This document shows, one piece after another, positions 1 through 64,000 of a DNA stretch of 64,000 nt (positions within the stretch are counted from its first letter, which is position 1; each line of letters opens with the position of its first letter). The position numbers were made by a program, and so were the translations under genes. The notes under the pieces are model-generated. The model made no database searches and was not told where the DNA came from. It was given only the letters and a program-made list of their open reading frames with translations. The stretch comes from Aquabacterium sp. A3 (lineage in GTDB: Bacteria > Pseudomonadota > Gammaproteobacteria > Burkholderiales > Burkholderiaceae_C): contig NZ_JBBPEV010000004.1 in the NCBI RefSeq assembly GCF_038069945.1, positions 1 through 64,000 on the forward strand, given 5' to 3'.

Positions 1-63
1 TCAGTCGGCAAGTTAAGGCAATCCAGGTTGCCGTATGCTCCACGCCCTCTCCTCCGCGCCCCA
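1..63 (+). other. 3' tail of an upstream integron cassette (partial)
   Basis: These bases precede the first complete attC. The last ~45 bases match the sequence just before attC5 at 3177 and resemble that before attC4, so they are the end of a cassette whose gene lies outside the window. No coding region can be supported in this fragment. Confidence 0.55.
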
Positions 64-181
64 GCCTAACTGTCAGGTCAACGCGGACGCAACCAAGGGC
101 CATGCCTTCGGCATTCTCATGACCCTTGCTTGTGCCCTCCGCCCTGGCGGGCTCCGGCGCCGGTTACCTTGGTAGTTAGGC
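64..181 (+). repeat. attC site 1 (118 bp)
   Basis: The site is bounded by GCCTAAC (64-70, fits the RYYYAAC inverse core) and GTTAGGC (175-181, fits the GTTRRRY core). The inner arms GGTCAAC and GGTTACC form an imperfect dyad, as in integron attC sites, which recombine as folded single strands. The sequence is almost identical to the sites at 1223, 2367 and 3177, the hallmark of a resident chromosomal array. Its orientation puts + strand genes after each core site, so an integrase would be expected to the left. Confidence 0.9.
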
Positions 182-186
182 CTCTT

Positions 187-408
187 ATGAACAAAACTGA
201 CGCAGCTGCTATTGCAACTCATCTGGAAAACGCAATCTCGCAGCTCTCGCTTGCGTTGCGAGAAGCACAGGAACGCCTTGATCCCGCCGCACATGAAAAT
301 TTCAAACGCTTGATCGGCTCTCAAATCGGCAAGCTTTCGTTTGAAGGCCTAGAGCCAATCTATGCAGAACATCCAGACCTTGCACCGCCAGGAGTTTTAG
401 AAGAATGA
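187..408 (+). CDS. small cassette protein of unknown function (73 aa)
   Basis: I do not recognise this protein. The frame stays open back into attC1, but the first ATG after the recombination core is at 187, six bases beyond the site, as is usual for cassette genes that start right behind attI/attC. The product is soluble, without a signal peptide or membrane segment. An N-terminal helix rich in Ala, Glu and Leu (about residues 5-38) suggests a short coiled coil; the C-terminal third is Pro-rich. It lies alone in its cassette, and attC2 follows 42 bp after the stop. No clear ribosome binding site is visible, so expression probably depends on read-through from upstream or on an uncharacterised cassette promoter. 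Confidence 0.6.
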   Translation: MNKTDAAAIATHLENAISQLSLALREAQERLDPAAHENFKRLIGSQIGKLSFEGLEPIYAEHPDLAPPGVLEE

Positions 409-450
409 GCGCCTCAACTCGTCGGCCACAGAGCGTGCCTTCGCTCAGTG

Positions 451-538
451 GCCTAACTGTTTGGTCAAGCCGACGCCAACAGCTATGCTGTTGGTGCCCT
501 ACGCTTCGCTCCAGCGAGGCTTACTGCGGGCGTTAGGC
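451..538 (+). repeat. attC site 2 (88 bp, different family)
   Basis: It carries the same GCCTAAC (451-457) and GTTAGGC (532-538) outer boxes as its neighbours, but the interior is unrelated and 30 bp shorter, with a palindromic centre around CCAACAGCTATGCTGTTGG. This marks cassette 1 as acquired from a different attC lineage than the others in the array. Confidence 0.85.
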
Positions 539-559
539 CGCAAAAATGGTCATCAGCGC

Positions 560-976
560 ATGAAAGCACTTGGCCCCTCGCTCATCAAGTTGGCCGCTTA
601 CATCGTCGTAACTTTGGCTGCGGCTTTCTTCTTCTTCATAGCACTGCAAGGCTTGAGCGGGGATGGCCTATCAATCCAAGCACGTCGAAGTGTAGTTTTT
701 TATCCTGCGCTACCTGGTGCCGTTCTAGCGCTCGGCTTTCTTTGCTTATCAGCTGCCTGCGCTCTCCCAATCGTCTTTCTTTTGCTTAAGAAGCCACTCG
801 TTGAGGCAACTGGAATTTCAATTGGGCTGCTCATAGCCTTCGCCGGATTGATAGTAACGGCCGTTTTGTTCTTAGTTTTAGGGATCGGCGTCCCAAACGA
901 TAAACCACTAACCTTGACGAGGGTTTTCGGAGCAATCGGAATCGTTCTATATCTTATTTACAAGATTCGGCAGTGA
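560..976 (+). CDS. cassette-encoded integral membrane protein (138 aa), unknown function
   Basis: No family is recognised. The open frame reaches back into attC2; ATG 560 lies 22 bases after the core and gives a natural N-terminus with a positively charged residue followed by a hydrophobic segment. Four membrane-spanning stretches are visible (about residues 11-30, 48-74, 84-107 and 118-136), with short polar loops and a basic C-terminal end (YKIRQ). The base composition is AT-richer than the chromosomal genes to the right, consistent with foreign origin. Small multi-spanning proteins of unknown role are common in cassette arrays. Transport, immunity or phage defence are possible roles, but nothing in the sequence chooses between them. 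Confidence 0.6.
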   Translation: MKALGPSLIKLAAYIVVTLAAAFFFFIALQGLSGDGLSIQARRSVVFYPALPGAVLALGFLCLSAACALPIVFLLLKKPLVEATGISIGLLIAFAGLIVTAVLFLVLGIGVPNDKPLTLTRVFGAIGIVLYLIYKIRQ

Positions 977-1000
977 ACAAAATTTGTGCGCCTGATTACC

Positions 1001-1147
1001 GTGTGCAATCAAAGCCAACCACCACTGAACCAGCATCTGGAAAAATCTCTGGCACTCAAAGCAATTGAGTGTGGCTATGCATATGTGAAACATCAATATC
1101 CATCGGCAATTCGGCGTTTTCTCATGCGTCTTGTAATCTATCGCTAG
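1001..1147 (+). CDS. possible small cassette ORF (48 aa, GTG start)
   Basis: The 246-bp stretch between the membrane-protein stop and attC3 has one protein-like + strand frame, from GTG 1001 to TAG 1147 (upstream GTG at 986 also possible). The product would be basic, with a C-terminal segment rich in Arg, Leu and Ile. There is no convincing ribosome binding site and no ATG near the start. It could be a real minigene, the tail of a degraded gene, or chance. No other structure is seen in 977-1222. Confidence 0.25.
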   Translation: MCNQSQPPLNQHLEKSLALKAIECGYAYVKHQYPSAIRRFLMRLVIYR

Positions 1148-1222
1148 TAAAAATTGGCACATGAATTGCAACACCCAAAATGCAGGCAACCGCACCAGCA
1201 AAACCTTCCACTCCGCGCCGCA

Positions 1223-1340
1223 GCCTAACTGTCAGGTCAACGCGGACGCAACCAAGGGCCATGCCTTCGGCATTCTCATGGCCCTTGGTTGTACTCTCCG
1301 CCCTCACGGGCTCCGGCGCCGGTTACCTTGGTAGTTAGGC
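1223..1340 (+). repeat. attC site 3 (118 bp)
   Basis: GCCTAAC (1223-1229) and GTTAGGC (1334-1340) bound a sequence differing from attC1 at only a few positions, for example CTCACGG where attC1 has CTGGCGG. Spacing and inner arms are intact, so the site should still be recombinogenic. Confidence 0.9.
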
Positions 1341-1417
1341 AGATTGAGCCAGGCATTTTGGGGGTGTACATTACATCCATCAACGGATACATTTGATCAA
1401 TCTTATTTATTATCAAC

Positions 1418-2083
1418 ATGAAAATCAGTTATCATAAAAAAATCGTTAGCGCCTCACTGCTAACTGCGTTGGCTGTGGGCGCGAGCGCGTCTCACGCCCA
1501 AGTAGCTCACTTGGATCTGACAATTGGCTCTCGCTACAGCCCCGACCAGCATTACGACGTAACGTATACCCCTGAAAATTCTGATTTTTTCGACGCTTGG
1601 GTGTGGGGCAGGACCCCCTCAGGGGAAGCAACTTACCTCCACTTCAGTCTCGGAACTTCAGGCCTCTCATCAGATCGGCCATGGCTGAGTCTTAATTTCA
1701 GCACCGCCAACCTAAACCAACCAATAGCTGTTGGCACCTAAACCAACACGGAGCGGGCCCCGTTCGAGTCCGCTGGACATGCCGGCTTTAGTATTGGCTT
1801 CGGTCCTTATGGCAACAATGCGGTGTGGGGGAGTTTTACAGTTGAAAAAGCGACTTTCTCAATTGACGGGAAAATTCAAGAGTTTTCAAGCTCCTTTGAG
1901 GCATTCGGCTCTTGCTGCTATGGCGGCGACTACGTAGACAAGTACACTGGCACATTTACATTTAGTGCAGTTCCCGAACCAGACAGTCAAATATTGCTAG
2001 CGTTAGGAATAGCTGGGTTGCTTGCATCAAGGACGCTACGTGTAAAATTAGCTGCACCAACCTCAGCACACAGCCAAAGCTAA
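1418..2083 (+). pseudogene. PEP-CTERM protein gene in an integron cassette, interrupted by one TAA
   Basis: The frame starting at ATG 1418 encodes a signal peptide (KK followed by a hydrophobic core and ASASHA cleavage region) and an exported domain, then meets TAA at 1739-1741. The same frame continues without shift to 2083 and ends in a textbook sorting tail: VPEPDSQ, a hydrophobic stretch, then an Arg-containing end. Without the stop it would be a 221-residue PEP-CTERM protein, to be anchored and processed by exosortase. A single nonsense mutation is the simplest reading; a sequencing error or independent use of the 107-aa N-terminal part are alternatives. The cassette begins after attC3 and ends at attC4. 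No family beyond the PEP-CTERM tail is recognised. Confidence 0.75.
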
Positions 2084-2193
2084 TATGAAGGGACATCGAG
2101 GCCTTTGCGGAAGCAGGCTGTGTTGCATCGCTAGATGGTTGAAATGCTAGGTGCATAGCTGTCCTTCGGCAGTCAGCTCAACATCCAGGGGCG

Positions 2194-2366
2194 CAAAGTG
2201 CCATTCGCCATCAGCCTTTTGGCTCAACAGCATCGGCGTTCTTCCACCAGGCCGAGGCGTCTGGCACACTGATCGCAAACATCAAATGGAGCGTCTGTGC
2301 AGCATTACTGTTCATCGAACCATGGCCAGTTTGCCGTGTGCTCCACGCCCTCTACTTCGCGCCACA
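2194..2366 (+). repeat. conserved cassette tail, copy A (173 bp before attC4)
   Basis: This stretch is about 85% identical, by eye, to 3004-3176, although the genes in front of the two copies are unrelated. The last ~45 bp also recur before attC1. Substitutions are not concentrated in third codon positions in any frame I tested, so it does not look like a conserved coding region. Together with 2084-2193, where nothing is seen, it fills the gap between the PEP-CTERM frame and attC4. Confidence 0.7.
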
Positions 2367-2484
2367 GCCTAACTGTCAGGTCAACGCGGACGCAACCAAG
2401 GGCCATACCTTCGGCATTCTCATGGCCCTTGCTTGTACCCTCCGCCCTAGCGGGCTCCGGCGCCGGTTACCTTGGTAGTTAGGC
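2367..2484 (+). repeat. attC site 4 (118 bp)
   Basis: GCCTAAC (2367-2373) and GTTAGGC (2478-2484) with intact inner arms. Nearly identical to attC1, 3 and 5. Confidence 0.9.
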
Positions 2485-2489
2485 TACTC

Positions 2490-2957
2490 ATGAGAAAAAG
2501 TTCAGCATGCTACCTAAAAGCGCTATCCGCAGTGATTGCCAGCATATTACTTACATTCGTTGTGGGCTCATTAATAGGAACTCCGATTAATCCCACTATG
2601 TCTCGGCACGTTCAAGCCAAAGCAGATACTGCTGTTGTAACAGGCATGGTCTTCCGAGAAGGTGAGGCAGAGGCATACTTTGCCGTACCAAGCACGCCAA
2701 ATCCGCCATTTTGGGTTGCCGTTCTGGACTGGCACGCGTGGTTGCTGGCACCTTTGCTCATAATAGCGCTCATGGCACTTCGGCCTGCAGCAATACCTTC
2801 ACTTATTGTGTATTGCGCTGCTGCCATCTCCTTGTACTATTTAGTAGCACCAACAACCGCTCTCGTACTTATCGTTTCGGGAACCTTAGGGACACTTGGC
2901 ATCTACGGACAGGGAAAGCTCAAAGACTTCCATCAGCGGAAGAAAAATCTCCATTAA
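2490..2957 (+). CDS. cassette-encoded membrane protein (155 aa), unknown function
   Basis: The first ATG behind attC4 is at 2490, five bases after the core. The protein starts MRKSS and has a hydrophobic N-terminal segment (about residues 9-31), a ~45-residue polar region probably outside the membrane, then three close hydrophobic segments (about 72-90, 95-112 and 116-134) and a basic Lys-rich tail (QRKKNLH) likely in the cytoplasm. The layout resembles a sensor-like membrane protein with one periplasmic loop, but no family is recognised. The conserved tail copy B and attC5 follow. Base composition is AT-rich compared with the chromosome. Confidence 0.6.
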   Translation: MRKSSACYLKALSAVIASILLTFVVGSLIGTPINPTMSRHVQAKADTAVVTGMVFREGEAEAYFAVPSTPNPPFWVAVLDWHAWLLAPLLIIALMALRPAAIPSLIVYCAAAISLYYLVAPTTALVLIVSGTLGTLGIYGQGKLKDFHQRKKNLH

Positions 2958-3003
2958 TTGAAGAATGTCGTAGCCCTGGCAACCGTGCCATGAAAACGAG
3001 TAC

Positions 3004-3176
3004 CAAATTGCCACTCGCCATCGGCCTTTTTCTCAAACAAGCTCAGTGGTCTTCCACCAGACCGAGGCGTCTGGCACACTGCTCTCAAACATCAAGGGTA
3101 GCGTCTGTGCAGCATCACTGTTCATCGAACCACGGCCAGTTTGCCGTGTGCTCCACGCCCTCTCCTCCGCGCCCCA
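3004..3176 (+). repeat. conserved cassette tail, copy B (173 bp before attC5)
   Basis: Homologous over its full length to 2194-2366 with no gaps that I can see, and placed at exactly the same distance from the attC. It fills the gap between the membrane-protein stop and attC5. No gene is supported inside it. Confidence 0.7.
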
Positions 3177-3294
3177 GCCTAACTGTCAGGTCAACGCGGA
3201 CGCAACCAAGGGCCATGCCTTCGGCATTCTCATGACCCTTGCTTGTGCCCTCCGCCCTGGCGGGCTCCGGCGCCAGTTACCTTGGTAGTTAGGC
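3177..3294 (+). repeat. attC site 5 (118 bp)
   Basis: GCCTAAC (3177-3183) and GTTAGGC (3288-3294). One visible change in the inner arm (CGCCAGTTACC instead of CGCCGGTTACC); otherwise as attC1. Confidence 0.9.
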
Positions 3295-3332
3295 TTTCTT
3301 TGGCTGGCCATCAGCACTCGGGAGGATTTACT

Positions 3333-3848
3333 ATGGGAATCACAATTCATTTCGAAGGTCGCCTGAAAGGCGATTCTGCTTACGAAGCCCTCATCCATGC
3401 TGCAGAACAATTTGCTTTGGCAAGAGGTTGGCAAGCCAAAGGCTTCCTAGTTGCGAGAACCACTTTATCCCGAGTTCGGAATGGAGAAGACTGGAACTAT
3501 GAAGGCCCAACCAAAGGAATTGAGTTGCAGCCCCATCCAAGCTCCGAGCCGATTCGCCTGGAGTTCGACGAAAACCTATTCATTCAGGAATACACAAAAA
3601 CGCAGTTTGCGCCCCCGGAAACGCATAAAGAGCTAGTTCTTCTTCTGGATCAGCTCATACCGCTCTTCGAGTCTCTTGAGGTCATCGATGAGGGGCAGTA
3701 TTTTGAAACACGCGATGAAGAACTATTGCTCAACCTGAGAGATCAATGCTTTGAGATGCTCGATGAGCATCTAGCAAATGATCTGACACTACGAGGGCCA
3801 GTACGGCTTCCAAGCGGGCGAATAGCAGACCTTGTAAGCGATACTTAA
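3333..3848 (+). CDS. cassette-encoded soluble protein (171 aa), unknown function
   Basis: ATG 3333 is preceded by GGAGGA at 3321-3326, the clearest ribosome binding site in the array, which fixes the start although the frame is open back into attC5. The product is acidic and lacks signal or membrane segments. The N-terminal 60 residues look like an alpha/beta domain (MGITIHFEGRL, then an Ala-rich helix). Residues ~95-140 are rich in Glu, Leu and Asp and look helical. I cannot name a family. A truncated attC (3885) follows 36 bp after the stop. Confidence 0.7.
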   Translation: MGITIHFEGRLKGDSAYEALIHAAEQFALARGWQAKGFLVARTTLSRVRNGEDWNYEGPTKGIELQPHPSSEPIRLEFDENLFIQEYTKTQFAPPETHKELVLLLDQLIPLFESLEVIDEGQYFETRDEELLLNLRDQCFEMLDEHLANDLTLRGPVRLPSGRIADLVSDT

Positions 3849-3884
3849 CCTCATCCGAGTGCAGCACCGCGCCTACGCGCCCCA

Positions 3885-3894
3885 GCCTAACTGG
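3885..3894 (+). repeat. attC site 6, left fragment
   Basis: CGCCCCAGCCTAACTG (3879-3894) matches the left end of the other attC sites up to the bases just after GCCTAAC, then the match stops abruptly at IS-like sequence. The right half lies about 530 bp downstream (4421-4523). Confidence 0.7.
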
Positions 3895-4420
3895 GTATAT
3901 GGACTCCCCCGCAAACGCAAGAGACTGATCGATTGAATGGCCGTGATGGGTGCGCCTGCAGTCGTATATCCGGCATCTGTGGTGGGCCCGTGTGAGCTGG
4001 CCCGTGCCGACATGGAATCTGCGTCACAGCGGAGCCAATCGGTGCAAGCGGCAGGCAAGCTGCCACGACAGTTACCGGCTTCATGCTGTGTGGGTGTGAC
4101 CCGGGGTGCCATGATGGGATATCAATCTCGTCGCAACGCTGGGAGGGGAACGTGGTTTTCTTCCTTCAAGACGGGGTTCGGGGTGCTGCCATCACGCCAT
4201 CTTGGCCTGGTAAGGCACCTTGTCTCTCAGGCACGCATAGCAAATGCGCGCCAGCTTGTTGGCCAAGGCACAGGCGCCCTTGTTGTGGCACGTCCTGGCT
4301 TGCAATTGCAGCGCCCAGCGCTTGAGCGCGCCAGGGGCTTGCCCTGTGCCTGCGCTGCCGCCACCGTCCTCAGCACGCTTCTGGCGCCGTGCACCAGCAG
4401 CATGCGCAGGTACGGGTCTA
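3895..4420 (-). mobile_element. decayed IS110/IS1111-type insertion sequence inside attC6
   Basis: The sequence between the two attC6 fragments encodes, on the minus strand, remnants of the C-terminal part of an IS110-superfamily transposase (see 4192-4421), followed by a ~300-bp non-coding end reaching TGGACTCCCCC near 3899-3910, which resembles an IS terminus. The 5' part of the transposase and the other IS end are missing, so this is a one-ended remnant. A subgroup of IS1111 elements is known to insert specifically into attC sites, which fits the position. It cannot transpose by itself. Confidence 0.65.
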
Positions 4421-4421
4421 T
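4192..4421 (-). pseudogene. IS110/IS1111-family transposase, C-terminal remnant with frameshift
   Basis: Reading the minus strand from 4421, the first frame gives DPYLRMLLVHGARSVLR, the conserved block of the transposase C-terminal (Transposase_20) domain. After about residue 35 the match moves to another frame, giving LKRWALQLQARTCHNKGACA and ANKLARICYACL, again typical of the family end, and stops at 4192-4194. The frameshift and missing N-terminal DEDD domain make it inactive. Confidence 0.65.
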
Positions 4422-4523
4422 CAAGCGGACGCCAACACTGGCGATGGCTTCGCCATTCTCATGGCCCGTGCTTGTACCCTCCGCCCTCACGGGCTCCGGC
4501 GCCGGTCACCGTGGTAGCCAGGC
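4421..4523 (+). repeat. attC site 6, right fragment with mutated core
   Basis: From TCAAGCGGACGCC onward the sequence matches the interior and right arm of the 118-bp attC family, but the terminal core reads GTAGCCAGGC instead of GTAGTTAGGC. The GTT recombination triplet is lost, so the site should not recombine even if the IS remnant were removed. Confidence 0.75.
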
Positions 4524-4598
4524 CTCTTGCAAGAAGAACTGTATATGCATACAGTTCACGGGTGCCATCCTGCACCGCCCAACAACTTCGGTATCCCC

Positions 4599-5012
4599 AT
4601 GCTTGACCACATGACATTCCGCGTATCCGACATCGCTCAGGCAAAAGCGTTTTACAGCGCAACCTTGGCCCCGCTGGGCTACAGCGTTTGTTTTGAAGGC
4701 AACTACGGCTCAAACATCCTTGGCCTTGCCTACCCTGATGCGTCCGAGCCAGACGGGAAAAAGGCTGACGTGTGGTTCATTGATGGCCCATCTCCATATG
4801 GCGGCCCAGCCGCAACATCTGGCTGTCACCTCGCATGGCGAGCAAAAAATCGTGCGCAAGTTGATGCCTTCTACAAGGCCGCTATCGCCGCGGGCGGAAA
4901 GGACAATGGCGCGCCTGGCCTGCGGCCGGATTACCACGCCAACTACTACGGGGCGTTCGTCATTGACCCTGAAGGCAACAACATTGAAGCCGTGTGCCAT
5001 CTGCCTGAATGA
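4599..5012 (+). CDS. VOC-family protein (glyoxalase/bleomycin-resistance fold)
   Basis: The 137-residue protein starts MLDHMTFRVSDIAQAKAFY, the typical first beta strand and helix of a vicinal-oxygen-chelate module, and ends with YGAFVIDPEGNNIEAVCH, the typical last strand with its metal-side Glu. His near residue 4 and Glu near residue 130 are candidate metal ligands. Proteins of this size are usually dimers acting on small molecules (glyoxalase, dioxygenase or drug-binding relatives); the substrate cannot be told. ATG 4599 is chosen because homologous proteins begin at this strand; an upstream ATG (4527) would add 24 unrelated residues. It is the last cassette of the array; no attC is seen behind it. 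Confidence 0.85.
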   Translation: MLDHMTFRVSDIAQAKAFYSATLAPLGYSVCFEGNYGSNILGLAYPDASEPDGKKADVWFIDGPSPYGGPAATSGCHLAWRAKNRAQVDAFYKAAIAAGGKDNGAPGLRPDYHANYYGAFVIDPEGNNIEAVCHLPE

Positions 5013-5061
5013 ATAGGGTTAACGTGCCCGCAACGTCTTCCACTCCGCACCACATCCCACC

Positions 5062-5418
5062 ATGACCATCGCCGCCAACATCATCATCGCCCTCGTTGCG
5101 GTGCTGCACATGTATTTCCTGGTCCTCGAGATGTTTTTGTGGACGAAGCCCTCTGGCAGAAAGGCGTTTGGCCTGAGCCCGGAGCAAGCCGAAGCCACCA
5201 AGGTGCTTGCCGCCAACCAGGGCCTCTACAACGGTTTTCTCGCCGCAGGGTTGATGTGGGGGCTTTACCTGGGCGCGGAAGGCACACCGTTCAAGGTGTT
5301 TTTTCTGGGGTGCGTTGTGGTGGCCGGAATGTATGGTGCGGTCACAGCAAGTCGCAAGATTCTCTTCATTCAGGCCTTGCCCGCAGCCCTTGGCCTGGCC
5401 CTGCTTGTCGTGGCTTGA
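5062..5418 (+). CDS. DUF1304 family membrane protein
   Basis: 118 residues with four hydrophobic segments. The stretch HMYFLVLEMFLWTKP near the N-terminus followed by AANQGLYNGFLAAGL in the middle is characteristic of the DUF1304 family of small inner-membrane proteins, whose function is unknown. The length is normal for the family. It starts 49 bp after the VOC gene and is the first gene with the chromosomal GC-rich composition. The intervening bases still show CTTCCACTCCGC, which recurs before attC3, so the old end of the cassette array may lie here. Confidence 0.8.
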   Translation: MTIAANIIIALVAVLHMYFLVLEMFLWTKPSGRKAFGLSPEQAEATKVLAANQGLYNGFLAAGLMWGLYLGAEGTPFKVFFLGCVVVAGMYGAVTASRKILFIQALPAALGLALLVVA

Positions 5419-5526
5419 GCGCCCCGCGCTTGTCTGCGCCTTGCCGTGTCACTGCCCTTATCATGCCGTTGAACATTGGCGCGTTGGACGCGCCGCGATG
5501 GAGCGCTCTTGAATCCTGATCCCAAG

Positions 5527-5838
5527 ATGGTCATTGCATGGGTGTTGACCCTTGCTGTTCCGGTGGCCACCACCGCCGTGTTGGCGGCGTTCATGACGTT
5601 CATTCCCTTCGACACCTTGCTGGAGTTGGTCAAGCAGCACTTTGCTGCCATCGTGGGATTGCCGGTGGCAGCCGTGTTTGCTGTCTTCCTGGTGGTGGTG
5701 CTGCAACAAGCCTCGGGCCCCATCAAATTCAAGGGTCTGGGGTTCGAATTCGAAGGCACGTCTGGTCAGGTGGTGCTGTGGATTGCCTGCTTCCTGGCGA
5801 TGGCCGCGGCCATCAACATGACATGGTCTCTGCACTGA
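5527..5838 (+). CDS. small membrane protein of unknown function
   Basis: About 103 residues with three hydrophobic segments (about residues 2-24, 37-60 and 80-98). Between the second and third is a short polar stretch, GPIKFKGLGFEFEGTSGQ, which looks like a small hairpin exposed at the membrane surface. No family name can be given with certainty. The start is uncertain: ATG 5527 leaves a clean N-terminal membrane segment, while an in-frame upstream start at 5476 would add 17 polar residues. The methyltransferase gene begins 52 bp downstream on the same strand. Confidence 0.6.
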   Translation: MVIAWVLTLAVPVATTAVLAAFMTFIPFDTLLELVKQHFAAIVGLPVAAVFAVFLVVVLQQASGPIKFKGLGFEFEGTSGQVVLWIACFLAMAAAINMTWSLH

Positions 5839-5890
5839 GTGCACTGATCCGCCCACACAAACCAATCGCAGACGCCAGACCGGCGCCCTC

Positions 5891-6505
5891 ATGATGGCTG
5901 GACCCGACACTTCATTTTGGCAAGCCCGCTTCGAACAACAACAAACCGGGTGGGATCGCGGAGGCCCCAGCCCCCAGCTCCTGGATTGGCTGGCCCACCA
6001 CGAAGTGCCGATGGGGCGCGTGGCGGTTCCGGGGTGCGGCCACGGCTGGGAGGTTGCCGAACTGGCCCGTCACGGGCATGAGGTGGTGGCACTGGATTAC
6101 ACCCCTGCCGCGGTAGACAGCACTCGGCGCCGCTTACAGACCCTGGGCCTGCGCGCCCAGGTGGTGCAGGCCGACGTGCTGCATTACGAGCCCCCGGCGC
6201 CGTTTGATGCCGTTTACGAGCAGACCTGCCTGTGCGCCATCCATCCCGAGCACTGGGGCACCTACGCAGCGCAGTTGCACCGCTGGCTGCGCACAGACGG
6301 CCGCTTGCTGATGCTCATCATGCAGCGCCCTCGTCCTGCGGCCATCGAAGAAGGGCTGATCGAAGGCCCGCCGTACCATTGCGACATCAATGCGGTGAGG
6401 GCCTTGTTTCCCGAACGCCTGTGGCATTGGCCCAAGCCCCCTTACGCCAAGGTGGCACATCCCAGCCTCTCACACGAACTGGCGGTGGTGCTGCGCAAGC
6501 GCTGA
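5891..6505 (+). CDS. SAM-dependent methyltransferase, TPMT-like
   Basis: 204 residues of the thiopurine S-methyltransferase superfamily. FWQARFEQQQTGWDRGGPSP at the N-terminus and the AdoMet-binding loop VAVPGCGHGWEVAELARHGH are diagnostic; LDYTPAAVDSTRRR supplies the acidic residue that binds the ribose. YEQTCLCAIHPE lies in the usual substrate-side loop. Bacterial members methylate thiols, tellurite/selenite or other small soft nucleophiles; which one here is unknown. It is cytoplasmic and starts ATGATG (5891 or 5894). Confidence 0.85.
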   Translation: MMAGPDTSFWQARFEQQQTGWDRGGPSPQLLDWLAHHEVPMGRVAVPGCGHGWEVAELARHGHEVVALDYTPAAVDSTRRRLQTLGLRAQVVQADVLHYEPPAPFDAVYEQTCLCAIHPEHWGTYAAQLHRWLRTDGRLLMLIMQRPRPAAIEEGLIEGPPYHCDINAVRALFPERLWHWPKPPYAKVAHPSLSHELAVVLRKR

Positions 6506-6607
6506 AAAACCCAGGCTTATCGGCGGATGGGCCCGAGGGCATCGGCGCTAAGGTACAGGCCATCCTGACCAGGGTTGCGGCACGCCCACACAAGGCCGCA
6601 TGCAGCC

Positions 6608-7333
6608 ATGAAACGTGCACTCACCTCCGCCTTGATCGCCCTTGTGCTGCCCGGCATGGGTGGTTTGCTCTTGCCTGACGCACAAGCCCGTGATCTGCGG
6701 GCGGACGAACCTGACCGGCTCGCGCTGGTGTCGTGGGTTAGAACGCAAAACGCCTTGGGCGACTTGAATGATCAAACTGGCCAGGGCTGGTCGATCAGAC
6801 GGGTATGGTCAGACCATGATCAGGCCACCGTGTGCGCCGTGGCGGTGGACCGCCGAGGCGTCCCACAGTTGCGACAGGGGCGGATGTTGCTGAGCCGGGT
6901 TCACATGAGCCGCACCGACGCCGGCTGGCGTGTCCAGGACCAGGAACAATTGTGGATGCCCACCAGCACCGCCATGCGCACCCAGTGTCAACCCAAGGCC
7001 TCGGCAGCCTTCATGTTGGCCGCGCTCGATGAACTGGAGCGAACACCCCCAACCGCTGGCCCCACCGCCGGTGCCCCCCAGGGATGGGCGCCCGCAACGC
7101 CAGAACGCACGGGGCGCATCACCGCTCGGGGCCGCACCCTGCTGCATGCGCTGCCCGACCTGAGCAGCCGCCTGGGCAAGCACCTGGTGCAAGGCGATCG
7201 CGTGATGATCGAAGAGCAGCGGCCCGGATGGACCCAGGTGCGCTACACCCATCCCATCACCAAGGTGGTCACCGTCGGCTGGGTGCGCAGCCCACGCGTG
7301 GCTCAGACGTCCACGTCCACCTCGTTGCCATAA
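6608..7333 (+). CDS. exported SH3-domain protein
   Basis: 241 residues. A signal peptide (MKRALTSALIALVLPG, ending near AQA at about residue 25) is followed by a polar region with DQATVCAVAVDRRGVPQLRQ, a Pro/Ala/Gly linker (about 140-165) and a C-terminal bacterial SH3-type segment (RGRTLLHALPDLSSRLG, then LVQGDRVMIEEQRPGWTQVR). Such domains bind peptides or peptidoglycan in the envelope; the exact role is unknown. ATG 6608 is preferred over the upstream in-frame ATG 6575 because it gives a standard signal peptide. The last 31 bp overlap the end of convergent parE. Confidence 0.7.
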   Translation: MKRALTSALIALVLPGMGGLLLPDAQARDLRADEPDRLALVSWVRTQNALGDLNDQTGQGWSIRRVWSDHDQATVCAVAVDRRGVPQLRQGRMLLSRVHMSRTDAGWRVQDQEQLWMPTSTAMRTQCQPKASAAFMLAALDELERTPPTAGPTAGAPQGWAPATPERTGRITARGRTLLHALPDLSSRLGKHLVQGDRVMIEEQRPGWTQVRYTHPITKVVTVGWVRSPRVAQTSTSTSLP

Positions 7334-9318
7334 ACCTCCATCAGCTCACGACGTGAGGCGGCTTCGCCCTTGCCCATGAGCTTGTTGAAGGACGTGACCG
7401 TGGCATCAAACCCAGGCTCGCCATAGGCCACCGGCAGCAGTCGGCGGGTTTCGGGGTTGAGGGTGGTTTCCCACAACTGTTCGGCACTCATCTCGCCCAG
7501 GCCCTTGAACCGGCTGATCGTCCAGGCGTTTTCTCGGCAGCCCTCTTTGCGCAGCTTGTCGAGGATGGCGGTGAGCTCGCCCTCGTCCAGCGCATACATC
7601 TTGGCCGCTGGCTTCTTGCCGCGCGCCGGCGCATCCACCCGGTACAGCGGCGGGCGGGCAATGTACACGTGCCCCGCCTCCACCAGCTTGGGGAAGTGGC
7701 GGAAGAACAGCGTCAACAGCAGCACCTGGATGTGCGAACCATCCACGTCCGCATCTGACAGGATGCAGACCTTGCCGTAGCGCAGGCCGCTCAGGTCGGG
7801 CGTGTCGGTGGGGCCGTGCGGGTCCACGCCGATGGCCACCGAGATGTCGTGGATCTCGTTGTTCTTGAACAGCAGATCGCGCTCCACCTCCCAGGCGTTC
7901 AGCACCTTGCCGCGCAGGGGCAGGATGGCCTGGGTCTCTTTGTTGCGGCCCATCTTGGCAGAGCCACCGGCCGAGTCGCCCTCGACCAGAAACACCTCGT
8001 TGAACGCCAGGTCGCGGCTTTCGCAATCGGTGAGCTTGCCAGGCAGCACGGCCACGCCCGAGCTCTTTTTCTTCTCGATCTTCTGGCCGGCGCGCTGGCG
8101 GGCCTGCGCCTGTTTGATGACCAGCTCGGCCAGCCGTTTGCCGTGCTCCACGTGCTGGTTGAGCCACAGCTCCATGGCCGGCTTGACGAAGGTGCTGACC
8201 AGGCGCAGCGCATCGCGGCTGTTCAAACGCTCTTTGGTCTGGCCTTGAAATTGAGGGTCCAGCACCTTGGCGCTGAGCACAAAACTGGCCCGCCCGAACA
8301 CGTCATCGGGCATGAGCTTGACGCCCTTGGGCAGCAGCGCATGCATGTCGATGAAGCCCTTGACGGCGTTGAACAGCCCGTCTTTCAGGCCGGACTCGTG
8401 CGTGCCCCCGGCCACCGTGGGAATGAGGTTGACGTAGCTCTCGCGCACCGGGGCCAGGTCTTCAGTGAAGGCCACACACCAGGCCGCACCCTCGCCTTCG
8501 GCGAAGTTCTCGGTTTCGCCCTCGGTGGCGTACATCTCGCCTTCAAACAACGGAATGATGGGGTCAACCGGCAGCGTCTGGCTCAGGTAATCGCGCAGGC
8601 CGCCCTGGTACAGCCAGGTTTGCACCTCGGGCTCTTTGCCCGACTTCTCGATGGTCAGGGTGATGGTCACGCCGGGCATCAGCACGGCCTTGCTGCGCAG
8701 CATGTGCACCAACTCGCCCCGGGGCAGCTCGGCGCTTTCAAAGTACTTGGCATCAGGCCACACGCGCACGCTGGTGCCTTGCTTGCGATCGCCGCTGACC
8801 GCTGGGCGCACGGCCACGGGCTCCAGCACCTCGCCACCATGGCCAAACACCAGGGTGGCCACCTGCTTGTCGCGGCACACCGTGACCTGAAGGCGCGTGG
8901 ACAAGGCGTTGGTGACGCTCACGCCCACCCCATGCAAGCCACCCGAGAAGCTGTAAGCCCCTCCCGAGCCCTTGTCGAACTTGCCGCCCGCATGCAGCCG
9001 CGTGAACACGATTTCCACCACCGGCACGCCCTCTTCGGGGTGGATGCCAAAGGGAATGCCGCGCCCGTCGTCGTCCACACTGATGGAGCCATCGGTGTGC
9101 AAGGTCACGGCAATGCGTTTGCCATGACCCGCCAGCGCCTCGTCGGCCGCGTTGTCGATCACCTCCTGGATGATGTGCAGGGGGTTGTCGGTGCGGGTGT
9201 ACATGCCCGGGCGCTGCTTGACGGGCTCCAGGCCCTTGAGCACACGGATGGACGCCTCGCCATAGGCAGCGGGCTGGTTGGCGGACGGGTGGGGTTTGGT
9301 CGAAGGCTTCGAAGACAT
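7303..9318 (-). CDS. parE: DNA topoisomerase IV subunit B
   Basis: 671 residues, normal for ParE. The GHKL ATPase domain shows KQRPGMYT, QEVIDNAADEALAGHG (Asn/Glu of the ATP site) and GGLHGVGVSV. The TOPRIM domain shows LVEGDSAGGSA and LSDADVDGSHI, with the catalytic Glu and the DxD metal site. The IEKKKSSG segment and FKGLGEMSAEQLWETT near the end are typical of ParE rather than GyrB. With ParA/ParC (parC is not in the window) it decatenates daughter chromosomes. ATG 9318 is chosen; the frame extends 30 codons further upstream without a conserved sequence. Convergent with the SH3 protein, overlapping it by 31 bp. Confidence 0.96.
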   Translation of the reverse strand: MSSKPSTKPHPSANQPAAYGEASIRVLKGLEPVKQRPGMYTRTDNPLHIIQEVIDNAADEALAGHGKRIAVTLHTDGSISVDDDGRGIPFGIHPEEGVPVVEIVFTRLHAGGKFDKGSGGAYSFSGGLHGVGVSVTNALSTRLQVTVCRDKQVATLVFGHGGEVLEPVAVRPAVSGDRKQGTSVRVWPDAKYFESAELPRGELVHMLRSKAVLMPGVTITLTIEKSGKEPEVQTWLYQGGLRDYLSQTLPVDPIIPLFEGEMYATEGETENFAEGEGAAWCVAFTEDLAPVRESYVNLIPTVAGGTHESGLKDGLFNAVKGFIDMHALLPKGVKLMPDDVFGRASFVLSAKVLDPQFQGQTKERLNSRDALRLVSTFVKPAMELWLNQHVEHGKRLAELVIKQAQARQRAGQKIEKKKSSGVAVLPGKLTDCESRDLAFNEVFLVEGDSAGGSAKMGRNKETQAILPLRGKVLNAWEVERDLLFKNNEIHDISVAIGVDPHGPTDTPDLSGLRYGKVCILSDADVDGSHIQVLLLTLFFRHFPKLVEAGHVYIARPPLYRVDAPARGKKPAAKMYALDEGELTAILDKLRKEGCRENAWTISRFKGLGEMSAEQLWETTLNPETRRLLPVAYGEPGFDATVTSFNKLMGKGEAASRRELMEVYGNEVDVDV

Positions 9319-9438
9319 GGGCGGGATTCTAGAGAGTTCCAAAGTGATGGATTGCGGGTATTTCCTCACGGTATTTCTGCCCACAGCCACGCCGGTCTGA
9401 CATAACATCTGGGAAATTTTTCACGACAAGGTCAGATC

Positions 9439-10014
9439 ATGCGCGTGCAGACAACATTGGTGGGCTGGTGCCTGGCGTTGACCAGCCTGCTGGCCCATGC
9501 TGACACCGACTACACGCTGAGCACGCCCACGGCCTTGCCCTACACACGCATCGACGGCCATGCGGCACCCGGCAGCTTCACCGACACGGTGTCGTTCGCG
9601 CTGGACAGCACCTACGCAGGGTACGTGTGGCTGTTCCCCCGCCAGGACTGGCTGTTCAGTGGGCTGGACAACATCCAGGACGCCAGCCTCACCTTGCGCA
9701 ACGACAGCACAGGCGACACCTGGACCGGTCTGAATTTTGCCCAAGCCCAAGGCGGTGTCAGTTACCTGGACGTCCAGGCCCTGAACCTGGCGCTGGCCGG
9801 GCTGGACCCCAACAAATCGCTGTGGATTGCGGGCGATTTTGGTCCGGGGCAGTACTCGGCCTTCATCAGCGGCACGGCCACCGGGCTGAACGGTGGCACC
9901 TACGTCGCCAAGTTCAGCATGGCGCCGGCCATCCCGGAGCCAGCCACCCTCTGGCTCATGGGACTCGGCCTGGCGGCTTTGAGCGCCACCCAGGTGACGC
10001 GTCGGCGGGCCTGA
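9439..10014 (+). CDS. FxDxF-type PEP-CTERM protein (copy 1)
   Basis: 191 residues. A signal peptide ending near AHA (about residue 21) is followed by a beta-rich exported domain with FTDTVSF, which matches the FxDxF motif of a PEP-CTERM subfamily, and GTYVAKF before the tail. The C-terminus IPEPATLWLMGLGLAAL plus a basic RRRA end is an exosortase sorting signal. Paralogous to 10166-10735 in length and motif order. AAGG, eight bases before ATG 9439, is a plausible ribosome binding site. Divergent from parE. Such proteins are thought to be surface or extracellular-matrix components; this one has no assigned function. Confidence 0.85.
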   Translation: MRVQTTLVGWCLALTSLLAHADTDYTLSTPTALPYTRIDGHAAPGSFTDTVSFALDSTYAGYVWLFPRQDWLFSGLDNIQDASLTLRNDSTGDTWTGLNFAQAQGGVSYLDVQALNLALAGLDPNKSLWIAGDFGPGQYSAFISGTATGLNGGTYVAKFSMAPAIPEPATLWLMGLGLAALSATQVTRRRA

Positions 10015-10063
10015 CGCCCATCGGCCACGCAGGTTGGCCGCCCAAGCAGGCCAGGGGCGAGTG

Positions 10064-10103
10064 CACGCTGCCGCCCCCCCTGTCTTGAGGACGCGGCAGC
10101 GTG
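10064..10103. promoter_or_regulatory. 11-bp perfect inverted repeat between the PEP-CTERM paralogues
   Basis: CACGCTGCCGC (10064-10074) and GCGGCAGCGTG (10093-10103) are perfect complements separated by 18 bases. There is no T-run after it, so it may be a weak terminator or an mRNA-stabilising hairpin behind copy 1, or a protein-binding site before copy 2. Confidence 0.45.
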
Positions 10104-10165
10104 ACAAATGCACGCCAGGGGTATAGGATGAACCGACATTCCAAACTGTCCGGGAGTCCGCCCTC

Positions 10166-10735
10166 ATGCGCAAGCTGATCACCATCGCCGCCACAGCCCT
10201 CGCCCTTCAAAGCGCGTGGGCCAACAACACTTACACGGTTGAGGTGCCGACCGACGATCCCTACACCCGGATTGACGCCGGCACCGGCTATGGGGCCTTC
10301 ACCGACACGGTCAACTTCGAGCTGGACCAGCCCTACACCGGCCTGGTGTGGCTGCTGCCACGCAACGGTGGCCTGAACTTCCTGCTCGACAACATCAACG
10401 ACGCGTCGCTGACATTGCGCAATGACACCACTGGCCAGACCTGGCTGGGCGAGTCGTACGCCACCGCCGTGGGCAAGGTGTCGGCCTTCAATCTGCAGGC
10501 CTTGGCCCTGGACCTGGCCGGCTTTGATGTGAACAAGTCGCTGATCATCACGGGCGACTTTGACGCAGGCGATTACAGCGCGCTGATTTCTGGCAAGGCC
10601 ACTGGCCTGTTGGGTGGCACGTACGTGGCCAAGTTTGGCTTCACCCAGGCCATCCCTGAGCCCGGCACCTCGGCCTTGATGCTCTTGGGCCTGGCCGGCA
10701 TCGGGTTGCTGGCCTCCAGGCGCCGGACGCACTGA
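10166..10735 (+). CDS. FxDxF-type PEP-CTERM protein (copy 2)
   Basis: 189 residues, clearly a tandem duplicate of the previous gene: the same layout YTRIDAG, FTDTVNFEL, DNINDASLTLRND, GTYVAKF, then IPEPGTSALMLLGLAGIG and a basic tail. Signal peptide with cleavage near AWA (residue 19). The two copies have diverged in the middle but keep all motifs, suggesting both are functional. Its stop lies five bases before the end of convergent fliR. Confidence 0.87.
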   Translation: MRKLITIAATALALQSAWANNTYTVEVPTDDPYTRIDAGTGYGAFTDTVNFELDQPYTGLVWLLPRNGGLNFLLDNINDASLTLRNDTTGQTWLGESYATAVGKVSAFNLQALALDLAGFDVNKSLIITGDFDAGDYSALISGKATGLLGGTYVAKFGFTQAIPEPGTSALMLLGLAGIGLLASRRRTH

Positions 10736-10740
10736 CCGGC

Positions 10741-11502
10741 TCACTGAAACTGGGCCAGCATGCGCTCGATGGCCATGGTCAGGGGCGCTTGCATCAAGGG
10801 CAAGGTGAGCCACAGGCCGGTCAAACCGGCCGCCAAGGTGAGCGGAAAGCCCACTGAAAACACGTTCATCTGAGGCGACACCCTTGAGATGAGCCCCATG
10901 ACCATGTTGACCAGCAACAGCATGGCCACCACGGGCAAGGACACCCACACGCCCAACTTGAACAACTCGGTGCCCCACACCTGAGGCTGGATGGCCGACA
11001 GGAACGCCAGAGGCTCTGGCGCAATGGGAAACACCTTGAAGCTGTGCAACACCGCCCCCGTGAGCAGCAGGTGGCCGTTCATGACCACGAACAGCCACGA
11101 TGCCGTGGTGCCGTAAAATCGGCTGACGGACGTGACCTGACCGCCGGCCACCGGGTCAAAGAACATCGCGAAGTTCAGGCCCATCTGCAGGCCCACCAGT
11201 TCGCCAGCGTATTCGATGGCGGCAAACACCACGCGCGCGGCAAAGCCGATGGTCGCGCCAATCAACACCTGCTGCAAGATGACCATCAAGGCCTCGGCCG
11301 AATTGAGGTCAATGGCTGGCGCCTCAGGCAAGGCGGGTTGGGCGGCCACCACGATCAACAGGGCCAGCCCAACGCGCACGCGCCGCGGCACCATGCGCAT
11401 GGAAATCACCGGGGCGGTCGTGAACAGCCCCAGTACCCTGAAAAACGCCCACAGCCAGGGCGAGATCCACGCCAGTACCTGGGCTTCGCTGAAGCTGACC
11501 AT
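10741..11502 (-). CDS. fliR: flagellar export gate protein FliR
   Basis: 253 residues, normal for FliR. Multi-spanning inner-membrane protein of the type III export gate; it begins FSEAQVLAWISPWLWAFFRV and contains GLQMGLNFAMFFDP, a family signature. It forms the FliP5-FliQ4-FliR1 channel with the two genes before it. ATG 11502 lies 14 bp after fliQ; the frame is open further upstream inside fliQ but without conserved residues. Last gene of the fliL-R block, convergent with the PEP-CTERM gene. Confidence 0.93.
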   Translation of the reverse strand: MVSFSEAQVLAWISPWLWAFFRVLGLFTTAPVISMRMVPRRVRVGLALLIVVAAQPALPEAPAIDLNSAEALMVILQQVLIGATIGFAARVVFAAIEYAGELVGLQMGLNFAMFFDPVAGGQVTSVSRFYGTTASWLFVVMNGHLLLTGAVLHSFKVFPIAPEPLAFLSAIQPQVWGTELFKLGVWVSLPVVAMLLLVNMVMGLISRVSPQMNVFSVGFPLTLAAGLTGLWLTLPLMQAPLTMAIERMLAQFQ

Positions 11503-11516
11503 GCGTGTGGCCCGCC

Positions 11517-11786
11517 TCAGGTGACAACCTGGGGAATGGTTTGCAGCACCTGCCGGATGTAGTCCACCAGGGTGCTCAACATCCACGGCCCGGCAATGCC
11601 CAGGGTGGCGAAAGCGGCCAGCAGCTTGGGCACGAACGACAAGGTCTGTTCATGGATCTGCGTGGCGGCCTGAAACACGCTGACCACCAGGCCCACCGCC
11701 AGAACGACCAACAGGATTGGCACGCACACCGTCAGCAAGGTCAGCAGACCGTCTCGGGTCAGGGTCAGAACCTGTTGGGGATCCAT
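11517..11786 (-). CDS. fliQ: flagellar export gate protein FliQ
   Basis: 89 residues with two transmembrane helices, the standard FliQ size and layout. QQVLTLTRDGLLTLLTV opens the protein, and FQAATQIHEQTLSFVPK is the conserved cytoplasmic loop. Subunit of the FliPQR export gate. 25 bp separate it from fliP. Confidence 0.95.
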   Translation of the reverse strand: MDPQQVLTLTRDGLLTLLTVCVPILLVVLAVGLVVSVFQAATQIHEQTLSFVPKLLAAFATLGIAGPWMLSTLVDYIRQVLQTIPQVVT

Positions 11787-11811
11787 GGGGCACCTGTGGA
11801 ATGGGTGATGG

Positions 11812-12597
11812 TCACTGCGCGAAGCTGGCGGCCAGCGAACCCAGCAAGAGGTTCCAACCGTCGGCCAGGACGAACAGCATCAGCTTGAAGGGCAGCGCCA
11901 CCATCACAGGCGACAGCATCATCATCCCCAGGCTCATCAGCACGCTGGCCACGATCATGTCGATGACCAGGAAGGGAATGAAGATCAGAAACCCGATCTG
12001 GAAGGCTGATTTGAGCTCGCTGGTCACGAAGGCGGGCACCAGCACACGAAATGGCACTTCTTCGGCCTTGATGGCCGGATCGACCTTGGCCAGGCCCGCA
12101 AACAACTGCAGATCAGACTGCCGGGTTTGCTTGAGCATGAACTCGCGCATGGGCACCTGGCCACGCTCCAATGCCGTGGTGAAGTCGATCTGGTTGGCGG
12201 CAAAAGGCTGGTAGGCGTCTTTGTAGACGCGGTCCAGCGTGGGCCCCATCACAAAGAAGGTCAAAAACAGCGACAGGCCAATGATCACCTGATTGGGTGG
12301 CGCCGACGGCGTGCCCAGCGCCTGACGCATCAGGCTGAGCACGATGACGATGCGGGTGAAGCCCGTCATCATCAACAACAGCGCCGGCAGAAAGCTCAGC
12401 GCCGTGAAGAACAACAGCGTCTGGATGGGCACCGAATAGCTGTTGCCTGATGCGCCCTGCCCCACCAGCAATGGCAAGGTGGCCGGCCCGGCAGGGGCCG
12501 CTTGCGCCCAGGCCCCCATGGCGGCCGTCAAGGCCAGGAGGCCCACGGCCGACTTGGACGCGACGTTCATGCGACGAGACAGGCCACCCACGCTCAT
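11812..12597 (-). CDS. fliP: flagellar export gate protein FliP
   Basis: 261 residues. A cleavable signal (AMGAWAQA) precedes LPLLVGQ and the FliP core with [19 protein letters not shown] and [18 protein letters not shown], both family signatures, then [18 protein letters not shown] near the end. It forms most of the FliPQR pore. Start ATG 12597 is chosen because it overlaps the fliO stop as ATGA, the usual coupling in this operon; ATG 12570 is an alternative that would begin directly at the signal peptide. Confidence 0.94.
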
Positions 12598-12962
12598 GCC
12601 TGCTCCCCGGAGGTCTGACCGCGCTGACGCAACTGCCCCAGCACGTGGGCAAACCCGGCGGCCTGTGCTGGCGCCAGGTCCACCTCGGCCTGCGCCGGCA
12701 TCGTGTGCACGGTCTGTATGCTGTGAGGCGTGACGCCCAGCACCAGCCAGGTGCGGTGCTCGCCTTGGCCCACCTCCACCGTCACCAGGCGCTGCCCCTG
12801 GCCCAGCACGTGCTGACCGACGGTGCGCATCGTGGCCGCATCCGTCCTGGCCATCTGCCCGGCCACACCCGAGCGCTTGAGCACCCACAGGCTGATGGGG
12901 ATGAGGGCCAGCACGATCACGAACCACATGACCATGAGACCCAGTGAGGGCGACTGGCTCAT
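12594..12962 (-). CDS. fliO: flagellar assembly protein FliO
   Basis: 122 residues. One N-terminal transmembrane segment (about residues 8-27) is followed by a cytoplasmic domain with [20 protein letters not shown], which resembles the FliO core. FliO helps FliP assemble. Sequence conservation of this family is low, and the call rests largely on position between fliN and fliP. It abuts the fliN stop and overlaps fliP by 4 bp. Confidence 0.88.
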
Positions 12963-13451
12963 TCAGCCTCCCTTGCTGAGCCGGCGCATGCGCTCGGACG
13001 GCGTCACGATGTCGGTCAGGCGAATGCCGAACTTGTCGTTGACCACCACCACTTCGCCCTGGGCAATCAAAAAGCCGTTGACCAGCACGTCCATGGGCTC
13101 TCCGGCCAGTGCATCAAGCTCAACCACCGAACCTTGCGCCAGTTGCAGGATGTTCTTGATGGGGATGCGCGTGCGCCCCAGCTCCACCGTCAGCTGCACT
13201 GGAATGTCCAGGATCATGCTGATGTCATTGCCGGCATTCGTCGGCGAGGTGGGACCGAAATTGGCAAACGCGGCCGGTGTCATCTGAGGAGCCGCGTCGG
13301 TCACCTCCTGCGCCGTCTGCCCAGTGGCTGCGGCATCCCCACCACCCGTGGCCGAGGTTTGTTGCGCCAGTGCAGCCTCCCACTCGGCCGCCATCGCATC
13401 CTGCTCGGATGCCGCGCCTTCCGGCGGAAACTCGGGAGCGGTTTCAGACAT
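12963..13451 (-). CDS. fliN: flagellar motor switch protein FliN
   Basis: 162 residues: an acidic, Ala/Gln-rich N-terminal region (1-75), then the SpoA (FliN) domain with [20 protein letters not shown], the most conserved stretch of the family, and [15 protein letters not shown] near the end. It forms the bottom of the C-ring with FliM and FliG and docks the FliH-FliI complex. ATG 13451 is preceded by GGAG at a good distance; it overlaps fliM by 8 bp. Confidence 0.95.
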
Positions 13452-14445
13452 GAGAATCTCCAAGCCAGCCGGTGTTGCCAGCAGTTAGCAGTTTTTCAAC
13501 GCGCAAGGCGTATTTGTTGTTCGACGTGCCGTAGTAGCAGTCAAAGACCGGCACACCATCGACCTTGGCCTGGATGATCTTGTCCAGGTCCAACTCGATG
13601 AAGTCGCCCGGCTTGAGGGCCAGCAGTTGTTCGACGGTGGCGGGTGCGTGGGCCAGTTCGGCCACCAGATCGACCTCGGCCGACTGGATCTGTTGCGTCA
13701 GCAGCTTCACCCAGCGTCGATCGGGTTCCGCCGAGTCGCCCTGGATCGACGAGAACAGGATGTCGCGGATGGGCTCGAGCGTGGCGTAGGGGATGCAGAT
13801 GTGGATGGTGCCGCTGGTGTCACCGATTTCCAGCGTGAACGAGCAGCACACCACGATCTCGGAGGGCGTGGCCACCGTGGCGAACTGGGGCTGCATCTCG
13901 GAGCGCTGGTAATCCAGCTCGACCGGGTAGATGCCATGCCAGCTCTTTTTGTACTCTTCGGACACCACGTCCACCAGGCGACGGATGATGCGTTGCTCGG
14001 TGGCTGAAAAATCACGGCCTTCGATGCGGGTGTGGAACTTGCCGGCTCCGCCAAACAGCGAGTCAATGACCGCAAACACCAAGGTGGGCTCGCACACCAC
14101 CAGGCCTGAGCCCCGCAAGGGCCGGATGGCCATGATGTTGAAGTTGGTGGGCACCACGATCTCACGCAAGAAGGCGCTGTACTTCTGCACCTTGATGCCA
14201 CCGACAGAGACCTCGGGCGATTTGCGAATCAGGTTGAACAAGCCCACGCGGATGTTGCGCGCAAAGCGTTCGTTGATGATCTCCATGGTGGGCATGCGCC
14301 CACGCACAATCCGCTCTTGCTGAGCCAGGTTGTAGTCGCGAATGCCCTCTTTGGGCGTGTCGTCCTGCTCGAGCTTCTGGCTTTCGCCAGTGATGCCCTG
14401 CAGGAGCGCATCGACTTCGTCTTGGGAGAGGATCTGCTGGTTCAT
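13444..14445 (-). CDS. fliM: flagellar motor switch protein FliM
   Basis: 333 residues, normal length. The N-terminal ILSQDEVDALLQG is the CheY-P binding peptide; the middle CheC-like domain contains GGAGKFHTRIEGRDFSATEQ (GGxG motif), and the C-terminal SpoA domain pairs with FliN. It controls rotation direction. Its end overlaps the fliN start. Confidence 0.97.
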   Translation of the reverse strand: MNQQILSQDEVDALLQGITGESQKLEQDDTPKEGIRDYNLAQQERIVRGRMPTMEIINERFARNIRVGLFNLIRKSPEVSVGGIKVQKYSAFLREIVVPTNFNIMAIRPLRGSGLVVCEPTLVFAVIDSLFGGAGKFHTRIEGRDFSATEQRIIRRLVDVVSEEYKKSWHGIYPVELDYQRSEMQPQFATVATPSEIVVCCSFTLEIGDTSGTIHICIPYATLEPIRDILFSSIQGDSAEPDRRWVKLLTQQIQSAEVDLVAELAHAPATVEQLLALKPGDFIELDLDKIIQAKVDGVPVFDCYYGTSNNKYALRVEKLLTAGNTGWLGDSHV

Positions 14446-14485
14446 CGTCGTCCGTTCTCACGCCACGTGACGTGTTGCTCCGAAC

Positions 14486-15097
14486 TCACTGAATGATGAA
14501 ATTGGCGTAGTGCACCTGAGTGATCGGGTTGTAGGACTCGACCTTCTTGCGCTTGCGCTTTTTCGTGGTCTCCTGCTCCTCTTCCTCCTCAGGGTCATCA
14601 ATCTCGTAGCCCATGGAACGGGCCGCCTCGCGGCCAATCTCATCGGCCAGCTTGATCTTGCCCTCGGTGCTCAAGAGCTCCGGCGCGGTCTTGTGGGCCA
14701 AGATGAGCAGAACGGCGTTACGAATGGCGGGCATGTACAGCTTGATTTCTTCGGCCACCTTGGGATCGTCGATCTGAAAGGTGATGCCCACCTGCGCAAA
14801 GCGCTCGGTGTCGCGGTCGGCCAGGTTCACCACGAAGGGGTCCAGGGGCACGAAGGTGGGCGGCGCTGCCGGCTCCTTCTCTTTGTGCGGGGGCGCCTTT
14901 CGCTTCACGGGCGCTTCGTCGGCGTATTCGTCGTCGGTGGCCTCGGCGTGATCGGCATTGCTCTTCATGAGCAGAAACGCGGCGGCGCCACCACCGATGA
15001 GCAACACCGCCACCAGGGCCACGATGATGATGATCAGTTTCTTCGAGCCCTTTTTGGGGGCTTCGCCTTCGGCCGCGGCAGGTGCTGCTGCTGACAT
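14486..15097 (-). CDS. fliL: flagellar basal-body stator-associated protein FliL
   Basis: 203 residues: a cytoplasmic N-terminus, one transmembrane helix (about 20-43: KKLIIIIVALVAVLLIGGG), a charged linker, then the periplasmic FliL domain (FVPLDPFVVNLADRD). It carries an unusual insertion near the C-terminus, where an acidic run (DDPEEEEEQE) is directly followed by a basic run (KKRKRKK) before the conserved ending HYANFIIQ. Most FliL proteins are nearer 160-180 residues. First gene of the fliL-R block; a 139-bp gap separates it from fliK. Confidence 0.93.
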   Translation of the reverse strand: MSAAAPAAAEGEAPKKGSKKLIIIIVALVAVLLIGGGAAAFLLMKSNADHAEATDDEYADEAPVKRKAPPHKEKEPAAPPTFVPLDPFVVNLADRDTERFAQVGITFQIDDPKVAEEIKLYMPAIRNAVLLILAHKTAPELLSTEGKIKLADEIGREAARSMGYEIDDPEEEEEQETTKKRKRKKVESYNPITQVHYANFIIQ

Positions 15098-15236
15098 GGT
15101 CCATCTCCAGTGTTTGCAAAGTCCGACGTGCCTGGGGGGTGTCGGCCCATGAAACCATTATTGGAAGTCAGCGCCGTCTTGATGGACGGATAAAGGATGT
15201 GAAATCCTTGTGATTCCGGAACGTGGTCACGCCGGA

Positions 15237-16682
15237 TCAGGCATACAGGTCCAGGCCGCCGAGGCCGCCAGGCGCGGGGCGCAAAGCACCCAAGCGTGCC
15301 GGGTCCACGGGGTCGTCGCTGCCCGGGGTGCCTGCCAGCATGGCGCCTGGGGCGCCACGGCCTTCACCGCGCGCCTGGGCCTGGTCCTGGCCGCCTGATG
15401 GCGCCTGGCTGAACTGGGACATGACGTCACCGCCGGTGAGGCTGAGGCCCACGTCGCTCAAAGAGCGAGACAGCTGCCCCAGGCTGGACTCGATGGCCTG
15501 CCTGGTTTCCAGCGCCGTGGCGGCGAAATCAATGCGAGCGGCCTGGCCGTCCACGGCAATCTTGATGTTGATCGGGCCCAGCTCGGCGGGATTGAGTCGC
15601 AGTTCGGCGGTCATCGGTCCATCGGCACGGGCCTGTCCCACCCACACCCCCACCTGATCGGCCAGGGCTTGCGCAAACTGTCCAGTGCCAGGTGCGGGCC
15701 CCAGGGCGGCCGACGCATGCCGAGCACCCATGGGTTCACCCAAACCAGGCGCGCCCAAGCCCGCCATGGGCAGGTGTCTGGCCGACAGCGCCGAACCTGT
15801 GCCTGGCAGTTCCAGGCGCTCAGTGCCATCGGTGGCGGTCAGGCCGTCGATGCTCAGCGAAGCGGTGTCGTCCGAGGCCACCCCACCCTCCAGGTGCAGT
15901 TGTGCGGCAGCCCAGGCCCCCTCGCCCAGCGAGGCCCCGGCCCCTCGCCCTGCCAGGTCGGGCAAGGTGCCTGAAGCCGCCGGATCAGCGGTGGCCAAAG
16001 CGCCCAGCGTGTCCTCTGGAGCGATGGCCGCCCCCGCGGGATCGCCCTCTGTGAGCGCTGCCAACCAATTCATCATGCCGGCCGGATCGGAAGGGTCCAC
16101 CCCGGCGGGTGGGTTGATTTCTCGCACCCAGGCCACCCCTTCGCCTTGCGCCGTGTTGAAACGGGTGAGGTCACCTGAGGACTCGTCGGACTCGTCAGCC
16201 TGGCCCGCCCCGGACTTCTCGGCGCGCTGTCGCGTCGATGGGTCGGTTTTCTGCGGCGCCTGCGGTCGGGCCGCCTTCGCGGTGGCGCGCGCAGGCTCCG
16301 GGGCCTTGCCGGCTTCGCTTTGCGCCTGGGCCGGCGGCGCCGTCACCGTGGCAGGCCGTGGCGCCTGCTCTGCGCGTTGTGCTTGCAGTTGCGCGCTCAT
16401 GCGCGCCTTCTGCAGCGCCTGATCGGTCATGCGCTGGGTCAATGCCCTGGTGGCCGGATCGGCCGAGCCTTTCGGGGCGGCCGGTGGCGCAGGGGCACGC
16501 TCGGGCCGCGAAGGCTGTTCGGCCTGACGGTACTGCGCCACCATGCGAGAGAAATCGGTGTCTGCACCCGCTTGCGCGCCGCCGCCCAGGCGGCCCAGCG
16601 CATCCTGCAGGGCGTTGACACTGGCAACGGCCGGTGCGGACGGCAGTCCGGTCTTGCCCTGGCTGTTCAGCGGTGTGGTCAT
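15237..16682 (-). CDS. fliK: flagellar hook-length control protein FliK
   Basis: 481 residues, mostly low-complexity Ala/Pro/Gln/Gly (about 1-370), as is typical for the molecular-ruler part of FliK. The C-terminal domain, with TAELRLNPAELGPINIKIAV and GQAARIDFAATALETRQAIE, is the substrate-specificity switch that contacts FlhB. ATG 16682 begins MTTPLNSQ; the frame is open 22 codons upstream but non-conserved. It follows fliJ by 31 bp. Confidence 0.93.
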   Translation of the reverse strand: MTTPLNSQGKTGLPSAPAVASVNALQDALGRLGGGAQAGADTDFSRMVAQYRQAEQPSRPERAPAPPAAPKGSADPATRALTQRMTDQALQKARMSAQLQAQRAEQAPRPATVTAPPAQAQSEAGKAPEPARATAKAARPQAPQKTDPSTRQRAEKSGAGQADESDESSGDLTRFNTAQGEGVAWVREINPPAGVDPSDPAGMMNWLAALTEGDPAGAAIAPEDTLGALATADPAASGTLPDLAGRGAGASLGEGAWAAAQLHLEGGVASDDTASLSIDGLTATDGTERLELPGTGSALSARHLPMAGLGAPGLGEPMGARHASAALGPAPGTGQFAQALADQVGVWVGQARADGPMTAELRLNPAELGPINIKIAVDGQAARIDFAATALETRQAIESSLGQLSRSLSDVGLSLTGGDVMSQFSQAPSGGQDQAQARGEGRGAPGAMLAGTPGSDDPVDPARLGALRPAPGGLGGLDLYA

Positions 16683-16713
16683 GGCATCAACCTTTCCGGG
16701 CGCACGTGGCCCA

Positions 16714-17193
16714 TCAGAACGATGCCAGTGTCTCGCCTTCGCCTGCACCGAAGCCCGACGATAAGCGGGGCGTTCTGGCCGCGATTTCGTCGGTCGCCTT
16801 CTGCTCCTGGCGTTGTTCCTTGCGCCGCTGCTCCAGCAGGCGTCGGTCGATCAGTTGAGAGACGGCCGCCACCCGCTTTTCCCGATCGATCAGCTCCAGG
16901 CGCAAACGGTCCAGCCGTTCGCGGGCCTGCTCGACTCGACGATCCTGCTCAGCCTGGGCATCGGTCAGCCGGCCCATGAAATCCTGGTAGCAGCGCATGA
17001 TTTCCATGCCACCAGACTGCTGAAACTGCTTTTGCCAGCGCTGCTGATAGTCCCGCCGCCAGTCGTTGAGCGATTGCGCCTGCTGGCGCGCGGCATCGTA
17101 CTGCCGTTGTCCGCCTTCGAGCATCGACAAGGCCTCGTCGCGCGCCTTCTCGGCAGCGTCCAGCACCAACAGCAAGGGTTGAATGGCGGTCAT
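16714..17193 (-). CDS. fliJ: flagellar export chaperone FliJ
   Basis: 159 residues, almost entirely helical and rich in Gln, Arg and Glu, forming the long antiparallel coiled coil of the FliJ family. It inserts into the FliI hexamer like the gamma stalk of F-ATPase. Position between fliI and fliK confirms the call. A 38-bp gap separates it from the fliI stop. Confidence 0.9.
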   Translation of the reverse strand: MTAIQPLLLVLDAAEKARDEALSMLEGGQRQYDAARQQAQSLNDWRRDYQQRWQKQFQQSGGMEIMRCYQDFMGRLTDAQAEQDRRVEQARERLDRLRLELIDREKRVAAVSQLIDRRLLEQRRKEQRQEQKATDEIAARTPRLSSGFGAGEGETLASF

Positions 17194-17231
17194 GAGTCCG
17201 TACTACTCCGGGGCGCAGGCCCTTGATCAGG

Positions 17232-18665
17232 TCATGATGGCTGCACCAGGCGGTGCAGTGCATGGGTGCTTTCCTGCAAGACAGCGGGTTCGTGCATGCC
17301 CTGCTGCAACAACTTGACCATCTGCGGGTGCACCCGCACGGCCAGGTCAAGCTCGTGATCCTGGCCCGGCACGTAGGCGCCCAGCTGGATGAGGTCTTTG
17401 GCCTTGCTGTAACGCGACCACAGTTGGCGAAACCGTCGGGCGTCCTCGGTGTGCTGTTGGTCCACCACGTTGTGCATGACCCGCGACGCGGACCGCTCGA
17501 TGTCGATCGCCGGAAAGTGACCGGACTCGGCCAGGTCGCGCGACAACACGATGTGACCATCCAGGATGGCGCGTGCGGCGTCGGCGATCGGGTCTTGCTG
17601 GTCGTCACCCTCTGACAGCACGGTGTAGAAGGCGGTGATCGAGCCTCGGCCGTTCAGGCCGTTGCCGCTGCGCTCGACCAACTGAGGCAGCTTGGCAAAA
17701 CACGATGGCGGATAGCCTTTGGTGGCAGGCGGCTCGCCAATGGCCAGTGCAATCTCGCGCTGCGCCATGGCGTAACGGGTCAGTGAATCCATGAGCAAGA
17801 GCACGTGCAGGCCCTGGTCCCGGAAGTGCTCGGCCACCGCCGTGGCGTAGCTGGCACCTTGCATGCGCGTCAGCGGCGGCGCATCGGCGGGTGCGGCCAC
17901 CACCACAGAGCGCGCCAGACCATCGTCACCCAGGATGTCTTCGATGAACTCCTTGACCTCGCGACCCCGCTCGCCAATGAGCCCCACCACGATCACATCA
18001 GCCTGGGTGTAGCGGGCCATCATGCCCAACAACACCGATTTGCCCACGCCCGAACCGGCGAACAAGCCGATGCGCTGGCCGCGCCCCACCGTGAGCATGG
18101 CGTTGATGGCGCGCACGCCCGTGTCCAGGGGCAAACGCACCGGGTCACGCTCCATCGCGTTGATGGGACGGCGGGCCAGTGGTTCACTGCGGACGTGGTC
18201 CAGCGGCCCTTTGCGGTCCATGGGCACGCCTTGTGCATCCACCACCCGGCCCAACAAGCCACTGCCGATGGGCAGGTGTCGGGTGCGGTCTTCGCTGCGC
18301 CGCCAGGGATGGTTGGGGCGTCCCAGCACGGGCGGGTTCACGGGCAAGGTGCGCGGCACCACCCTGGCGCCGCTGGACAGGCCATGCACCTCGGCGGTGG
18401 GCATCAGGAACGCGCGATCACCCGTGAAGCCCACCACCTCGGCCAACACCGGGGTGGACTCCAGACGGGTCTCGGAATGGATCTCGCACACGGCCCCGAC
18501 CGGCAGCCGCAGGCCGGTGGCCTCCAGCACCAAACCAGCCACGCGCACCAGCTTGCCCTGATTCTCGAAGGGCTGGGGGGTGCTGGCGCAGGCGTCCAGG
18601 TCGTCAAGGAAGCGCATCCACTGCTCCATGGCCACGCCATGTTCGGTGCGAATGGGCATGTTCAT
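17232..18665 (-). CDS. fliI: flagellum-specific ATP synthase FliI
   Basis: 477 residues. The Walker A site [15 protein letters not shown], the switch-like [13 protein letters not shown], Walker [19 protein letters not shown] and [19 protein letters not shown] are all as in type III export ATPases. It energises export together with FliH and FliJ. ATG 18665 overlaps the fliH stop as ATGA, which decides the start. Confidence 0.97.
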
Positions 18666-19705
18666 GCGTCATCCTCCTCACCGGGCGCTCTTGAGGCGGC
18701 GCCACCATCGTTCATCCAGGCTTCTGCCTCATCTTGCTCTTCTGGCAAAGCGGTGTCCAGTGCATCGGTGGATTCGCGGCCCGCATGCCAGCTGGAGCGC
18801 TGTCCCAGCGACGCGGCGGCACGCTCCCAGCGGGCTTCCACCGTGGCGTCCACCGTGGCGATGTCGGACTCCACCACGCATCCACCACGGGTCAGGCCGG
18901 CGTCTGGCACCAAACGCACGCCACGGGCGCCCATGGCCTCGGCCAGCTGGATCTGCACCAGGTGCAGGTCGTCAGGGTGCAGGCGCACCACGATCTGCCG
19001 GGCCGAACTCAGCAAGGCGCTGAGCGCCTGCTCGGCCACCACCACCACGTGCTCCGGGTGCTGCAGGATTTCCGCGCGCACCACCTGCCGCCCCAGCTCA
19101 AGGGCCACGCGGGCCACCCGCCCGGCCAACTGCTGCTCCAGTGCCTCCAGCCGGTGATGCAGTTCGCGCACCACCGTGCCCACCTGGTCACTCATGAATG
19201 CGGCCATCTGCGCCGTCTGGGTTTGCTTGTAGCTCTCCAACGCCGCCAGACCATTGCGGTAGCCATCCTGGTATCCACTTTGTCGCGCCTCTTGCACCAG
19301 GGCGGCCACCTGCTCGGCACTGGGGCCAGCCGCAGGCTGCGCAGCCTTCGGGCGCTGCGGGGGGGCGTCGTCCTGCCCTGGCACCCCGCCCACCACAGGG
19401 CGTGGGCCTGCGGCCTTGGCGGGCCGTGCAGCGCCGTTGGCAGGGGCGGCGGCGGCCTTGCCCATGGCCTGATCGGCGTGCCGCGCCGCCTGTGGTGCAG
19501 GCCGCGCCTTGGCGCGCATCTCGGCGGCCGCACGCTCTGCCAGCGTGGGCTTGCGCACCCCCACGTCCTGCTCGGCGGGCGCTGGGGGCGGCTCAAAGGT
19601 TTCCAGATTCCAGGCCGAGACCTTGCCACCCAGCTCTTCTCTGGGGATGAACCGCGCGTAGGGGTTGTTGCCCGGCGGATTGGACTTGTTAGACGTAGTC
19701 ATCAT
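18662..19705 (-). CDS. fliH: flagellar assembly protein FliH
   Basis: 347 residues, longer than the ~230-residue enterobacterial protein because of an Ala/Pro-rich linker (about residues 60-135). The N-terminal [12 protein letters not shown] and WNLETFEPP are the usual contact region for the export machinery; the C-terminal half ([20 protein letters not shown] and [13 protein letters not shown]) is the FliH/HrpE domain that binds FliI. It overlaps fliG by 17 bp upstream and fliI by 4 bp downstream. Confidence 0.93.
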
Positions 19706-20684
19706 CGCCTCCGCTGGCCAGCACGATCTGGCCCTCGTCGGCCAGACGGCGAACGATCTTCAACATTTCTTTCTGCTCGGCTTCCACTTCGGACAGCTTG
19801 ACCGGGCCGCGGCTTTCGAGGTCTTCGCGCAGGGTTTCTGCCGCACGCGAGGACATGTTCTTGAACACCTTCTCCCGGATGTCGGGCGACGCCCCCTTGA
19901 GCGCGATGATGAGCGACTCGGTCTGCACTTCCTTGAGCAGGCTCTGGAAGCCCTTGTCGTCCAGCTTGATCAGGTCGTCGAAGGTGAACATGTTGTCCAT
20001 GATCTTCTGCGCCAGATCGCCATCGGCCTCGCGGATGTAGTCCAGGATCGATGTCTCGACGCTGGAGCCCATGAGGTTGATGATCTCGGCCGCCGGCTTG
20101 ACACCGCCCAGCGACGATTTGCGAACCTGGGCGCCCCCGGCCAACACGCGTGACAGCACCTCGTTGAGGTCCTTGAGCGCCGAGGGCTGGATGCCGTCCA
20201 GGGTGGCGATGCGGATCATCACCTCGTTGCGATGCCGCTCGGTGAAGCTCTTCAGCACGCCCGAGGCCAGGTCCGGGTCCAGGTGCACCAGGATGGCCGC
20301 CACGATCTGGGGGTGCTCATTGCGCAGCAGCTCCGCCACGGACTGGGCATCCATCCATTTCAGGCTCTCGATGCCGGTGATGTCGCTGCCCTGGATGATG
20401 CGATCGATCAGCAGGTTGGCCTTGTCATCGCCCAAGGCCTTGCGCAGCACCGACTTGACGTACTCGTCCGTGTCGGCCACCAGCACCCCCATCTCGGCCG
20501 ATTCGGTCGAGAAGCGATCCAGCACGTTGTCGATTCGCTCTCTCTGTATGGTCTTGAGCTTGGCCATGGTTTCGCCCAGCACCTGAACCTCTTTGGGCTC
20601 CAGCTGACGGAACACTTCGGCGGCCTCTTCCTCACCCATCGACATGAGCAGGATGGCGGCGTCTTCAAGGCCTTTTTCGTCCAT
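19689..20684 (-). CDS. fliG: flagellar motor switch protein FliG
   Basis: 331 residues, standard. DAAILLMSMGEEEAAEVFRQ opens the N-terminal domain that binds FliF; NEHPQIVAAILVHLDP is the conserved EHPQ segment; the C-terminal torque helix (ASPDIREKVFKNMSSRAAET) carries the charged residues facing MotA. It couples stator torque to the MS ring. 15 bp after fliF. Confidence 0.97.
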   Translation of the reverse strand: MDEKGLEDAAILLMSMGEEEAAEVFRQLEPKEVQVLGETMAKLKTIQRERIDNVLDRFSTESAEMGVLVADTDEYVKSVLRKALGDDKANLLIDRIIQGSDITGIESLKWMDAQSVAELLRNEHPQIVAAILVHLDPDLASGVLKSFTERHRNEVMIRIATLDGIQPSALKDLNEVLSRVLAGGAQVRKSSLGGVKPAAEIINLMGSSVETSILDYIREADGDLAQKIMDNMFTFDDLIKLDDKGFQSLLKEVQTESLIIALKGASPDIREKVFKNMSSRAAETLREDLESRGPVKLSEVEAEQKEMLKIVRRLADEGQIVLASGGDDDYV

Positions 20685-20699
20685 GTGGCGCGTCCTCGC

Positions 20700-22433
20700 T
20701 CAGTTGTTCATCCAGCCACGAACCAGGTTGGCCATGGCCACGGGGTTGTCCTTGGCCAGCTTGCGCGCCAGCTCCAGGCGTTGGTCCACTCCGGGCGCTT
20801 CCAGGGCCTGCAGCGGCTGCCCATCGGGCCCGGTCGCCACATCCACGCCGTTGCCCAGGGCGGGCAATTCCTGCGGATCATCGACCACGGCGCGCAGCTT
20901 GTTGGTGGCGTCTTCAGGCTGAGGCACCGGACGGGCAGCCTGAATCGCGGGGCGAATGGCACCAAACACCACGATGAGCGCCGCCAGGGTCAGGGCGGCC
21001 GGCACCGCGATCGTGCGCACCAGGTCGATCACGTCCGGTTGCTGCCACAGGGGAATCTCGATGGGCTCTTCCTTGATCACCTGGAAGGGCGCCGTCACCA
21101 CCTTGATCGAATCACCGCGTTTATCGTCTGCGCCGATGGTCTCGCGCACCAGCGAGGTCAGCTTGTCGATTTCCTCATCGCTCAGCGGCTCGGTCGTGGT
21201 TTTGCCCTTGGCGTCTGTCTTGGTGCGGTGATTGAGGACCACCGCTGCGGTCAGGCGCCTGATGTTGCCCGAGGCGTTGCGGGTGACACGCACAGTGCGG
21301 TCCACCTCGAAGTTCGTCACCGAGTCCCGACGCGAAGTACCACCCGTCTGACCGGCCTGGCCGGCGGCCTGCATGGCTTGCGCAGGACCATTGATCGGTG
21401 CCTGTGCAGGCACGGGTGGCTGGTTGGTGGCGGCACCGGGCACGCCGGTGGGCTGCCCTGCACCGGCACCCATCTGCTCGCTGGTTTGCTGGCTGCGGAT
21501 GGTGGCCTGGTTGTCGGTGCCCTGGTTCGGGCGGAACTCCTCGGCGGTGGATTCGATTTGCGAGAAATCCACCTCGGCGGTCACTTGCGCACGCAGGTTG
21601 TCCGCCCCCACCACCGGCTCCAGGATGTCGCGAATGCGCTGGGTGTAGGCGCTTTCGATCTGGCGCACGTACTGCAACTGCTTGGCATCGAGTTCGCCCT
21701 GGTCACCGGGCTCGTGTGACCCGGACAGCAAGCTGCCGCTTTGATCGACCACGCTCACGGACTTGGTGGACATCTCGGGCACGCTGGACGACACCAGGTG
21801 AACGATGCCGGCCACCTGACTGCGGTCCAGCGAGCGACCGGGGTACAGGGTCAGCACCACCGAGGCAGACGCCTTTTGCTGCTCACGGAAGAATCCATTC
21901 TGATTGGGCAGCGCCAGATGCACGCGGGCCGACTGCACCCCTGCGATGGCCTGGATCGAACGGGTGAGTTCTCCCTCAAGCCCGCGCTGGAAGTTCAGCC
22001 GCTCCTGGAACTGCGTGACGCCGAACTTCTGGTTTTCCATCAGCTCGAAACCCACCACCGACCCCTTGGGCAGCCCTTGCGAGGCCAGGCGCAGTCTCAC
22101 ATCGTGAACGCGATCGGCAGGCACCAGGATCGCTCCGCCGCCTTCGGCGTGTTTGTAGGGCACCTGCATTTGCTGCAATTGCGCCAGGATGGCGCCGCCG
22201 TCCTTGTCCGACAGGTTGGAATACAACACCCGGTAATCACCGGAGCTGCTCCACATCACCATCGTGACCAGGATGGCCAGCAACGCAGCCAGCCCGCCTC
22301 CCAGCATCATCTTGCGCTGGGCCGGCAAGGCCATCACCCGCTGGGCAAAGCCATTGGGCTGCGTGTCCACCGCCACCGGGCTGGCCGAGGCGGGAAGGAT
22401 CACATTTTGAGGAGAGGCGACTGTGACATCCAT
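20700..22433 (-). CDS. fliF: flagellar MS-ring protein FliF
   Basis: 577 residues. Two transmembrane helices flank the periplasmic part (about residues 48-67 and 450-470). SDKDGGAILAQLQQMQVPYK and VGFELMENQKFGVTQFQERL are typical of the ring-building domains. The C-terminal tail with LELARKLAKDNPVAMANLVR binds FliG. ATG 22433 gives the usual short cytoplasmic start; the frame continues 12 codons upstream. First gene of the fliF-K block, divergent from fliE. Confidence 0.96.
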   Translation of the reverse strand: MDVTVASPQNVILPASASPVAVDTQPNGFAQRVMALPAQRKMMLGGGLAALLAILVTMVMWSSSGDYRVLYSNLSDKDGGAILAQLQQMQVPYKHAEGGGAILVPADRVHDVRLRLASQGLPKGSVVGFELMENQKFGVTQFQERLNFQRGLEGELTRSIQAIAGVQSARVHLALPNQNGFFREQQKASASVVLTLYPGRSLDRSQVAGIVHLVSSSVPEMSTKSVSVVDQSGSLLSGSHEPGDQGELDAKQLQYVRQIESAYTQRIRDILEPVVGADNLRAQVTAEVDFSQIESTAEEFRPNQGTDNQATIRSQQTSEQMGAGAGQPTGVPGAATNQPPVPAQAPINGPAQAMQAAGQAGQTGGTSRRDSVTNFEVDRTVRVTRNASGNIRRLTAAVVLNHRTKTDAKGKTTTEPLSDEEIDKLTSLVRETIGADDKRGDSIKVVTAPFQVIKEEPIEIPLWQQPDVIDLVRTIAVPAALTLAALIVVFGAIRPAIQAARPVPQPEDATNKLRAVVDDPQELPALGNGVDVATGPDGQPLQALEAPGVDQRLELARKLAKDNPVAMANLVRGWMNN

Positions 22434-22535
22434 GGGGCGATCTGGCTTGGGCCGCGCATCGTTACCCAACGATGCCGCAAACCCGCTGCAACGGTCCCAT
22501 TATTCGGAGTCGGCACGGGCAAAAGTGCCGGAAAC

Positions 22536-22552
22536 AGCCGGAGAAATGCCAA
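22536..22552 (-). promoter_or_regulatory. possible sigma-54 promoter for fliF
   Basis: On the minus strand TTGGCATTTCTCCGGCT has the GG-N10-GC spacing and a good -24 element (TTGGCA); the -12 part (CGGCT) is weak against TTGCT. It lies about 100 bp before the fliF start. Sigma-54 control of fliF is known in several flagellar systems, but many Burkholderiales use FlhDC and sigma-70 instead. Confidence 0.25.
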
Positions 22553-22600
22553 GCTCTTCCCGGCATCATCACGCGGCCGCCGGCCTACAGTGCCAGACAT

Positions 22601-22616
22601 GGGGAGAAGGCTCCCC
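22601..22616 (+). promoter_or_regulatory. hairpin around the fliE ribosome binding site
   Basis: GGGGAG (22601-22606) and CTCCCC (22611-22616) are perfect complements around an AAGG loop. The purine-rich part is the only candidate ribosome binding site before ATG 22622, so the hairpin would partly hide it. Confidence 0.35.
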
Positions 22617-22621
22617 CTCGT

Positions 22622-22990
22622 ATGGACCTCATCGGCACCATGGACGTCAAACTAAAGCCATTCAACTTTGCGGAAGCCGCTGCGCGGGCCGGCATGGCGG
22701 ATGTTGCGCGTCGCGTCGAATCCAAAGCCCGCATCGAGCCGGGCATGGGCAACCAGGCGGTTGAGCCAGGTTCATTTCAGAGTTCATTTGCCCAGGCCCT
22801 GGGCGACATCAGCAAGGCGCAAGCCAGCGCACAGGCCCTGCAACGCGAAGTGCAGTTCGGCAACCCCACGGTCAGCCTGGAAGAAACCATGATCGCCTCG
22901 CAAAAAGCATCACTGGGTTTCCAGTCGGCGCTGCAGGTGCGCAACAAGCTGGTTCAGGCTTACACGGATATCATGAACATGCAGGTGTGA
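22622..22990 (+). CDS. fliE: flagellar hook-basal body protein FliE
   Basis: 122 residues. The C-terminal two thirds (SFQSSFAQALGDISKAQASA and MIASQKASLGFQSALQVRNK, ending YTDIMNMQV) is the complete FliE domain that joins the MS ring to the rod. The start is uncertain between ATG 22622 and ATG 22640 (116 residues, nearer the usual length); the long open frame upstream to 22472 is not conserved. Transcribed away from fliF. Confidence 0.93.
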   Translation: MDLIGTMDVKLKPFNFAEAAARAGMADVARRVESKARIEPGMGNQAVEPGSFQSSFAQALGDISKAQASAQALQREVQFGNPTVSLEETMIASQKASLGFQSALQVRNKLVQAYTDIMNMQV

Positions 22991-23038
22991 GCCTGGCCGC
23001 TGGTGGCCAGTCGGCACCACACGCCGGCCCGCCAGCCC

Positions 23039-24283
23039 ATGCCTCCCATGCACACATCCGCGCCCGCCCCCGACACGCTGCCGCTCAGGCAAATGCTGCT
23101 GTGCTGCGCCTTGGTGGTCACGCTGTCCATGGGCATCCGTCACAGCTTTGGCCTGTGGCTGCAACCCATCACGATGGCGCACGGCTGGAGCCGCGAGGAC
23201 TTCTCGCTGGCCATGGCGGTGCAAAACCTCGTGTGGGGTGCCGCAGGCCCTGTGGTGGGATGGTGGTCGGACCGGCGTGGCGCCTTCAAAGTGCTGTGGA
23301 CCGGTGCGCTGCTGTATGCGCTCGGCCTGGCGGGCATGGCCCTGAGCGTACAAGCCAGCACCTTCCTGGTCAGCACCGGGGTGCTGATCGGGCTGGCACA
23401 AGCCTGCACCACCTACGCCGTGTTGTACGGCATCCTGGGGCGGCACATCGACCCCGCCCGCCGATCCTGGGCCATGGGCATCACGGCCGCAGCCGGCTCG
23501 TTCGGGCAGTTCTTGATGGTGCCGGTGGCCGCCAGCCTCATCCAGTCGCTGGACTGGTCTTACGCGCTGCTGGCCCTGGCCGCGATGGCCACCCTCATCG
23601 GGCCGCTGTCACTGGGCCTGAAAGAGCCGTCCCGGTCCCCACGCGAGCCCATGACCTCTGGCGCCCCCACCCTGACGGCCATGGCCGCCCTGCGCGAGGC
23701 GTTCACCCACCGGGACTACCTCTTGTTGACGGCGGGCTACTTCGTCTGCGGCTTTCAGCTGGCCTTCATTGGCGTGCACCTTCCCAGCTACCTGAAAGAC
23801 CACGCCTTGTCCCCCCAGGTGGCCACCACCGCCCTGGCCCTCATCGGCCTGTTCAACGTCGTGGGCACCTACGCAGCCGGCGCGCTGGGCCAGCGCTGGC
23901 GCAAGAACTGGATCCTGTCGGCCATCTACATGGGGCGTGCTGTGGCCATGATCTTGTTTGTGGCCACGCCCCCATCACCCGTGAGCGTGGCGGTGTTTGC
24001 AGCCGTCATGGGCGCCTTGTGGCTGTCCACGGTGCCGCCCACCAACGCCGTGGTGGCCCAGATGATGGGGGTGAAGCACCTGTCCATGCTGGGCGGCATG
24101 GTGTTCTTCTCGCACCAGATCGGCTCCTTCCTGGGGGTGTGGCTGGGCGGACACTTGTACGAGCTGAGTGGCAACTACCAACTGGTGTGGTGGCTCGCCA
24201 TCGCCTTGGGGGTGGTGGCCAGCGTTTTGAACCTTCCGATCCAGGAGCACCGCGCGCCATGCCGACGGATCGTGACCTCCTGA
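23039..24283 (+). CDS. MFS transporter
   Basis: 414 residues with about 12 transmembrane helices. The first-loop motif appears as GPVVGWWSDRRGAFKVLWTG between helices 2 and 3, and GWSREDFSLAMAVQNLVWG is typical of the monocarboxylate/oxalate-formate-like branch of the major facilitator superfamily. The substrate is unknown. ATG 23039 is chosen, though ATG 23048 is possible; the longer frame from 23003 adds nothing conserved. The next small gene overlaps its end by 25 bp. Confidence 0.87.
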   Translation: MPPMHTSAPAPDTLPLRQMLLCCALVVTLSMGIRHSFGLWLQPITMAHGWSREDFSLAMAVQNLVWGAAGPVVGWWSDRRGAFKVLWTGALLYALGLAGMALSVQASTFLVSTGVLIGLAQACTTYAVLYGILGRHIDPARRSWAMGITAAAGSFGQFLMVPVAASLIQSLDWSYALLALAAMATLIGPLSLGLKEPSRSPREPMTSGAPTLTAMAALREAFTHRDYLLLTAGYFVCGFQLAFIGVHLPSYLKDHALSPQVATTALALIGLFNVVGTYAAGALGQRWRKNWILSAIYMGRAVAMILFVATPPSPVSVAVFAAVMGALWLSTVPPTNAVVAQMMGVKHLSMLGGMVFFSHQIGSFLGVWLGGHLYELSGNYQLVWWLAIALGVVASVLNLPIQEHRAPCRRIVTS

Positions 24284-24429
24284 ACCCGGGCCGATCGGCC
24301 AAACCACGCCCCTGGCGCAGCGTGCTGACATGGGTTTGTATGGCCCTGGGGCTGGTGCTGGTGGGCTCGCTCTACCTCAACCCGCATCTGATGGTTGATC
24401 TGAGCACCCTGGTGATCAGTTGCTTCTGA
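24259..24429 (+). CDS. 56-aa single-span membrane protein overlapping the MFS gene
   Basis: In a different frame from the transporter, ATG 24259 opens a small protein with a polar, basic N-terminus (RSAKPRPWRS), one hydrophobic helix (about residues 23-42) and the ending NPHLMVDLSTLVISCF. I recall similar short proteins with a final hydrophobic CF ending in related bacteria, but the function is unknown. The overlap suggests translational coupling and a role as a small partner of the transporter; this is inference. Confidence 0.6.
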   Translation: MPTDRDLLNPGRSAKPRPWRSVLTWVCMALGLVLVGSLYLNPHLMVDLSTLVISCF

Positions 24430-24531
24430 GCGATCAGGGCAAATACTGAACCCACCCAGGGGGAAAGACGTGCCTTGCCGGGGTGATGACACCCATTAAG
24501 AAATTAGAATCCTCACATCGAAGGAAGCAAC

Positions 24532-25413
24532 ATGAAATCGATTTTTGGCAGCATCGTCGCGTTGGTCACGCCCATGCACGAGGACGGCAGCGTCAACTAC
24601 GACCAACTGCGTCAACTCATCGACTGGCACATCGCTGAAGGCACCAACTGCATCGGCGTGGTGGGCACCACCGGCGAGTCCCCGACCGTGTCGGTGGACG
24701 AGCACTGCGAAATCATCCGCGTGACCGTGGAGCAATGCGCGGGTCGTGTGCCAGTGATGGCCGGCGCCGGCGCCAACTCCACCCGCGAAGCCATCGAACT
24801 CACGGAGTTTGCCAAGAAGGTCGGTGCCGACTGCACCTTGCAGGTGGTGCCGTACTACAACAAGCCCACCCAGGAAGGCATTTACCAGCACTTCAAGGCG
24901 ATTGCCGAGTCGGTGGACCTGCCGGTGGTGCTCTACAACGTACCCGGTCGCACCGTGGCCGACATGAGCGTCGAGACCACCCTGCGGCTGGCCGAGGTGC
25001 CTGGCGTGATCGGCGTGAAAGAAGCCACCGGCAACCTGGAGCGCGCGGCCTGGCTGATCAAGCAAGCCCCCAAGGGTTTCGGGATCTACTCAGGTGACGA
25101 CCCCACGGCCGTCGCCCTGATGCTGCTGGGCGGCCATGGCAACGTCAGCGTGACGGCCAACGTGGCACCGCGCGACATGGCCGATCTCTGCCGTGCCGCC
25201 ATGGCCAAAGATGCCGCCCGTGCCACCGAGCTCCACATGAAGCTGCTGCCACTGCACAAGCAATTGTTCTGCGAGCCCAACCCGATCCCCGTGAAGTGGG
25301 CCCTGGCTCGAATGGGCAAGATTGGTGGTACGCTGCGTCTGCCTTTGACGCCGCTGTCGAATGCTGCGCACCCGGTGGTGGAAACCGCCCTGCGCGAATC
25401 CGGCGTGCTCTGA
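24532..25413 (+). CDS. dapA: 4-hydroxy-tetrahydrodipicolinate synthase
   Basis: 293 residues, normal. It condenses pyruvate with aspartate semialdehyde in lysine and diaminopimelate synthesis. [10 protein letters not shown] (pyruvate carboxylate loop), [12 protein letters not shown] (proton-relay Tyr), NVPGRT and GVKEATGN (Schiff-base Lys) are all present. AAGGAAG just before ATG 24532 is a good ribosome binding site. It is followed by bamC, the same neighbour pair as in E. coli (dapA-nlpB). Confidence 0.97.
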
Positions 25414-25479
25414 GAGCGCATCCAAGCCTTCGCTGACCACTGAACGCCAGTTGGCACACGCCGGCTGGCACCGTACGGA

Positions 25480-26619
25480 ATGTCCATGTCGAATTTCTCT
25501 CGCGCCCAGACCGTGTTCGTGCTGGGTTCTGTGGCGGCTGCAGCCATGTTGACCAGCGGCTGCAGCTCCATCAGTGACACCTTGTCCGGTGGCAAGGTGG
25601 ATTACCGCACCAGCGGTGCACAAACCGTCAAGCTGGACGTACCGCCAGACCTGACCCAGTTGCCTGGCCAGAGCCGCTTCGGGCAGGTGCCCGCCGACAG
25701 CGTGAGTGCCAACGAGCTGGCACGAGAAGCTGCTCGACGCGACCCTTCAGCCAACCCGGGTGGCGCCGTGGCGCCCAGCCAGTTGGGCGGCGTGAGGCTC
25801 GAACGTGACGGCCAGACCCGATGGCTGGTGGTGGGGCAGCCCGCCGAACAGGTGTGGCCCAAGGTGCGAGCCTTCTGGGAAGAGTTGGGCTTCGAGCTCA
25901 CCACCGAGCAGGCCGACGCTGGCGTCATGGAAACCAACTTTGCACAAAACCGGGCCAAGGTTCCGCAAGACGGCATCCGCAAGGCACTGGGTCGCGTGTT
26001 CGACATGCTGTATGACACCGGCGAGCGCGACCAGTACCGCACCCGCATCGAGCGCACAGCCAAAGGCACCGAGATCTACATCGCGCACCGTGGCTTGGTC
26101 GAAGAGTACGTGGACCCGCAGCGCAAGGAACAAACCACCTGGCGCCCTCGCCCCAGCGACCCTCAACTGGAAGCCGAGATGCTGTCTCGGCTGATGGTGA
26201 AGCTGGGCGCCACCGAAGAACAGGCGCAAGAAGTGACGGCCACCGTGGCGGCCGAGCGCGCGCAACGCGCACAACTGCTGGCCGACCAGACCAGCCTGCG
26301 CCTGTCCACCGACTTCGACACCGCTTGGCGTCGAGTGGGTCTGGCGCTGGACCGCAGTGGCTACACCATTGAAAGCCGTGACCGCACACAAGGCAGCTAC
26401 CTGGTTCGGGTGGCGCGTCAGCAAACCGAAGAGCCAGGCTTCTTTGCCAAGCTGTTTGGCCGTGGCGAGTCTGGCAACGACGTGCTCAGCCGCTACCAGA
26501 TCAAAGTGAGTGGCGAAGGCCGGCAAACCACCGTCGCGGTGCTGGACGACAAGGGCGCAGCCACCAACTCACCAGCGGCGCAGAAGGTGGCTCAGCAGTT
26601 GTTGCTGGAACTGAACTGA
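25480..26619 (+). CDS. bamC: outer-membrane assembly lipoprotein BamC
   Basis: 379 residues. A lipoprotein signal with the lipobox LTSGC (Cys near residue 28) is followed by an unstructured segment (VKLDVPPDLTQLPGQ) that contacts BamD, then two helix-grip domains: the first from about residue 95 (LERDGQTRWLVVGQPAEQVW), the second from about 255 (LRLSTDFDTAWRRVGLALDR). Belongs to the Bam complex that inserts beta-barrel proteins. ATG 25480 or 25486. A clear terminator follows. Confidence 0.94.
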   Translation: MSMSNFSRAQTVFVLGSVAAAAMLTSGCSSISDTLSGGKVDYRTSGAQTVKLDVPPDLTQLPGQSRFGQVPADSVSANELAREAARRDPSANPGGAVAPSQLGGVRLERDGQTRWLVVGQPAEQVWPKVRAFWEELGFELTTEQADAGVMETNFAQNRAKVPQDGIRKALGRVFDMLYDTGERDQYRTRIERTAKGTEIYIAHRGLVEEYVDPQRKEQTTWRPRPSDPQLEAEMLSRLMVKLGATEEQAQEVTATVAAERAQRAQLLADQTSLRLSTDFDTAWRRVGLALDRSGYTIESRDRTQGSYLVRVARQQTEEPGFFAKLFGRGESGNDVLSRYQIKVSGEGRQTTVAVLDDKGAATNSPAAQKVAQQLLLELN

Positions 26620-26638
26620 TCCGCTTCTGAACCCCATG

Positions 26639-26666
26639 AACCAGGCCTCGTGCCTGGTTTTCTTTT
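26639..26666 (+). terminator. Rho-independent terminator after bamC
   Basis: AACCAGGC (26639-26646) and GCCTGGTT (26652-26659) form a perfect 8-bp stem with a 5-base loop, followed by TTCTTTTG. It separates dapA-bamC from the next promoter. Confidence 0.85.
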
Positions 26667-26672
26667 GCCTGC

Positions 26673-26702
26673 TTGCAAATGTGCAATTTGCACATTTATA
26701 AT
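26673..26702 (+). promoter_or_regulatory. sigma-70 promoter with a 10-1-10 palindromic operator in the spacer
   Basis: TTGCAA (26673-26678) and TATAAT (26697-26702) are an almost ideal -35/-10 pair with an 18-bp spacer. The spacer and box edges form AAATGTGCAA-T-TTGCACATTT (26677-26697), a perfect inverted repeat around one central base. A dimer bound here would block RNA polymerase. It drives the DUF6502-DUF5666 pair. Confidence 0.75.
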
Positions 26703-26729
26703 GAAGCCACCCGACAGCATCACCTCGCC

Positions 26730-27617
26730 ATGTCTGAAACCACTCCACAAGCGCCCGCTCAACAAGATGTTCCTGCGCTGCAACTGGCCTTGAACTCCCT
26801 TCTGGAGCCTCTGGCCCGGCTGTTGGTGGCCAGGGGCATGCCCTATGCGCAGGTGGAAGAAACGCTCAAACGCTCCTATGTGCGCGCTGCCCAGGAGGCC
26901 GTCGAGCAGCACGCCGGCGACAAGGTGCCCGCCCATCGGCGCACCAGCCGGATCAGCACCATGACCGGCATCAACCGCCGGGAGGTCACCCGCCTGAGCC
27001 AACCAGAGCCGGCCGATGCCGATCGCAGAACATCCGTCGTGTCAGAGGTTTTCACGCGCTGGATCACGCACCCGGACTACCGCGACGCGCAACGGCAGCC
27101 ACTGCCCCTCCCAAGGCTCGGCGAATCACCCAGCTTCGAAAGCCTGGCCCAAGGCGTGACCCGTGACGTCCACCCCCGAAGCATCCTCGATGAACTGTGC
27201 CGCCTGGGCATGACCGAGATCGATGAAACCCGAGACCAGGTGCGCATCGCACGCAGCACCTTTGTTCCACAAGGGGACCAGGCCAGGATGCTGCGCTTCC
27301 TGGGCGACAACACCGGCGATCACCTGCGGGCGGCCGTCAGCAACGTGTTGTCGGCGGGACCGCCTCCCCACTTCGAACAGTCGGTGTTCTCGGACGACCT
27401 GTCCGCCGAAGCCATGCCGGTGATCAGGGCGCTGGTTGAGCGCCACTGGCAAATGCTGCTGGATGAATCCATCCCGCTTCTGGAGCGGCTGATCGAAGAC
27501 GACCGCCGTGCCGGCAGGCTGCAAAACCAGCGCGTGCGCATCGGCCTGTTTCAGTACTTTGAACCCCAAGCCCCACAACCCAAGGCCCGTCCCATCTCGC
27601 CCAAGGAACACCCATGA
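26730..27617 (+). CDS. DUF6502 family protein
   Basis: 295 residues, soluble, no signal peptide. LEPLARLLVARGMPYAQVEE and STMTGINRREVTRL are conserved blocks of the DUF6502 family; the latter looks like a winged-helix or helix-turn-helix recognition segment, so a DNA-binding role is plausible though not demonstrated. ATG 26730 is chosen because upstream codons fall in the promoter. The stop overlaps the start of the DUF5666 lipoprotein gene as ATGA. It could be the factor that binds the palindrome in front of it. Confidence 0.8.
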   Translation: MSETTPQAPAQQDVPALQLALNSLLEPLARLLVARGMPYAQVEETLKRSYVRAAQEAVEQHAGDKVPAHRRTSRISTMTGINRREVTRLSQPEPADADRRTSVVSEVFTRWITHPDYRDAQRQPLPLPRLGESPSFESLAQGVTRDVHPRSILDELCRLGMTEIDETRDQVRIARSTFVPQGDQARMLRFLGDNTGDHLRAAVSNVLSAGPPPHFEQSVFSDDLSAEAMPVIRALVERHWQMLLDESIPLLERLIEDDRRAGRLQNQRVRIGLFQYFEPQAPQPKARPISPKEHP

Positions 27618-28915
27618 ACACCAAGATTGCCCCGATCCAGTCCGTGATCGCCAAGCCCCACCTCGGGCGCTGGCCCAGGCTGAGCACCAGTTGCGCCATC
27701 GCACTGATTTCCAGCCTGACCGCCTGCGGCGGCGGTGGTGGCGGTGACCAATCAGCTCAACCTGGCACAGGGGGCACCGGCAGCTACGCCTCTGGATCGA
27801 TTTCGGGGTTTGGCTCCGTGATCATCAATGGCATCCGCTACGACGATTCGTCCGCCGACGTCATCGACGACGATGACGACAGCCTGAGCCGCAATGACCT
27901 GAAGCTGGGCATGACCATTGAGGTCGAAGGTGGTGCAGTGACCGCCGCCAGCACCACTGGCGGGCTGGGGCGCGCCGTGGCCAGCGCCATCCGCGTCGTC
28001 AATGAGTTCAAGGGGCCCTTCGGCAACGTCAGCGGCAACGACTTCACCATGCTGGGACAAAACATGAAGGTGGACGCCGGCACCATCTTCGAAGGTGCCA
28101 CCGACCTGGCCGATGCCGTCAGCAAGCAACTGAGCACCTGCCCCTTTGCCGAGGTTTACGGCTATTACAACGCTGGCGATCAAACCTACACCGCCACACG
28201 CTTTGCATGCGACGACAGCGCCACCGAATACCGCCTGTTCGGGCCGGTCAGCAACGTGAACGACACCACGTTCCGCATCCATGCGCTGCTGGTGAACTAC
28301 AACAGCACCGTGCTGGATGACCAGACCCTCAACGATGGCAACATGGTTCGCGTGCGTCTGAGCGCCGGCAGCTACAACGATGCCAGCCCCGCAGGTATGG
28401 CCACCCGCATCACCGTGCGCAACCGCCAGGCGCCCGACACCAGCAAAGCAGAGGTGGAGGGCTTGATCACCGGCCGCACCGAATCGTCAGGCACGGTGAA
28501 CTTCAGCGTCAACGGACTGCCTGTGCAGGTTGGCAGCAGCACCCAACTGGAAGACGGGCTGAATTTGGCTCAACTGCAAAACGGCGTGCGCGTTGAGGTC
28601 GAGGGCCGCATCGTGGATGGCGTGTTGCTGGCGCGAGAAATTGAGCTGGAAGACGACGATGATCTGCGCACGCAGGCAGAGAACCAGGAGTTTGTTGGAC
28701 TGATCAGCGCCGCGCAGCGTGTCTCTGGTGGCGGCAGCTTCACCTTGACCACCAGCGGTGGCCGGGTCTACAACGTGACGTATGTCGACTCGGCGCTGGA
28801 TGACGACATCACCAGCAGCCAGATCAGCAACGGCAACCGCGTGGAAGTGAAAGGCACCGTGGACGCCGACGGCGCGAGCATCAGCGCGCTTGAGATCGAC
28901 ACCGAGGACGACTGA
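27614..28915 (+). CDS. DUF5666 domain lipoprotein
   Basis: 433 residues. A long signal sequence ends in the lipobox LTAC with the lipidated Cys followed by a Gly run (CGGGGGGD). The body has several repeated OB-like beta modules: GSISGFGSVIINGIRYD, then GMTIEVEGGAV; AEVEGLITGRTESSGTVNFS; and EFVGLISAAQRVSGGGSFTL, each followed by a VEV(E/K)G strand. Asp-rich clusters (DDDDD) may bind cations. Likely anchored in the outer membrane facing the periplasm. Function unknown. Translationally coupled to the DUF6502 gene and ended by a strong terminator. Confidence 0.82.
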   Translation: MNTKIAPIQSVIAKPHLGRWPRLSTSCAIALISSLTACGGGGGGDQSAQPGTGGTGSYASGSISGFGSVIINGIRYDDSSADVIDDDDDSLSRNDLKLGMTIEVEGGAVTAASTTGGLGRAVASAIRVVNEFKGPFGNVSGNDFTMLGQNMKVDAGTIFEGATDLADAVSKQLSTCPFAEVYGYYNAGDQTYTATRFACDDSATEYRLFGPVSNVNDTTFRIHALLVNYNSTVLDDQTLNDGNMVRVRLSAGSYNDASPAGMATRITVRNRQAPDTSKAEVEGLITGRTESSGTVNFSVNGLPVQVGSSTQLEDGLNLAQLQNGVRVEVEGRIVDGVLLAREIELEDDDDLRTQAENQEFVGLISAAQRVSGGGSFTLTTSGGRVYNVTYVDSALDDDITSSQISNGNRVEVKGTVDADGASISALEIDTEDD

Positions 28916-28930
28916 TCACGATCGCCCATG

Positions 28931-28961
28931 AAAAAAGCCGCTCAACCGAGCGGCTTTTTTT
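28931..28961. terminator. bidirectional Rho-independent terminator
   Basis: AAAAAAGCCGCTC-AACC-GAGCGGCTTTTTTT: a perfect stem with A-run and T-run on either side, serving both the DUF5666 gene (+) and the Ala-rich lipoprotein gene (-). Confidence 0.92.
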
Positions 28962-28977
28962 GCTGGAACTGAAAAGA

Positions 28978-29232
28978 TCAGTTCGAAGCAGCTTCAGAAG
29001 CGGCTTCGGTCACAGCGGCGGCTGCGTCAGAAGCGGCTTCGGTCACGGCGGTAGCAGCATCGGAAGCGGCTTCGGTCACAGCTTCGGTAGCGGTGACGGC
29101 AGCTTCAGAAGCAGCTTCGGTCATGGCAGCGGCCTCGGAGGCGGCGGTGTCAACGACGGCTTCTTCCTTCTTGCCGCAAGCGGCCAGGGCGATGGAAGCG
29201 ATCAGCGAAGCCAGCAGGAGCGACTTTTTCAT
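28978..29232 (-). CDS. Ala-rich small lipoprotein with 11-residue repeats
   Basis: 84 residues. MKKSLLLASLIASIALAAC is a clear lipoprotein signal with its Cys at residue 19. The mature part is a low-complexity helix of Ala, Glu, Ser, Thr and Val, with three tandem 11-residue units near the end (TEAASDAATAV, TEAASDAAAAV, TEAASEAASN). The DNA is correspondingly repetitive. It resembles Lpp-like or LEA-like helical envelope proteins, but no family can be assigned. GAGG eight bases before ATG 29232 supports the start. The 146 bp upstream hold no other gene. Confidence 0.75.
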   Translation of the reverse strand: MKKSLLLASLIASIALAACGKKEEAVVDTAASEAAAMTEAASEAAVTATEAVTEAASDAATAVTEAASDAAAAVTEAASEAASN

Positions 29233-29378
29233 GCTTGTATCCTCGAAAAGGAGTGTCAAAAATACGTTATGGATCGCGTCAAGCCGCGACCAGGTAATGG
29301 ACCAGCAAAGACGGTCATGTTGCACATTAATAGTGCAGCATGTACAGGCGGAAATTATACGAGCACTCGGGCTTTTCC

Positions 29379-29885
29379 TTATAGGCCTAAAGTCGTAACT
29401 GGTAGTGCACTGACTGAGCGTTGCAAAATAACGTCAAACCCATCCTGCCAGTGCTGCACAGTGGCGGCGTCCCGGGTCCACACGCCCTGCCCGCGTTGCG
29501 GGTCATGCAAACGCAGGCCCAGCACCTTGCCCACCAGCAACAGGGTCGGCACCTGGTCACGCTGATCATCATCGGCCTGCCAGACCTGCACACGGTGCCC
29601 CCAACCCTGTCGCCAAGCGATCCATCGCGGATGCTGCAAGGCCACCCGATCTGTCTGGGCCAGCAGCACCTGCATCCTGGCCTGTCGGTTGGCCATGGCC
29701 CACGATTGCAAGGCCGTCACCACCGCACGCTGACCCAGGGGCCATGACTGAAAATCACGGTCGCTCAGGCACAAGGACGTGGGCTGGGTGCACGCCCAGG
29801 CCAGCGCGGCGCAGACGCGGTCAGAGAAGTCGCGCCATCCGTCGATGCGCCCCCCTTCTTCCCAGGTCGGTGCCGATTCGCTCAT
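29379..29885 (-). CDS. protein of unknown function downstream of RoxA
   Basis: 168 residues, soluble, rich in Trp and Gln (GGRIDGWRDFSDRVCAALAW; WPLGQRAVVTALQSWAMANR). No family name can be given. It starts 7 bp after the stop of the ribosomal oxygenase gene and is surely co-transcribed with it. The pattern of a helix-rich N-terminus and a final beta part (VGKVLGLRLHDPQ) gives no clear hint of activity. Confidence 0.75.
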   Translation of the reverse strand: MSESAPTWEEGGRIDGWRDFSDRVCAALAWACTQPTSLCLSDRDFQSWPLGQRAVVTALQSWAMANRQARMQVLLAQTDRVALQHPRWIAWRQGWGHRVQVWQADDDQRDQVPTLLLVGKVLGLRLHDPQRGQGVWTRDAATVQHWQDGFDVILQRSVSALPVTTLGL

Positions 29886-29892
29886 GGGGACC

Positions 29893-31107
29893 TCATCGCC
29901 ACGGGTGCAACCAGCCGTCCAGGGCCCATTGCGTCAGCAACTCGCGCACGGCCGGGCTGGCGCGGCTCACGGCCAGGGGTGTCAGCTGCCGCTGATCGGC
30001 CAGGGTCTGCAGCACACGCGCATCTTTCCCGGCAGCGCGCCAGGATTCGCCATTGGCAAACACGCGGGCGTCGTCGTACATCATCCTGGTTTTGGGATCC
30101 AGGCGCACACCGTCTCCGTCGGCCAGCGCGCTGCCGCCCTGAAACCACACCGAGGGTTTGGGCTCGGTCAGCACCTCACCCAGCGCCGACATCAGGCCCT
30201 GTGGGTCGGTGAGCAAGCGGCTGATGGCCTCTTGTGCAAAGGTCTGCAGCCCGTCGGGGATGCGCGCTGGTGTGGCGGTGGCCGGCTGCGCCGGGTCTCG
30301 GTACAGCCTGGGGCGTTCGGGCGGCTCCAACTCATCGGCCCAGCGCAGCAGCAGCTCGCGTGACAGGCCGGTTGCTTCCGGCACCCTGAACCCTACGGAA
30401 CAGGTCATGCAGTCGTCCCCCTCGGCCGCCCCATCATGGGCCCAGCCCGGCGGCAGGTACAGCATGTCGCCAGCCTCCAGCACCCACTCCTCGGTGGGCG
30501 TGAAGTGGCGCAGTATCTTCAAGGGCACGTCAGGTTCCAGCGTGCGGTCTTTCAATGGCGCAATGCGCCAGCGTCGCCGTCCAGACACCTGCAGCAAAAA
30601 CACATCATATGAGTCGTAATGCGGCCCCACCCCGCCGGTGTCGGTGGCATAAGAAATCATGAGGTCGTCCAGCCGCGCGTCCGGCACGAAGCGGAAGCGT
30701 TGCAGCAACTCATGCGCGGCCGGCACATGCAAATCCAGGCCCTGCACCAGCACGGTCCAGCCTGGCTGAGACAAGGGCGGCAGCGATCGGCGGGCCACAG
30801 GGCCCCGTTTCAAACGCCAATCCGGGGCCTGGGCAGCCAAGGCCTTGCCCTTGGCACCACGCTGACCAGGCTGCCGCACGATGAGGCGCGACTCGACATC
30901 ATCTTGTGCCGCCAGGGCAAACAGCTCGGCCCTGGACACGGGGGGCTGCACACCCGGCACCGCTTGCCGAATCAGCAAGGGCTTTTTCTGCCAATGCCGG
31001 CGCATGAACGCCTGAGGCGACAAGCCGCCCAGCAGGGGCGTGGGCTGGGCCAGGGGATCGATGGGCGCCACAGCGGCGCGACGTGGTGTGGAGGTGCGCG
31101 AGCTCAT
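29893..31107 (-). CDS. cupin/JmjC-type ribosomal oxygenase (RoxA/YcfD family)
   Basis: 404 residues. A 2-oxoglutarate/Fe(II)-dependent oxygenase: GGVGPHYDSYDVFLLQVSGR carries the HxD metal ligands, and LYLPPGWAHDG the distal His; RRWRI follows as in YcfD. FMRRHWQKKPLLIRQA is the N-terminal signature. E. coli RoxA hydroxylates an Arg of ribosomal protein uL16; the same role is inferred. The C-terminal winged-helix domain (about 290-400) is present. ATG 31107 gives the usual start, 60 bp from the divergent slyD-like gene. Confidence 0.9.
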   Translation of the reverse strand: MSSRTSTPRRAAVAPIDPLAQPTPLLGGLSPQAFMRRHWQKKPLLIRQAVPGVQPPVSRAELFALAAQDDVESRLIVRQPGQRGAKGKALAAQAPDWRLKRGPVARRSLPPLSQPGWTVLVQGLDLHVPAAHELLQRFRFVPDARLDDLMISYATDTGGVGPHYDSYDVFLLQVSGRRRWRIAPLKDRTLEPDVPLKILRHFTPTEEWVLEAGDMLYLPPGWAHDGAAEGDDCMTCSVGFRVPEATGLSRELLLRWADELEPPERPRLYRDPAQPATATPARIPDGLQTFAQEAISRLLTDPQGLMSALGEVLTEPKPSVWFQGGSALADGDGVRLDPKTRMMYDDARVFANGESWRAAGKDARVLQTLADQRQLTPLAVSRASPAVRELLTQWALDGWLHPWR

Positions 31108-31166
31108 GCCCACATTGTGCGCCCGAGAAGATGCGAAAGCCGTCGCAGCCATGCGATGATCGCGGG

Positions 31167-31688
31167 ATGATCATTGCCTCGCCCTGCGTGGTGAGCCTGA
31201 CCTGGCGACTTGAAGACGCCCAGGGGCAGCTCATCGACGAACTAGACACCCCCATGGAATTTCTGGTGGGAGGTGAAGACCTGCTGCCCAAGGTTGAGCA
31301 AACGTTGCTGGACCAGGCGGCTGGATTTGAAGCCAACCTGCACCTCGAGCCCGAGCACGCGTTCGGCGACTACGACGCCGATCTGGTGTTTTTTGAGCCC
31401 AGAGACATCTTCCCGGCCGAGGTCTCACCAGGCATGCAGTTCGATGGCCCGCCGGAAGGGGCGTCCACGCCTGACCTGCCTCGCGAAGCCATCTACACCG
31501 TCACCGAGGTGTACGACCAGCATGTGGTGCTGGATGGCAACCACCCTCTGGCGGGGCTGGCACTGCGGCTGTCCTTGAAGGTGCACGATGTGCGCGCCGC
31601 CCTGGAAGAGGAAGTGGCCCAGGGCTCGGTGTCCTCACTGCCGTTCAGCCTGGCGCCCTCTCCGGGCCCGGACGACACCCTGCATTGA
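31167..31688 (+). CDS. FKBP-type peptidyl-prolyl isomerase, SlyD-like
   Basis: 173 residues. The FKBP part is split by the insert-in-flap chaperone domain, as in SlyD: VVSLTWRLEDAQGQLIDELD and PMEFLVGGEDLLPKVEQTLL, then the flap domain (EPEHAFGDYDADLVFFEPRD), then LAGLALRLSLKVHDVR. It lacks the His/Cys-rich metal-binding tail of E. coli SlyD. Cytoplasmic folding factor. ATG 31167. Confidence 0.85.
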   Translation: MIIASPCVVSLTWRLEDAQGQLIDELDTPMEFLVGGEDLLPKVEQTLLDQAAGFEANLHLEPEHAFGDYDADLVFFEPRDIFPAEVSPGMQFDGPPEGASTPDLPREAIYTVTEVYDQHVVLDGNHPLAGLALRLSLKVHDVRAALEEEVAQGSVSSLPFSLAPSPGPDDTLH

Positions 31689-31707
31689 CGCCGCCGGGCG
31701 CGGCGTC
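31687..31707. terminator. possible terminator hairpin between slyD-like gene and dut
   Basis: GACGCCGC (31687-31694) and GCGGCGTC (31700-31707) form a perfect 8-bp stem with a 5-base loop between convergent genes. No T-run follows, so termination efficiency is doubtful. Confidence 0.4.
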
Positions 31708-31719
31708 TGCGCAAGCTGC

Positions 31720-32169
31720 TCAGCCGCGCCCTGTCGAGCCGAACCCGCCCTGGCCGCGTTCGGTGGCCTCGAACGACTCGACCTGCCGAAACGCCACCTG
31801 CACCACGGGCACGATGACCATCTGGGCAATGCGGTCCATGGGCTGGATGGTCACGGGAGCGTGCCCCCGGTTCCAGGCACTCACCATCAGCGGGCCCTGG
31901 TAATCGGAATCGATCAGCCCCACGAGGTTGCCCAGCACAATGCCTTGTTTGTGTCCCAGCCCCGAACGGGGAAGGATCATGGCCGCCAGACCTGGATCGC
32001 CCAGGTGCATGGCCAGGCCGGTGGGAATCAGTTGCGCCTGACCGGGCTCCAGCACCAACGGTGCGTCGATGCAGGCCCTCAAATCCAGCCCGGCACTGCC
32101 GGTGGTGGCATACGCTGGCAGGGCATCGGCCACGCGGGCGTCCAGAACGCGGATGTCAACGGTCGTCAT
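31720..32169 (-). CDS. dut: dUTP diphosphatase
   Basis: 149 residues, normal for trimeric dUTPase. The five motifs are present in order: [34 protein letters not shown] and the C-terminal [11 protein letters not shown] arm that closes over the phosphates. It prevents uracil incorporation and supplies dUMP. ATG 32169 lies just behind the coaBC stop, the conserved coaBC-dut order. Confidence 0.97.
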
Positions 32170-32180
32170 GCGTCTTGTCT

Positions 32181-33464
32181 TCAATGGATGGGGGGATCGG
32201 TGGGCTCACCCGGCGCGGCATGGCCTGCACGCACCCTGCCCTGTCGGGCCAGCCGAGTGGCCAGATCGCGCATCAGTTCTCGCGCCAGGGTGAGCTTGTC
32301 GGCACTGCTGCCATCGGCCGGCAGCGCTCGCTCGGTGTCGGCATCCACCAGCAGCAAGGCGTTGTCGTCGCGGCCAAAGGTGGCCGGCCCCAGATTGCCC
32401 ACGATCAGGGGCACACCCTTGCGCACGAGCTTGGCGCGCGCGTGGGCCAGCAGTTGCTCGCTTTCGGCGGCAAAACCCACGCAGTAAGGTGCTTGTGGCA
32501 GGGCCGCCACCGTGGCCAGGATGTCGGGGTTCTCGGTCAGCTCAAAGGTGGGGGCCACCTTCTTGCCTTCTTTCTTGATCTTGTGCTCGCTCAAGGCGGC
32601 GGGCCGCCAGTCTGCCACCGCCGCCGTGGCGATGAAGACATCGTGCTCGGCAGCCAGGGGCAGCACGGTGTCATGCATGTCGCGGGCTGAACGCACGTCC
32701 AGTCGCCGCACACCGCGAGGGGTGGGCAGGTGCACGGGTCCGGCCACCAGCGTGACCTGGGCCCCCGCCTCGTGCGCAGCACGGGCAATCGCAAAGCCCA
32801 TCTTGCCGCTCGACAGGTTCGTGATGCCCCGCACCGGATCAATGGCCTCGAAGGTGGGGCCCGCCGTGATCAATACGCGCTGTCCGGCGAGGTGCTTGAC
32901 CTGGAAATGCGCCACCAGCTCGTCCAGCAACTCGGCCGGCTCCAGCATGCGCCCATCGCCCACCTCGCCACAGGCTTGCTGGCCTGCGGCCGGCCCAAGC
33001 AGGATGGTGCCGTCATCGCGCAACTGCTGTGCGTTGCGTTGGGTGGCCGGGTGAGACCACATCTCGCGGTTCATGGCCGGCGCCAGCAGCAGCGCACAAC
33101 GGTCGCGGGGACGGGCCAGGCACGTCAGGCTGAGCAGCTCATCGGCGCGGCCCTGCACCAGCCGGGCCATGAAATCGGCGCTGGCCGGCGCCACCAGGAT
33201 GACATCGGCCTCACGCCCCAGCTGGATGTGAGCCATGTTGTTGTCAGGCCGGCTGTCCCACTGACTGGTGTACACAGGCCGCCCGGAGAGCGCCTGAAAG
33301 GTGACCGAGGTGATGAAGGCCTCGGCCGCCTCGGTCATGATCACCTGCACGGTGGCCCCGGCCTGGGTGAGCAGCCTCACCAATTCGGCCGATTTGTAGC
33401 AGGCGATGCCGCCTGAGAGGCCGAGCACGATGTGCCGGCCCTGAAGGTCTGCGCGTTCTGACAT
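32181..33464 (-). CDS. coaBC: bifunctional phosphopantothenoylcysteine decarboxylase/synthetase
   Basis: 427 residues, two activities of coenzyme A synthesis. The N-terminal flavodoxin-like CoaC half shows [40 protein letters not shown] and the active-site Cys region [10 protein letters not shown]. The C-terminal CoaB half shows [20 protein letters not shown] and the Lys motif [11 protein letters not shown] 33464 is preferred to an upstream GTG at 33473. Confidence 0.97.
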
Positions 33465-33512
33465 GCCCCGCACTCTAGCAGGACTGTGCCCGGGCGCAGC
33501 GACCGACGCCGA

Positions 33513-34550
33513 TCAGCGACCGGAGATGCCCAACTGGCTGCGGTAGGCGCTGGGCGACATGCCCGTCCAGCGCTTGAATGCAAAGGTGAAGGCCCGACGG
33601 TCTGAAAAACCCAGCTCGGTGCTGATGGACTCCATGGAGATGGCGCGGCGACGCAGCATGATCTGTGCACGATGCTGCTTGGCCTCGGACTGGATGTCCA
33701 CGAACTTGAAGCCCTCCGCCTGCAGGCGACGCTGCAGGGTTCGGGGGTGCAGCCCCAATGCCACGGCGGTGGCCTCCAGGCCTTCACGCAGCAGTTCGGG
33801 CCGGCGCTCCAGGGCCCAGCGCACCTCGTCAACCAGACGCCGACGCTCACCCAGCTCTTGGTTGAGGCGGCGCTCGATGCGCTGACGTGCTTCACCTCGG
33901 GCCTGGGGGTATGGCGGCGTCAGTGGCAAGTCAAGCCAGCGACGGTCCATCACCAGCGCATCGATCTCTTCATTGAACAGCACCGGCACCCCGAAGTGCG
34001 CGGTGTAGCGCTCATGGTTGGCCGGTGGTGCACCCGCCAGCCGCACAGACAGCAGCCAGTTGGGCTCACGGGTGGCGCGGCGGATGACCTGGTTGACCAC
34101 CGACAGGGCCACCTCGCGAACCGGACGCAACTCTTCCACGCTGACGCCCGGGGCGTCGATCACGATGCGCAGGTGCGCCTCGGAGCCAAACTCGTCCAGG
34201 CGCACGGTGAGCCACGGCGCCAGCAACTCGCGCGCCCACCCCGCCAACTCCAGCCCGTCACGGATGGTGGAGCACGCCCCCATGAAGGCATCGAACTCGG
34301 CGAAATGTTCAAACACGAACCGTTCACCCAGCGCAAACGGAAAGTGATGACCACGGGCGCGTTCCACACACATGGAAAACGCCTTGAACAGATTGACCGG
34401 CGACACGCGCAAGGGGGCGTGCCCGTCGACCTGGCTGATGCCTGCCTCTCGCAGCACAGGCTCCAAGGCGAACCCGCAGGTCGAGGCGGCTTCACGCCAG
34501 CTGCCCAAGGATGGCATGGGAACGGAGGAGGAGGACAACATCTGATACAT
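33513..34550 (-). CDS. AraC-family regulator with arabinose-binding-like N-domain
   Basis: 345 residues. The N-terminal ~200 residues match the ligand-binding domain of OruR/ArgR-like AraC proteins (PPANHERYTAHFGVPVLFNE is the end of this domain). The C-terminal HTH pair includes LGLHPRTLQRRLQAEGFKFV and LGFSDRRAFTFAFKRWTGMS. Paralogous to 37829-38896. Effector and targets unknown; divergent from the regulator-oxidase operon, which is one candidate target. Confidence 0.88.
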   Translation of the reverse strand: MYQMLSSSSVPMPSLGSWREAASTCGFALEPVLREAGISQVDGHAPLRVSPVNLFKAFSMCVERARGHHFPFALGERFVFEHFAEFDAFMGACSTIRDGLELAGWARELLAPWLTVRLDEFGSEAHLRIVIDAPGVSVEELRPVREVALSVVNQVIRRATREPNWLLSVRLAGAPPANHERYTAHFGVPVLFNEEIDALVMDRRWLDLPLTPPYPQARGEARQRIERRLNQELGERRRLVDEVRWALERRPELLREGLEATAVALGLHPRTLQRRLQAEGFKFVDIQSEAKQHRAQIMLRRRAISMESISTELGFSDRRAFTFAFKRWTGMSPSAYRSQLGISGR

Positions 34551-34772
34551 GGGATTTTTGACCGCTGAAAGGGAACATCCGACGCTATTAATCTATTGGT
34601 CTGGCGCCCTCGCGGCAAGGAACCTTCAGGGCCAAAGAGGGCTATTTCGCGCCATTAACGCACCGCATGCCACGCGACATCCCCTGAATCGGCATAGCAC
34701 TAACCCCATGTCGTCGTAACTTGTCAAGCACCCGTAAGGAGGTTCTTGCCCCCAGGGTGCACACGGTTAATC

Positions 34773-34802
34773 CTGAACTTTCAGTAATTCCTGAAATTTC
34801 AG
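34773..34802 (+). promoter_or_regulatory. double palindrome before the GbsR-type gene
   Basis: CTGAACTTTCAG (34773-34784) and CTGAAATTTCAG (34791-34802) are two 12-bp dyads whose starts are 18 bp apart, the second perfect. They lie 35-64 bp before ATG 34837, in an otherwise empty 286-bp intergenic stretch. Likely binding sites for the GbsR/MarR dimer; autoregulation and control of cydAB are inferred. Confidence 0.6.
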
Positions 34803-34836
34803 GATCTAATGGCGCATCTCTTGATGGCCATCAACC

Positions 34837-35415
34837 ATGAACACCGCCCTCACCCCCCTGGTCCGCAGCTTTGTGTCGCATTTCGGTGAAATGGGCAGCC
34901 GCTGGGGCATCAACCGCACCGTGGGCCAGATCTACGCCCTGATCTTCGTGTCGCCCCAGCCCTTGCACGCCGACGCCATCGCCGAGGCGCTGGAGTTCAG
35001 TCGCTCCAACGTGAGCATGGGACTCAAGGAGTTGCAGGCCTGGCGGCTCGTCCACCTCAAGCACTTCCCGGGGGACCGGCGCGAGTACTTCGAAGCCCCC
35101 CAGGATGCCTGGGAGGTGTTCAAGACCCTGGCCGAAGAGCGCCGACGACGAGAGATCGAGCCCACCCTGTCGATGCTGCGCAATGCCTTGCTGGAAGACC
35201 CCGCCAACGAGGCCGACCGCATCGCCCAACAGCGCATGAAGGGCATGCACGACCTCATCGAGCTGATGACGCGGTGGTTTGACGACATCCAGGGCATGGA
35301 CCCCAAGACCCTGGCCCAACTCATGACGCTGGGCGCCAAGGTGGGGCGCCTGCTGGAGTTCGCGTCGCCACGCCGCCTGCCTGCGCAGCCGTCAACCGGT
35401 TCTTCCAAGGAGTGA
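34837..35415 (+). CDS. GbsR/MarR-type transcriptional regulator
   Basis: 192 residues. A winged-helix domain with QIYALIFVSPQPLHADAIAE and ALEFSRSNVSMGLKELQAWR (recognition helix) is typical of the GbsR branch; the C-terminal half is a helical dimerisation region. It starts a probable operon with cydAB, three bases separating its stop from the cydA start. The signal is unknown; a redox or respiratory cue would fit the neighbour. Confidence 0.87.
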   Translation: MNTALTPLVRSFVSHFGEMGSRWGINRTVGQIYALIFVSPQPLHADAIAEALEFSRSNVSMGLKELQAWRLVHLKHFPGDRREYFEAPQDAWEVFKTLAEERRRREIEPTLSMLRNALLEDPANEADRIAQQRMKGMHDLIELMTRWFDDIQGMDPKTLAQLMTLGAKVGRLLEFASPRRLPAQPSTGSSKE

Positions 35416-35418
35416 ATC

Positions 35419-36792
35419 ATGGACACCTTGCTGTTGTCGCGCATGCAGTTTGCGACCAACATCACCTTCCACATCCTGTTTCCCACGATCACCATCGCCC
35501 TGGGATGGGCCTTGCTGTTCATGCGCTGGCGCTGGCTGCGCACGCAAGACACCGCCTGGCTGGGGGCCTACCGACTGTGGACCAAGGTGTTTGCGCTGAC
35601 CTTCGCCCTGGGCGTGGTCAGCGGCGTGACCATGAGCTTCCAGTTCGGCACCAACTGGCCAGGATTCATGGAACGGGTGGGCAACATTGCCGGCCCGCTG
35701 CTGGGCTTTGAGGTGCTGACGGCCTTCTTCCTGGAGGCCACCTTCCTGGGCGTGATGCTGTTCGGGCATGGTCGCGTGAGTGAGCGAGTGCACCTGCTGG
35801 CCACCTTCCTGGTGGCGTTTGGCACCACCGTGAGCGCCTTCTGGATCCTCAGCCTGAACTCGTGGATGCAAACCCCGGTGGGTTACGAGATCGTCAATGG
35901 CGAATTCTTTCCCACCGACTGGTCGGCCATCATCTTCAACCCCAGCTTCCCTTACAGGCTGGCCCACATGCTGCTGGCCTCGGGCCTGACCGTGGCCTTT
36001 TTGCTGGCGGGGCTGGCCGCCTGGCAGGTGTTGCGCGGGCGAAGCAATCCGTCCACACCCAAGAGCCTGCGCCTGGGCGTGACCCTGGGCGCCATCCTGA
36101 TCCCGGCGCAGATCGTGATGGGCGACCTGCACGGCCTGAACACGCTGGAGCACCAGCCGCAAAAAATCGCGGCCATGGAAGGGGTGTGGGACACCTCCAC
36201 ACGGGTGCCCCTGCTGCTGTTTGCCGTGCCGGACGAAGCCAATCGCACCAATCATTTTGAAGTGGGCATCCCGGCCCTGGCCAGCCTGATCCTCAAGCAC
36301 GACCTGAACGGTGAGATCCGGGGCCTCAACGAGTTCGAGGGCCGCCATCCGCCCGTGGCGCCCCTGTTCTATGGCTTCAGGCTGATGGTGGGGGTGGGCA
36401 TGCTGATGCTGCTGAGCAGCTGGCTGGCGCTGTGGCAGTTGCGCCGCGCCGGTTGGCAGCCGCCACGCATGCCGCGGTTCACCCTGCACGTGCTGATGTG
36501 GATGACGTTTTCTGGCTGGGTGGCTACGGTGGCCGGATGGTATGTCACCGAAATCGGGCGCCAACCCTACATCGTGCATGGCCTGTTGACCGTGGCCGAG
36601 GTGGCCACGACCACGCCACCGGCGCATGTCGCCATCACCTTGACCGCCTACGTGACGGTGTACCTGGCCTTGCTGGCGGCCTACATCAGCGTGCTGCGCT
36701 ACCTGGCCGGCAAGCCCATGGACCTGCCGCCCGGCCTGGAGGCTGCACGCAGCGGCCATGCCGTCTCCCACCCCCAAGTTCAAGGAGCCTGA
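35419..36792 (+). CDS. cydA: cytochrome bd-type quinol oxidase subunit I (cyanide-insensitive type)
   Basis: 457 residues. RMQFATNITFHILFPTITIA contains the axial His of heme b595/d, and GFEVLTAFFLEATFLGVMLF the conserved Glu pair for proton delivery; GRQPYIVHGLLTV is the end signature. The Q-loop is short, which places it with CIO-type (CioA) oxidases. Reduces oxygen with ubiquinol as donor and high affinity or cyanide resistance. AAGGAG precedes ATG 35419. Confidence 0.93.
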   Translation: MDTLLLSRMQFATNITFHILFPTITIALGWALLFMRWRWLRTQDTAWLGAYRLWTKVFALTFALGVVSGVTMSFQFGTNWPGFMERVGNIAGPLLGFEVLTAFFLEATFLGVMLFGHGRVSERVHLLATFLVAFGTTVSAFWILSLNSWMQTPVGYEIVNGEFFPTDWSAIIFNPSFPYRLAHMLLASGLTVAFLLAGLAAWQVLRGRSNPSTPKSLRLGVTLGAILIPAQIVMGDLHGLNTLEHQPQKIAAMEGVWDTSTRVPLLLFAVPDEANRTNHFEVGIPALASLILKHDLNGEIRGLNEFEGRHPPVAPLFYGFRLMVGVGMLMLLSSWLALWQLRRAGWQPPRMPRFTLHVLMWMTFSGWVATVAGWYVTEIGRQPYIVHGLLTVAEVATTTPPAHVAITLTAYVTVYLALLAAYISVLRYLAGKPMDLPPGLEAARSGHAVSHPQVQGA

Positions 36793-36794
36793 AC

Positions 36795-37805
36795 ATGCCC
36801 GATCAACAATGGCTGCCCATCGTCTTCTGGCTCTTGCTGGGCGTGTCCATGCTGGCCTATGTGGTGCTGGACGGCTATGACCTGGGTGTGGGCCTGCTCA
36901 TGCCCTGGGCCTCTGACCAGGACAAGGACATGATGGTCGCCTCCATCGGCCCCTTCTGGGATGCCAACGAGACCTGGCTGGTGCTGGGCGTGGGGCTGCT
37001 GCTGGTGGCCTTTCCCAAAGGCCAGGGCGTGGTGCTGGGCGCGCTGTACCTGCCCGTGGCGGTCATGCTGATCGGCCTGATCTTGCGCGGCGTGGCTTTT
37101 GACTTCCGGGTGAAGGCCCACGCACAACACAAGCCGCTGTGGAATGCCCTGTTCAGCCTGGGCTCCCTGATGGCCGCAGCCTCTCAAGGATGGATGCTGG
37201 GCCGCTTCGTGATGGGCCTGGACACCGGCGCCCACGCCATGGCGTTTGCGGGCTTGATTGCGGTGGCCCTGCCCGTGACCTACGCCCTGCTGGGCGCCTG
37301 CTGGCTGATCCTGAAAACCGAGGACGCCTTGCAGCGTCAGGCCGTGGCCTGGGCCAAGTGGTGCTGGCCCGCCATGGTGGTGGCGCTGCTGGGCGTGTCG
37401 GTGGCCACACCATGGTTCAGCGACACCGTGCGCGAGCGCTGGTTCAGCTTCCCCAACATCCTGGCCTTGCTGCCCGTGCCGGTCATGGCGGGGCTGGCGC
37501 TGGTGGCACTGCGGGGCCTGCTCAATTCACACCGCATCGTCGGTGCTGCAGGCAAGCTGTGCTGGCTGCCACTGACGCTGGCCATTTGCGTGATGCTGGT
37601 GGGGGGCATGGGTCTGGCTTACAGCCTGTACCCCTACATCGTGCTGGACAAGCTCACCATGTGGGACGCGGCGGCCGCCCCCGGGTCTTTGAAGATCATC
37701 CTGGCAGGCACCTTGATCACCCTGCCGGCGATCTGCGCCTACACGGTGTTCATCTACCGTGTGTTCGGGGGCAAGGCGCAGCCGCTGCAATACGGCGGGG
37801 CCTGA
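36795..37805 (+). CDS. cydB: cytochrome bd-type quinol oxidase subunit II
   Basis: 336 residues with about nine transmembrane helices. VVLDGYDLGVGLLMPW near the N-terminus and GPFWDANETWLVLGVGLLL are the CydB signatures; ILRGVAFDFRVK follows as usual. Pairs with subunit I. AAGGAG and two bases between stop and start indicate coupling. No CydX-like small subunit is seen behind it before the convergent AraC gene. Confidence 0.94.
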   Translation: MPDQQWLPIVFWLLLGVSMLAYVVLDGYDLGVGLLMPWASDQDKDMMVASIGPFWDANETWLVLGVGLLLVAFPKGQGVVLGALYLPVAVMLIGLILRGVAFDFRVKAHAQHKPLWNALFSLGSLMAAASQGWMLGRFVMGLDTGAHAMAFAGLIAVALPVTYALLGACWLILKTEDALQRQAVAWAKWCWPAMVVALLGVSVATPWFSDTVRERWFSFPNILALLPVPVMAGLALVALRGLLNSHRIVGAAGKLCWLPLTLAICVMLVGGMGLAYSLYPYIVLDKLTMWDAAAAPGSLKIILAGTLITLPAICAYTVFIYRVFGGKAQPLQYGGA

Positions 37806-37828
37806 GCCCGGCCCGCCGCCTGACGCCC

Positions 37829-38896
37829 TCAGACCTCGCGATCACGCCAGGCCGAGGGGGTCACCCCTTCCCAGCGCTTGAACGCGGCCGTGAAGGCCCG
37901 GCGGTCTGAAAAGCCCAACCGGGCACTGATGTCGTCGATGGACAGCTTGCCCTCGCGCAGCCACTGGCAGGCCAGGCGCTGGCGCATGCGGGCCTGCACG
38001 TGCAGGTAGGTGTCGCCTTCGTCTTTCAGCCGGCGCTGCAAGGTGCGGGGGTGCAGGCTGAGGCGGTCGGCCATTTCTTCCACACCCAGGGCCAGCAACG
38101 AGGCATCGCGGGCGATGAAGGACTCGATCTCGGCGGCCACGCCCTGACGCTTGACCTCTTTACCCAGACGCTGCTCGGCCAGAAACTGCGCCTGCTCATG
38201 CAGCGCTGGAAACGCGCCTTCCAGGGGCACATCCAGGATCCGACGCTCGAACACCAGCGCGTCCACCGGTTGGTTGAACTGTGTGGGCACCGTGAAGAAA
38301 GCGTCGAACTGCGCGGCGTTGGGCGGCGCGGCGCGGCGAATCTGCACGCCCAACAAGCCTTCTTCAGAGCCCTGCAGCGAACGGCCAAACTTGCGGATGC
38401 ACGCCAGGATGGCATCGGTGACCAGGTGCAGCGGCAGGCCGTAGGCCTCGACGTTGGGCAACGGCACGTCCAGCCCCACCACCACACGCGCCAGATCGCC
38501 ATCCTCACGAACTTCGAGTTTGAGCCAGGGCAGCACCACCTGCCGCGCCAGGTCGGCCACCCTCAGCGCCTCGCGCAAGGTGGGGCTGGTGGTCAGCAGG
38601 GTCTCGAACTCGGGCAGCGACTCAAAAGCAAACGTGTCGCCCAACACGAAGGGAAAGTGCTTGTCAGGCGGCGTCAATGCAGCGCACTGCTCCAGCAAGG
38701 AGATCAACTGCAAAGGTGAAACCCGCGCGTCTTCCAGGCGGATCAGGTCAACCTTGACACCTGCCTCCTTGAAAAGCGTCTGGACGTTGATGCCGCACTT
38801 GGCGCCCGCCTTGATCCAGGCCGACAGCATGAACAACGGGATGGGCTTGATGCCCAAGGCCTCCAGCACGGCCGCAGGGGGAAGTGGAATGCGCAT
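37829..38896 (-). CDS. AraC-family regulator (second copy)
   Basis: 355 residues, same architecture as 33513-34550: the ligand-binding N-domain to about residue 215 and the C-terminal HTH region with LSLHPRTLQRRLKDEGDTYL and LGFSDRRAFTAAFKRWEGVT. Start ATG 38896 begins MRIPLPP; an in-frame TTG at 38917 would lie inside a strong inverted repeat. Convergent with cydB. The nearest likely target is the metal-dependent hydrolase pair upstream, on the same strand. Confidence 0.87.
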   Translation of the reverse strand: MRIPLPPAAVLEALGIKPIPLFMLSAWIKAGAKCGINVQTLFKEAGVKVDLIRLEDARVSPLQLISLLEQCAALTPPDKHFPFVLGDTFAFESLPEFETLLTTSPTLREALRVADLARQVVLPWLKLEVREDGDLARVVVGLDVPLPNVEAYGLPLHLVTDAILACIRKFGRSLQGSEEGLLGVQIRRAAPPNAAQFDAFFTVPTQFNQPVDALVFERRILDVPLEGAFPALHEQAQFLAEQRLGKEVKRQGVAAEIESFIARDASLLALGVEEMADRLSLHPRTLQRRLKDEGDTYLHVQARMRQRLACQWLREGKLSIDDISARLGFSDRRAFTAAFKRWEGVTPSAWRDREV

Positions 38897-38903
38897 AAAT
38901 GAT

Positions 38904-38932
38904 TTCGGCACACCCAAGACAGGTGTGCCGAA
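38904..38932. promoter_or_regulatory. 11-bp perfect inverted repeat at the AraC-gene start
   Basis: TTCGGCACACC (38904-38914) and GGTGTGCCGAA (38922-38932) with a 7-base loop end eight bases before ATG 38896. In mRNA the hairpin would occupy the ribosome-binding region; as DNA it could be an operator. Confidence 0.55.
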
Positions 38933-38978
38933 GTCTAACCAACTAAACCGTGGTCACGCTACAAAAAGCGCGGCGAAT

Positions 38979-39872
38979 TCAACGTGCAGCAGCCAGATCT
39001 GCGCGCATCAACTCACTGGCCTCCACCGGATCCTGGTGCTTGGCAAACCCGCGCAGCCATTCGTCGTAGCCGGGCTGCTCGGTTTCCTGCCAGGGGTGGT
39101 AACCCGGCTTGTAGTACTGGATGTAGTGCTTGTGCAGCGGCGCGGCAAAGCCACCGGGCTTCAGCAGCCACCAGATGCCCTTGGCAAACAGTTTGGTGCG
39201 CTGCCAGGCACTGAAACCATCGGCCTTGAGCATGGCGTTCGTGAACATCAGGATCACGTACGGGAACATGAACGTGGCATGCACCAGGGCGCCAGCGCGC
39301 TTGAAGTAGCCCACCTTGGCGTAATCGATCATCACGTCGTAGGCCACCCCCTTGTGCTCCACCTCTTCGATGGCGTGCCAGGCGTACATGGCGCGCACCT
39401 TCGGGTGCGCATCGCCCATGATGTCCCGGTCATCGAACATGGCGTGAGCGCCCAGGGCCGTGAAGTGCTCCAGTGCCCCGGTGATGGCCAAGGTGTATTC
39501 GCGGCTGTAGCGGCTGCGGTACTTGTCGAACAGCAGCTTGTCGAGCCAGCCAATGAGCTTGTCCACCGGCATGCCTTGCTTGCGCAGCACGTCGTTGTAC
39601 TGGTTGTGCACCATGCTGTGCTGGGCTTCCTGGCGGTTGAAGTCCTTGATGTCCTGCAGGAGCTTGGGGTCGGAGACACGGTCACGGAAATCCCGCACCG
39701 TGACCATGAAGAACTTCTCTCCCGGGGGGAAGATCAGTGACATCGCATCAAAAAATCGGGTTTTGAAGGCATCGCCACCGAACCAGTACTTCGGGATGCT
39801 GGGGTCATCCAGACCAAAATCCAGCTTTTCGCGCGGGATGATGGGGTGCTGCTTGTCAGGGGTGTGTGCCAT
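38979..39872 (-). CDS. metal-dependent hydrolase, PF10118 ferritin-like family (copy 1)
   Basis: 297 residues. A helical bundle with the diiron-type ligands spread over DFNRQEAQHSMVHNQYND, GALEHFTALGAHAMFD and AWHAIEEVEHKGVAYDV is characteristic of this family (COG3687). Hydrophobic stretches in the last third (ATFMFPYVILMF) suggest membrane association. The reaction is unknown. Copy 2 (40052-40939) shares most motifs, so this is a tandem duplication. A terminator lies between them. Confidence 0.85.
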   Translation of the reverse strand: MAHTPDKQHPIIPREKLDFGLDDPSIPKYWFGGDAFKTRFFDAMSLIFPPGEKFFMVTVRDFRDRVSDPKLLQDIKDFNRQEAQHSMVHNQYNDVLRKQGMPVDKLIGWLDKLLFDKYRSRYSREYTLAITGALEHFTALGAHAMFDDRDIMGDAHPKVRAMYAWHAIEEVEHKGVAYDVMIDYAKVGYFKRAGALVHATFMFPYVILMFTNAMLKADGFSAWQRTKLFAKGIWWLLKPGGFAAPLHKHYIQYYKPGYHPWQETEQPGYDEWLRGFAKHQDPVEASELMRADLAAAR

Positions 39873-40010
39873 GTGCGGTCCTTGTCTTTTTGTCTCCAGG
39901 ATGGCTCCATGTTAAGAAATGGGGAGACAAAGCGACAGGATGGGGGGTGACACCAGGGTTTCGGGCGCGACAAAACCAAACTCGTATTGGCCCAGCACTT
40001 GATCCAAAAC

Positions 40011-40032
40011 AAAAAAGCCCCCGAAGGGGCTT
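40011..40032 (-). terminator. Rho-independent terminator after hydrolase copy 2
   Basis: On the minus strand AAGCCCC-TTC-GGGGGCTT is followed by TTTTG. It lies 20 bp behind the stop of copy 2 and separates the two paralogues, which therefore have independent transcripts. Confidence 0.85.
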
Positions 40033-40051
40033 GGATGCGGCCTGGCGAGGA

Positions 40052-40939
40052 TCAGGCAAGAGACATGGCCTGGCGCATGTCTTCGCTGGCCTTCACCGGA
40101 TCGCGTTGATGGCGGTCGAACGCGGCCAGCCATTCTTCGTACCCCGGCTGTTCGGCCTCTTGCCAGGGGTGGTAGCCCGGCTTGTAGTAGGTCCAGTAGT
40201 GGCTGAGCATGGGCGCCAGCAAGCCACCCGGCTTGACCAGCCACCACACGCCGCCCACCATGAGCCGGGCACGCTGCAGCATGGTGAAGCCGTCATGGAT
40301 CAACAACTGGCGCTGGATGACCGCGATCACGTACGGGAACATCAGCGACGCGTGAATCAAACCCAAGGCACGCTTGAAGTAGCCCACCTTGGCGTAATCG
40401 ATCATCACGTCATAGGCCACCCCCTTGTGCTCCACCTCTTCGATGGCGTGCCAGGCGTACATGGCACGCACGCGGGGGTCGGCCTCCTTCATCACGTCAC
40501 GCTTGTCGAACAGGCTGTGCGCGATGATGGAGGTGAAATGCTCCAGTGCCGAGGTCAGCGACAGCGTGTGGGCCTTGCTGTACTTGCTTCGGTAGTCCTT
40601 GTTGAGCATGGTGTCAACAAACTGGGTGAGGCGGTCAACGTCCACCCCCTGGCGGCGCAGGCGGTCGTTGTCCTGGCGGTGCACCAGGCTGTGCTGCGCT
40701 TCCTGGATGTTGAAATCCTTGATCTCTTGCAGCAGCTTGGGGTCGCTGATCTGGTCGCGGTAGTCGCGCACGCAGTTCATGAAGAATTTTTCGCCCGGCG
40801 GGAAGATGATGGACAGGGCGTCCCAAAAACGGGTCTTGAACGGATCACCACCAAACCAGTACTTCGGGATGTCCTGATCCAGCCCGAACTGCAGGCGCTC
40901 GCGGGGCACGATCGGATGCTTGGCTTCTGGATGAGACAT
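40052..40939 (-). CDS. metal-dependent hydrolase, PF10118 ferritin-like family (copy 2)
   Basis: 295 residues, same family and same motif order as copy 1: PIVPRERLQFGLD, IPKYWFGGDPFKTRFWDALS, FNIQEAQHSLVHRQDND, LEHFTSIIAHSLFD and AWHAIEEVEHKGVAYDV. Divergence from copy 1 is spread evenly and no ligand is lost, so both are probably active. A long inverted-repeat region lies ~95 bp upstream (41031-41066). Confidence 0.85.
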   Translation of the reverse strand: MSHPEAKHPIVPRERLQFGLDQDIPKYWFGGDPFKTRFWDALSIIFPPGEKFFMNCVRDYRDQISDPKLLQEIKDFNIQEAQHSLVHRQDNDRLRRQGVDVDRLTQFVDTMLNKDYRSKYSKAHTLSLTSALEHFTSIIAHSLFDKRDVMKEADPRVRAMYAWHAIEEVEHKGVAYDVMIDYAKVGYFKRALGLIHASLMFPYVIAVIQRQLLIHDGFTMLQRARLMVGGVWWLVKPGGLLAPMLSHYWTYYKPGYHPWQEAEQPGYEEWLAAFDRHQRDPVKASEDMRQAMSLA

Positions 40940-41030
40940 GAAAACTCCTTCGACGTCAGCGGGTACCCATCACAGTGATCGGCACCATGGCTTCAGTCTG
41001 AAGGATGCCTGTGCAAACGGTGGCAGGCTG

Positions 41031-41066
41031 CATGACACAAGGGGTGCGGTCATGACACCCTTGTGA
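41031..41066. promoter_or_regulatory. inverted and direct repeats between alaS and the hydrolase gene
   Basis: CACAAGGGGTG (41036-41046) faces CACCCTTGTG (41057-41066), an imperfect dyad with one extra G, and CATGACAC occurs twice (41031 and 41051). It is either a weak terminator behind alaS or an operator for the hydrolase gene. The 239-bp gap 40940-41178 holds no other feature. Confidence 0.4.
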
Positions 41067-41178
41067 ACTATCACCGCGTACTGGCGCGCCCAAACCCCGC
41101 CAAGCCCCAGGAAAACCCTTGGCGCCATCGCGTGGTGGACGTGGCTTGGCTTGGGCAGGGCAGGCCGCCCTGCCCGGC

Positions 41179-43818
<2,640 letters not shown>

Positions 43819-43979
43819 GCGGCGGCTTTCTAGGGGATCGGATGGGGCAAAGCCCCGGATTATAGATTTCAAGACCAAGTGCCGAGCAAGGTTATCGGAG
43901 ACCGGCTCAACACCCCCTGCGGGATAGACTCGTCTGCTTTCTGCGCAAAAAGCGTTCAACTTTTTCACAGGAGCACCTG

Positions 43980-45509
43980 ATGCAATTGTGGCTGTCTGCC
44001 GGCCTGATCCTGATCATCATGATCTGGGGCACGCTGGCGCCCTCCTCGCTTGGCGCATTCTTCGACCAGGCGCTGGCCACCATCACCACCAACTTTGGCT
44101 GGCTGTACCTTTGGGTGGTGCTGGGGCTGGTGATCATGGCGGCGGCGCTGGCCTTCAGCCGCTACGGGGATCTCAAGCTGGGCGATGAGGACGAAGAACC
44201 CGAGTTCTCGGTCGGCAGCTGGTTTGCCATGCTGTTTGCGGCGGGCATGGGCATCGGGCTGGTGTTCTGGGGCGTGGCAGAACCCTTGTCTCATTACGGC
44301 GCGCCACCACCCGGTGTGTTGGCCAACACCCCCGAGGCCGCCAATGCCGCCATGCGCTACAGCTTTTTCCACTGGGGACTGCACCCCTGGGCGGTTTACA
44401 GCGTGGTGGCCCTGGCCATTGCGTTCTTCTCGTTTCGTCGAGGCCGGCCCGCCCTGATCAGCTCGGCCACAGAGGCCTTGCCTTTTTCGTGGGCCCCCAG
44501 GCTCACCGTGGTGGTCAATGTGCTGGCGGTGGTGGCCACCGCTTTTGGCGTGGCCGCCTCGCTGGGCATCGGCGCCCTGCAGATCAACAGTGGCCTGCAC
44601 GCGGTGTTTGGCCTCGAGGTGGGCCTGGCGTCTCAACTGGCCATCATCGCCGTCACGACGGTGCTGTTTCTGGCGTCCGCCCTCACGGGCGTGGGCAAAG
44701 GCATCAAGTGGCTGTCCAACATGAACCTGCTGCTGGCACTGGCCTTGATGCTGGTGGTGTTCATGGTGGGGCCCACCGTGGCCATCATTGACACCTTCAC
44801 CAACACCCTGGGCGCCTACGCCAGCGACTTCGTGAGGATGAGCCTGCGCATGACCCCCTTCCGCGACAGCGGCTGGGTCGGTGGCTGGACGGTCTTTTAC
44901 TGGGCATGGTGGATCGCCTGGTCGCCCTTTGTGGGCCTGTTCATCGCCCGCGTATCACGAGGGCGCACGATCCGCGAGTTCATATTCGGCACCGTGGCGG
45001 CGCCCACCCTGGCGGGCTTTGTGTGGTTTTCCGTGTTTGGCGGCGCTGCGCTGCACATGGAAATCTGGCAGCACGTGCCCTTGGCCGAAGCCGTTCAGGC
45101 CGACGTCTCAACCGCGCTGTTTGTCATGTTTGAGGCGCTGCCCTTCGGCTCGGTGATGTCGCTGCTGGCCACCTGCCTGGTGCTGCTGTTTTTCGTCACC
45201 TCGGGTGACTCGGCCACCCTGGTGCTGGGCATGATGAGCACGGGTGGACAACCTGACCCTGGCAGCAAAATCAAGGTGATGTGGGGGCTGCTGGTGGCCG
45301 GGATCGCAGCGATCTTGCTGGTGGCTGGCGGCGTCAAGGCCGTGCAGACCGCCACCATCGTGTTTGCACTGCCCTTCACGCTGGTCATTGTCCTGATGGC
45401 CTACGCGCTGTGGCGCGCCATCGACCACGACTGGCACGAGCACGACGCGCGCCGCAAGGCATTGAACCGCCGGCTGCGCCAGTTGGCCGACCAGCCCCCC
45501 AAGAGCTGA
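43980..45509 (+). CDS. BCCT-family betaine/choline/carnitine transporter
   Basis: 509 residues, 12 transmembrane helices. [18 protein letters not shown] is the glycine-rich helix 3 segment that coordinates substrate and sodium; [20 protein letters not shown] is the Trp-rich helix 8 signature with the substrate box. Short N- and C-terminal tails without the long osmosensory extension of BetP suggest constitutive or simple uptake. The substrate is probably a quaternary amine. Overlaps nothing; marC follows 4 bp later. Confidence 0.92.
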
Positions 45510-45513
45510 GCGC

Positions 45514-46203
45514 ATGACCATCGACCTCTTGCTGGCGCTGGGCAAAAGCTTCCTGTTCGTGCTGGCGGCGATGCTGCCCATCCTGAATCCGGCGGCCACG
45601 GCGCCCGTGTTCCTGTCCTTGACCGAGGGGGCCTCGCCCTTGACACGGACGCTGCTGGCACGGCGAATTGCCATCAACGCGTTCTGGCTGATGGCCGGCT
45701 CCATGCTCGTGGGCTCTTATGTGCTGGACCTGTTCGGCATCTCGCTGCCCATCGTCCGCATTGGCGGAGGGCTCATCCTGGCTGCGATGGCCTGGCGGCT
45801 GCTGGGTGCCACGCCGTCCATGCCCGACAGTCGGGCCGCACTGGCAGAGTCATTCACCCCGGAGCATGCCCGCCGTCAGGCCTTCTATCCACTCACCTTC
45901 CCCATCAGCTGTGGCCCCGGGTCGGTGGCGGTGGCCATCACCGTGGGGGTGGCCTTGCACGAAGCCAGCCTGGTGACCTCGCTGGTGCGCATGGCTGGCG
46001 CCTTGGTGGCCGTGGCCTTGGTGGCGCTGTTGATGTTCCTGGCGTTTCGTTACGCCGCCCGCCTGCTGCACGCGCTGGGCGATGCCGGCACGGCGGTGTT
46101 TCTGCGCCTGTCGGCGTTCATCCTGTTGTGCATGGGCGTGCAGATCGTCTGGGACGGCGCCAGCGAGCTGGTGCGCACCTTGTGGAGCAGCCTGCCTCGC
46201 TGA
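45514..46203 (+). CDS. MarC-family integral membrane protein
   Basis: 229 residues with six hydrophobic helices. MLPILNPAATAPVFLSLTEG near the N-terminus and PLTFPISCGPGSVAVAITVG in the middle are the two inverted NPxG/S-like repeats of this family. Once linked to multiple antibiotic resistance, later not confirmed; the real function is unknown. It follows the BCCT gene directly and is probably in the same transcript. Confidence 0.9.
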   Translation: MTIDLLLALGKSFLFVLAAMLPILNPAATAPVFLSLTEGASPLTRTLLARRIAINAFWLMAGSMLVGSYVLDLFGISLPIVRIGGGLILAAMAWRLLGATPSMPDSRAALAESFTPEHARRQAFYPLTFPISCGPGSVAVAITVGVALHEASLVTSLVRMAGALVAVALVALLMFLAFRYAARLLHALGDAGTAVFLRLSAFILLCMGVQIVWDGASELVRTLWSSLPR

Positions 46204-46213
46204 GCCCCCTCGC

Positions 46214-47377
46214 ATGCGCGCCCCCATCCTCCAACGCCCTACGCCATCGTCATCCAGCAACCCATCACACACACCAACACCCACCGTGCTGAAAAGAACC
46301 TGTCTGCCGCTGCCGAGCATTCACCCAGGCATCGCCTTGATCGCCTGGTGCGCCACGCTGAGCGGCGTTGCCGGCGCCACCACCACCACCACCACCACGG
46401 CGCCAGCCACCGAAGTTGATTGGTACGCCTCGCTGAGGGTGCAGGCCGAATCCGTGCACCCGGACCACCGTGACGCGCTGGCTCGCTACACGGGGCTGCG
46501 CGATGCCTATTCGCGCGTGGGTGTGTCGGTGCGGCACCAGGTGCGCGACGGCATCGCGCTGACCGGGCAGCTGGAGCTGCCCGTGGACGTGCCGAACCTG
46601 TCACTGCAAGACCCCTATGACCAGGGCGACGCCCCTGACGGCAGCCCCGAGCGTCTGCGCATTGCCCGTGTGGGCGTGCAGGCGCCCTGGGGCACCCTGC
46701 ACTGGGGACAACAATGGATGCCGTACTACAACGCCATCTCCGCGCCGGTGGATGCCTTCAGCAGCTACTACAGCGGATTTGCCACCTACACCGTGTTCAG
46801 GGTGCGCCATACCGTGGCCTACAACAGCCCGGAGTTTCAGGGCTTCAGCGTGTCGGCCGCCTACGCGCCCGCGCGGGGCAATCGCCGCTCCACGTCTCGC
46901 ATTGACGACGAGCGGGTGCAAATGGCCGTGACCTACCAACACGGCCACACCCGGCTGGCCGTGGCCATGGACGATCGCGGCGACGCCGGCACCGGACGCA
47001 ATCGGCTGTATGGCCTGTCGGCCAGTCATGCGATGGGCGCCTGGCAGTGGGCGGCCAAGTACGAGCGCTTTGACACCAACAACCACACCCCGGGCAGCTT
47101 CAGCCGCGACGGTAACCAGGCCGCCAGCCTGCTGGTCACGCACCGCCGCGGCGCCAACACCTTCAAGGCCATGTGGGCACGCGTCGCCGGCTACGGCGAG
47201 CACATCGTGCACCTGGGCATCGACCATCAACACGATGCATGGCTCAAGGTTTTTCTGGAGTACTACCGGGAGGCTGAAACCGCCGCACTGACCTCCCGAG
47301 GCGACGGGCTGTCGGGGCTGAGCGCGTCCACCAGCGGTGGCCACGCCTGGATCCTGGGGCTGCGCCGCGACTTCTGA
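46214..47377 (+). CDS. outer-membrane porin
   Basis: About 387 residues if started at ATG 46214; GTG 46286 would give a conventional signal peptide (KRTCLPLPSIHPGIALIAWC then a cleavage at VAGA) and 363 residues. The body alternates amphipathic strands (SRVGVSVRHQVRDGIALTGQ; PWGTLHWGQQWMPYYNAISA) and ends in LGLRRDF with a terminal Phe, the Bam recognition signal. The family is the general 16-strand porin of Burkholderiales. Thr-rich stretch near the signal end. Confidence 0.85.
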   Translation: MRAPILQRPTPSSSSNPSHTPTPTVLKRTCLPLPSIHPGIALIAWCATLSGVAGATTTTTTTAPATEVDWYASLRVQAESVHPDHRDALARYTGLRDAYSRVGVSVRHQVRDGIALTGQLELPVDVPNLSLQDPYDQGDAPDGSPERLRIARVGVQAPWGTLHWGQQWMPYYNAISAPVDAFSSYYSGFATYTVFRVRHTVAYNSPEFQGFSVSAAYAPARGNRRSTSRIDDERVQMAVTYQHGHTRLAVAMDDRGDAGTGRNRLYGLSASHAMGAWQWAAKYERFDTNNHTPGSFSRDGNQAASLLVTHRRGANTFKAMWARVAGYGEHIVHLGIDHQHDAWLKVFLEYYREAETAALTSRGDGLSGLSASTSGGHAWILGLRRDF

Positions 47378-47436
47378 GCCCCCAAAGCAATGCCTCTCTA
47401 TGATGGTGGCTGGGATGCCCCCACGGAGACCAACAC

Positions 47437-48915
47437 ATGACATCACCGCTGAGCCAACTGCAGGACCTCACCTTGCTCAAAACCCAGGCGCTGATCGATG
47501 GCGACTGGGTGGATGCACCCGAACGTTTTGCCGTGATCGACCCGGCCACCGGCCATCCTCTGGCCGAGGTGCCCAACCTGGGGGCCGCCCACACCGAGGC
47601 GGCCATCGAGGCCGCCCATCGCGCCTGGCCCGCCTGGCGCGCCATGACGGCCAAAGCCCGCGGCGCCGTGCTGATGAAATGGTTTCAGCTGATCCAGCAA
47701 CACGCCGACGACCTCGCCCACATCCTGACGGCCGAACAGGGCAAGCCACTGGCCGAGGCCAAGGGCGAGGTGGGCTATGGCGCCAGCTTCATCGAGTGGT
47801 TTGCCGAAGAAGCCCGGCGGGTGTATGGCGAAACCATCCCCACCACCGATCCCAGCAAGCGCTACCTGGTCATCCGCCAGCCGATCGGCGTGTGCGCCGC
47901 GATCACGCCCTGGAACTTCCCCATCGCCATGATCACCCGCAAGGTGGCCCCGGCCCTGGCGGCCGGCTGCCCGGTGGTGATCAAACCGGCTGAGGCCACG
48001 CCACTGTCGGCCCTGGCCCTGGCCGAACTGGCCCAGCGCGCGGGCATGCCAGCTGGCGTGCTCAATGTGCTGACCGCCGATGGACAACGCTCGGTGGACG
48101 TGGGCCAGGCGCTGTGCGCCAGCGATGTGGTGCGCCACCTGTCGTTCACCGGATCCACCGAAGTGGGCCGCATCCTGATGAAACAATGCGCGCCCACCAT
48201 CAAGAAGCTGGCGCTGGAGCTGGGTGGCAACGCCCCCTTCATCGTGTTTGACGATGCCGACCTGGACGCCGCCGTCGAAGGCGCCATGGTCAGCAAATAC
48301 CGCAATGCGGGGCAGACCTGCGTGTGCGCCAACCGCTTGTACGCCCAGGCGGGCATTTACGATGCCTTTGTGCACAAGCTGGCCGCCAAGGTGCGCGAGA
48401 TGCGCGTGGGCAATGGTTTTGTGCAAGGGGTGAGCCAAGGCCCCCTGATCGACGCCGAGGCCCTGGGCAAGGTGGAAGCCCTGGTGGGCGACGCCCTGGG
48501 CAAAGGTGCCCGGGTGGTGACGGGCGGCCAGCGAGCCGACATGTCAGGTGGCCACTTCTACCAGCCCACGGTGCTGGCCGATGTGAGCGCCGACATGCGC
48601 ATGGCGCGCGAAGAAATCTTCGGCCCGGTGGCCCCGGTGTTCAAGTTCGACACCGAGGCCGACGCCATCGCCATGGCCAATGCCACCGAGTTCGGGCTGG
48701 CCAGTTATTTCTACAGCCGCGACGTGGGCCGCATCTTCCGGGTGGGCGAGGCGCTGGAATACGGCATGGTGGGCGTCAACACCGGGCTGATCTCCACCTG
48801 CGAGGTGCCCTTTGGTGGCGTCAAACAATCCGGTTTGGGCCGCGAAGGCGCGCGTCAAGGCATCGACGACTACCTGGAAACCAAGTACCTGGCCCTGGGT
48901 GGGCTGGACCGCTGA
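47437..48915 (+). CDS. gabD: NAD(P)-dependent succinate-semialdehyde dehydrogenase
   Basis: 492 residues of the aldehyde dehydrogenase superfamily. ITPWNFPIAMITRKVAPALA holds the catalytic Asn; LELGGNAPFIVFDDAD the general base Glu; NAGQTCVCANR the nucleophilic Cys with a second Cys two residues on, typical of GabD. VPFGGVKQSGLGREG ends the oligomerisation region. It converts succinate semialdehyde to succinate in GABA breakdown; other semialdehydes are possible. Confidence 0.9.
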   Translation: MTSPLSQLQDLTLLKTQALIDGDWVDAPERFAVIDPATGHPLAEVPNLGAAHTEAAIEAAHRAWPAWRAMTAKARGAVLMKWFQLIQQHADDLAHILTAEQGKPLAEAKGEVGYGASFIEWFAEEARRVYGETIPTTDPSKRYLVIRQPIGVCAAITPWNFPIAMITRKVAPALAAGCPVVIKPAEATPLSALALAELAQRAGMPAGVLNVLTADGQRSVDVGQALCASDVVRHLSFTGSTEVGRILMKQCAPTIKKLALELGGNAPFIVFDDADLDAAVEGAMVSKYRNAGQTCVCANRLYAQAGIYDAFVHKLAAKVREMRVGNGFVQGVSQGPLIDAEALGKVEALVGDALGKGARVVTGGQRADMSGGHFYQPTVLADVSADMRMAREEIFGPVAPVFKFDTEADAIAMANATEFGLASYFYSRDVGRIFRVGEALEYGMVGVNTGLISTCEVPFGGVKQSGLGREGARQGIDDYLETKYLALGGLDR

Positions 48916-48926
48916 ACGCACCATGA

Positions 48927-48953
48927 AAAAGGCCCGTCAGTGACGGGCCTTTT
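48927..48953. terminator. bidirectional terminator between gabD and tRNA-Gly
   Basis: AAAAGGCCCGTCA (48927-48939) and TGACGGGCCTTTT (48941-48953) form a perfect stem with A/T runs on both sides. It serves gabD on the + strand and the tRNA on the - strand. Confidence 0.88.
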
Positions 48954-48963
48954 GGATTCATGC

Positions 48964-49037
48964 TGGAGCGGGTGATGGGAATCGAACCCACGTATCAAGC
49001 TTGGGAAGCTGGCGTTCTACCATTGAACTACACCCGC
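48964..49037 (-). tRNA. tRNA-Gly (anticodon CCC)
   Basis: On the minus strand: acceptor GCGGGTG...CACCCGC, D arm GTTC/GAAC, anticodon loop TTCCCAA giving CCC, T arm with GGTTCGATTCC and an encoded TCCA end. The anticodon stem has one C-T mismatch (28-42). TACAAT (rc of 49049-49054) is a candidate -10 box. It reads GGG codons. Confidence 0.95.
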
Positions 49038-49097
49038 GTGCAGCGCAGATTGTAGCGCCCGGTGAGCCTGGCCGCGCGTGCCTGTTGCAAGCGGGGC

Positions 49098-49853
49098 TCA
49101 GTGCGCCAGCTTGCGGCGAGACACGAAGGCGATGCCTGCCAGACCCAGGCCCAGCATGACCGACGACGACAGCTCGGGCACGGCGGTCACGTTGGCCATG
49201 AAAGGCTTGTCCGACACACCAAACCGCAGCGACGGCGATATCTCCACGTCCAGCGTGCCGAAATCCAGCAAGGGCAAGGCCGCCGACAAGAACGACGGCA
49301 ACTGCAACGCCGACATGAAGGCGCCTTGTGCGCCGGTGGTCAGCATCATGTTGGTCAGGCTCATGTCCAGCGACAGCCCGCCCGTGGTCGACAGGTGCAG
49401 GTCCTTGTCGACCTTGAACGCGTAAACGTCAAACGACTTGGTGGTGCCGGCGGCGGTCGTGAGGTCGGCCATCAGGATGTTGCGCTTGAAATCCAGCTCG
49501 AAGTTGGACAAGGCCAGCGCACCCTTGTTGTTCTGGATCAGCAACGACGACCCGGTGGCCTCACCCGAGACGGGGGTGGTGGCAAACGGGAACAAGGTCT
49601 GGCTCAGCGCGACCTGCGTGACGGGCATCATGAAACTCCAGCCGCCATCGTTGGCCACGGTGTTGCCCATGGCGGACACGGACACGCCCATGTTCGTCAT
49701 CAAGGTGCTGGACATTTCAGAAAACTTGAACGTCGCTTCCGCATCGATCAAGGTGGTTGGCAAGGTCAAGGTGATGGCCTGTGCGCTGCCGGCCCCCCAT
49801 GCCAGGGCGGAGGCTGCCAAGGTGTGGATCCAACGGTTCTTGAGGGTGCTCAT
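49098..49853 (-). CDS. PEP-CTERM-like exported protein with PEL variant motif
   Basis: 251 residues. Signal peptide to about residue 26 (SAQA), a beta-rich body with Met-rich stretches, then [19 protein letters not shown] and the basic end SRRK. The tail has every feature of a PEP-CTERM signal except that the third residue of the PEP box is Leu. Either the exosortase tolerates it or the protein has lost its sorting. No body family is recognised. It stands alone between the tRNA and trmB. Confidence 0.75.
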
Positions 49854-50053
49854 CTGGTACTCCTGACGCCTTGCCGGGCTCGCAAACCAGCCCGTGTATC
49901 AAAGCGAAACAACATGGGATAAGCATCTCAAAAACCACCCATTTCAGGGGTTCTAAGGTCGGCACTCAGATGGCGAACGGTCTACTTCGTCACGGAGACA
50001 CCAGACTTGGTGAGTACGCTGAGTCTCGCCGACCACACGTAGAATCCCGGCCC

Positions 50054-50791
50054 ATGAGCGACACCCCCCCCTCCGAGCACAACGACCCCACCGAGGCCGA
50101 ACGTGAATCCTCCACGGTTCAGCACCCGCGCAGCATTCGCAGCTTCGTCATGCGTGCGGGCCGCACCACCGAAGGTCAGGCTCGGGCCCTGAGTGAACTC
50201 GGCCCCCGCTTCGTGCTGCCCTTCCAGGACACGCCACTGGACCTGGCGGCCACCTTCGGGCGCCAAGCCCCCGTGGTGCTGGAGATCGGCTTCGGCATGG
50301 GCGACGCCACGGCCAAGATCGCCGAAACCCTCCCAGGCACCGACTTCATTGGCTGCGAGGTGCACGAACCTGGCGTGGGCGCACTGCTCAAGCAGATCGG
50401 CGAGCGTGGTCTCAGCAACCTGCGACTGGTGCGCCACGATGCCGTGGAGGTGATGGAGCACATGATCGCGCCGGACACGCTGGCAGGCGTGCACATCTTC
50501 TTTCCGGACCCCTGGCACAAGAAGCGGCATCACAAGCGCCGCCTCATCCAGGCGCCGTTCGTGGCCCACCTGGTGACGCGCCTGGCCCCAGGTGGCTACC
50601 TGCACTGCGCCACCGACTGGGAGCCCTACGCCCACCAGATGCTGGAGGTGCTGGGCGCCGAGCCCCAGTTGCGCAACACCGCCGAGGGCTTTGCCGAAAA
50701 GCCCGCCTACAGACCACTGACCAAGTTCGAAAACCGCGGTCTCCGGTTGGGGCATGGGGTGTGGGACCTGGTGTTCCAAAAGCGCAGCTGA
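50054..50791 (+). CDS. trmB: tRNA (guanine-N7)-methyltransferase
   Basis: 245 residues. [20 protein letters not shown] is the AdoMet site; [17 protein letters not shown] is the TrmB signature for tRNA binding and catalysis; [19 protein letters not shown] and [10 protein letters not shown] close the domain. It makes m7G46 in tRNA. ATG 50054; the first ~45 residues are a non-conserved polar extension common in Burkholderiales. Confidence 0.96.
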
Positions 50792-50886
50792 TCACCAAAG
50801 CGCCATAAAACCGACGCGGGCCCGCTGCTCCCACTGGACGGCGCACGCTGGCCGCGCTAGGCTTGCAGCCAACGGGAGTTTGCTGC

Positions 50887-53800
50887 GTGACCGACCTGCC
50901 CGCCTTGCCACCCCCCTGGGACGACGAGAAGCGCGCCGTCCACCGGCTGAAGTCGGCCGTGCTGAACTCGGCCGCCTTGAGCGCGGCCACCTCGAACTCG
51001 GCCGCCCCGCCACTGAGCCCATGGGACTGGCCCGTGGTGCGTGAGCTGGCCACCCCCTGGCTGCAGCACCTGCGTGAGCACCCCCCTTCGTTCTGGGCCA
51101 TGGAAAGCCTGTTGCAGGCCTACCCGCTGTCCAGCGCGCAAGGCCTGGCACTGATGCGGCTGGCCGAGGCGCTGCTGCGAATCCCCGACGCCGACACCTT
51201 GCACCTGCTGGTGAGCGACCAGTTGGAGCACGGTCACTTCGATCACCTGCCGTCAGACGCTCTCAGCGCCCACCCCTGGTGGGAGGCCCTGTCACACCGG
51301 GTGTTGCACCTGGCAGCGCACATGCTGCCACCGCACACGCCCTCGTCGCCCCAAGATCACCACGGCGCGCTGGTCAGTGTGCTTGAGCGCCTGGGACAGC
51401 AAGCCACGGTCAAAGCCACCTTGCATGCGGTGGCCTTGCTGGGGCGCCAGTTCGTGCTGGCGCCCCGCATCGAGTCGGCGTGGCAGCAGGCCCGGCGCGA
51501 ATCGGCGGCCGCAGAGGCGCACACCGCGTGGAGCTTCGACATGCTTGGCGAAGGGGCACGCACCTGGGCCGATGCCGACCGCTATCTGGCGGCCTACGAG
51601 CACGCCTTGAACCACCTGGCCGACCAGCAGGCGGCCGGCCAGGGCCTGTCGGTCAAGCTGTCGGCCCTGCACCCCCGGTACGAGCACCGGCACGAAGACG
51701 ACGTGGTGCGCCAGTTGCTGCCGCGCGTGGTGACGCTGGCCCGTCAGGCCGCCCAGCACGACCTGTTGCTCACGCTCGACGCCGAAGAAAGCGACCGCCT
51801 GGGCCTGCAACTGAAGGTGATCAACGCCTTGCTGCAGGCCCTGAGCGACGCCCGCGTGTCGCCCGCGTGGCAGGGGCTGGGCATGGCGGTGCAGGCCTAT
51901 CAGTTCAGGGCACCCGCACTTGTCCAGCGACTGGCCAGCCTGGCCCAGACACACCAGCGCACCTTGAGCATTCGCCTGGTCAAGGGCGCCTACTGGGACG
52001 GCGAAATCAAGCGCGCGCAAGAGCTGGGCTTGCCCGGCTACCCGGTGTACACCCGCAAATCGCACACCGACCTGGCCTACCTGTCGTGCGCTCGCCTGCT
52101 GCTACAACACAGTCCGCAACTGCGCCCGCAATTTGCCACGCACAACGCCGTCACCATCGCCGCCGTGATGTCCATGGCCAGGGCCATGGGCGTCAAGCCC
52201 ACGCAGTACGAGTGGCAACGCCTGCACGGCATGGGCGAGTCCACCTACGCCTGCATCCGCGAACACACCGATGCAGCGCACATGGCGCCTGTGCGGGTGT
52301 ATGCGCCCGTCGGGCCGCAGCGCGAGCTGCTGGCCTATCTGGTGCGGCGCCTGCTGGAAAACGGGGCCAACTCCTCGTTCGTGCACCGCCTGGCCGACCC
52401 GCACGTCACGCTCGATGAGTTGCTGGTCGCGCCATGGGACGGCACGGAGGATGAAGCGCCATGGCCTGAGCCCTGCCAAGCCTGGGGCGGCCCACACACG
52501 CAAGCACCTGGCCGCGACCTCAGCCACCCGGAGCACCTGCGCCTGCTGGATGAGGCCATCCAGAACGCACGCCAACAGGCACAGCAAGGGCGGGGGGTGC
52601 CCCCTGCACCCGTGCCCGCCGCGCAAGCCAGCCAGTTGATGGCGGCACTCCATCAGGCCTGGCCCGACTGGGAGCTCACCCCCTGGTCAGACCGCATTGC
52701 CGTGCTCGAACGCGTCGCCGATCAACTGTCTCAACACCTGGATGACTGGGCGGCCGACCTGGTGATCGAGGCGCACAAGACCATCGACGATGCGGTGGCC
52801 GAGGTGCGCGAAACCATCGACATGGCCCGCTACTACGCCCATCAGGCCCGCGTGTTGGCGCAGGGGCAATCCCTGCCCGGGCCCACCGGCGAAGACAACC
52901 GGTGGCTGCTGCGCGGCCGGGGGGTCTTGGTGTGCATCGCCCCCTGGAACTTCCCCCTGGCCATCTTTGGGGGGCAGGTGATGGCAGCGCTGGTCACGGG
53001 CAATGCCGTGGCAGCGAAGTCGGCGCCACAAACGCCACGCATCGGCGAACGGTTCGTGCGCCTGCTGCAGGCTTGTGGCGTACCAGACAGCGTGCTGCAC
53101 CACGTCCCTGGAGACGGCCTCACGGGTGCGGCCCTGGTGGCCCACCCTCAGTGCGCCGGAGTGGTCTTCACAGGCTCATGCGACACCGCCAAGCGCCTGC
53201 AACGCAGCCTGGCAGAGGGCCACCGCCCCATCGTGCCCCTGATCGCCGAAACAGGCGGCATCAACGCCATGATCGTTGACAGCAGCGCCTTGCCCGAGCA
53301 GGTGGTGGACGCGGTGATCCACAGCGCGTTTCACAGTGCCGGTCAACGCTGCTCTGCCCTGCGGCTGTTGTGTCTGCACCAGGCCGTGGCCATCGACATG
53401 GAGCGCATGCTGAGCGGGGCCATGCAATGCCTGCGACTGGGTTGGCCCTATGATCCCCGCACCGACATCGGCCCGGTCATCGACCAGGCCGCTGCCGAGC
53501 GCCTGAAACGCTGGGAACACACCCTGGAAGCCCGTGCGGCCCAGCCTGGCAGCGGTGTGTCGCTGCTGGCACGCACCCCCTGGCCTGAGCCAGGGCACCC
53601 CCCTGGGTCAGATGGCCTGCATTGGGTGGCGCCCTCGGCCTGGCGCCTGCCCAACGTGGCGGCGCTCGATGCCGAACACTTCGGCCCCATCCTGCATGTG
53701 GTGCACTGGGGACCGGGCACCAGCGCCCCCACGCTGGAGGCGCTGGTGCAGCAGATCAATGCCCAGGGTTTTGGGCTGACGATGGGGTTGCACACCCGGC

Positions 53801-54039
53801 TGGACACGCGGGTCGAGGCCGTTCAGCGCCTGGCCCGGGTGGGCAACCTCTATGTGAACCGCGGCATGACGGGCGCGGTCGTGGGGGCCCAGCCCTTTGG
53901 TGGTCAGGGCTGGAGCGGCACCGGGCCCAAAGCGGGCGGCCCCTGGTATCTGCAGCGCTTCACCACCGAGCAGGTGGTGAGCATCAACACCACCGCCGCA
54001 GGGGGCAATGCCACCCTGCTGGCCGGCCTTACTCGCTGA
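50887..54039 (+). CDS. putA: bifunctional proline dehydrogenase / P5C dehydrogenase PutA
   Basis: 1050 residues. After a helical arm domain, the FAD-dependent proline dehydrogenase barrel shows SVKLSALHPRYEHRHEDDV, LTLDAEESDRLGLQLKVI, IRLVKGAYWDGEIKRAQELG and YEWQRLHGMGE. The aldehyde dehydrogenase half shows APWNFPLAIFGGQV and the catalytic Cys in SAGQRCSALRLL. The DNA-binding ribbon-helix-helix of E. coli PutA is absent, so it is not its own repressor. GTG 50887 is preceded by GGGAG at 50874; TTG 50863 is less likely. Confidence 0.95.
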   Translation: MTDLPALPPPWDDEKRAVHRLKSAVLNSAALSAATSNSAAPPLSPWDWPVVRELATPWLQHLREHPPSFWAMESLLQAYPLSSAQGLALMRLAEALLRIPDADTLHLLVSDQLEHGHFDHLPSDALSAHPWWEALSHRVLHLAAHMLPPHTPSSPQDHHGALVSVLERLGQQATVKATLHAVALLGRQFVLAPRIESAWQQARRESAAAEAHTAWSFDMLGEGARTWADADRYLAAYEHALNHLADQQAAGQGLSVKLSALHPRYEHRHEDDVVRQLLPRVVTLARQAAQHDLLLTLDAEESDRLGLQLKVINALLQALSDARVSPAWQGLGMAVQAYQFRAPALVQRLASLAQTHQRTLSIRLVKGAYWDGEIKRAQELGLPGYPVYTRKSHTDLAYLSCARLLLQHSPQLRPQFATHNAVTIAAVMSMARAMGVKPTQYEWQRLHGMGESTYACIREHTDAAHMAPVRVYAPVGPQRELLAYLVRRLLENGANSSFVHRLADPHVTLDELLVAPWDGTEDEAPWPEPCQAWGGPHTQAPGRDLSHPEHLRLLDEAIQNARQQAQQGRGVPPAPVPAAQASQLMAALHQAWPDWELTPWSDRIAVLERVADQLSQHLDDWAADLVIEAHKTIDDAVAEVRETIDMARYYAHQARVLAQGQSLPGPTGEDNRWLLRGRGVLVCIAPWNFPLAIFGGQVMAALVTGNAVAAKSAPQTPRIGERFVRLLQACGVPDSVLHHVPGDGLTGAALVAHPQCAGVVFTGSCDTAKRLQRSLAEGHRPIVPLIAETGGINAMIVDSSALPEQVVDAVIHSAFHSAGQRCSALRLLCLHQAVAIDMERMLSGAMQCLRLGWPYDPRTDIGPVIDQAAAERLKRWEHTLEARAAQPGSGVSLLARTPWPEPGHPPGSDGLHWVAPSAWRLPNVAALDAEHFGPILHVVHWGPGTSAPTLEALVQQINAQGFGLTMGLHTRLDTRVEAVQRLARVGNLYVNRGMTGAVVGAQPFGGQGWSGTGPKAGGPWYLQRFTTEQVVSINTTAAGGNATLLAGLTR

Positions 54040-54841
54040 ACTTGTAGTCGGTTTTGGCCGACTTGCGCAGGTCTTCCTGGAACTTGGCCAGCTTGGCCTG
54101 CTTCTGGCGCTGCAGCAACTGCTCTTTGACCTCGTCAAAGCTGGGGAACGCCGTTTCGCGCACATCTTCGAGCTTGATGATGTGCCAGCCAAACTGTGAC
54201 TGCACCGGCGCAGCACTGACCTGGCCCTTGCTCAGCTTGACCAAAGCCGCCGAGAACTCGGGTACGTAGTTCCCGGGGTTGGCCCAATCCAGATCACCGC
54301 CGTTGGGGCCAGAGCCTGGATCCTTGGAGTGCTTCTTGGCCAGCTCTTCAAACTTGGCGCCGCCCTTGATCTGGTCGAGCAGCTTCTTGGCTTCAGCCTC
54401 AGACTCCACGAGGATGTGACGTGCACGGTACTCCTGACCGCCGTTGGCCGCCTTGATCTGGTCGTATTCGGCGCGGGCCTCGGCCTCATCGGGCGGGTTC
54501 TTGGCCTCGAAGTTCTTGAACAGCGCCTGGATCAGGATGGCCTGGCGGGCCAGCTCCATCTGCGCACGGTAATCGGCAGAGGCCTGCAGGCCGCGGCGTT
54601 GGGCTTCTTGCAGGTAGATCTCGCGGATCACGACTTCGTCGCGCAGCTTGGCTTCGATGTCGGGCGTCATTTCCAGCTTGCCACCCTGCGCGCGCATAAC
54701 CTGTTCGGCCAGTGCATCAACGCGGGCCTTGGGCACGCCCTTGCCATTGACGATGGCGATGTTCTGGGCCAGGGCCGAGGCGGAGCTCAGCGCCAGCAGG
54801 GCCGACACGATGGCGGCCTGTGCAAAGCGGGTGGATTTCAT
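54029..54841 (-). CDS. periplasmic parvulin-type peptidyl-prolyl isomerase
   Basis: 270 residues. Signal peptide to about residue 25 (ASALA), an N-terminal SurA-like helical part, then one PpiC domain: YRARHILVESEAEAKKLLDQ, ELAKKHSKDPGSGPNGGDLD and PVQSQFGWHIIKLEDVRE. It helps fold exported proteins. ATG 54841. The end overlaps the end of convergent putA by 11 bp. bolA and yciB precede it on the same strand, a common order. Confidence 0.92.
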   Translation of the reverse strand: MKSTRFAQAAIVSALLALSSASALAQNIAIVNGKGVPKARVDALAEQVMRAQGGKLEMTPDIEAKLRDEVVIREIYLQEAQRRGLQASADYRAQMELARQAILIQALFKNFEAKNPPDEAEARAEYDQIKAANGGQEYRARHILVESEAEAKKLLDQIKGGAKFEELAKKHSKDPGSGPNGGDLDWANPGNYVPEFSAALVKLSKGQVSAAPVQSQFGWHIIKLEDVRETAFPSFDEVKEQLLQRQKQAKLAKFQEDLRKSAKTDYKFSE

Positions 54842-54870
54842 GGTGTTTGAATCAGGCGTTCGTTGAGTGT

Positions 54871-55179
54871 TCACGCGACTTCGGCCTTGATGGCCAGGGC
54901 ATGGATGCCTCGGGGCATCAAATCGCGCAGGGCATCATACACAAGCCGGTGGCGCTGAACGGGGGACAAACCCCGGAAGCACGCCGCACGGATGCGCACC
55001 TCGAAGTGGGTGCCGGTGTCCTGGCCGTTGTGGCCTGCGTGGCCATGGTGCGCGGCGGTGTCGTCCCGCACGTCCAGCAGCTCGGGCTGCAGTGCAGCGC
55101 GCAAAACCGCGTCCATTTCGGCCGCGCTGACGGGCTCGATGGGCTCGACGGGCCCAGCAGCCCCAGGGTTGTGGTTCAT
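54871..55179 (-). CDS. bolA: BolA-family protein
   Basis: 102 residues. FEVRIRAACFRGLSPVQRHR carries the conserved C-terminal helix and RLVYDALRDLMPRGIHALAI the end of the fold. The central His-rich stretch AAHHGHAGHNGQD is the variable loop that in BolA relatives holds the His ligand for a shared Fe-S cluster with a monothiol glutaredoxin. ATG 55179. Confidence 0.9.
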   Translation of the reverse strand: MNHNPGAAGPVEPIEPVSAAEMDAVLRAALQPELLDVRDDTAAHHGHAGHNGQDTGTHFEVRIRAACFRGLSPVQRHRLVYDALRDLMPRGIHALAIKAEVA

Positions 55180-55195
55180 GGTGTCCGCCCTCTGC

Positions 55196-55858
55196 TCAAG
55201 ACCGCGAGCCCGACGCGGCGTCGCCGGCCGGCTCCAGCGCATGGCGAGACAGGTACACGCCCTGCGCCACGATGAACACCAGGGTCAGGGCCAGGGTGCC
55301 CCAGGTCTTGAAGGTCACCCAGGCGTCGGTGTCGTTGGCATACAGCACAAAGGCCACATACAGGTTCAAAAAGCCCATGGCCACAAAAAACACGGCCCAG
55401 GCCCAACCCACCCGCGTCCAGATGGCATCGGGCACGTCCAGTTGCCCCCCCATCATCTGGCGCAGCATGCGCTTTTTCAGAATCACCTCGGTGACCAGGA
55501 AACCCACCCCCATCATCCAGTACACCACCGTGGGCTTCCACATGATGAAGGCCTCGTTGTTGAACCACAGGGTCAAGGCGCCCAGGATGACCACGATGGC
55601 CAGGCTGGCCCACAGGATGCGATCGACAGGCTTGCGCAGGATCTTCAAGATGAGCACCTGCAGCACGGTGGCCACCACGACCACCACGGTGGCCAGCAAC
55701 ACTGGCGCTTGTTTGGCCATCACCACGCCATTGGCCACGGCAAAGCCCAGGTACTGGGTCAGCCATTCGGCGGTGGCGTCCTTGTGCCCCTCCGACCACT
55801 TGTAGCTCACGAAGAACAGGATGACGGGCAGCAGATCAAGCAAAAACTTCATGGACAT
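55196..55858 (-). CDS. yciB: inner-membrane septation protein YciB (IspA-like)
   Basis: 220 residues with five or six membrane helices. MKFLLDLLPVILFFVSYKWS and FNNEAFIMWKPTVVYWMMGV are signatures of the YciB/IspZ family, which affects cell division and envelope synthesis. ATG 55858 or 55852. bolA follows 16 bp later. Confidence 0.93.
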   Translation of the reverse strand: MSMKFLLDLLPVILFFVSYKWSEGHKDATAEWLTQYLGFAVANGVVMAKQAPVLLATVVVVVATVLQVLILKILRKPVDRILWASLAIVVILGALTLWFNNEAFIMWKPTVVYWMMGVGFLVTEVILKKRMLRQMMGGQLDVPDAIWTRVGWAWAVFFVAMGFLNLYVAFVLYANDTDAWVTFKTWGTLALTLVFIVAQGVYLSRHALEPAGDAASGSRS

Positions 55859-55924
55859 GGCCCGCCTGGGGCCCCTGGTGAACGGTGGTGGCTGTATGAA
55901 CCTATGGACATGGCAGCGTTCAGC

Positions 55925-56344
55925 TCACGCGCCAGCGTCCTCCGGGCTGAAGTCTATCGCGACGGAGTTGATGCAGTAGCGCTCGCCCGTGGGCTCGGGG
56001 CCGTCGTCAAACACGTGGCCCAGGTGGGCCCCGCATTGCCGGCAGCGCACCTCCACGCGCACCATGCCATGGCTGGTGTCCAGCACCCGCTCGATGGCCT
56101 CGTCATTCACGGCCGCCCAATAGCTGGGCCAGCCACAGCCGGCATCGAACTTGGTGTGCGACTCGAACAGGCGCGTGCCGCAGCAGATGCAGTGGTAGAT
56201 GCCGTTGTCAAAGTGGTCCCAGAACCGCCCGGTGAACGGGCGCTCGGTGGCCGCGTGGCGGGTCACCTGGTAGCTCAGGGGGTCCAGTTGGGCGCGCCAT
56301 TCGGCATCACTTTTGCGCACCGGGTAGTTGTGATCGTCGCTCAT
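55925..56344 (-). CDS. msrB: peptide-methionine (R)-S-oxide reductase MsrB
   Basis: 139 residues. Zinc pairs CICCG and [13 protein letters not shown], and the catalytic Cys in [13 protein letters not shown] are all present. It repairs methionine-R-sulfoxide. ATG 56344 overlaps the selO stop as ATGA, so the two redox-related proteins are made together. yciB follows 66 bp later. Confidence 0.96.
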
Positions 56345-57903
56345 GATGAACAGGACACCTCGATGGATTGCGCCCAACTGGGCGGAAAATCAGCGTCGGC
56401 CTCGCAGCCGACCTGCTCGTCAAAAGGCGTTTGCAGCACGCGGTGCAAACGCCGCACCTCGCTGTCGTCACCATCTTGCGCACGGCGGATCGCGGTTTCT
56501 GCCAGGTGGTTGCGCAACACATAAAGCGGATTCACACCACGCATGCGCTGCGCACGCTCCGCGTCCACCGACCCTTCGGCCCGCAGGCGGCTGGCGTAAC
56601 GAAGGGCCCACGCATCGAAGGCATCCCGGTCCATGAACAGATCGCGGATGGCCGCATTGACCGGGCCTCCATCGGCACCCGGCACCGCACGGCTGTCAAA
56701 CCCTGACAGGCGCCGGAAGGTGATCGTGAAATCAGCCTGGTTGGCCGCCATGAGCTGCAAAAGGTCCAGCACGAGCGTGCGATCGTCGTCCTGGCTCGTC
56801 GTCAGGCCCAGCTTGTCCATCCAGCGGGCGTGCATGGCCTGCACGAACACGTCCTCATAGCGCTGCAACACCTCCACCACCGCCGACACACTGTCCTCGC
56901 CCCGGGGCAAGAGGGCCAGCAGCGCCTGGGCCAGTGCGCGCAGGTTCCAGTAGCCGATCTGCGGCTGGTTGTTCCAGCTGTAGCGTCCCTGGTGGTCCGA
57001 GTGGTTGCAGATGTGATCGGGATCGAACGCGTCCATGAACCCGAATGGACCGTAATCGATGGTCAGGCCCAGGATGGACATGTTGTCGGTGTTCATGACC
57101 CCGTGGCAAAAGCCCACCGCCTGCCATGCCGCCATCAGCCCTGCGGTTCGCTCCACCACGCGCTGCAACAGCGCCAGCACAGGCTGCGGGTGGCCCTGCA
57201 GGTCTGGCTCGTGGTGCGTGATCACAAAATCCACCAAGGCCTGCAGGCTGTGCAAGGCGGGCGTCTGCCCATCGCCGCTGCGCGCATAGGCAAAGTGCTC
57301 GAAGTGCCCGAAGCGGATGAACGAGGGGGCCACTCGCGTGACCACCGCGGCGGTTTCCACCGACTCGCGCACCACCGGGTGAGGTGAGGCCGTCAGGCAC
57401 AAGGCCCGCGTGGTGGGGATGCCCAGACCATGCATGGCTTCGCTGCACAGGTACTCACGAATGGACGAGCGCAACACGGCACGCCCGTCGGCACGCCGTG
57501 AATAAGGCGTCATGCCGGCCCCTTTGAGCTGCAATTCTTGCGGCCCGAGCGGGGTGTCGATCTGGCCCAGGGTCAGGGCCCGGCCATCTCCCAGCTGGCC
57601 CGCCCAGACACCAAACTGGTGGCCGGAGTACACCGAGCTGAACGGGACCATGCCCGGCCACACCGCATTGCCGCTGAACACCTGCAAGGCGTCGTGGTGC
57701 TCGGCCCAATCCTCTGGCCAACCCAGTGCGGTGGCCAGCGCCGGGTTGGTGGCCACCCAGCGGGGTTGAGGCAATGGCGTGGCCTGCCAGGGTGTGCCCA
57801 GCCCCAGCCCGCCGTCCGCAACGACCCGTTCGTGCAGGCGCACCAACTGGTTCGCCCAGGCCTCGGGTTGCTGTGCGGGATGACGGGAAGAGATCAAGGT
57901 CAT
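56341..57903 (-). CDS. selO: SelO (YdiU) family pseudokinase-fold protein AMPylase
   Basis: 520 residues. [40 protein letters not shown] and [20 protein letters not shown] are the SelO signatures, including the Lys and the HGxxNxDN active-site segment. SelO transfers AMP to Ser/Thr/Tyr of redox proteins. The C-terminus reads VSCSS; the Cys occupies the place of selenocysteine in animal SelO. ATG 57903 is preferred to an upstream TTG. Coupled to msrB. Confidence 0.94.
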
Positions 57904-58020
57904 GTCGTCCAGTGTAGACAAGCCCCCCTGTCCCTGGGGGCCCCTGGGCCTTTGTGTGCCGTGCCGTCATGGTGTTCCCCTAAGATGTCCGTTTTCCAAC
58001 TGACAGGACAGGACAAGCCC

Positions 58021-58863
58021 GTGGATCTGGTGGTGTTCGTGAAATCAGCCCTGATGGGCATCGTGGAAGGCTTGACCGAGTTCCTGCCCATCTCCAGCAC
58101 CGGACACCTGATCCTGGCCAACGCCTTGATGGGGTTTGCAGACTCGGTGGGCGCAGAAAAGGCCAAGGTGTTCGAGATCGCCATCCAGACCGGCGCCATC
58201 CTGGCGGTCATCCTGGTGTATCTGCAAAAGATCACCGACACGGTCAAAGGCCTCGGCTCTGATCCGCAGGCTCAGCGCTTTGCCATCAACGTCATCGTGG
58301 GCTTTCTGCCTGCCGTGGTCATGGGCCTGCTGATCGGCAAGGCCATCAAGGCGCACCTCTTCACCCCCACGGTCGTGGCCGTGGCGTTCATCGTGGGCGG
58401 CTTCATCATCATGTGGGCCGAGCGCCTGGCGGCACGCAACCCGCGGTCCCGCGTTGAAACGGTGGACGACATGACACTGTCCGACGCCGTCAAGGTGGGG
58501 CTGATCCAGTGCCTGGCCATGATCCCGGGCACCAGCCGCTCAGGCGCCACCATCATTGGCGGCATGTTGATGGGCTTGTCGCGCAAGGCCTCGACCGACT
58601 ACAGCTTCTTCCTGGGCATTCCCACGCTGGTGGGTGCGGGCGTCTACAGCCTGTACAAAGAGTGGGACATCATGAGCGTGGCCGATCTGCCCTCGTTCAT
58701 GACGGGTCTGGTGTTCGCTTTCCTGTCGGCCTGGGTGTGCGTGCGCTGGCTGATCCGTTATGTGTCAAGCCACACGTTCATCCCGTTTGCCTGGTACCGC
58801 ATCGCCTTCGGCATCCTCATCCTGGTCACGGCCCACATGGGCTGGGTCACCTGGCAGGAATGA
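58021..58863 (+). CDS. uppP: undecaprenyl-diphosphatase
   Basis: 280 residues, eight membrane helices. [20 protein letters not shown] is motif 1 with catalytic Glu residues, and [17 protein letters not shown] is motif 2 with the phosphate-binding Arg. It recycles the carrier lipid for peptidoglycan and confers bacitracin resistance. GTG 58021 gives the start usual in relatives ([13 protein letters not shown]); ATG 57985 would add 12 residues. Confidence 0.95.
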
Positions 58864-59678
58864 GCCTCAGACACCACGCTCTGAACACCTTGCTGACGCC
58901 TGATCCGGCCGCCAAGGCTGCCCAGGCGCAAGCGCTGCAGGCCGAGTGCCTGAGCCACCCCACCCTGCTGGACGACGCGGTGTGCCAGGAGCGCCTGGCC
59001 CTGAACGCCGCGCAACAGGCCGCCATGCCGGGACGTCCGGTGCGCCCCCACTTGGTGCCGGCCAAGCAGGTGCCCTCGCGCAGCCCCTTCACGGACGAGG
59101 GGCGTGCGGCCCTGCTGCACGCCATCTGCCACATCGAGTTCAATGCCATCAACTTGGCGCTGGATGCGGTGTGGCGCTTTGACGGCATGCCGACCTTGTT
59201 CTACCAGGACTGGCTGCGCGTGGCCAGTGAAGAGGCACTGCACTTCACCCTGTTGCGCCAACACCTGCAGGCCATGGGCTGGGACTACGGCGACTTTGAC
59301 GCGCACGATGGTCTGTGGACCATGTGCGAGCGCACCGCCGACGACATCGTGGCCCGCATGGCCCTGGTGCCCCGCACCCTGGAAGCCCGGGGCCTGGACG
59401 CCACCCCCCTGATCCAGGAGAAACTGAACCGCGCCGGTGACCACGCCGCCGTGCAGATCCTGGACATCATCCTGCGCGACGAGGTGGGGCATGTGGCCGT
59501 GGGCAACCACTGGTTTCATCACCTGTGCCGGCAGCGTGGGCTGGACGCCGTCACCCTGTATCCCCAGTTGGTTCGCCAGTACGAGGCGCCTCGGCTGCGA
59601 CCGCCCTTCAATGAGGCAGCGCGCAAGGCGGCGGGCTTCACCGACGAAGAAATGGCGTTTTTGCTGGGCGTGGACTGA
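58860..59678 (+). CDS. DUF455 family ferritin-like protein
   Basis: 272 residues. [40 protein letters not shown] and [17 protein letters not shown] carry the paired ExxH-type ligands of a diiron ferritin-like fold (COG2833). [20 protein letters not shown] is the family core. The reaction is unknown. ATG 58860 overlaps the uppP stop. Confidence 0.88.
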
Positions 59679-59699
59679 CGCCGCCCGTCCAGGCGCGGC

Positions 59700-60626
59700 T
59701 CACCCCCGCGGATGGTGTCGCTCGTGCAACTGCCGCAAGCGCTCTCGCGCTACGTGGGTGTAGACCTGGGTGGTTGAAATGTCGGCGTGCCCCAGCAGCA
59801 ACTGCACCACACGCAAGTCGGCTCCGTGGTTGAGCAAGTGCGTGGCAAAGGCGTGGCGCAGCGTGTGGGGAGACAGGGCTTGCCGGATGCCTGCCTGAAC
59901 GGCCAGTTGCTTGATGCGTTTCCAGAACATCTGGCGTGTCATGGCCGCGCCGCGCACCGTCACGAACAGATCATCCGACTGCCGGCCCGCCAGTATCTCT
60001 GGCCGTGCCGACGCCAGGTAACGAGTCAGGCACAAGCCGGCCTCTTCACCGAAGGGCACCAGTCGCTCCTTGCTGCCCTTGCCAGTCACACGCACCACCC
60101 CTTCGGGCAGCATCACCTGCCAGTGCTGCAAGGTCACGAGTTCGCTCACGCGCAGTCCGCTGGCATACAGCAGCTCCAGCATGGCGCGGTCGCGCAGGCC
60201 CAGCGCCTGCTGTGTGTCCGGGGCCGCCAGCAAGGCCTCCACCTGGGCCTCGGTCAAGGTGCCCGGCAGGCGAGAAGGCAGGCGTGGCGCCGCCAGGCGC
60301 AAGGTCGGGTCTTCGGTGATCAGGTGCTCGCGCACCGCCCACTTGAAGAACCGGCGGAAGGTGCTCAAACGCCGCCCCGCCGAGCTGGGTCGGGTGTCGG
60401 CATGGCGGGCGACGCTGTACGCGTGAAGGTCCGGTTCGCGAACCTCACACAAGAGCCGGGCGCCACCATCCTGGCTCGCCAACCATGTCAGCAGGCCCGT
60501 CAAATCCCTGCGGTAGGCGGCCAGGGTGTTGTCGCTGAGCCCAGCTTCCAGCCACAAGGCTTGCAGAAAGCGGTCCAGCACCGGGTCGTCACCCGACCCC
60601 AGCCCCGGCCCCCTGGCGCGGATCAT
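59700..60626 (-). CDS. xerD: site-specific tyrosine recombinase XerD
   Basis: 308 residues. The catalytic set is complete: Arg in YASGLRVSELVTLQ, Lys in TGKGSKERLVP, His-Arg in LSPHTLRHAFATHLL, His in LLGHADISTTQVYTHV and the nucleophilic Tyr there. NTLAAYRRDL opens the core-binding domain. With XerC it resolves chromosome dimers at dif. It lacks the extra IntI patch, so it is not the integrase of the cassette array. ATG 60626 overlapped by the next gene's end. Confidence 0.93.
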   Translation of the reverse strand: MIRARGPGLGSGDDPVLDRFLQALWLEAGLSDNTLAAYRRDLTGLLTWLASQDGGARLLCEVREPDLHAYSVARHADTRPSSAGRRLSTFRRFFKWAVREHLITEDPTLRLAAPRLPSRLPGTLTEAQVEALLAAPDTQQALGLRDRAMLELLYASGLRVSELVTLQHWQVMLPEGVVRVTGKGSKERLVPFGEEAGLCLTRYLASARPEILAGRQSDDLFVTVRGAAMTRQMFWKRIKQLAVQAGIRQALSPHTLRHAFATHLLNHGADLRVVQLLLGHADISTTQVYTHVARERLRQLHERHHPRG

Positions 60627-61264
60627 GTCTTCACGCCACCGCGCATGAGCCCGTCTTTCATGCGCTGGTCGATCGCGTGATCACCAATGAACACCTTGAG
60701 CACGGCACGGTACAGGTCCTCACCCGGCTGCAGCCGGCCGACCGGCACCCCGTTTTTTCGCAACATCACGCCCTGGTCGGGCACGTAATCCAGGTCGATC
60801 ACATCGCCGGCCTTCAGGGTGCCCATGGCATCGATGTCGGCGGTGAGCGCCTCCAGCCTGGGCGCCAGCTTTTGATGCACCGCGGGGGGCTCATGTCGGC
60901 GCACCCGCCGGTTGAGCGACTTGCTCAACTCGGCCGCTGGCGCCTCCAGCATCACCTTCAACTGCAAGCGCTTGGGGCCAGGCATGCTGAGGGCCACGCC
61001 CGCATCACGGGTGGTGGACGGCAGGTACAAGCCGGCCACGAAGGCCTTGATCCACGCCACGCCCCGCAAGCCCAAACCATTGAGGCGCAAGGTGCGGTCG
61101 GCGAGCTGCACCGTGGGCTCAAAGCGCTGCCCCTCGAGCGTGGCCGCCTGCGCCATGCCAACGCCCACCACGGGCACGGGCAACAAACCCGTCACCCCCG
61201 CCAGCCCCCCGAGGGCCACCAGCAACCACTTGGCTGCATGCTGTTTGAACCAGTGCATCCACAC
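60623..61264 (-). CDS. chalcone isomerase-like exported protein
   Basis: 213 residues. Signal peptide (to about AQA, residue 40), then the chalcone-isomerase-like fold: LNGLGLRGVAWIKAFVAGLY with its conserved Arg/Lys region, RLQLKVMLEAPAAELSKSLN and GDVIDLDYVPDQGVMLRKNG. Bacterial relatives are not flavonoid enzymes; the function is unknown, possibly fatty-acid binding. The stop overlaps xerD's start by 4 bp, so they are co-translated. Confidence 0.83.
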   Translation of the reverse strand: MWMHWFKQHAAKWLLVALGGLAGVTGLLPVPVVGVGMAQAATLEGQRFEPTVQLADRTLRLNGLGLRGVAWIKAFVAGLYLPSTTRDAGVALSMPGPKRLQLKVMLEAPAAELSKSLNRRVRRHEPPAVHQKLAPRLEALTADIDAMGTLKAGDVIDLDYVPDQGVMLRKNGVPVGRLQPGEDLYRAVLKVFIGDHAIDQRMKDGLMRGGVKT

Positions 61265-61394
61265 TCCTTGCAGGGCCGATCAGCCCCGTTCAATCCTCAA
61301 CGCACCGCACATGGGCATTGTGGACAGGGTTTACAAGGGATTTACACCCGACACGTCACAACGCACGATGTGATTTTCACGCCAGACAAGCACC

Positions 61395-62027
61395 ATGCCC
61401 ACGCTATACGACTTCACCATGGCCCCCAGCCCCCGGCGCGCCCGCATCCTGCTGAGTGAGAAAGGCATCGCGCACGACACCGTGCAAGTGAATCTGGTCA
61501 CCGGAGAACACCTCGGGGAGGCCTTCCGGGCCATCAATCCTCAATGCACGGTGCCCGCACTGGTGCTGGACGACGGCACGGTGCTGCAAGACAACGCAGC
61601 CATCATCGCCTGGGCCGAAGCGGTGCAACCTGACCCACCCCTGCTGGGGCGCAACCCCACTGAAAAAGCCCTGGTGGCCAGCTGGAACGCGCGTCTGGAA
61701 TACGAAGGCCTGCTGGCGGTGGCCGAAGCCTTCCGCAACACCAGCCCTGCCATGAAAGACCGCGCCTTGACGGGGGCGGCCAATGTGGCGCAGATTCCGG
61801 AGCTCGCTCAACGCGGTCTGGACCGTGCGCATCGCTTCTTTCGTGTGCTGGACGACCACCTGGCCACACGCGATCACGTGGCCATTGACACTTTCAGCCT
61901 GGCCGACATCACGGCCGTGGTGCTGGTGGATTTTGCGCGGGTCATCAAGTTCAAACCCGGGCCAGACCACCCGCACCTGTTGCGCTGGCGCACGAACCTG
62001 GCCCAGCGCCCCAGCCTGAGCGCCTGA
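61395..62027 (+). CDS. glutathione S-transferase family protein
   Basis: 210 residues. The thioredoxin-like domain has YDFTMAPSPRRARILLSEKG (Ser/Pro active-site loop) and NPQCTVPALVLDDGTVLQDN, with the cis-Pro and the glutathione-binding Asp-Asn turn. The C-terminal helical domain ends in FSLADITAVVLVDFARVIK. The substrate is unknown. It abuts the convergent next gene. Confidence 0.9.
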   Translation: MPTLYDFTMAPSPRRARILLSEKGIAHDTVQVNLVTGEHLGEAFRAINPQCTVPALVLDDGTVLQDNAAIIAWAEAVQPDPPLLGRNPTEKALVASWNARLEYEGLLAVAEAFRNTSPAMKDRALTGAANVAQIPELAQRGLDRAHRFFRVLDDHLATRDHVAIDTFSLADITAVVLVDFARVIKFKPGPDHPHLLRWRTNLAQRPSLSA

Positions 62028-62768
62028 TCAGCGGGCGCTGCTGTTGAACTCGCGGCGGGCCGCCTCCATGGCCTGCTCCAGCTTGGCTTCGGTGCGCGTG
62101 GTGGCGTCACCTTGCGCCTCCCACTCCATGAAGGCGCCGGCCATGCGCCGCTTCCATTCGGTTTCTCTGGTCAGCTTGGCAATCGCCACCTCGCTGTCGG
62201 CTTCGGGCACGAGCATGGCGATTTCAGCCTGCCACTGCGTCAGTTGCGAGGTGCGTTTGGCATCGTCGGTTTCCAGCTCGGCGATCAAGGCCGCCCCCAT
62301 GAACGCCGACTCCATCAGCGTGAACTCGCCCGACTTGACGCGCTGAGGCAGTTCGGCCTTCAGGGATTCAGCGATGCGGCGGCGCGCCATCGCGTCTTTT
62401 TCCTGGTCCAGGGTCTGCATCTTTTCAAAATCACGCTGGTACCTGACCAGGCCCACCAATTGACGAGCGTCTTCCTTGCTCATGCCCATGCGCCCCATGA
62501 CCGCCAGCAGGGTTTCCCAGTCTTCCGGCCCCACCCCGTCCGGGCGGGCGTCCGCCAAAGACGGGCCAGACGCCATGGGCAGCGGCGCGGGCGCATCGCC
62601 CACCCCGGCGACAGGCCACAGGCCCTGACCGGCGGCGGGTGTGTTGCTGGTGTCGTCGGTCGTGGGCGCACGCCCCCCCGACCACCAGATTCCGGCCCCC
62701 ACGGCCAGTGCCAGCGCCACGCCAGCCACCATGAACGATTTTGAGGAAGAATTCTGGTACTTGATCAT
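62028..62768 (-). CDS. anchored protein of unknown function
   Basis: 246 residues. A short cytoplasmic start (MIKYQNSSSKS), one membrane helix (about 11-29), a Pro/Asp-rich linker and a soluble, helical, charged domain (EDWETLLAVMGRMGMSKEDA; MARRRIAESLKAELPQRVKS). A single-spanning N-in protein with its domain in the periplasm; no family recognised. The frame stays open upstream to 62942, but ATG 62768 precedes the membrane helix naturally. The stop abuts that of the GST gene. Confidence 0.65.
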   Translation of the reverse strand: MIKYQNSSSKSFMVAGVALALAVGAGIWWSGGRAPTTDDTSNTPAAGQGLWPVAGVGDAPAPLPMASGPSLADARPDGVGPEDWETLLAVMGRMGMSKEDARQLVGLVRYQRDFEKMQTLDQEKDAMARRRIAESLKAELPQRVKSGEFTLMESAFMGAALIAELETDDAKRTSQLTQWQAEIAMLVPEADSEVAIAKLTRETEWKRRMAGAFMEWEAQGDATTRTEAKLEQAMEAARREFNSSAR

Positions 62769-62868
62769 CAAACAGCCTGGGTCAGGAAACGAGGACACGC
62801 CTTCAACTCTCCATTGTGAGTTCAAGTCGGCGCGTTTGTTCAATTCATCGTCCCCCAGGAAAACACCC

Positions 62869-63390
62869 ATGCCCCTGACCGCCGCGCTCATTCGGCCCAT
62901 GTTGACATCCGACCTTGACGCGGTGATGCGCATCCAGGCCACGTGCCACCTGCCGGATTACCATGAGCCCCGCGAGGCCTTTGCCAACAAGCTTGCCCAG
63001 GCACCCGATGGCGCCTGGGTGGCCGAGCAGCACGGCCAGGTCAGCGCCTACCTCTGGTGTCTGCCGATCGATGAAGACCACCTGCCCGTGCTGCACGCCA
63101 GCGACTGGCAGGCGCCACGCCAGCCTCGCTGGCTTTACCTGCATGACCTGGCGGTGGCCCCCGAGGCGCGTGGCACCGGCGCCGGCCACCGCCTGGTGGC
63201 ACAGGCCGCCGCATTGGCCCATCGATGGGCCCTGGAGGGACTGGCCCTGGTGGCCGTAGGCGACGCCCATGCTTACTGGCACCGACAAGGCTTTCAAGCC
63301 GTGGCGCTGAGCCACCCAGGCCTGCAGCGCAGCCTCAGCAGCTTTGGCACAAACGCCCGATTCATGATCCGGATCAAGCTCGACGCTTGA
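62869..63390 (+). CDS. GNAT-family N-acetyltransferase
   Basis: 173 residues. IRPMLTSDLDAVMRIQATCH is the first strand and helix, LYLHDLAVAPEARGTGAGHR holds the acetyl-CoA pyrophosphate loop (RGTGAG), and HAYWHRQGFQAVAL is the final conserved Tyr helix and strand. The acceptor is unknown. ATG 62869. Divergent from the anchored protein; the PHA synthase gene follows 63 bp later. Confidence 0.87.
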   Translation: MPLTAALIRPMLTSDLDAVMRIQATCHLPDYHEPREAFANKLAQAPDGAWVAEQHGQVSAYLWCLPIDEDHLPVLHASDWQAPRQPRWLYLHDLAVAPEARGTGAGHRLVAQAAALAHRWALEGLALVAVGDAHAYWHRQGFQAVALSHPGLQRSLSSFGTNARFMIRIKLDA

Positions 63391-63453
63391 CCCCTGCGTG
63401 CCCCCATGCCAAGCTCAAAAGCATGCGGACACGAGACTGTTCAGGAGTCGGTG

Positions 63454-64000
63454 ATGAGTGAGTGCCCTCCTCAAGACATGGGCTGGGACGATTGGGTTCG
63501 GGCCCTGGACCGTCAGGTGCATGGTGACATCGGGCAGTTGATGAGCGGCATCTCGCCCATCCAGACCAGCTTGGTCTACCTGGACTGGCTGTCTCACCTT
63601 CTGATCTCTCCAGGCAAGCAACTGGACCTGCTCAAGCAGGCAGGCGACGACGTCGCGCAAGCCGCCGCCGACCTGACGCACGCCAGGCAAGCCACCGATC
63701 AGCACGGATGGCCAGCCCGGTTGCCCGACCGGCGCTTTGCCAGCGAGGCTTGGCAACAGTGGCCCTTCAACGTCTACGCCCAAGGTTTTCACCTGATGGA
63801 GCGCGCGTGGCACCGCGCCACCCACGGTGTGCCTGGCTTGAATCACCGGCATGAAGACATCGCGGCCTTCGCCGCCCGCCAATGGCTGGACGTCTTCAAC
63901 CCGGCCAACATCCCCTGGTTGAACCCGGATGTGCTCTCGGCCACGGCCACCGAAGGCGGCGCCAACCTCGTGAGAGGCGCGATGAACTGGGCCGATGATG
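63454..64000 (+). CDS. phaC: poly(3-hydroxyalkanoate) synthase, N-terminal part (runs off the window)
   Basis: 182 codons are visible. RRFASEAWQQWPFNVYAQGF and the later WLDVFNPANIPWLNPDVLS with GGANLVRGAMNW are hallmarks of the PhaC N-terminal domain. The catalytic Cys domain lies beyond base 64000. It polymerises hydroxyacyl-CoA into storage granules. CAGGAG (63442-63447) supports ATG 63454. The class cannot be decided from this part; the short N-terminus differs from the standard class I start. Confidence 0.88.
   Translation, partial: MSECPPQDMGWDDWVRALDRQVHGDIGQLMSGISPIQTSLVYLDWLSHLLISPGKQLDLLKQAGDDVAQAAADLTHARQATDQHGWPARLPDRRFASEAWQQWPFNVYAQGFHLMERAWHRATHGVPGLNHRHEDIAAFAARQWLDVFNPANIPWLNPDVLSATATEGGANLVRGAMNWADD

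Follow-up and report, generated by a model that had tools for sequence, protein, structure and literature searches.

The first 4,523 nucleotides (1-4523) of the window, by which we mean the whole stretch of 64,000 nucleotides of Aquabacterium sp. A3 that was analysed, are part of an integron cassette array. The attC sites of this array match those on six further contigs of the genome, one of which carries an intact integrase (IntI). Scores below are those of R1, a covariance model that we made from 14 attC copies. The attC sites, the genes between them and the flank of the array are as follows.

64..181, + strand, attC 1: 118 bp; R1 143.9 bits (training set); fold z -4.2
187..408, + strand, cassette gene, 73 aa: no Pfam match; start without a Shine-Dalgarno match
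451..538, + strand, attC 2, short divergent type: 88 bp; R1 60.4 bits (training set); fold z -2.8
560..976, + strand, cassette gene, 138 aa: no Pfam match
1223..1340, + strand, attC 3: 118 bp; R1 143.5 bits (training set); fold z -5.9
1418..2083, + strand, cassette gene for a putative PEP-CTERM-like protein: in-frame stop at 1739-1741, leaving ORFs 1418-1741 and 1823-2083 in one frame
2367..2484, + strand, attC 4: 118 bp; R1 140.8 bits (training set); fold z -3.9
2490..2957, + strand, cassette gene, 155 aa: weak DUF6518 match below cut-off; without a Shine-Dalgarno match
3177..3294, + strand, attC 5: 118 bp; R1 139.0 bits (training set); fold z -4.5
3333..3848, + strand, cassette gene, 171 aa: no Pfam match; own Shine-Dalgarno GGGAGGA
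3885..3893, + strand, left part (R'' core) of attC 6, read from the sequence
3894..4420, no strand assigned, insertion within attC 6: ~530 bp, borders approximate; single copy in the genome
~4421..4523, + strand, right part of attC 6, the array's last attC, with a degenerate R': R1 match 4400-4523, 76.3 bits
4599..5012, + strand, glyoxalase-family gene (PF00903) 3' of the last attC: start chosen by eye in ORF 4527-5012
7303..9408, - strand, parE-like topoisomerase subunit B gene flanking the array: gyrB-type domains

A sequence-only reading of this DNA had described six attC sites between short + strand genes, four of the sites being near-identical copies of 118 bp. Both descriptions are borne out, as covariance model scores support all six sites (64-4523) and the four copies have 95-100% identity to the one at 64. 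R1 scores all five sites which that reading had named (at 64, 451, 1223, 2367 and 3177), and since all five are among its 14 training sequences their own R1 scores are circular; the sixth lies outside the training set. When folded, the bottom strands of these five pair R'' with R' (shuffle z -2.8 to -5.9). As RNA, attC folds strongly, with -52 to -68 kcal/mol for the four sites counted. The insertion within attC 6 has a weak likeness to an IS110-family transposase remnant, with one match among 72,556 plasmid records, to the transposase region of ISPa25 (97 nt at 74.5%, covering 17% of the query), and its 87-aa ORF has no Pfam match.

The same reading had placed no intI in the window, and the tyrosine-recombinase matches there (59745-60431) reach just 83 and 34 bits, far below the TIGR02249 cut-off of 265. 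Base 1 of the window is the end of its contig (C4) in a 28-contig draft assembly. On another contig, C5, lies an intact IntI of 349 aa without stops (TIGR02249, 464.9 bits), about 2.5 kb from the contig end and oriented as expected of an array running off that end. Its best PDB match is 2a3v, IntI4 of V. cholerae (284.6 bits over 20-331); the aligned span presumably includes the integron-specific patch. Scoring 150 of 3251 candidates across the genome gave 65 attC sites with E<=0.001, of which 64 lie on seven array contigs, and a 27-base attC pattern has 54 matches compared with 0 for the same pattern read backwards. The ends of the array contigs share no exact overlap of 11-200 nt; contig order is thus physically unclosed, and linkage of C5 to C4 is inferred. 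The attC-like site adjoining intI is decayed.

A parC-like gene adjoins intI both here and in A. fontiphilum, and a parE-like gene, probably parE rather than gyrB, lies past the array end on C4. The parC matches here and in A. fontiphilum are the only ones among 106 loci with any match, most flanks being short or unrelated; two of the loci, L092 and L206, are one contig. The window array is very probably the distal end of a sedentary chromosomal integron of an Aquabacterium-like species, split across contigs because repeats break assembly. The prediction that intI would lie to the left of the array holds, with IntI on C5 in fitting orientation. The proposed alternative, a true CALIN in which an attC cluster has lost its integrase, has next to no probability: C4 indeed has no intI above the family cut-off, but the window begins at a contig end, C5 carries an intact IntI in fitting orientation, and near-identical attC sites fill five further contigs (C8, C9, C11, C13 and C24). 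An integron program given C4 alone would probably still output 'CALIN'.

The array resembles sedentary chromosomal integrons, for example those of Vibrio: IntI is intact, near-identical attC sites occur by the tens, and the short genes lie mostly on one strand. It differs from the Vibrio type in its probable position between parC-like and parE-like genes. Vibrio-type integrons have repeated gene-less cassettes (Boucher 2006, PMC1382264), and so does the Aquabacterium array. In that source the non-coding cassettes are said to match their homologues from end to end, whereas here other cassettes share the 3' tails of the gene-less family.

The gene-less cassettes have no gene of their own, with incidental open frames of up to ~175 aa. 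In 12 aligned copies the 3' end is a module with a Shine-Dalgarno and an ATG or GTG start, whose frame enters attC and in most cases terminates within the R' core. The family, together with some cassettes sharing only its 3' end, carries this conserved module (GGCANAAT-like box, Shine-Dalgarno, ATG/GTG), and the reading frame is kept in phase with the R' core stop codon. Located within cassettes and not in attI, the starts precede attC R'' by 67-73 nt. A conserved RNA structure in the family was considered and rejected (RNAalifold covariation term +0.97; changes on both sides in 4 of 133 pairs). We call the module a leader, and the window holds two, one of them damaged (bit scores from model R2).

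2251..2373, + strand, leader module 1: GGCACACT box 2263-2270; GTG start 2297; R2 87.0 bits
2284-2291, + strand, Shine-Dalgarno of module 1: AAATGGAG, one base off the family's AAAGGGAG
2297..2482, + strand, leader ORF 1, 61 aa: crosses attC 4; TAG stop in the R' core, 7 nt before the ATG (2490) of the next gene
3062..3183, + strand, leader module 2, damaged: GGCACACT box 3073-3080; GTG 3107; R2 86.8 bits (in R2 training set)
3094-3101, + strand, Shine-Dalgarno of module 2: reads AAGGGTAG
3107..3235, + strand, leader ORF 2: TGA stop inside attC 5

Across the genus, a leader set of 77 attC sites from 11 genomes was compared with the 181 other attC sites of the same loci. A Shine-Dalgarno match of at least 5/6 plus a start is present at 76 of the 77 leader sites, the start is in phase with the core stop at 74, and no site (0/77) has a stop between leader start and R''. 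In 62/77 the frame stays open as far as the core stop, which occupies positions 3-5 of GTTRRRY, and in 13/77, leader 2 of the window included, it ends within attC. At the other attC sites a start falls within the scanned range in 145/181, without phase preference (49/55/41); a Shine-Dalgarno match of at least 5 occurs in 27, a tail stop in 68, and 21 are open to the core stop. Because the tail model rewards Shine-Dalgarno and start similarity, sites were also selected on upstream sequence only: this gave 69 of 253 sites, of which 64 have a Shine-Dalgarno match of at least 5, 62 are in phase and 50 reach the core stop.

Several known systems come close to such a putative cassette-borne leader. 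In class 1 integrons, ORF-11 of attI1 has a Shine-Dalgarno and a start and its frame crosses the recombination site; the stop, mostly TAG, falls on positions 3-5 of the GTTRRRY core, and its peptide sequence matters little (PMC8876359). The leader shares all of this (Shine-Dalgarno and start, frame across the recombination site, core stop, a peptide of little importance); unlike ORF-11, it stands at the 3' end of mobile cassettes, spans the whole attC rather than attI and is present many times in an array. Jacquier 2009, as told in PMC8876359, describes short ORFs within attC that lift the barrier posed by the hairpin, and here too the proposed passage of ribosomes through attC mRNA would favour the next cassette. 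In contrast to those ORFs, as recounted in that source, the leader starts in an upstream module that is conserved and has a Shine-Dalgarno of its own, within a repeated cassette family of several congeneric species. Gene-less cassettes of Vibrio superintegrons affect expression of downstream cassettes, with transcription being what was tested (PMC11014356), and neither 'small ORF' nor 'through the attC' occurs in the main text of that work. The Aquabacterium cassettes are likewise gene-less with a putative action downstream, and a conserved GGCANA[AC]T box hints at promoter activity.

We interpret the module as an ORF-11-like, cassette-borne leader that may load ribosomes, a mobile counterpart, by analogy, of the role that ORF-11 has in attI1. 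Ribosomes would load at the Shine-Dalgarno and ATG/GTG of the module, translate through attC while melting its mRNA hairpin, terminate at the core stop and re-initiate at the start codon of the next cassette, which usually has no Shine-Dalgarno of its own. If the leader ORF is translated through attC, then attC would itself be translated sequence, its length held in reading frame. Speculatively, the GGCANAAT box could be a -10 element, in which case the cassette would also supply a promoter.

Less probable is that the gene-less family is only a selfish or promoter-bearing repeat, with Shine-Dalgarno, start and phase inherited from one ancestor and without a translational role. The copies do have common ancestry, and as they are related by descent the sites are not independent. 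Promoter-active gene-less cassettes are known from Vibrio and Treponema (PMC11014356, PMC6557892), and of 75 distinct leader tails 62 have the GGCANA[AC]T box (in 10 on the reverse strand), compared with 3.0 in shuffles. Two expectations of a translational leader were unsupported: attC sites behind leaders are not open more often in the core-stop frame (63/77 against 136/181, p=0.26), this frame being open in most other attC sites as well, and missing Shine-Dalgarno matches are not enriched in genes directly downstream of leaders (25/31 against 79/94, p=0.78). Against a mere repeat, Shine-Dalgarno and start persist where the flanks diverge. In 10 genomes outside the tail model, 37 of 38 full-length matches were read; all 37 have a start and a Shine-Dalgarno match of at least 5, and the start is in the main frame in 34. 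Phase argues in the same direction. When attC lengths are permuted between the leaders of each genome, 68.6 are in phase on average, compared with the 74 observed (p=0.00045), and attC length is 1 mod 3 in 72/77 leaders compared with 131/181 others (p=1e-4). Most start-to-R'' distances (67, 70, 73) are 1 mod 3, and the three leaders starting at -71 all have an attC length of 0 mod 3, so that phase is regained; attC length does not make up for two starts at 68, and 3 of the 77 leaders are out of phase and uncompensated.

Very unlikely is a short protein gene with attC coding for its C-terminal part: the open frames of ~40-62 codons have a Shine-Dalgarno and start, and a stop occurs in the leader frame of 0/44 tails compared with 2/44 and 10/44 in the other two frames, but leader-frame pN/pS (0.84, 1.21 and 1.04) is near 1 and not clearly below that of other frames, indicating a peptide without visible selection, the attC-encoded parts vary in length and sequence among species, and the 12 copies show no clear codon periodicity over the family.

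Returning to the ribosome-loading leader, the balance is slightly in favour of Aquabacterium integrons carrying many such mobile cassettes, in which a leader ORF would be translated through attC and ribosomes handed to whichever cassette follows. The joint explanation, a distal sedentary chromosomal integron with cassette-borne leaders that would load ribosomes through attC, is the best available and a probable one.

In the genomes searched, matches to the family come from this genus. Leader-tail matches are absent from 15 of 42 genomes of the genus, and a cassette-body query matched 11 of 41 genomes, the window's own included, all of the same genus. With stricter filters, the tail model matched 2 of 150 genomes from the taxonomic family, the window's own and one congener (partial). 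An R1 search of 37 of 80 further loci gave only 13 attC matches; one stretch (L211 of genome G013) has no attC match, and that genome has no tail match. Cassette pairs sharing only the 3' end outnumber those sharing only the 5' end by 329 to 0 in this genome and by 27 to 0 in A. fontiphilum; in another three array sets the balance varies (35 against 16, 2 against 5 and 8 against 6), so the pattern is not general.

Hairpins of attC hinder ribosomes, and cassettes in large integrons are mostly far from the main promoter (PMC8876359). Many cassettes here have no ribosome site: the first start is without a Shine-Dalgarno match in 104/125 coding cassettes, and a match is present in 39/125 if in-frame starts anywhere within the gene's first third are counted. 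A cassette that loads ribosomes and is read through attC would, if real, explain how distant cassettes are translated, and the leader would add a reading-frame constraint on attC evolution. What appears to be new is a gene-less cassette family with a Shine-Dalgarno and start module running into attC, the nearest known systems being ORF-11, attC ORFs and promoter cassettes. The origin of new cassettes is an open question, on which cassettes sharing only the 3' module of the leader also bear. If that module has been fused to genes at different breakpoints, cassettes would be built from exchangeable 3' parts.

The integron whose array enters the window is by itself ordinary. The six attC sites proposed at the window's left end by the sequence-only reading are real, as judged by covariance model scores and folds. 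The model was built from 14 attC copies of the Aquabacterium sp. A3 genome, and the five window sites individually named score 60-144 bits (all five in the training set), while the sixth, absent from training, scores 76 bits. Bottom strands of the five fold into an attC-like stem with R'' paired to R', the four 118-bp copies described as near-identical are 95-100% identical to the first copy, and the cassette genes given for the window are all on the + strand. The sixth site is interrupted by about 530 bp, present as a single copy in the genome. Over 97 nt this insert matches an ISPa25 (IS110-like) transposase region of one plasmid record at 74.5% identity, and its 87-aa ORF has no Pfam match. 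The IS1111/IS110 families include insertion sequences that target attC (IS1111-attC). Near the array end, one cassette may be decaying, since its PEP-CTERM-like gene has an in-frame stop at window 1739-1741.

An integrase was expected to the left, and the array was otherwise to be classed as a CALIN, an attC cluster lacking an integrase; this label is most likely an artefact of contig breaks. The window starts at base 1 of contig C4, and its left edge is therefore a contig end in an assembly of 28 contigs (3.83 Mb). A 349-aa IntI is found on contig C5, about 2.5 kb from the end of that contig. Its best solved relative is IntI4 (2a3v, aligned over 20-331), which we take to be the V. cholerae protein; of the IntI proteins in 80 named loci, the one from Aquabacterium fontiphilum is nearest to it (74%). 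A pattern search of the genome gave 54 attC starts. The covariance model, with 150 of 3251 candidates scored, found 65 sites at E<=0.001, of which 64 lie on C4, C5, C8, C9, C11, C13 and C24 and one on C2. A parC-like gene adjoins intI, a pair also present in A. fontiphilum, and a parE-like gene lies right of the array inside the window; we infer that the flank genes are parC and parE, not gyrA and gyrB. Given the IntI on C5, the attC contigs and the flank genes, the most likely reading of the window array is that it forms the far end of a sedentary chromosomal integron. The order of the contigs is putative, and the ends of the array contigs share no exact overlap.

Several other features of this genome were seen. 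The attC-like sites adjoining intI (L035:17660-19000) are decayed and the cassettes there resemble toxin-antitoxin genes, which is unusual because new cassettes should enter there. One terminal sequence is shared by both ends of C24 (L040), where the two copies face opposite ways, and by one end of C10 (L041 start); the pattern looks as though the array were interrupted at that point by an insertion sequence. C13_03-04 and C24_03-04 (cassettes named by contig and order; L039, L040) have matching lengths, and C13_03 and C24_03 are identical over 434 nt, which would reflect either recent duplication of a segment or an artefact of the assembly. The lone attC-like site on C2 (354674-354789, L091:2175-2290; 61 bits) is directly 3' of a 353-aa ORF that we take for a ParA-type ATPase, with what appears to be the end of glmS upstream; C2 has no IntI match above the cut-off. 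An Rfam match to 5_ureB_sRNA (L035:8094-8392, 109.8 bits) occurs in this betaproteobacterial genome; the family is known from Helicobacter.

Division of the array into cassettes revealed a gene-less family 489-565 bp long. Its 12 aligned copies agree at about 82-94% where they align, and one further copy is identical to another; the family has no clear codon periodicity, and its RNA has no covarying structure. Vibrio, too, has repeated gene-less cassettes (PMC1382264). The family's last 77-201 bp, and nothing more of it, recur in at least six cassettes whose 5' parts differ. Among 1540 cassette pairs in the genome, 329 share 3' ends only, 80 both ends and none 5' ends only; many of the 329 have a second, shorter tail in common. 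A. fontiphilum has 27 3'-only versus 0 5'-only pairs, and the balance is mixed in three other array sets. The second tail, GGATTGACACGTGAAGTGCAACAC-CAAAAT-like, occupies the last 60-75 nt of cassettes in L036, L037, L040, L205 and L206 and resembles a -35/-10 promoter. It is present in this genome and A. fontiphilum, and its strict pattern occurs in 6/178 non-leader tails and 0 on the reverse strand, with 0.4 expected from shuffles.

Near the 3' end of some cassettes lies a leader module, an SD with ATG or GTG whose frame runs into attC. A first scan covered the final 130 nt of each of 157 cassettes; it required a 6-of-6 SD-like hexamer with a spaced start codon and gave 54 matches, of which 43 enter attC in the frame xGC-CTA-ACT and 40 of these read on to its end. 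The relevant features, with leader positions in the window, are as follows.

Leader 1: GTG at 2297, SD one base off the family's, frame ending at the core TAG (2480-2482), with the next ATG following after 7 nt
Leader 2: GTG at 3107, SD damaged, stop inside attC
Cassettes with the family 3' end only (among the matches listed): C4_03, C4_04, C8_04, C9_09, C9_11, C13_01; two in the window

A sequence model of the leader tail was built from 25 tails of four genomes. Of 42 genomes in the genus, 27 have a match to it at E<=0.01, which in many spans the last 45 nt only; by our own count, 14 genomes have full-length matches. In 150 genomes drawn family-wide the model matched two genomes, both of the genus. 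Ten genomes outside training had 38 full-length matches, 37 of which were read (G020:C217 left out): all 37 have SD>=5/6 and a start, and in 34 the start-to-R'' distance is 1 mod 3. In a second small cassette family (L212 cassettes at 1419, 2840, 4614 and 6277; L038 cassette at 3163, oriented), SD and start precede attC by about 107-109 nt; one of the four L212 cassettes and the L038 one read through attC.

The main count took in 258 attC sites from 14 genomes, all with an R' core that could be recognised. The A3 genome contributed 60 of its 64; its split site, its site on C5 and two truncated at contig ends were omitted. Of 83 leader matches entered, 6 were not tied to such a site, leaving 77 leaders from 11 genomes; three held-out matches without a called attC were not entered. 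SD>=5 is present in 76, the phase of the core stop (the stop in the R' core) is kept in 74, and no leader has a stop before R''. The frame reaches the core stop in 62 and ends inside attC in 13; two have no stop in the stretch read. For 36 of the 181 other sites the scanned range contains no start; the remaining 145 fall into phases 49/55/41, with SD>=5 in 27, a tail stop in 68 and reading to the core stop in 21. Shuffled leader tails gave a 6-of-6 SD in 13/3850 trials.

Start-to-R'' distances are 70 (59 leaders), 73 (7), 67 (6), 71 (3) and 68 (2). At 71 the phase is restored because attC length is 0 mod 3, and two of these three read to the core stop; the out-of-phase leaders, two at 68 and one at 70 (attC 86 bp), are all in one genome (G016). 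attC length is 1 mod 3 in 72/77 leaders versus 131/181 others (p=1e-4), and permuting it within genomes gave p=0.00045 for leader phase. SD and start themselves raise a tail's score in the model, so the test was repeated with cassettes chosen by upstream sequence alone: of 69/253 sites, 64 have SD>=5, 62 are in phase and 50 read to the core, with three lacking a start and one stopping in the tail.

Conservation in 49 aligned non-redundant leaders (11 genomes) peaks at GGCANAAT, AAGGGAG and the start codon, and the flanks diverge. The GGCANAAT box, which may have a promoter role, occurs in 62/75 distinct leader tails (10 on the reverse strand) versus 3.0 in shuffles, and in 4/178 other tails. 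Peptide-level constraint is absent from the leader frame (pN/pS 0.84, 1.21, 1.04), and tail stops number 0/44 in it versus 2/44 and 10/44 in the other frames. Two expectations were not borne out: attC behind leaders is not more often open in the core-stop frame than other attC, and genes downstream of leaders are not enriched for missing SD. An SD match is lacking at the first start of 104/125 coding cassettes, in 71/80 of those starting within 30 nt of the core, and in 86/125 when any in-frame start in the first third is counted.

ORF-11 of attI1 in class 1 integrons has an SD and crosses the recombination point. Its stop codon, usually TAG, occupies positions 3-5 of the GTTRRRY core, which lets ribosomes start again on the first cassette; ribosomes are slowed by attC hairpins, a hindrance that short ORFs in attC can relieve (PMC8876359). 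The Aquabacterium module shares these parts and their order but sits at the cassette 3' end and crosses the whole attC. From this arrangement we infer that it may load ribosomes, which would be carried through attC and, on leaving it, delivered to the next cassette. In Vibrio and Treponema, gene-less cassettes serve as promoters (PMC11014356, PMC6557892). Among the titles, abstract openings and passages covered from open-licence papers on Aquabacterium integrons and on attC leaders, small ORFs or coupling, none describes a comparable leader carried by a cassette. Two known kinds of element, gene-less regulatory cassettes and ORF-11-type leaders, thereby gain a new form in the leader cassette.
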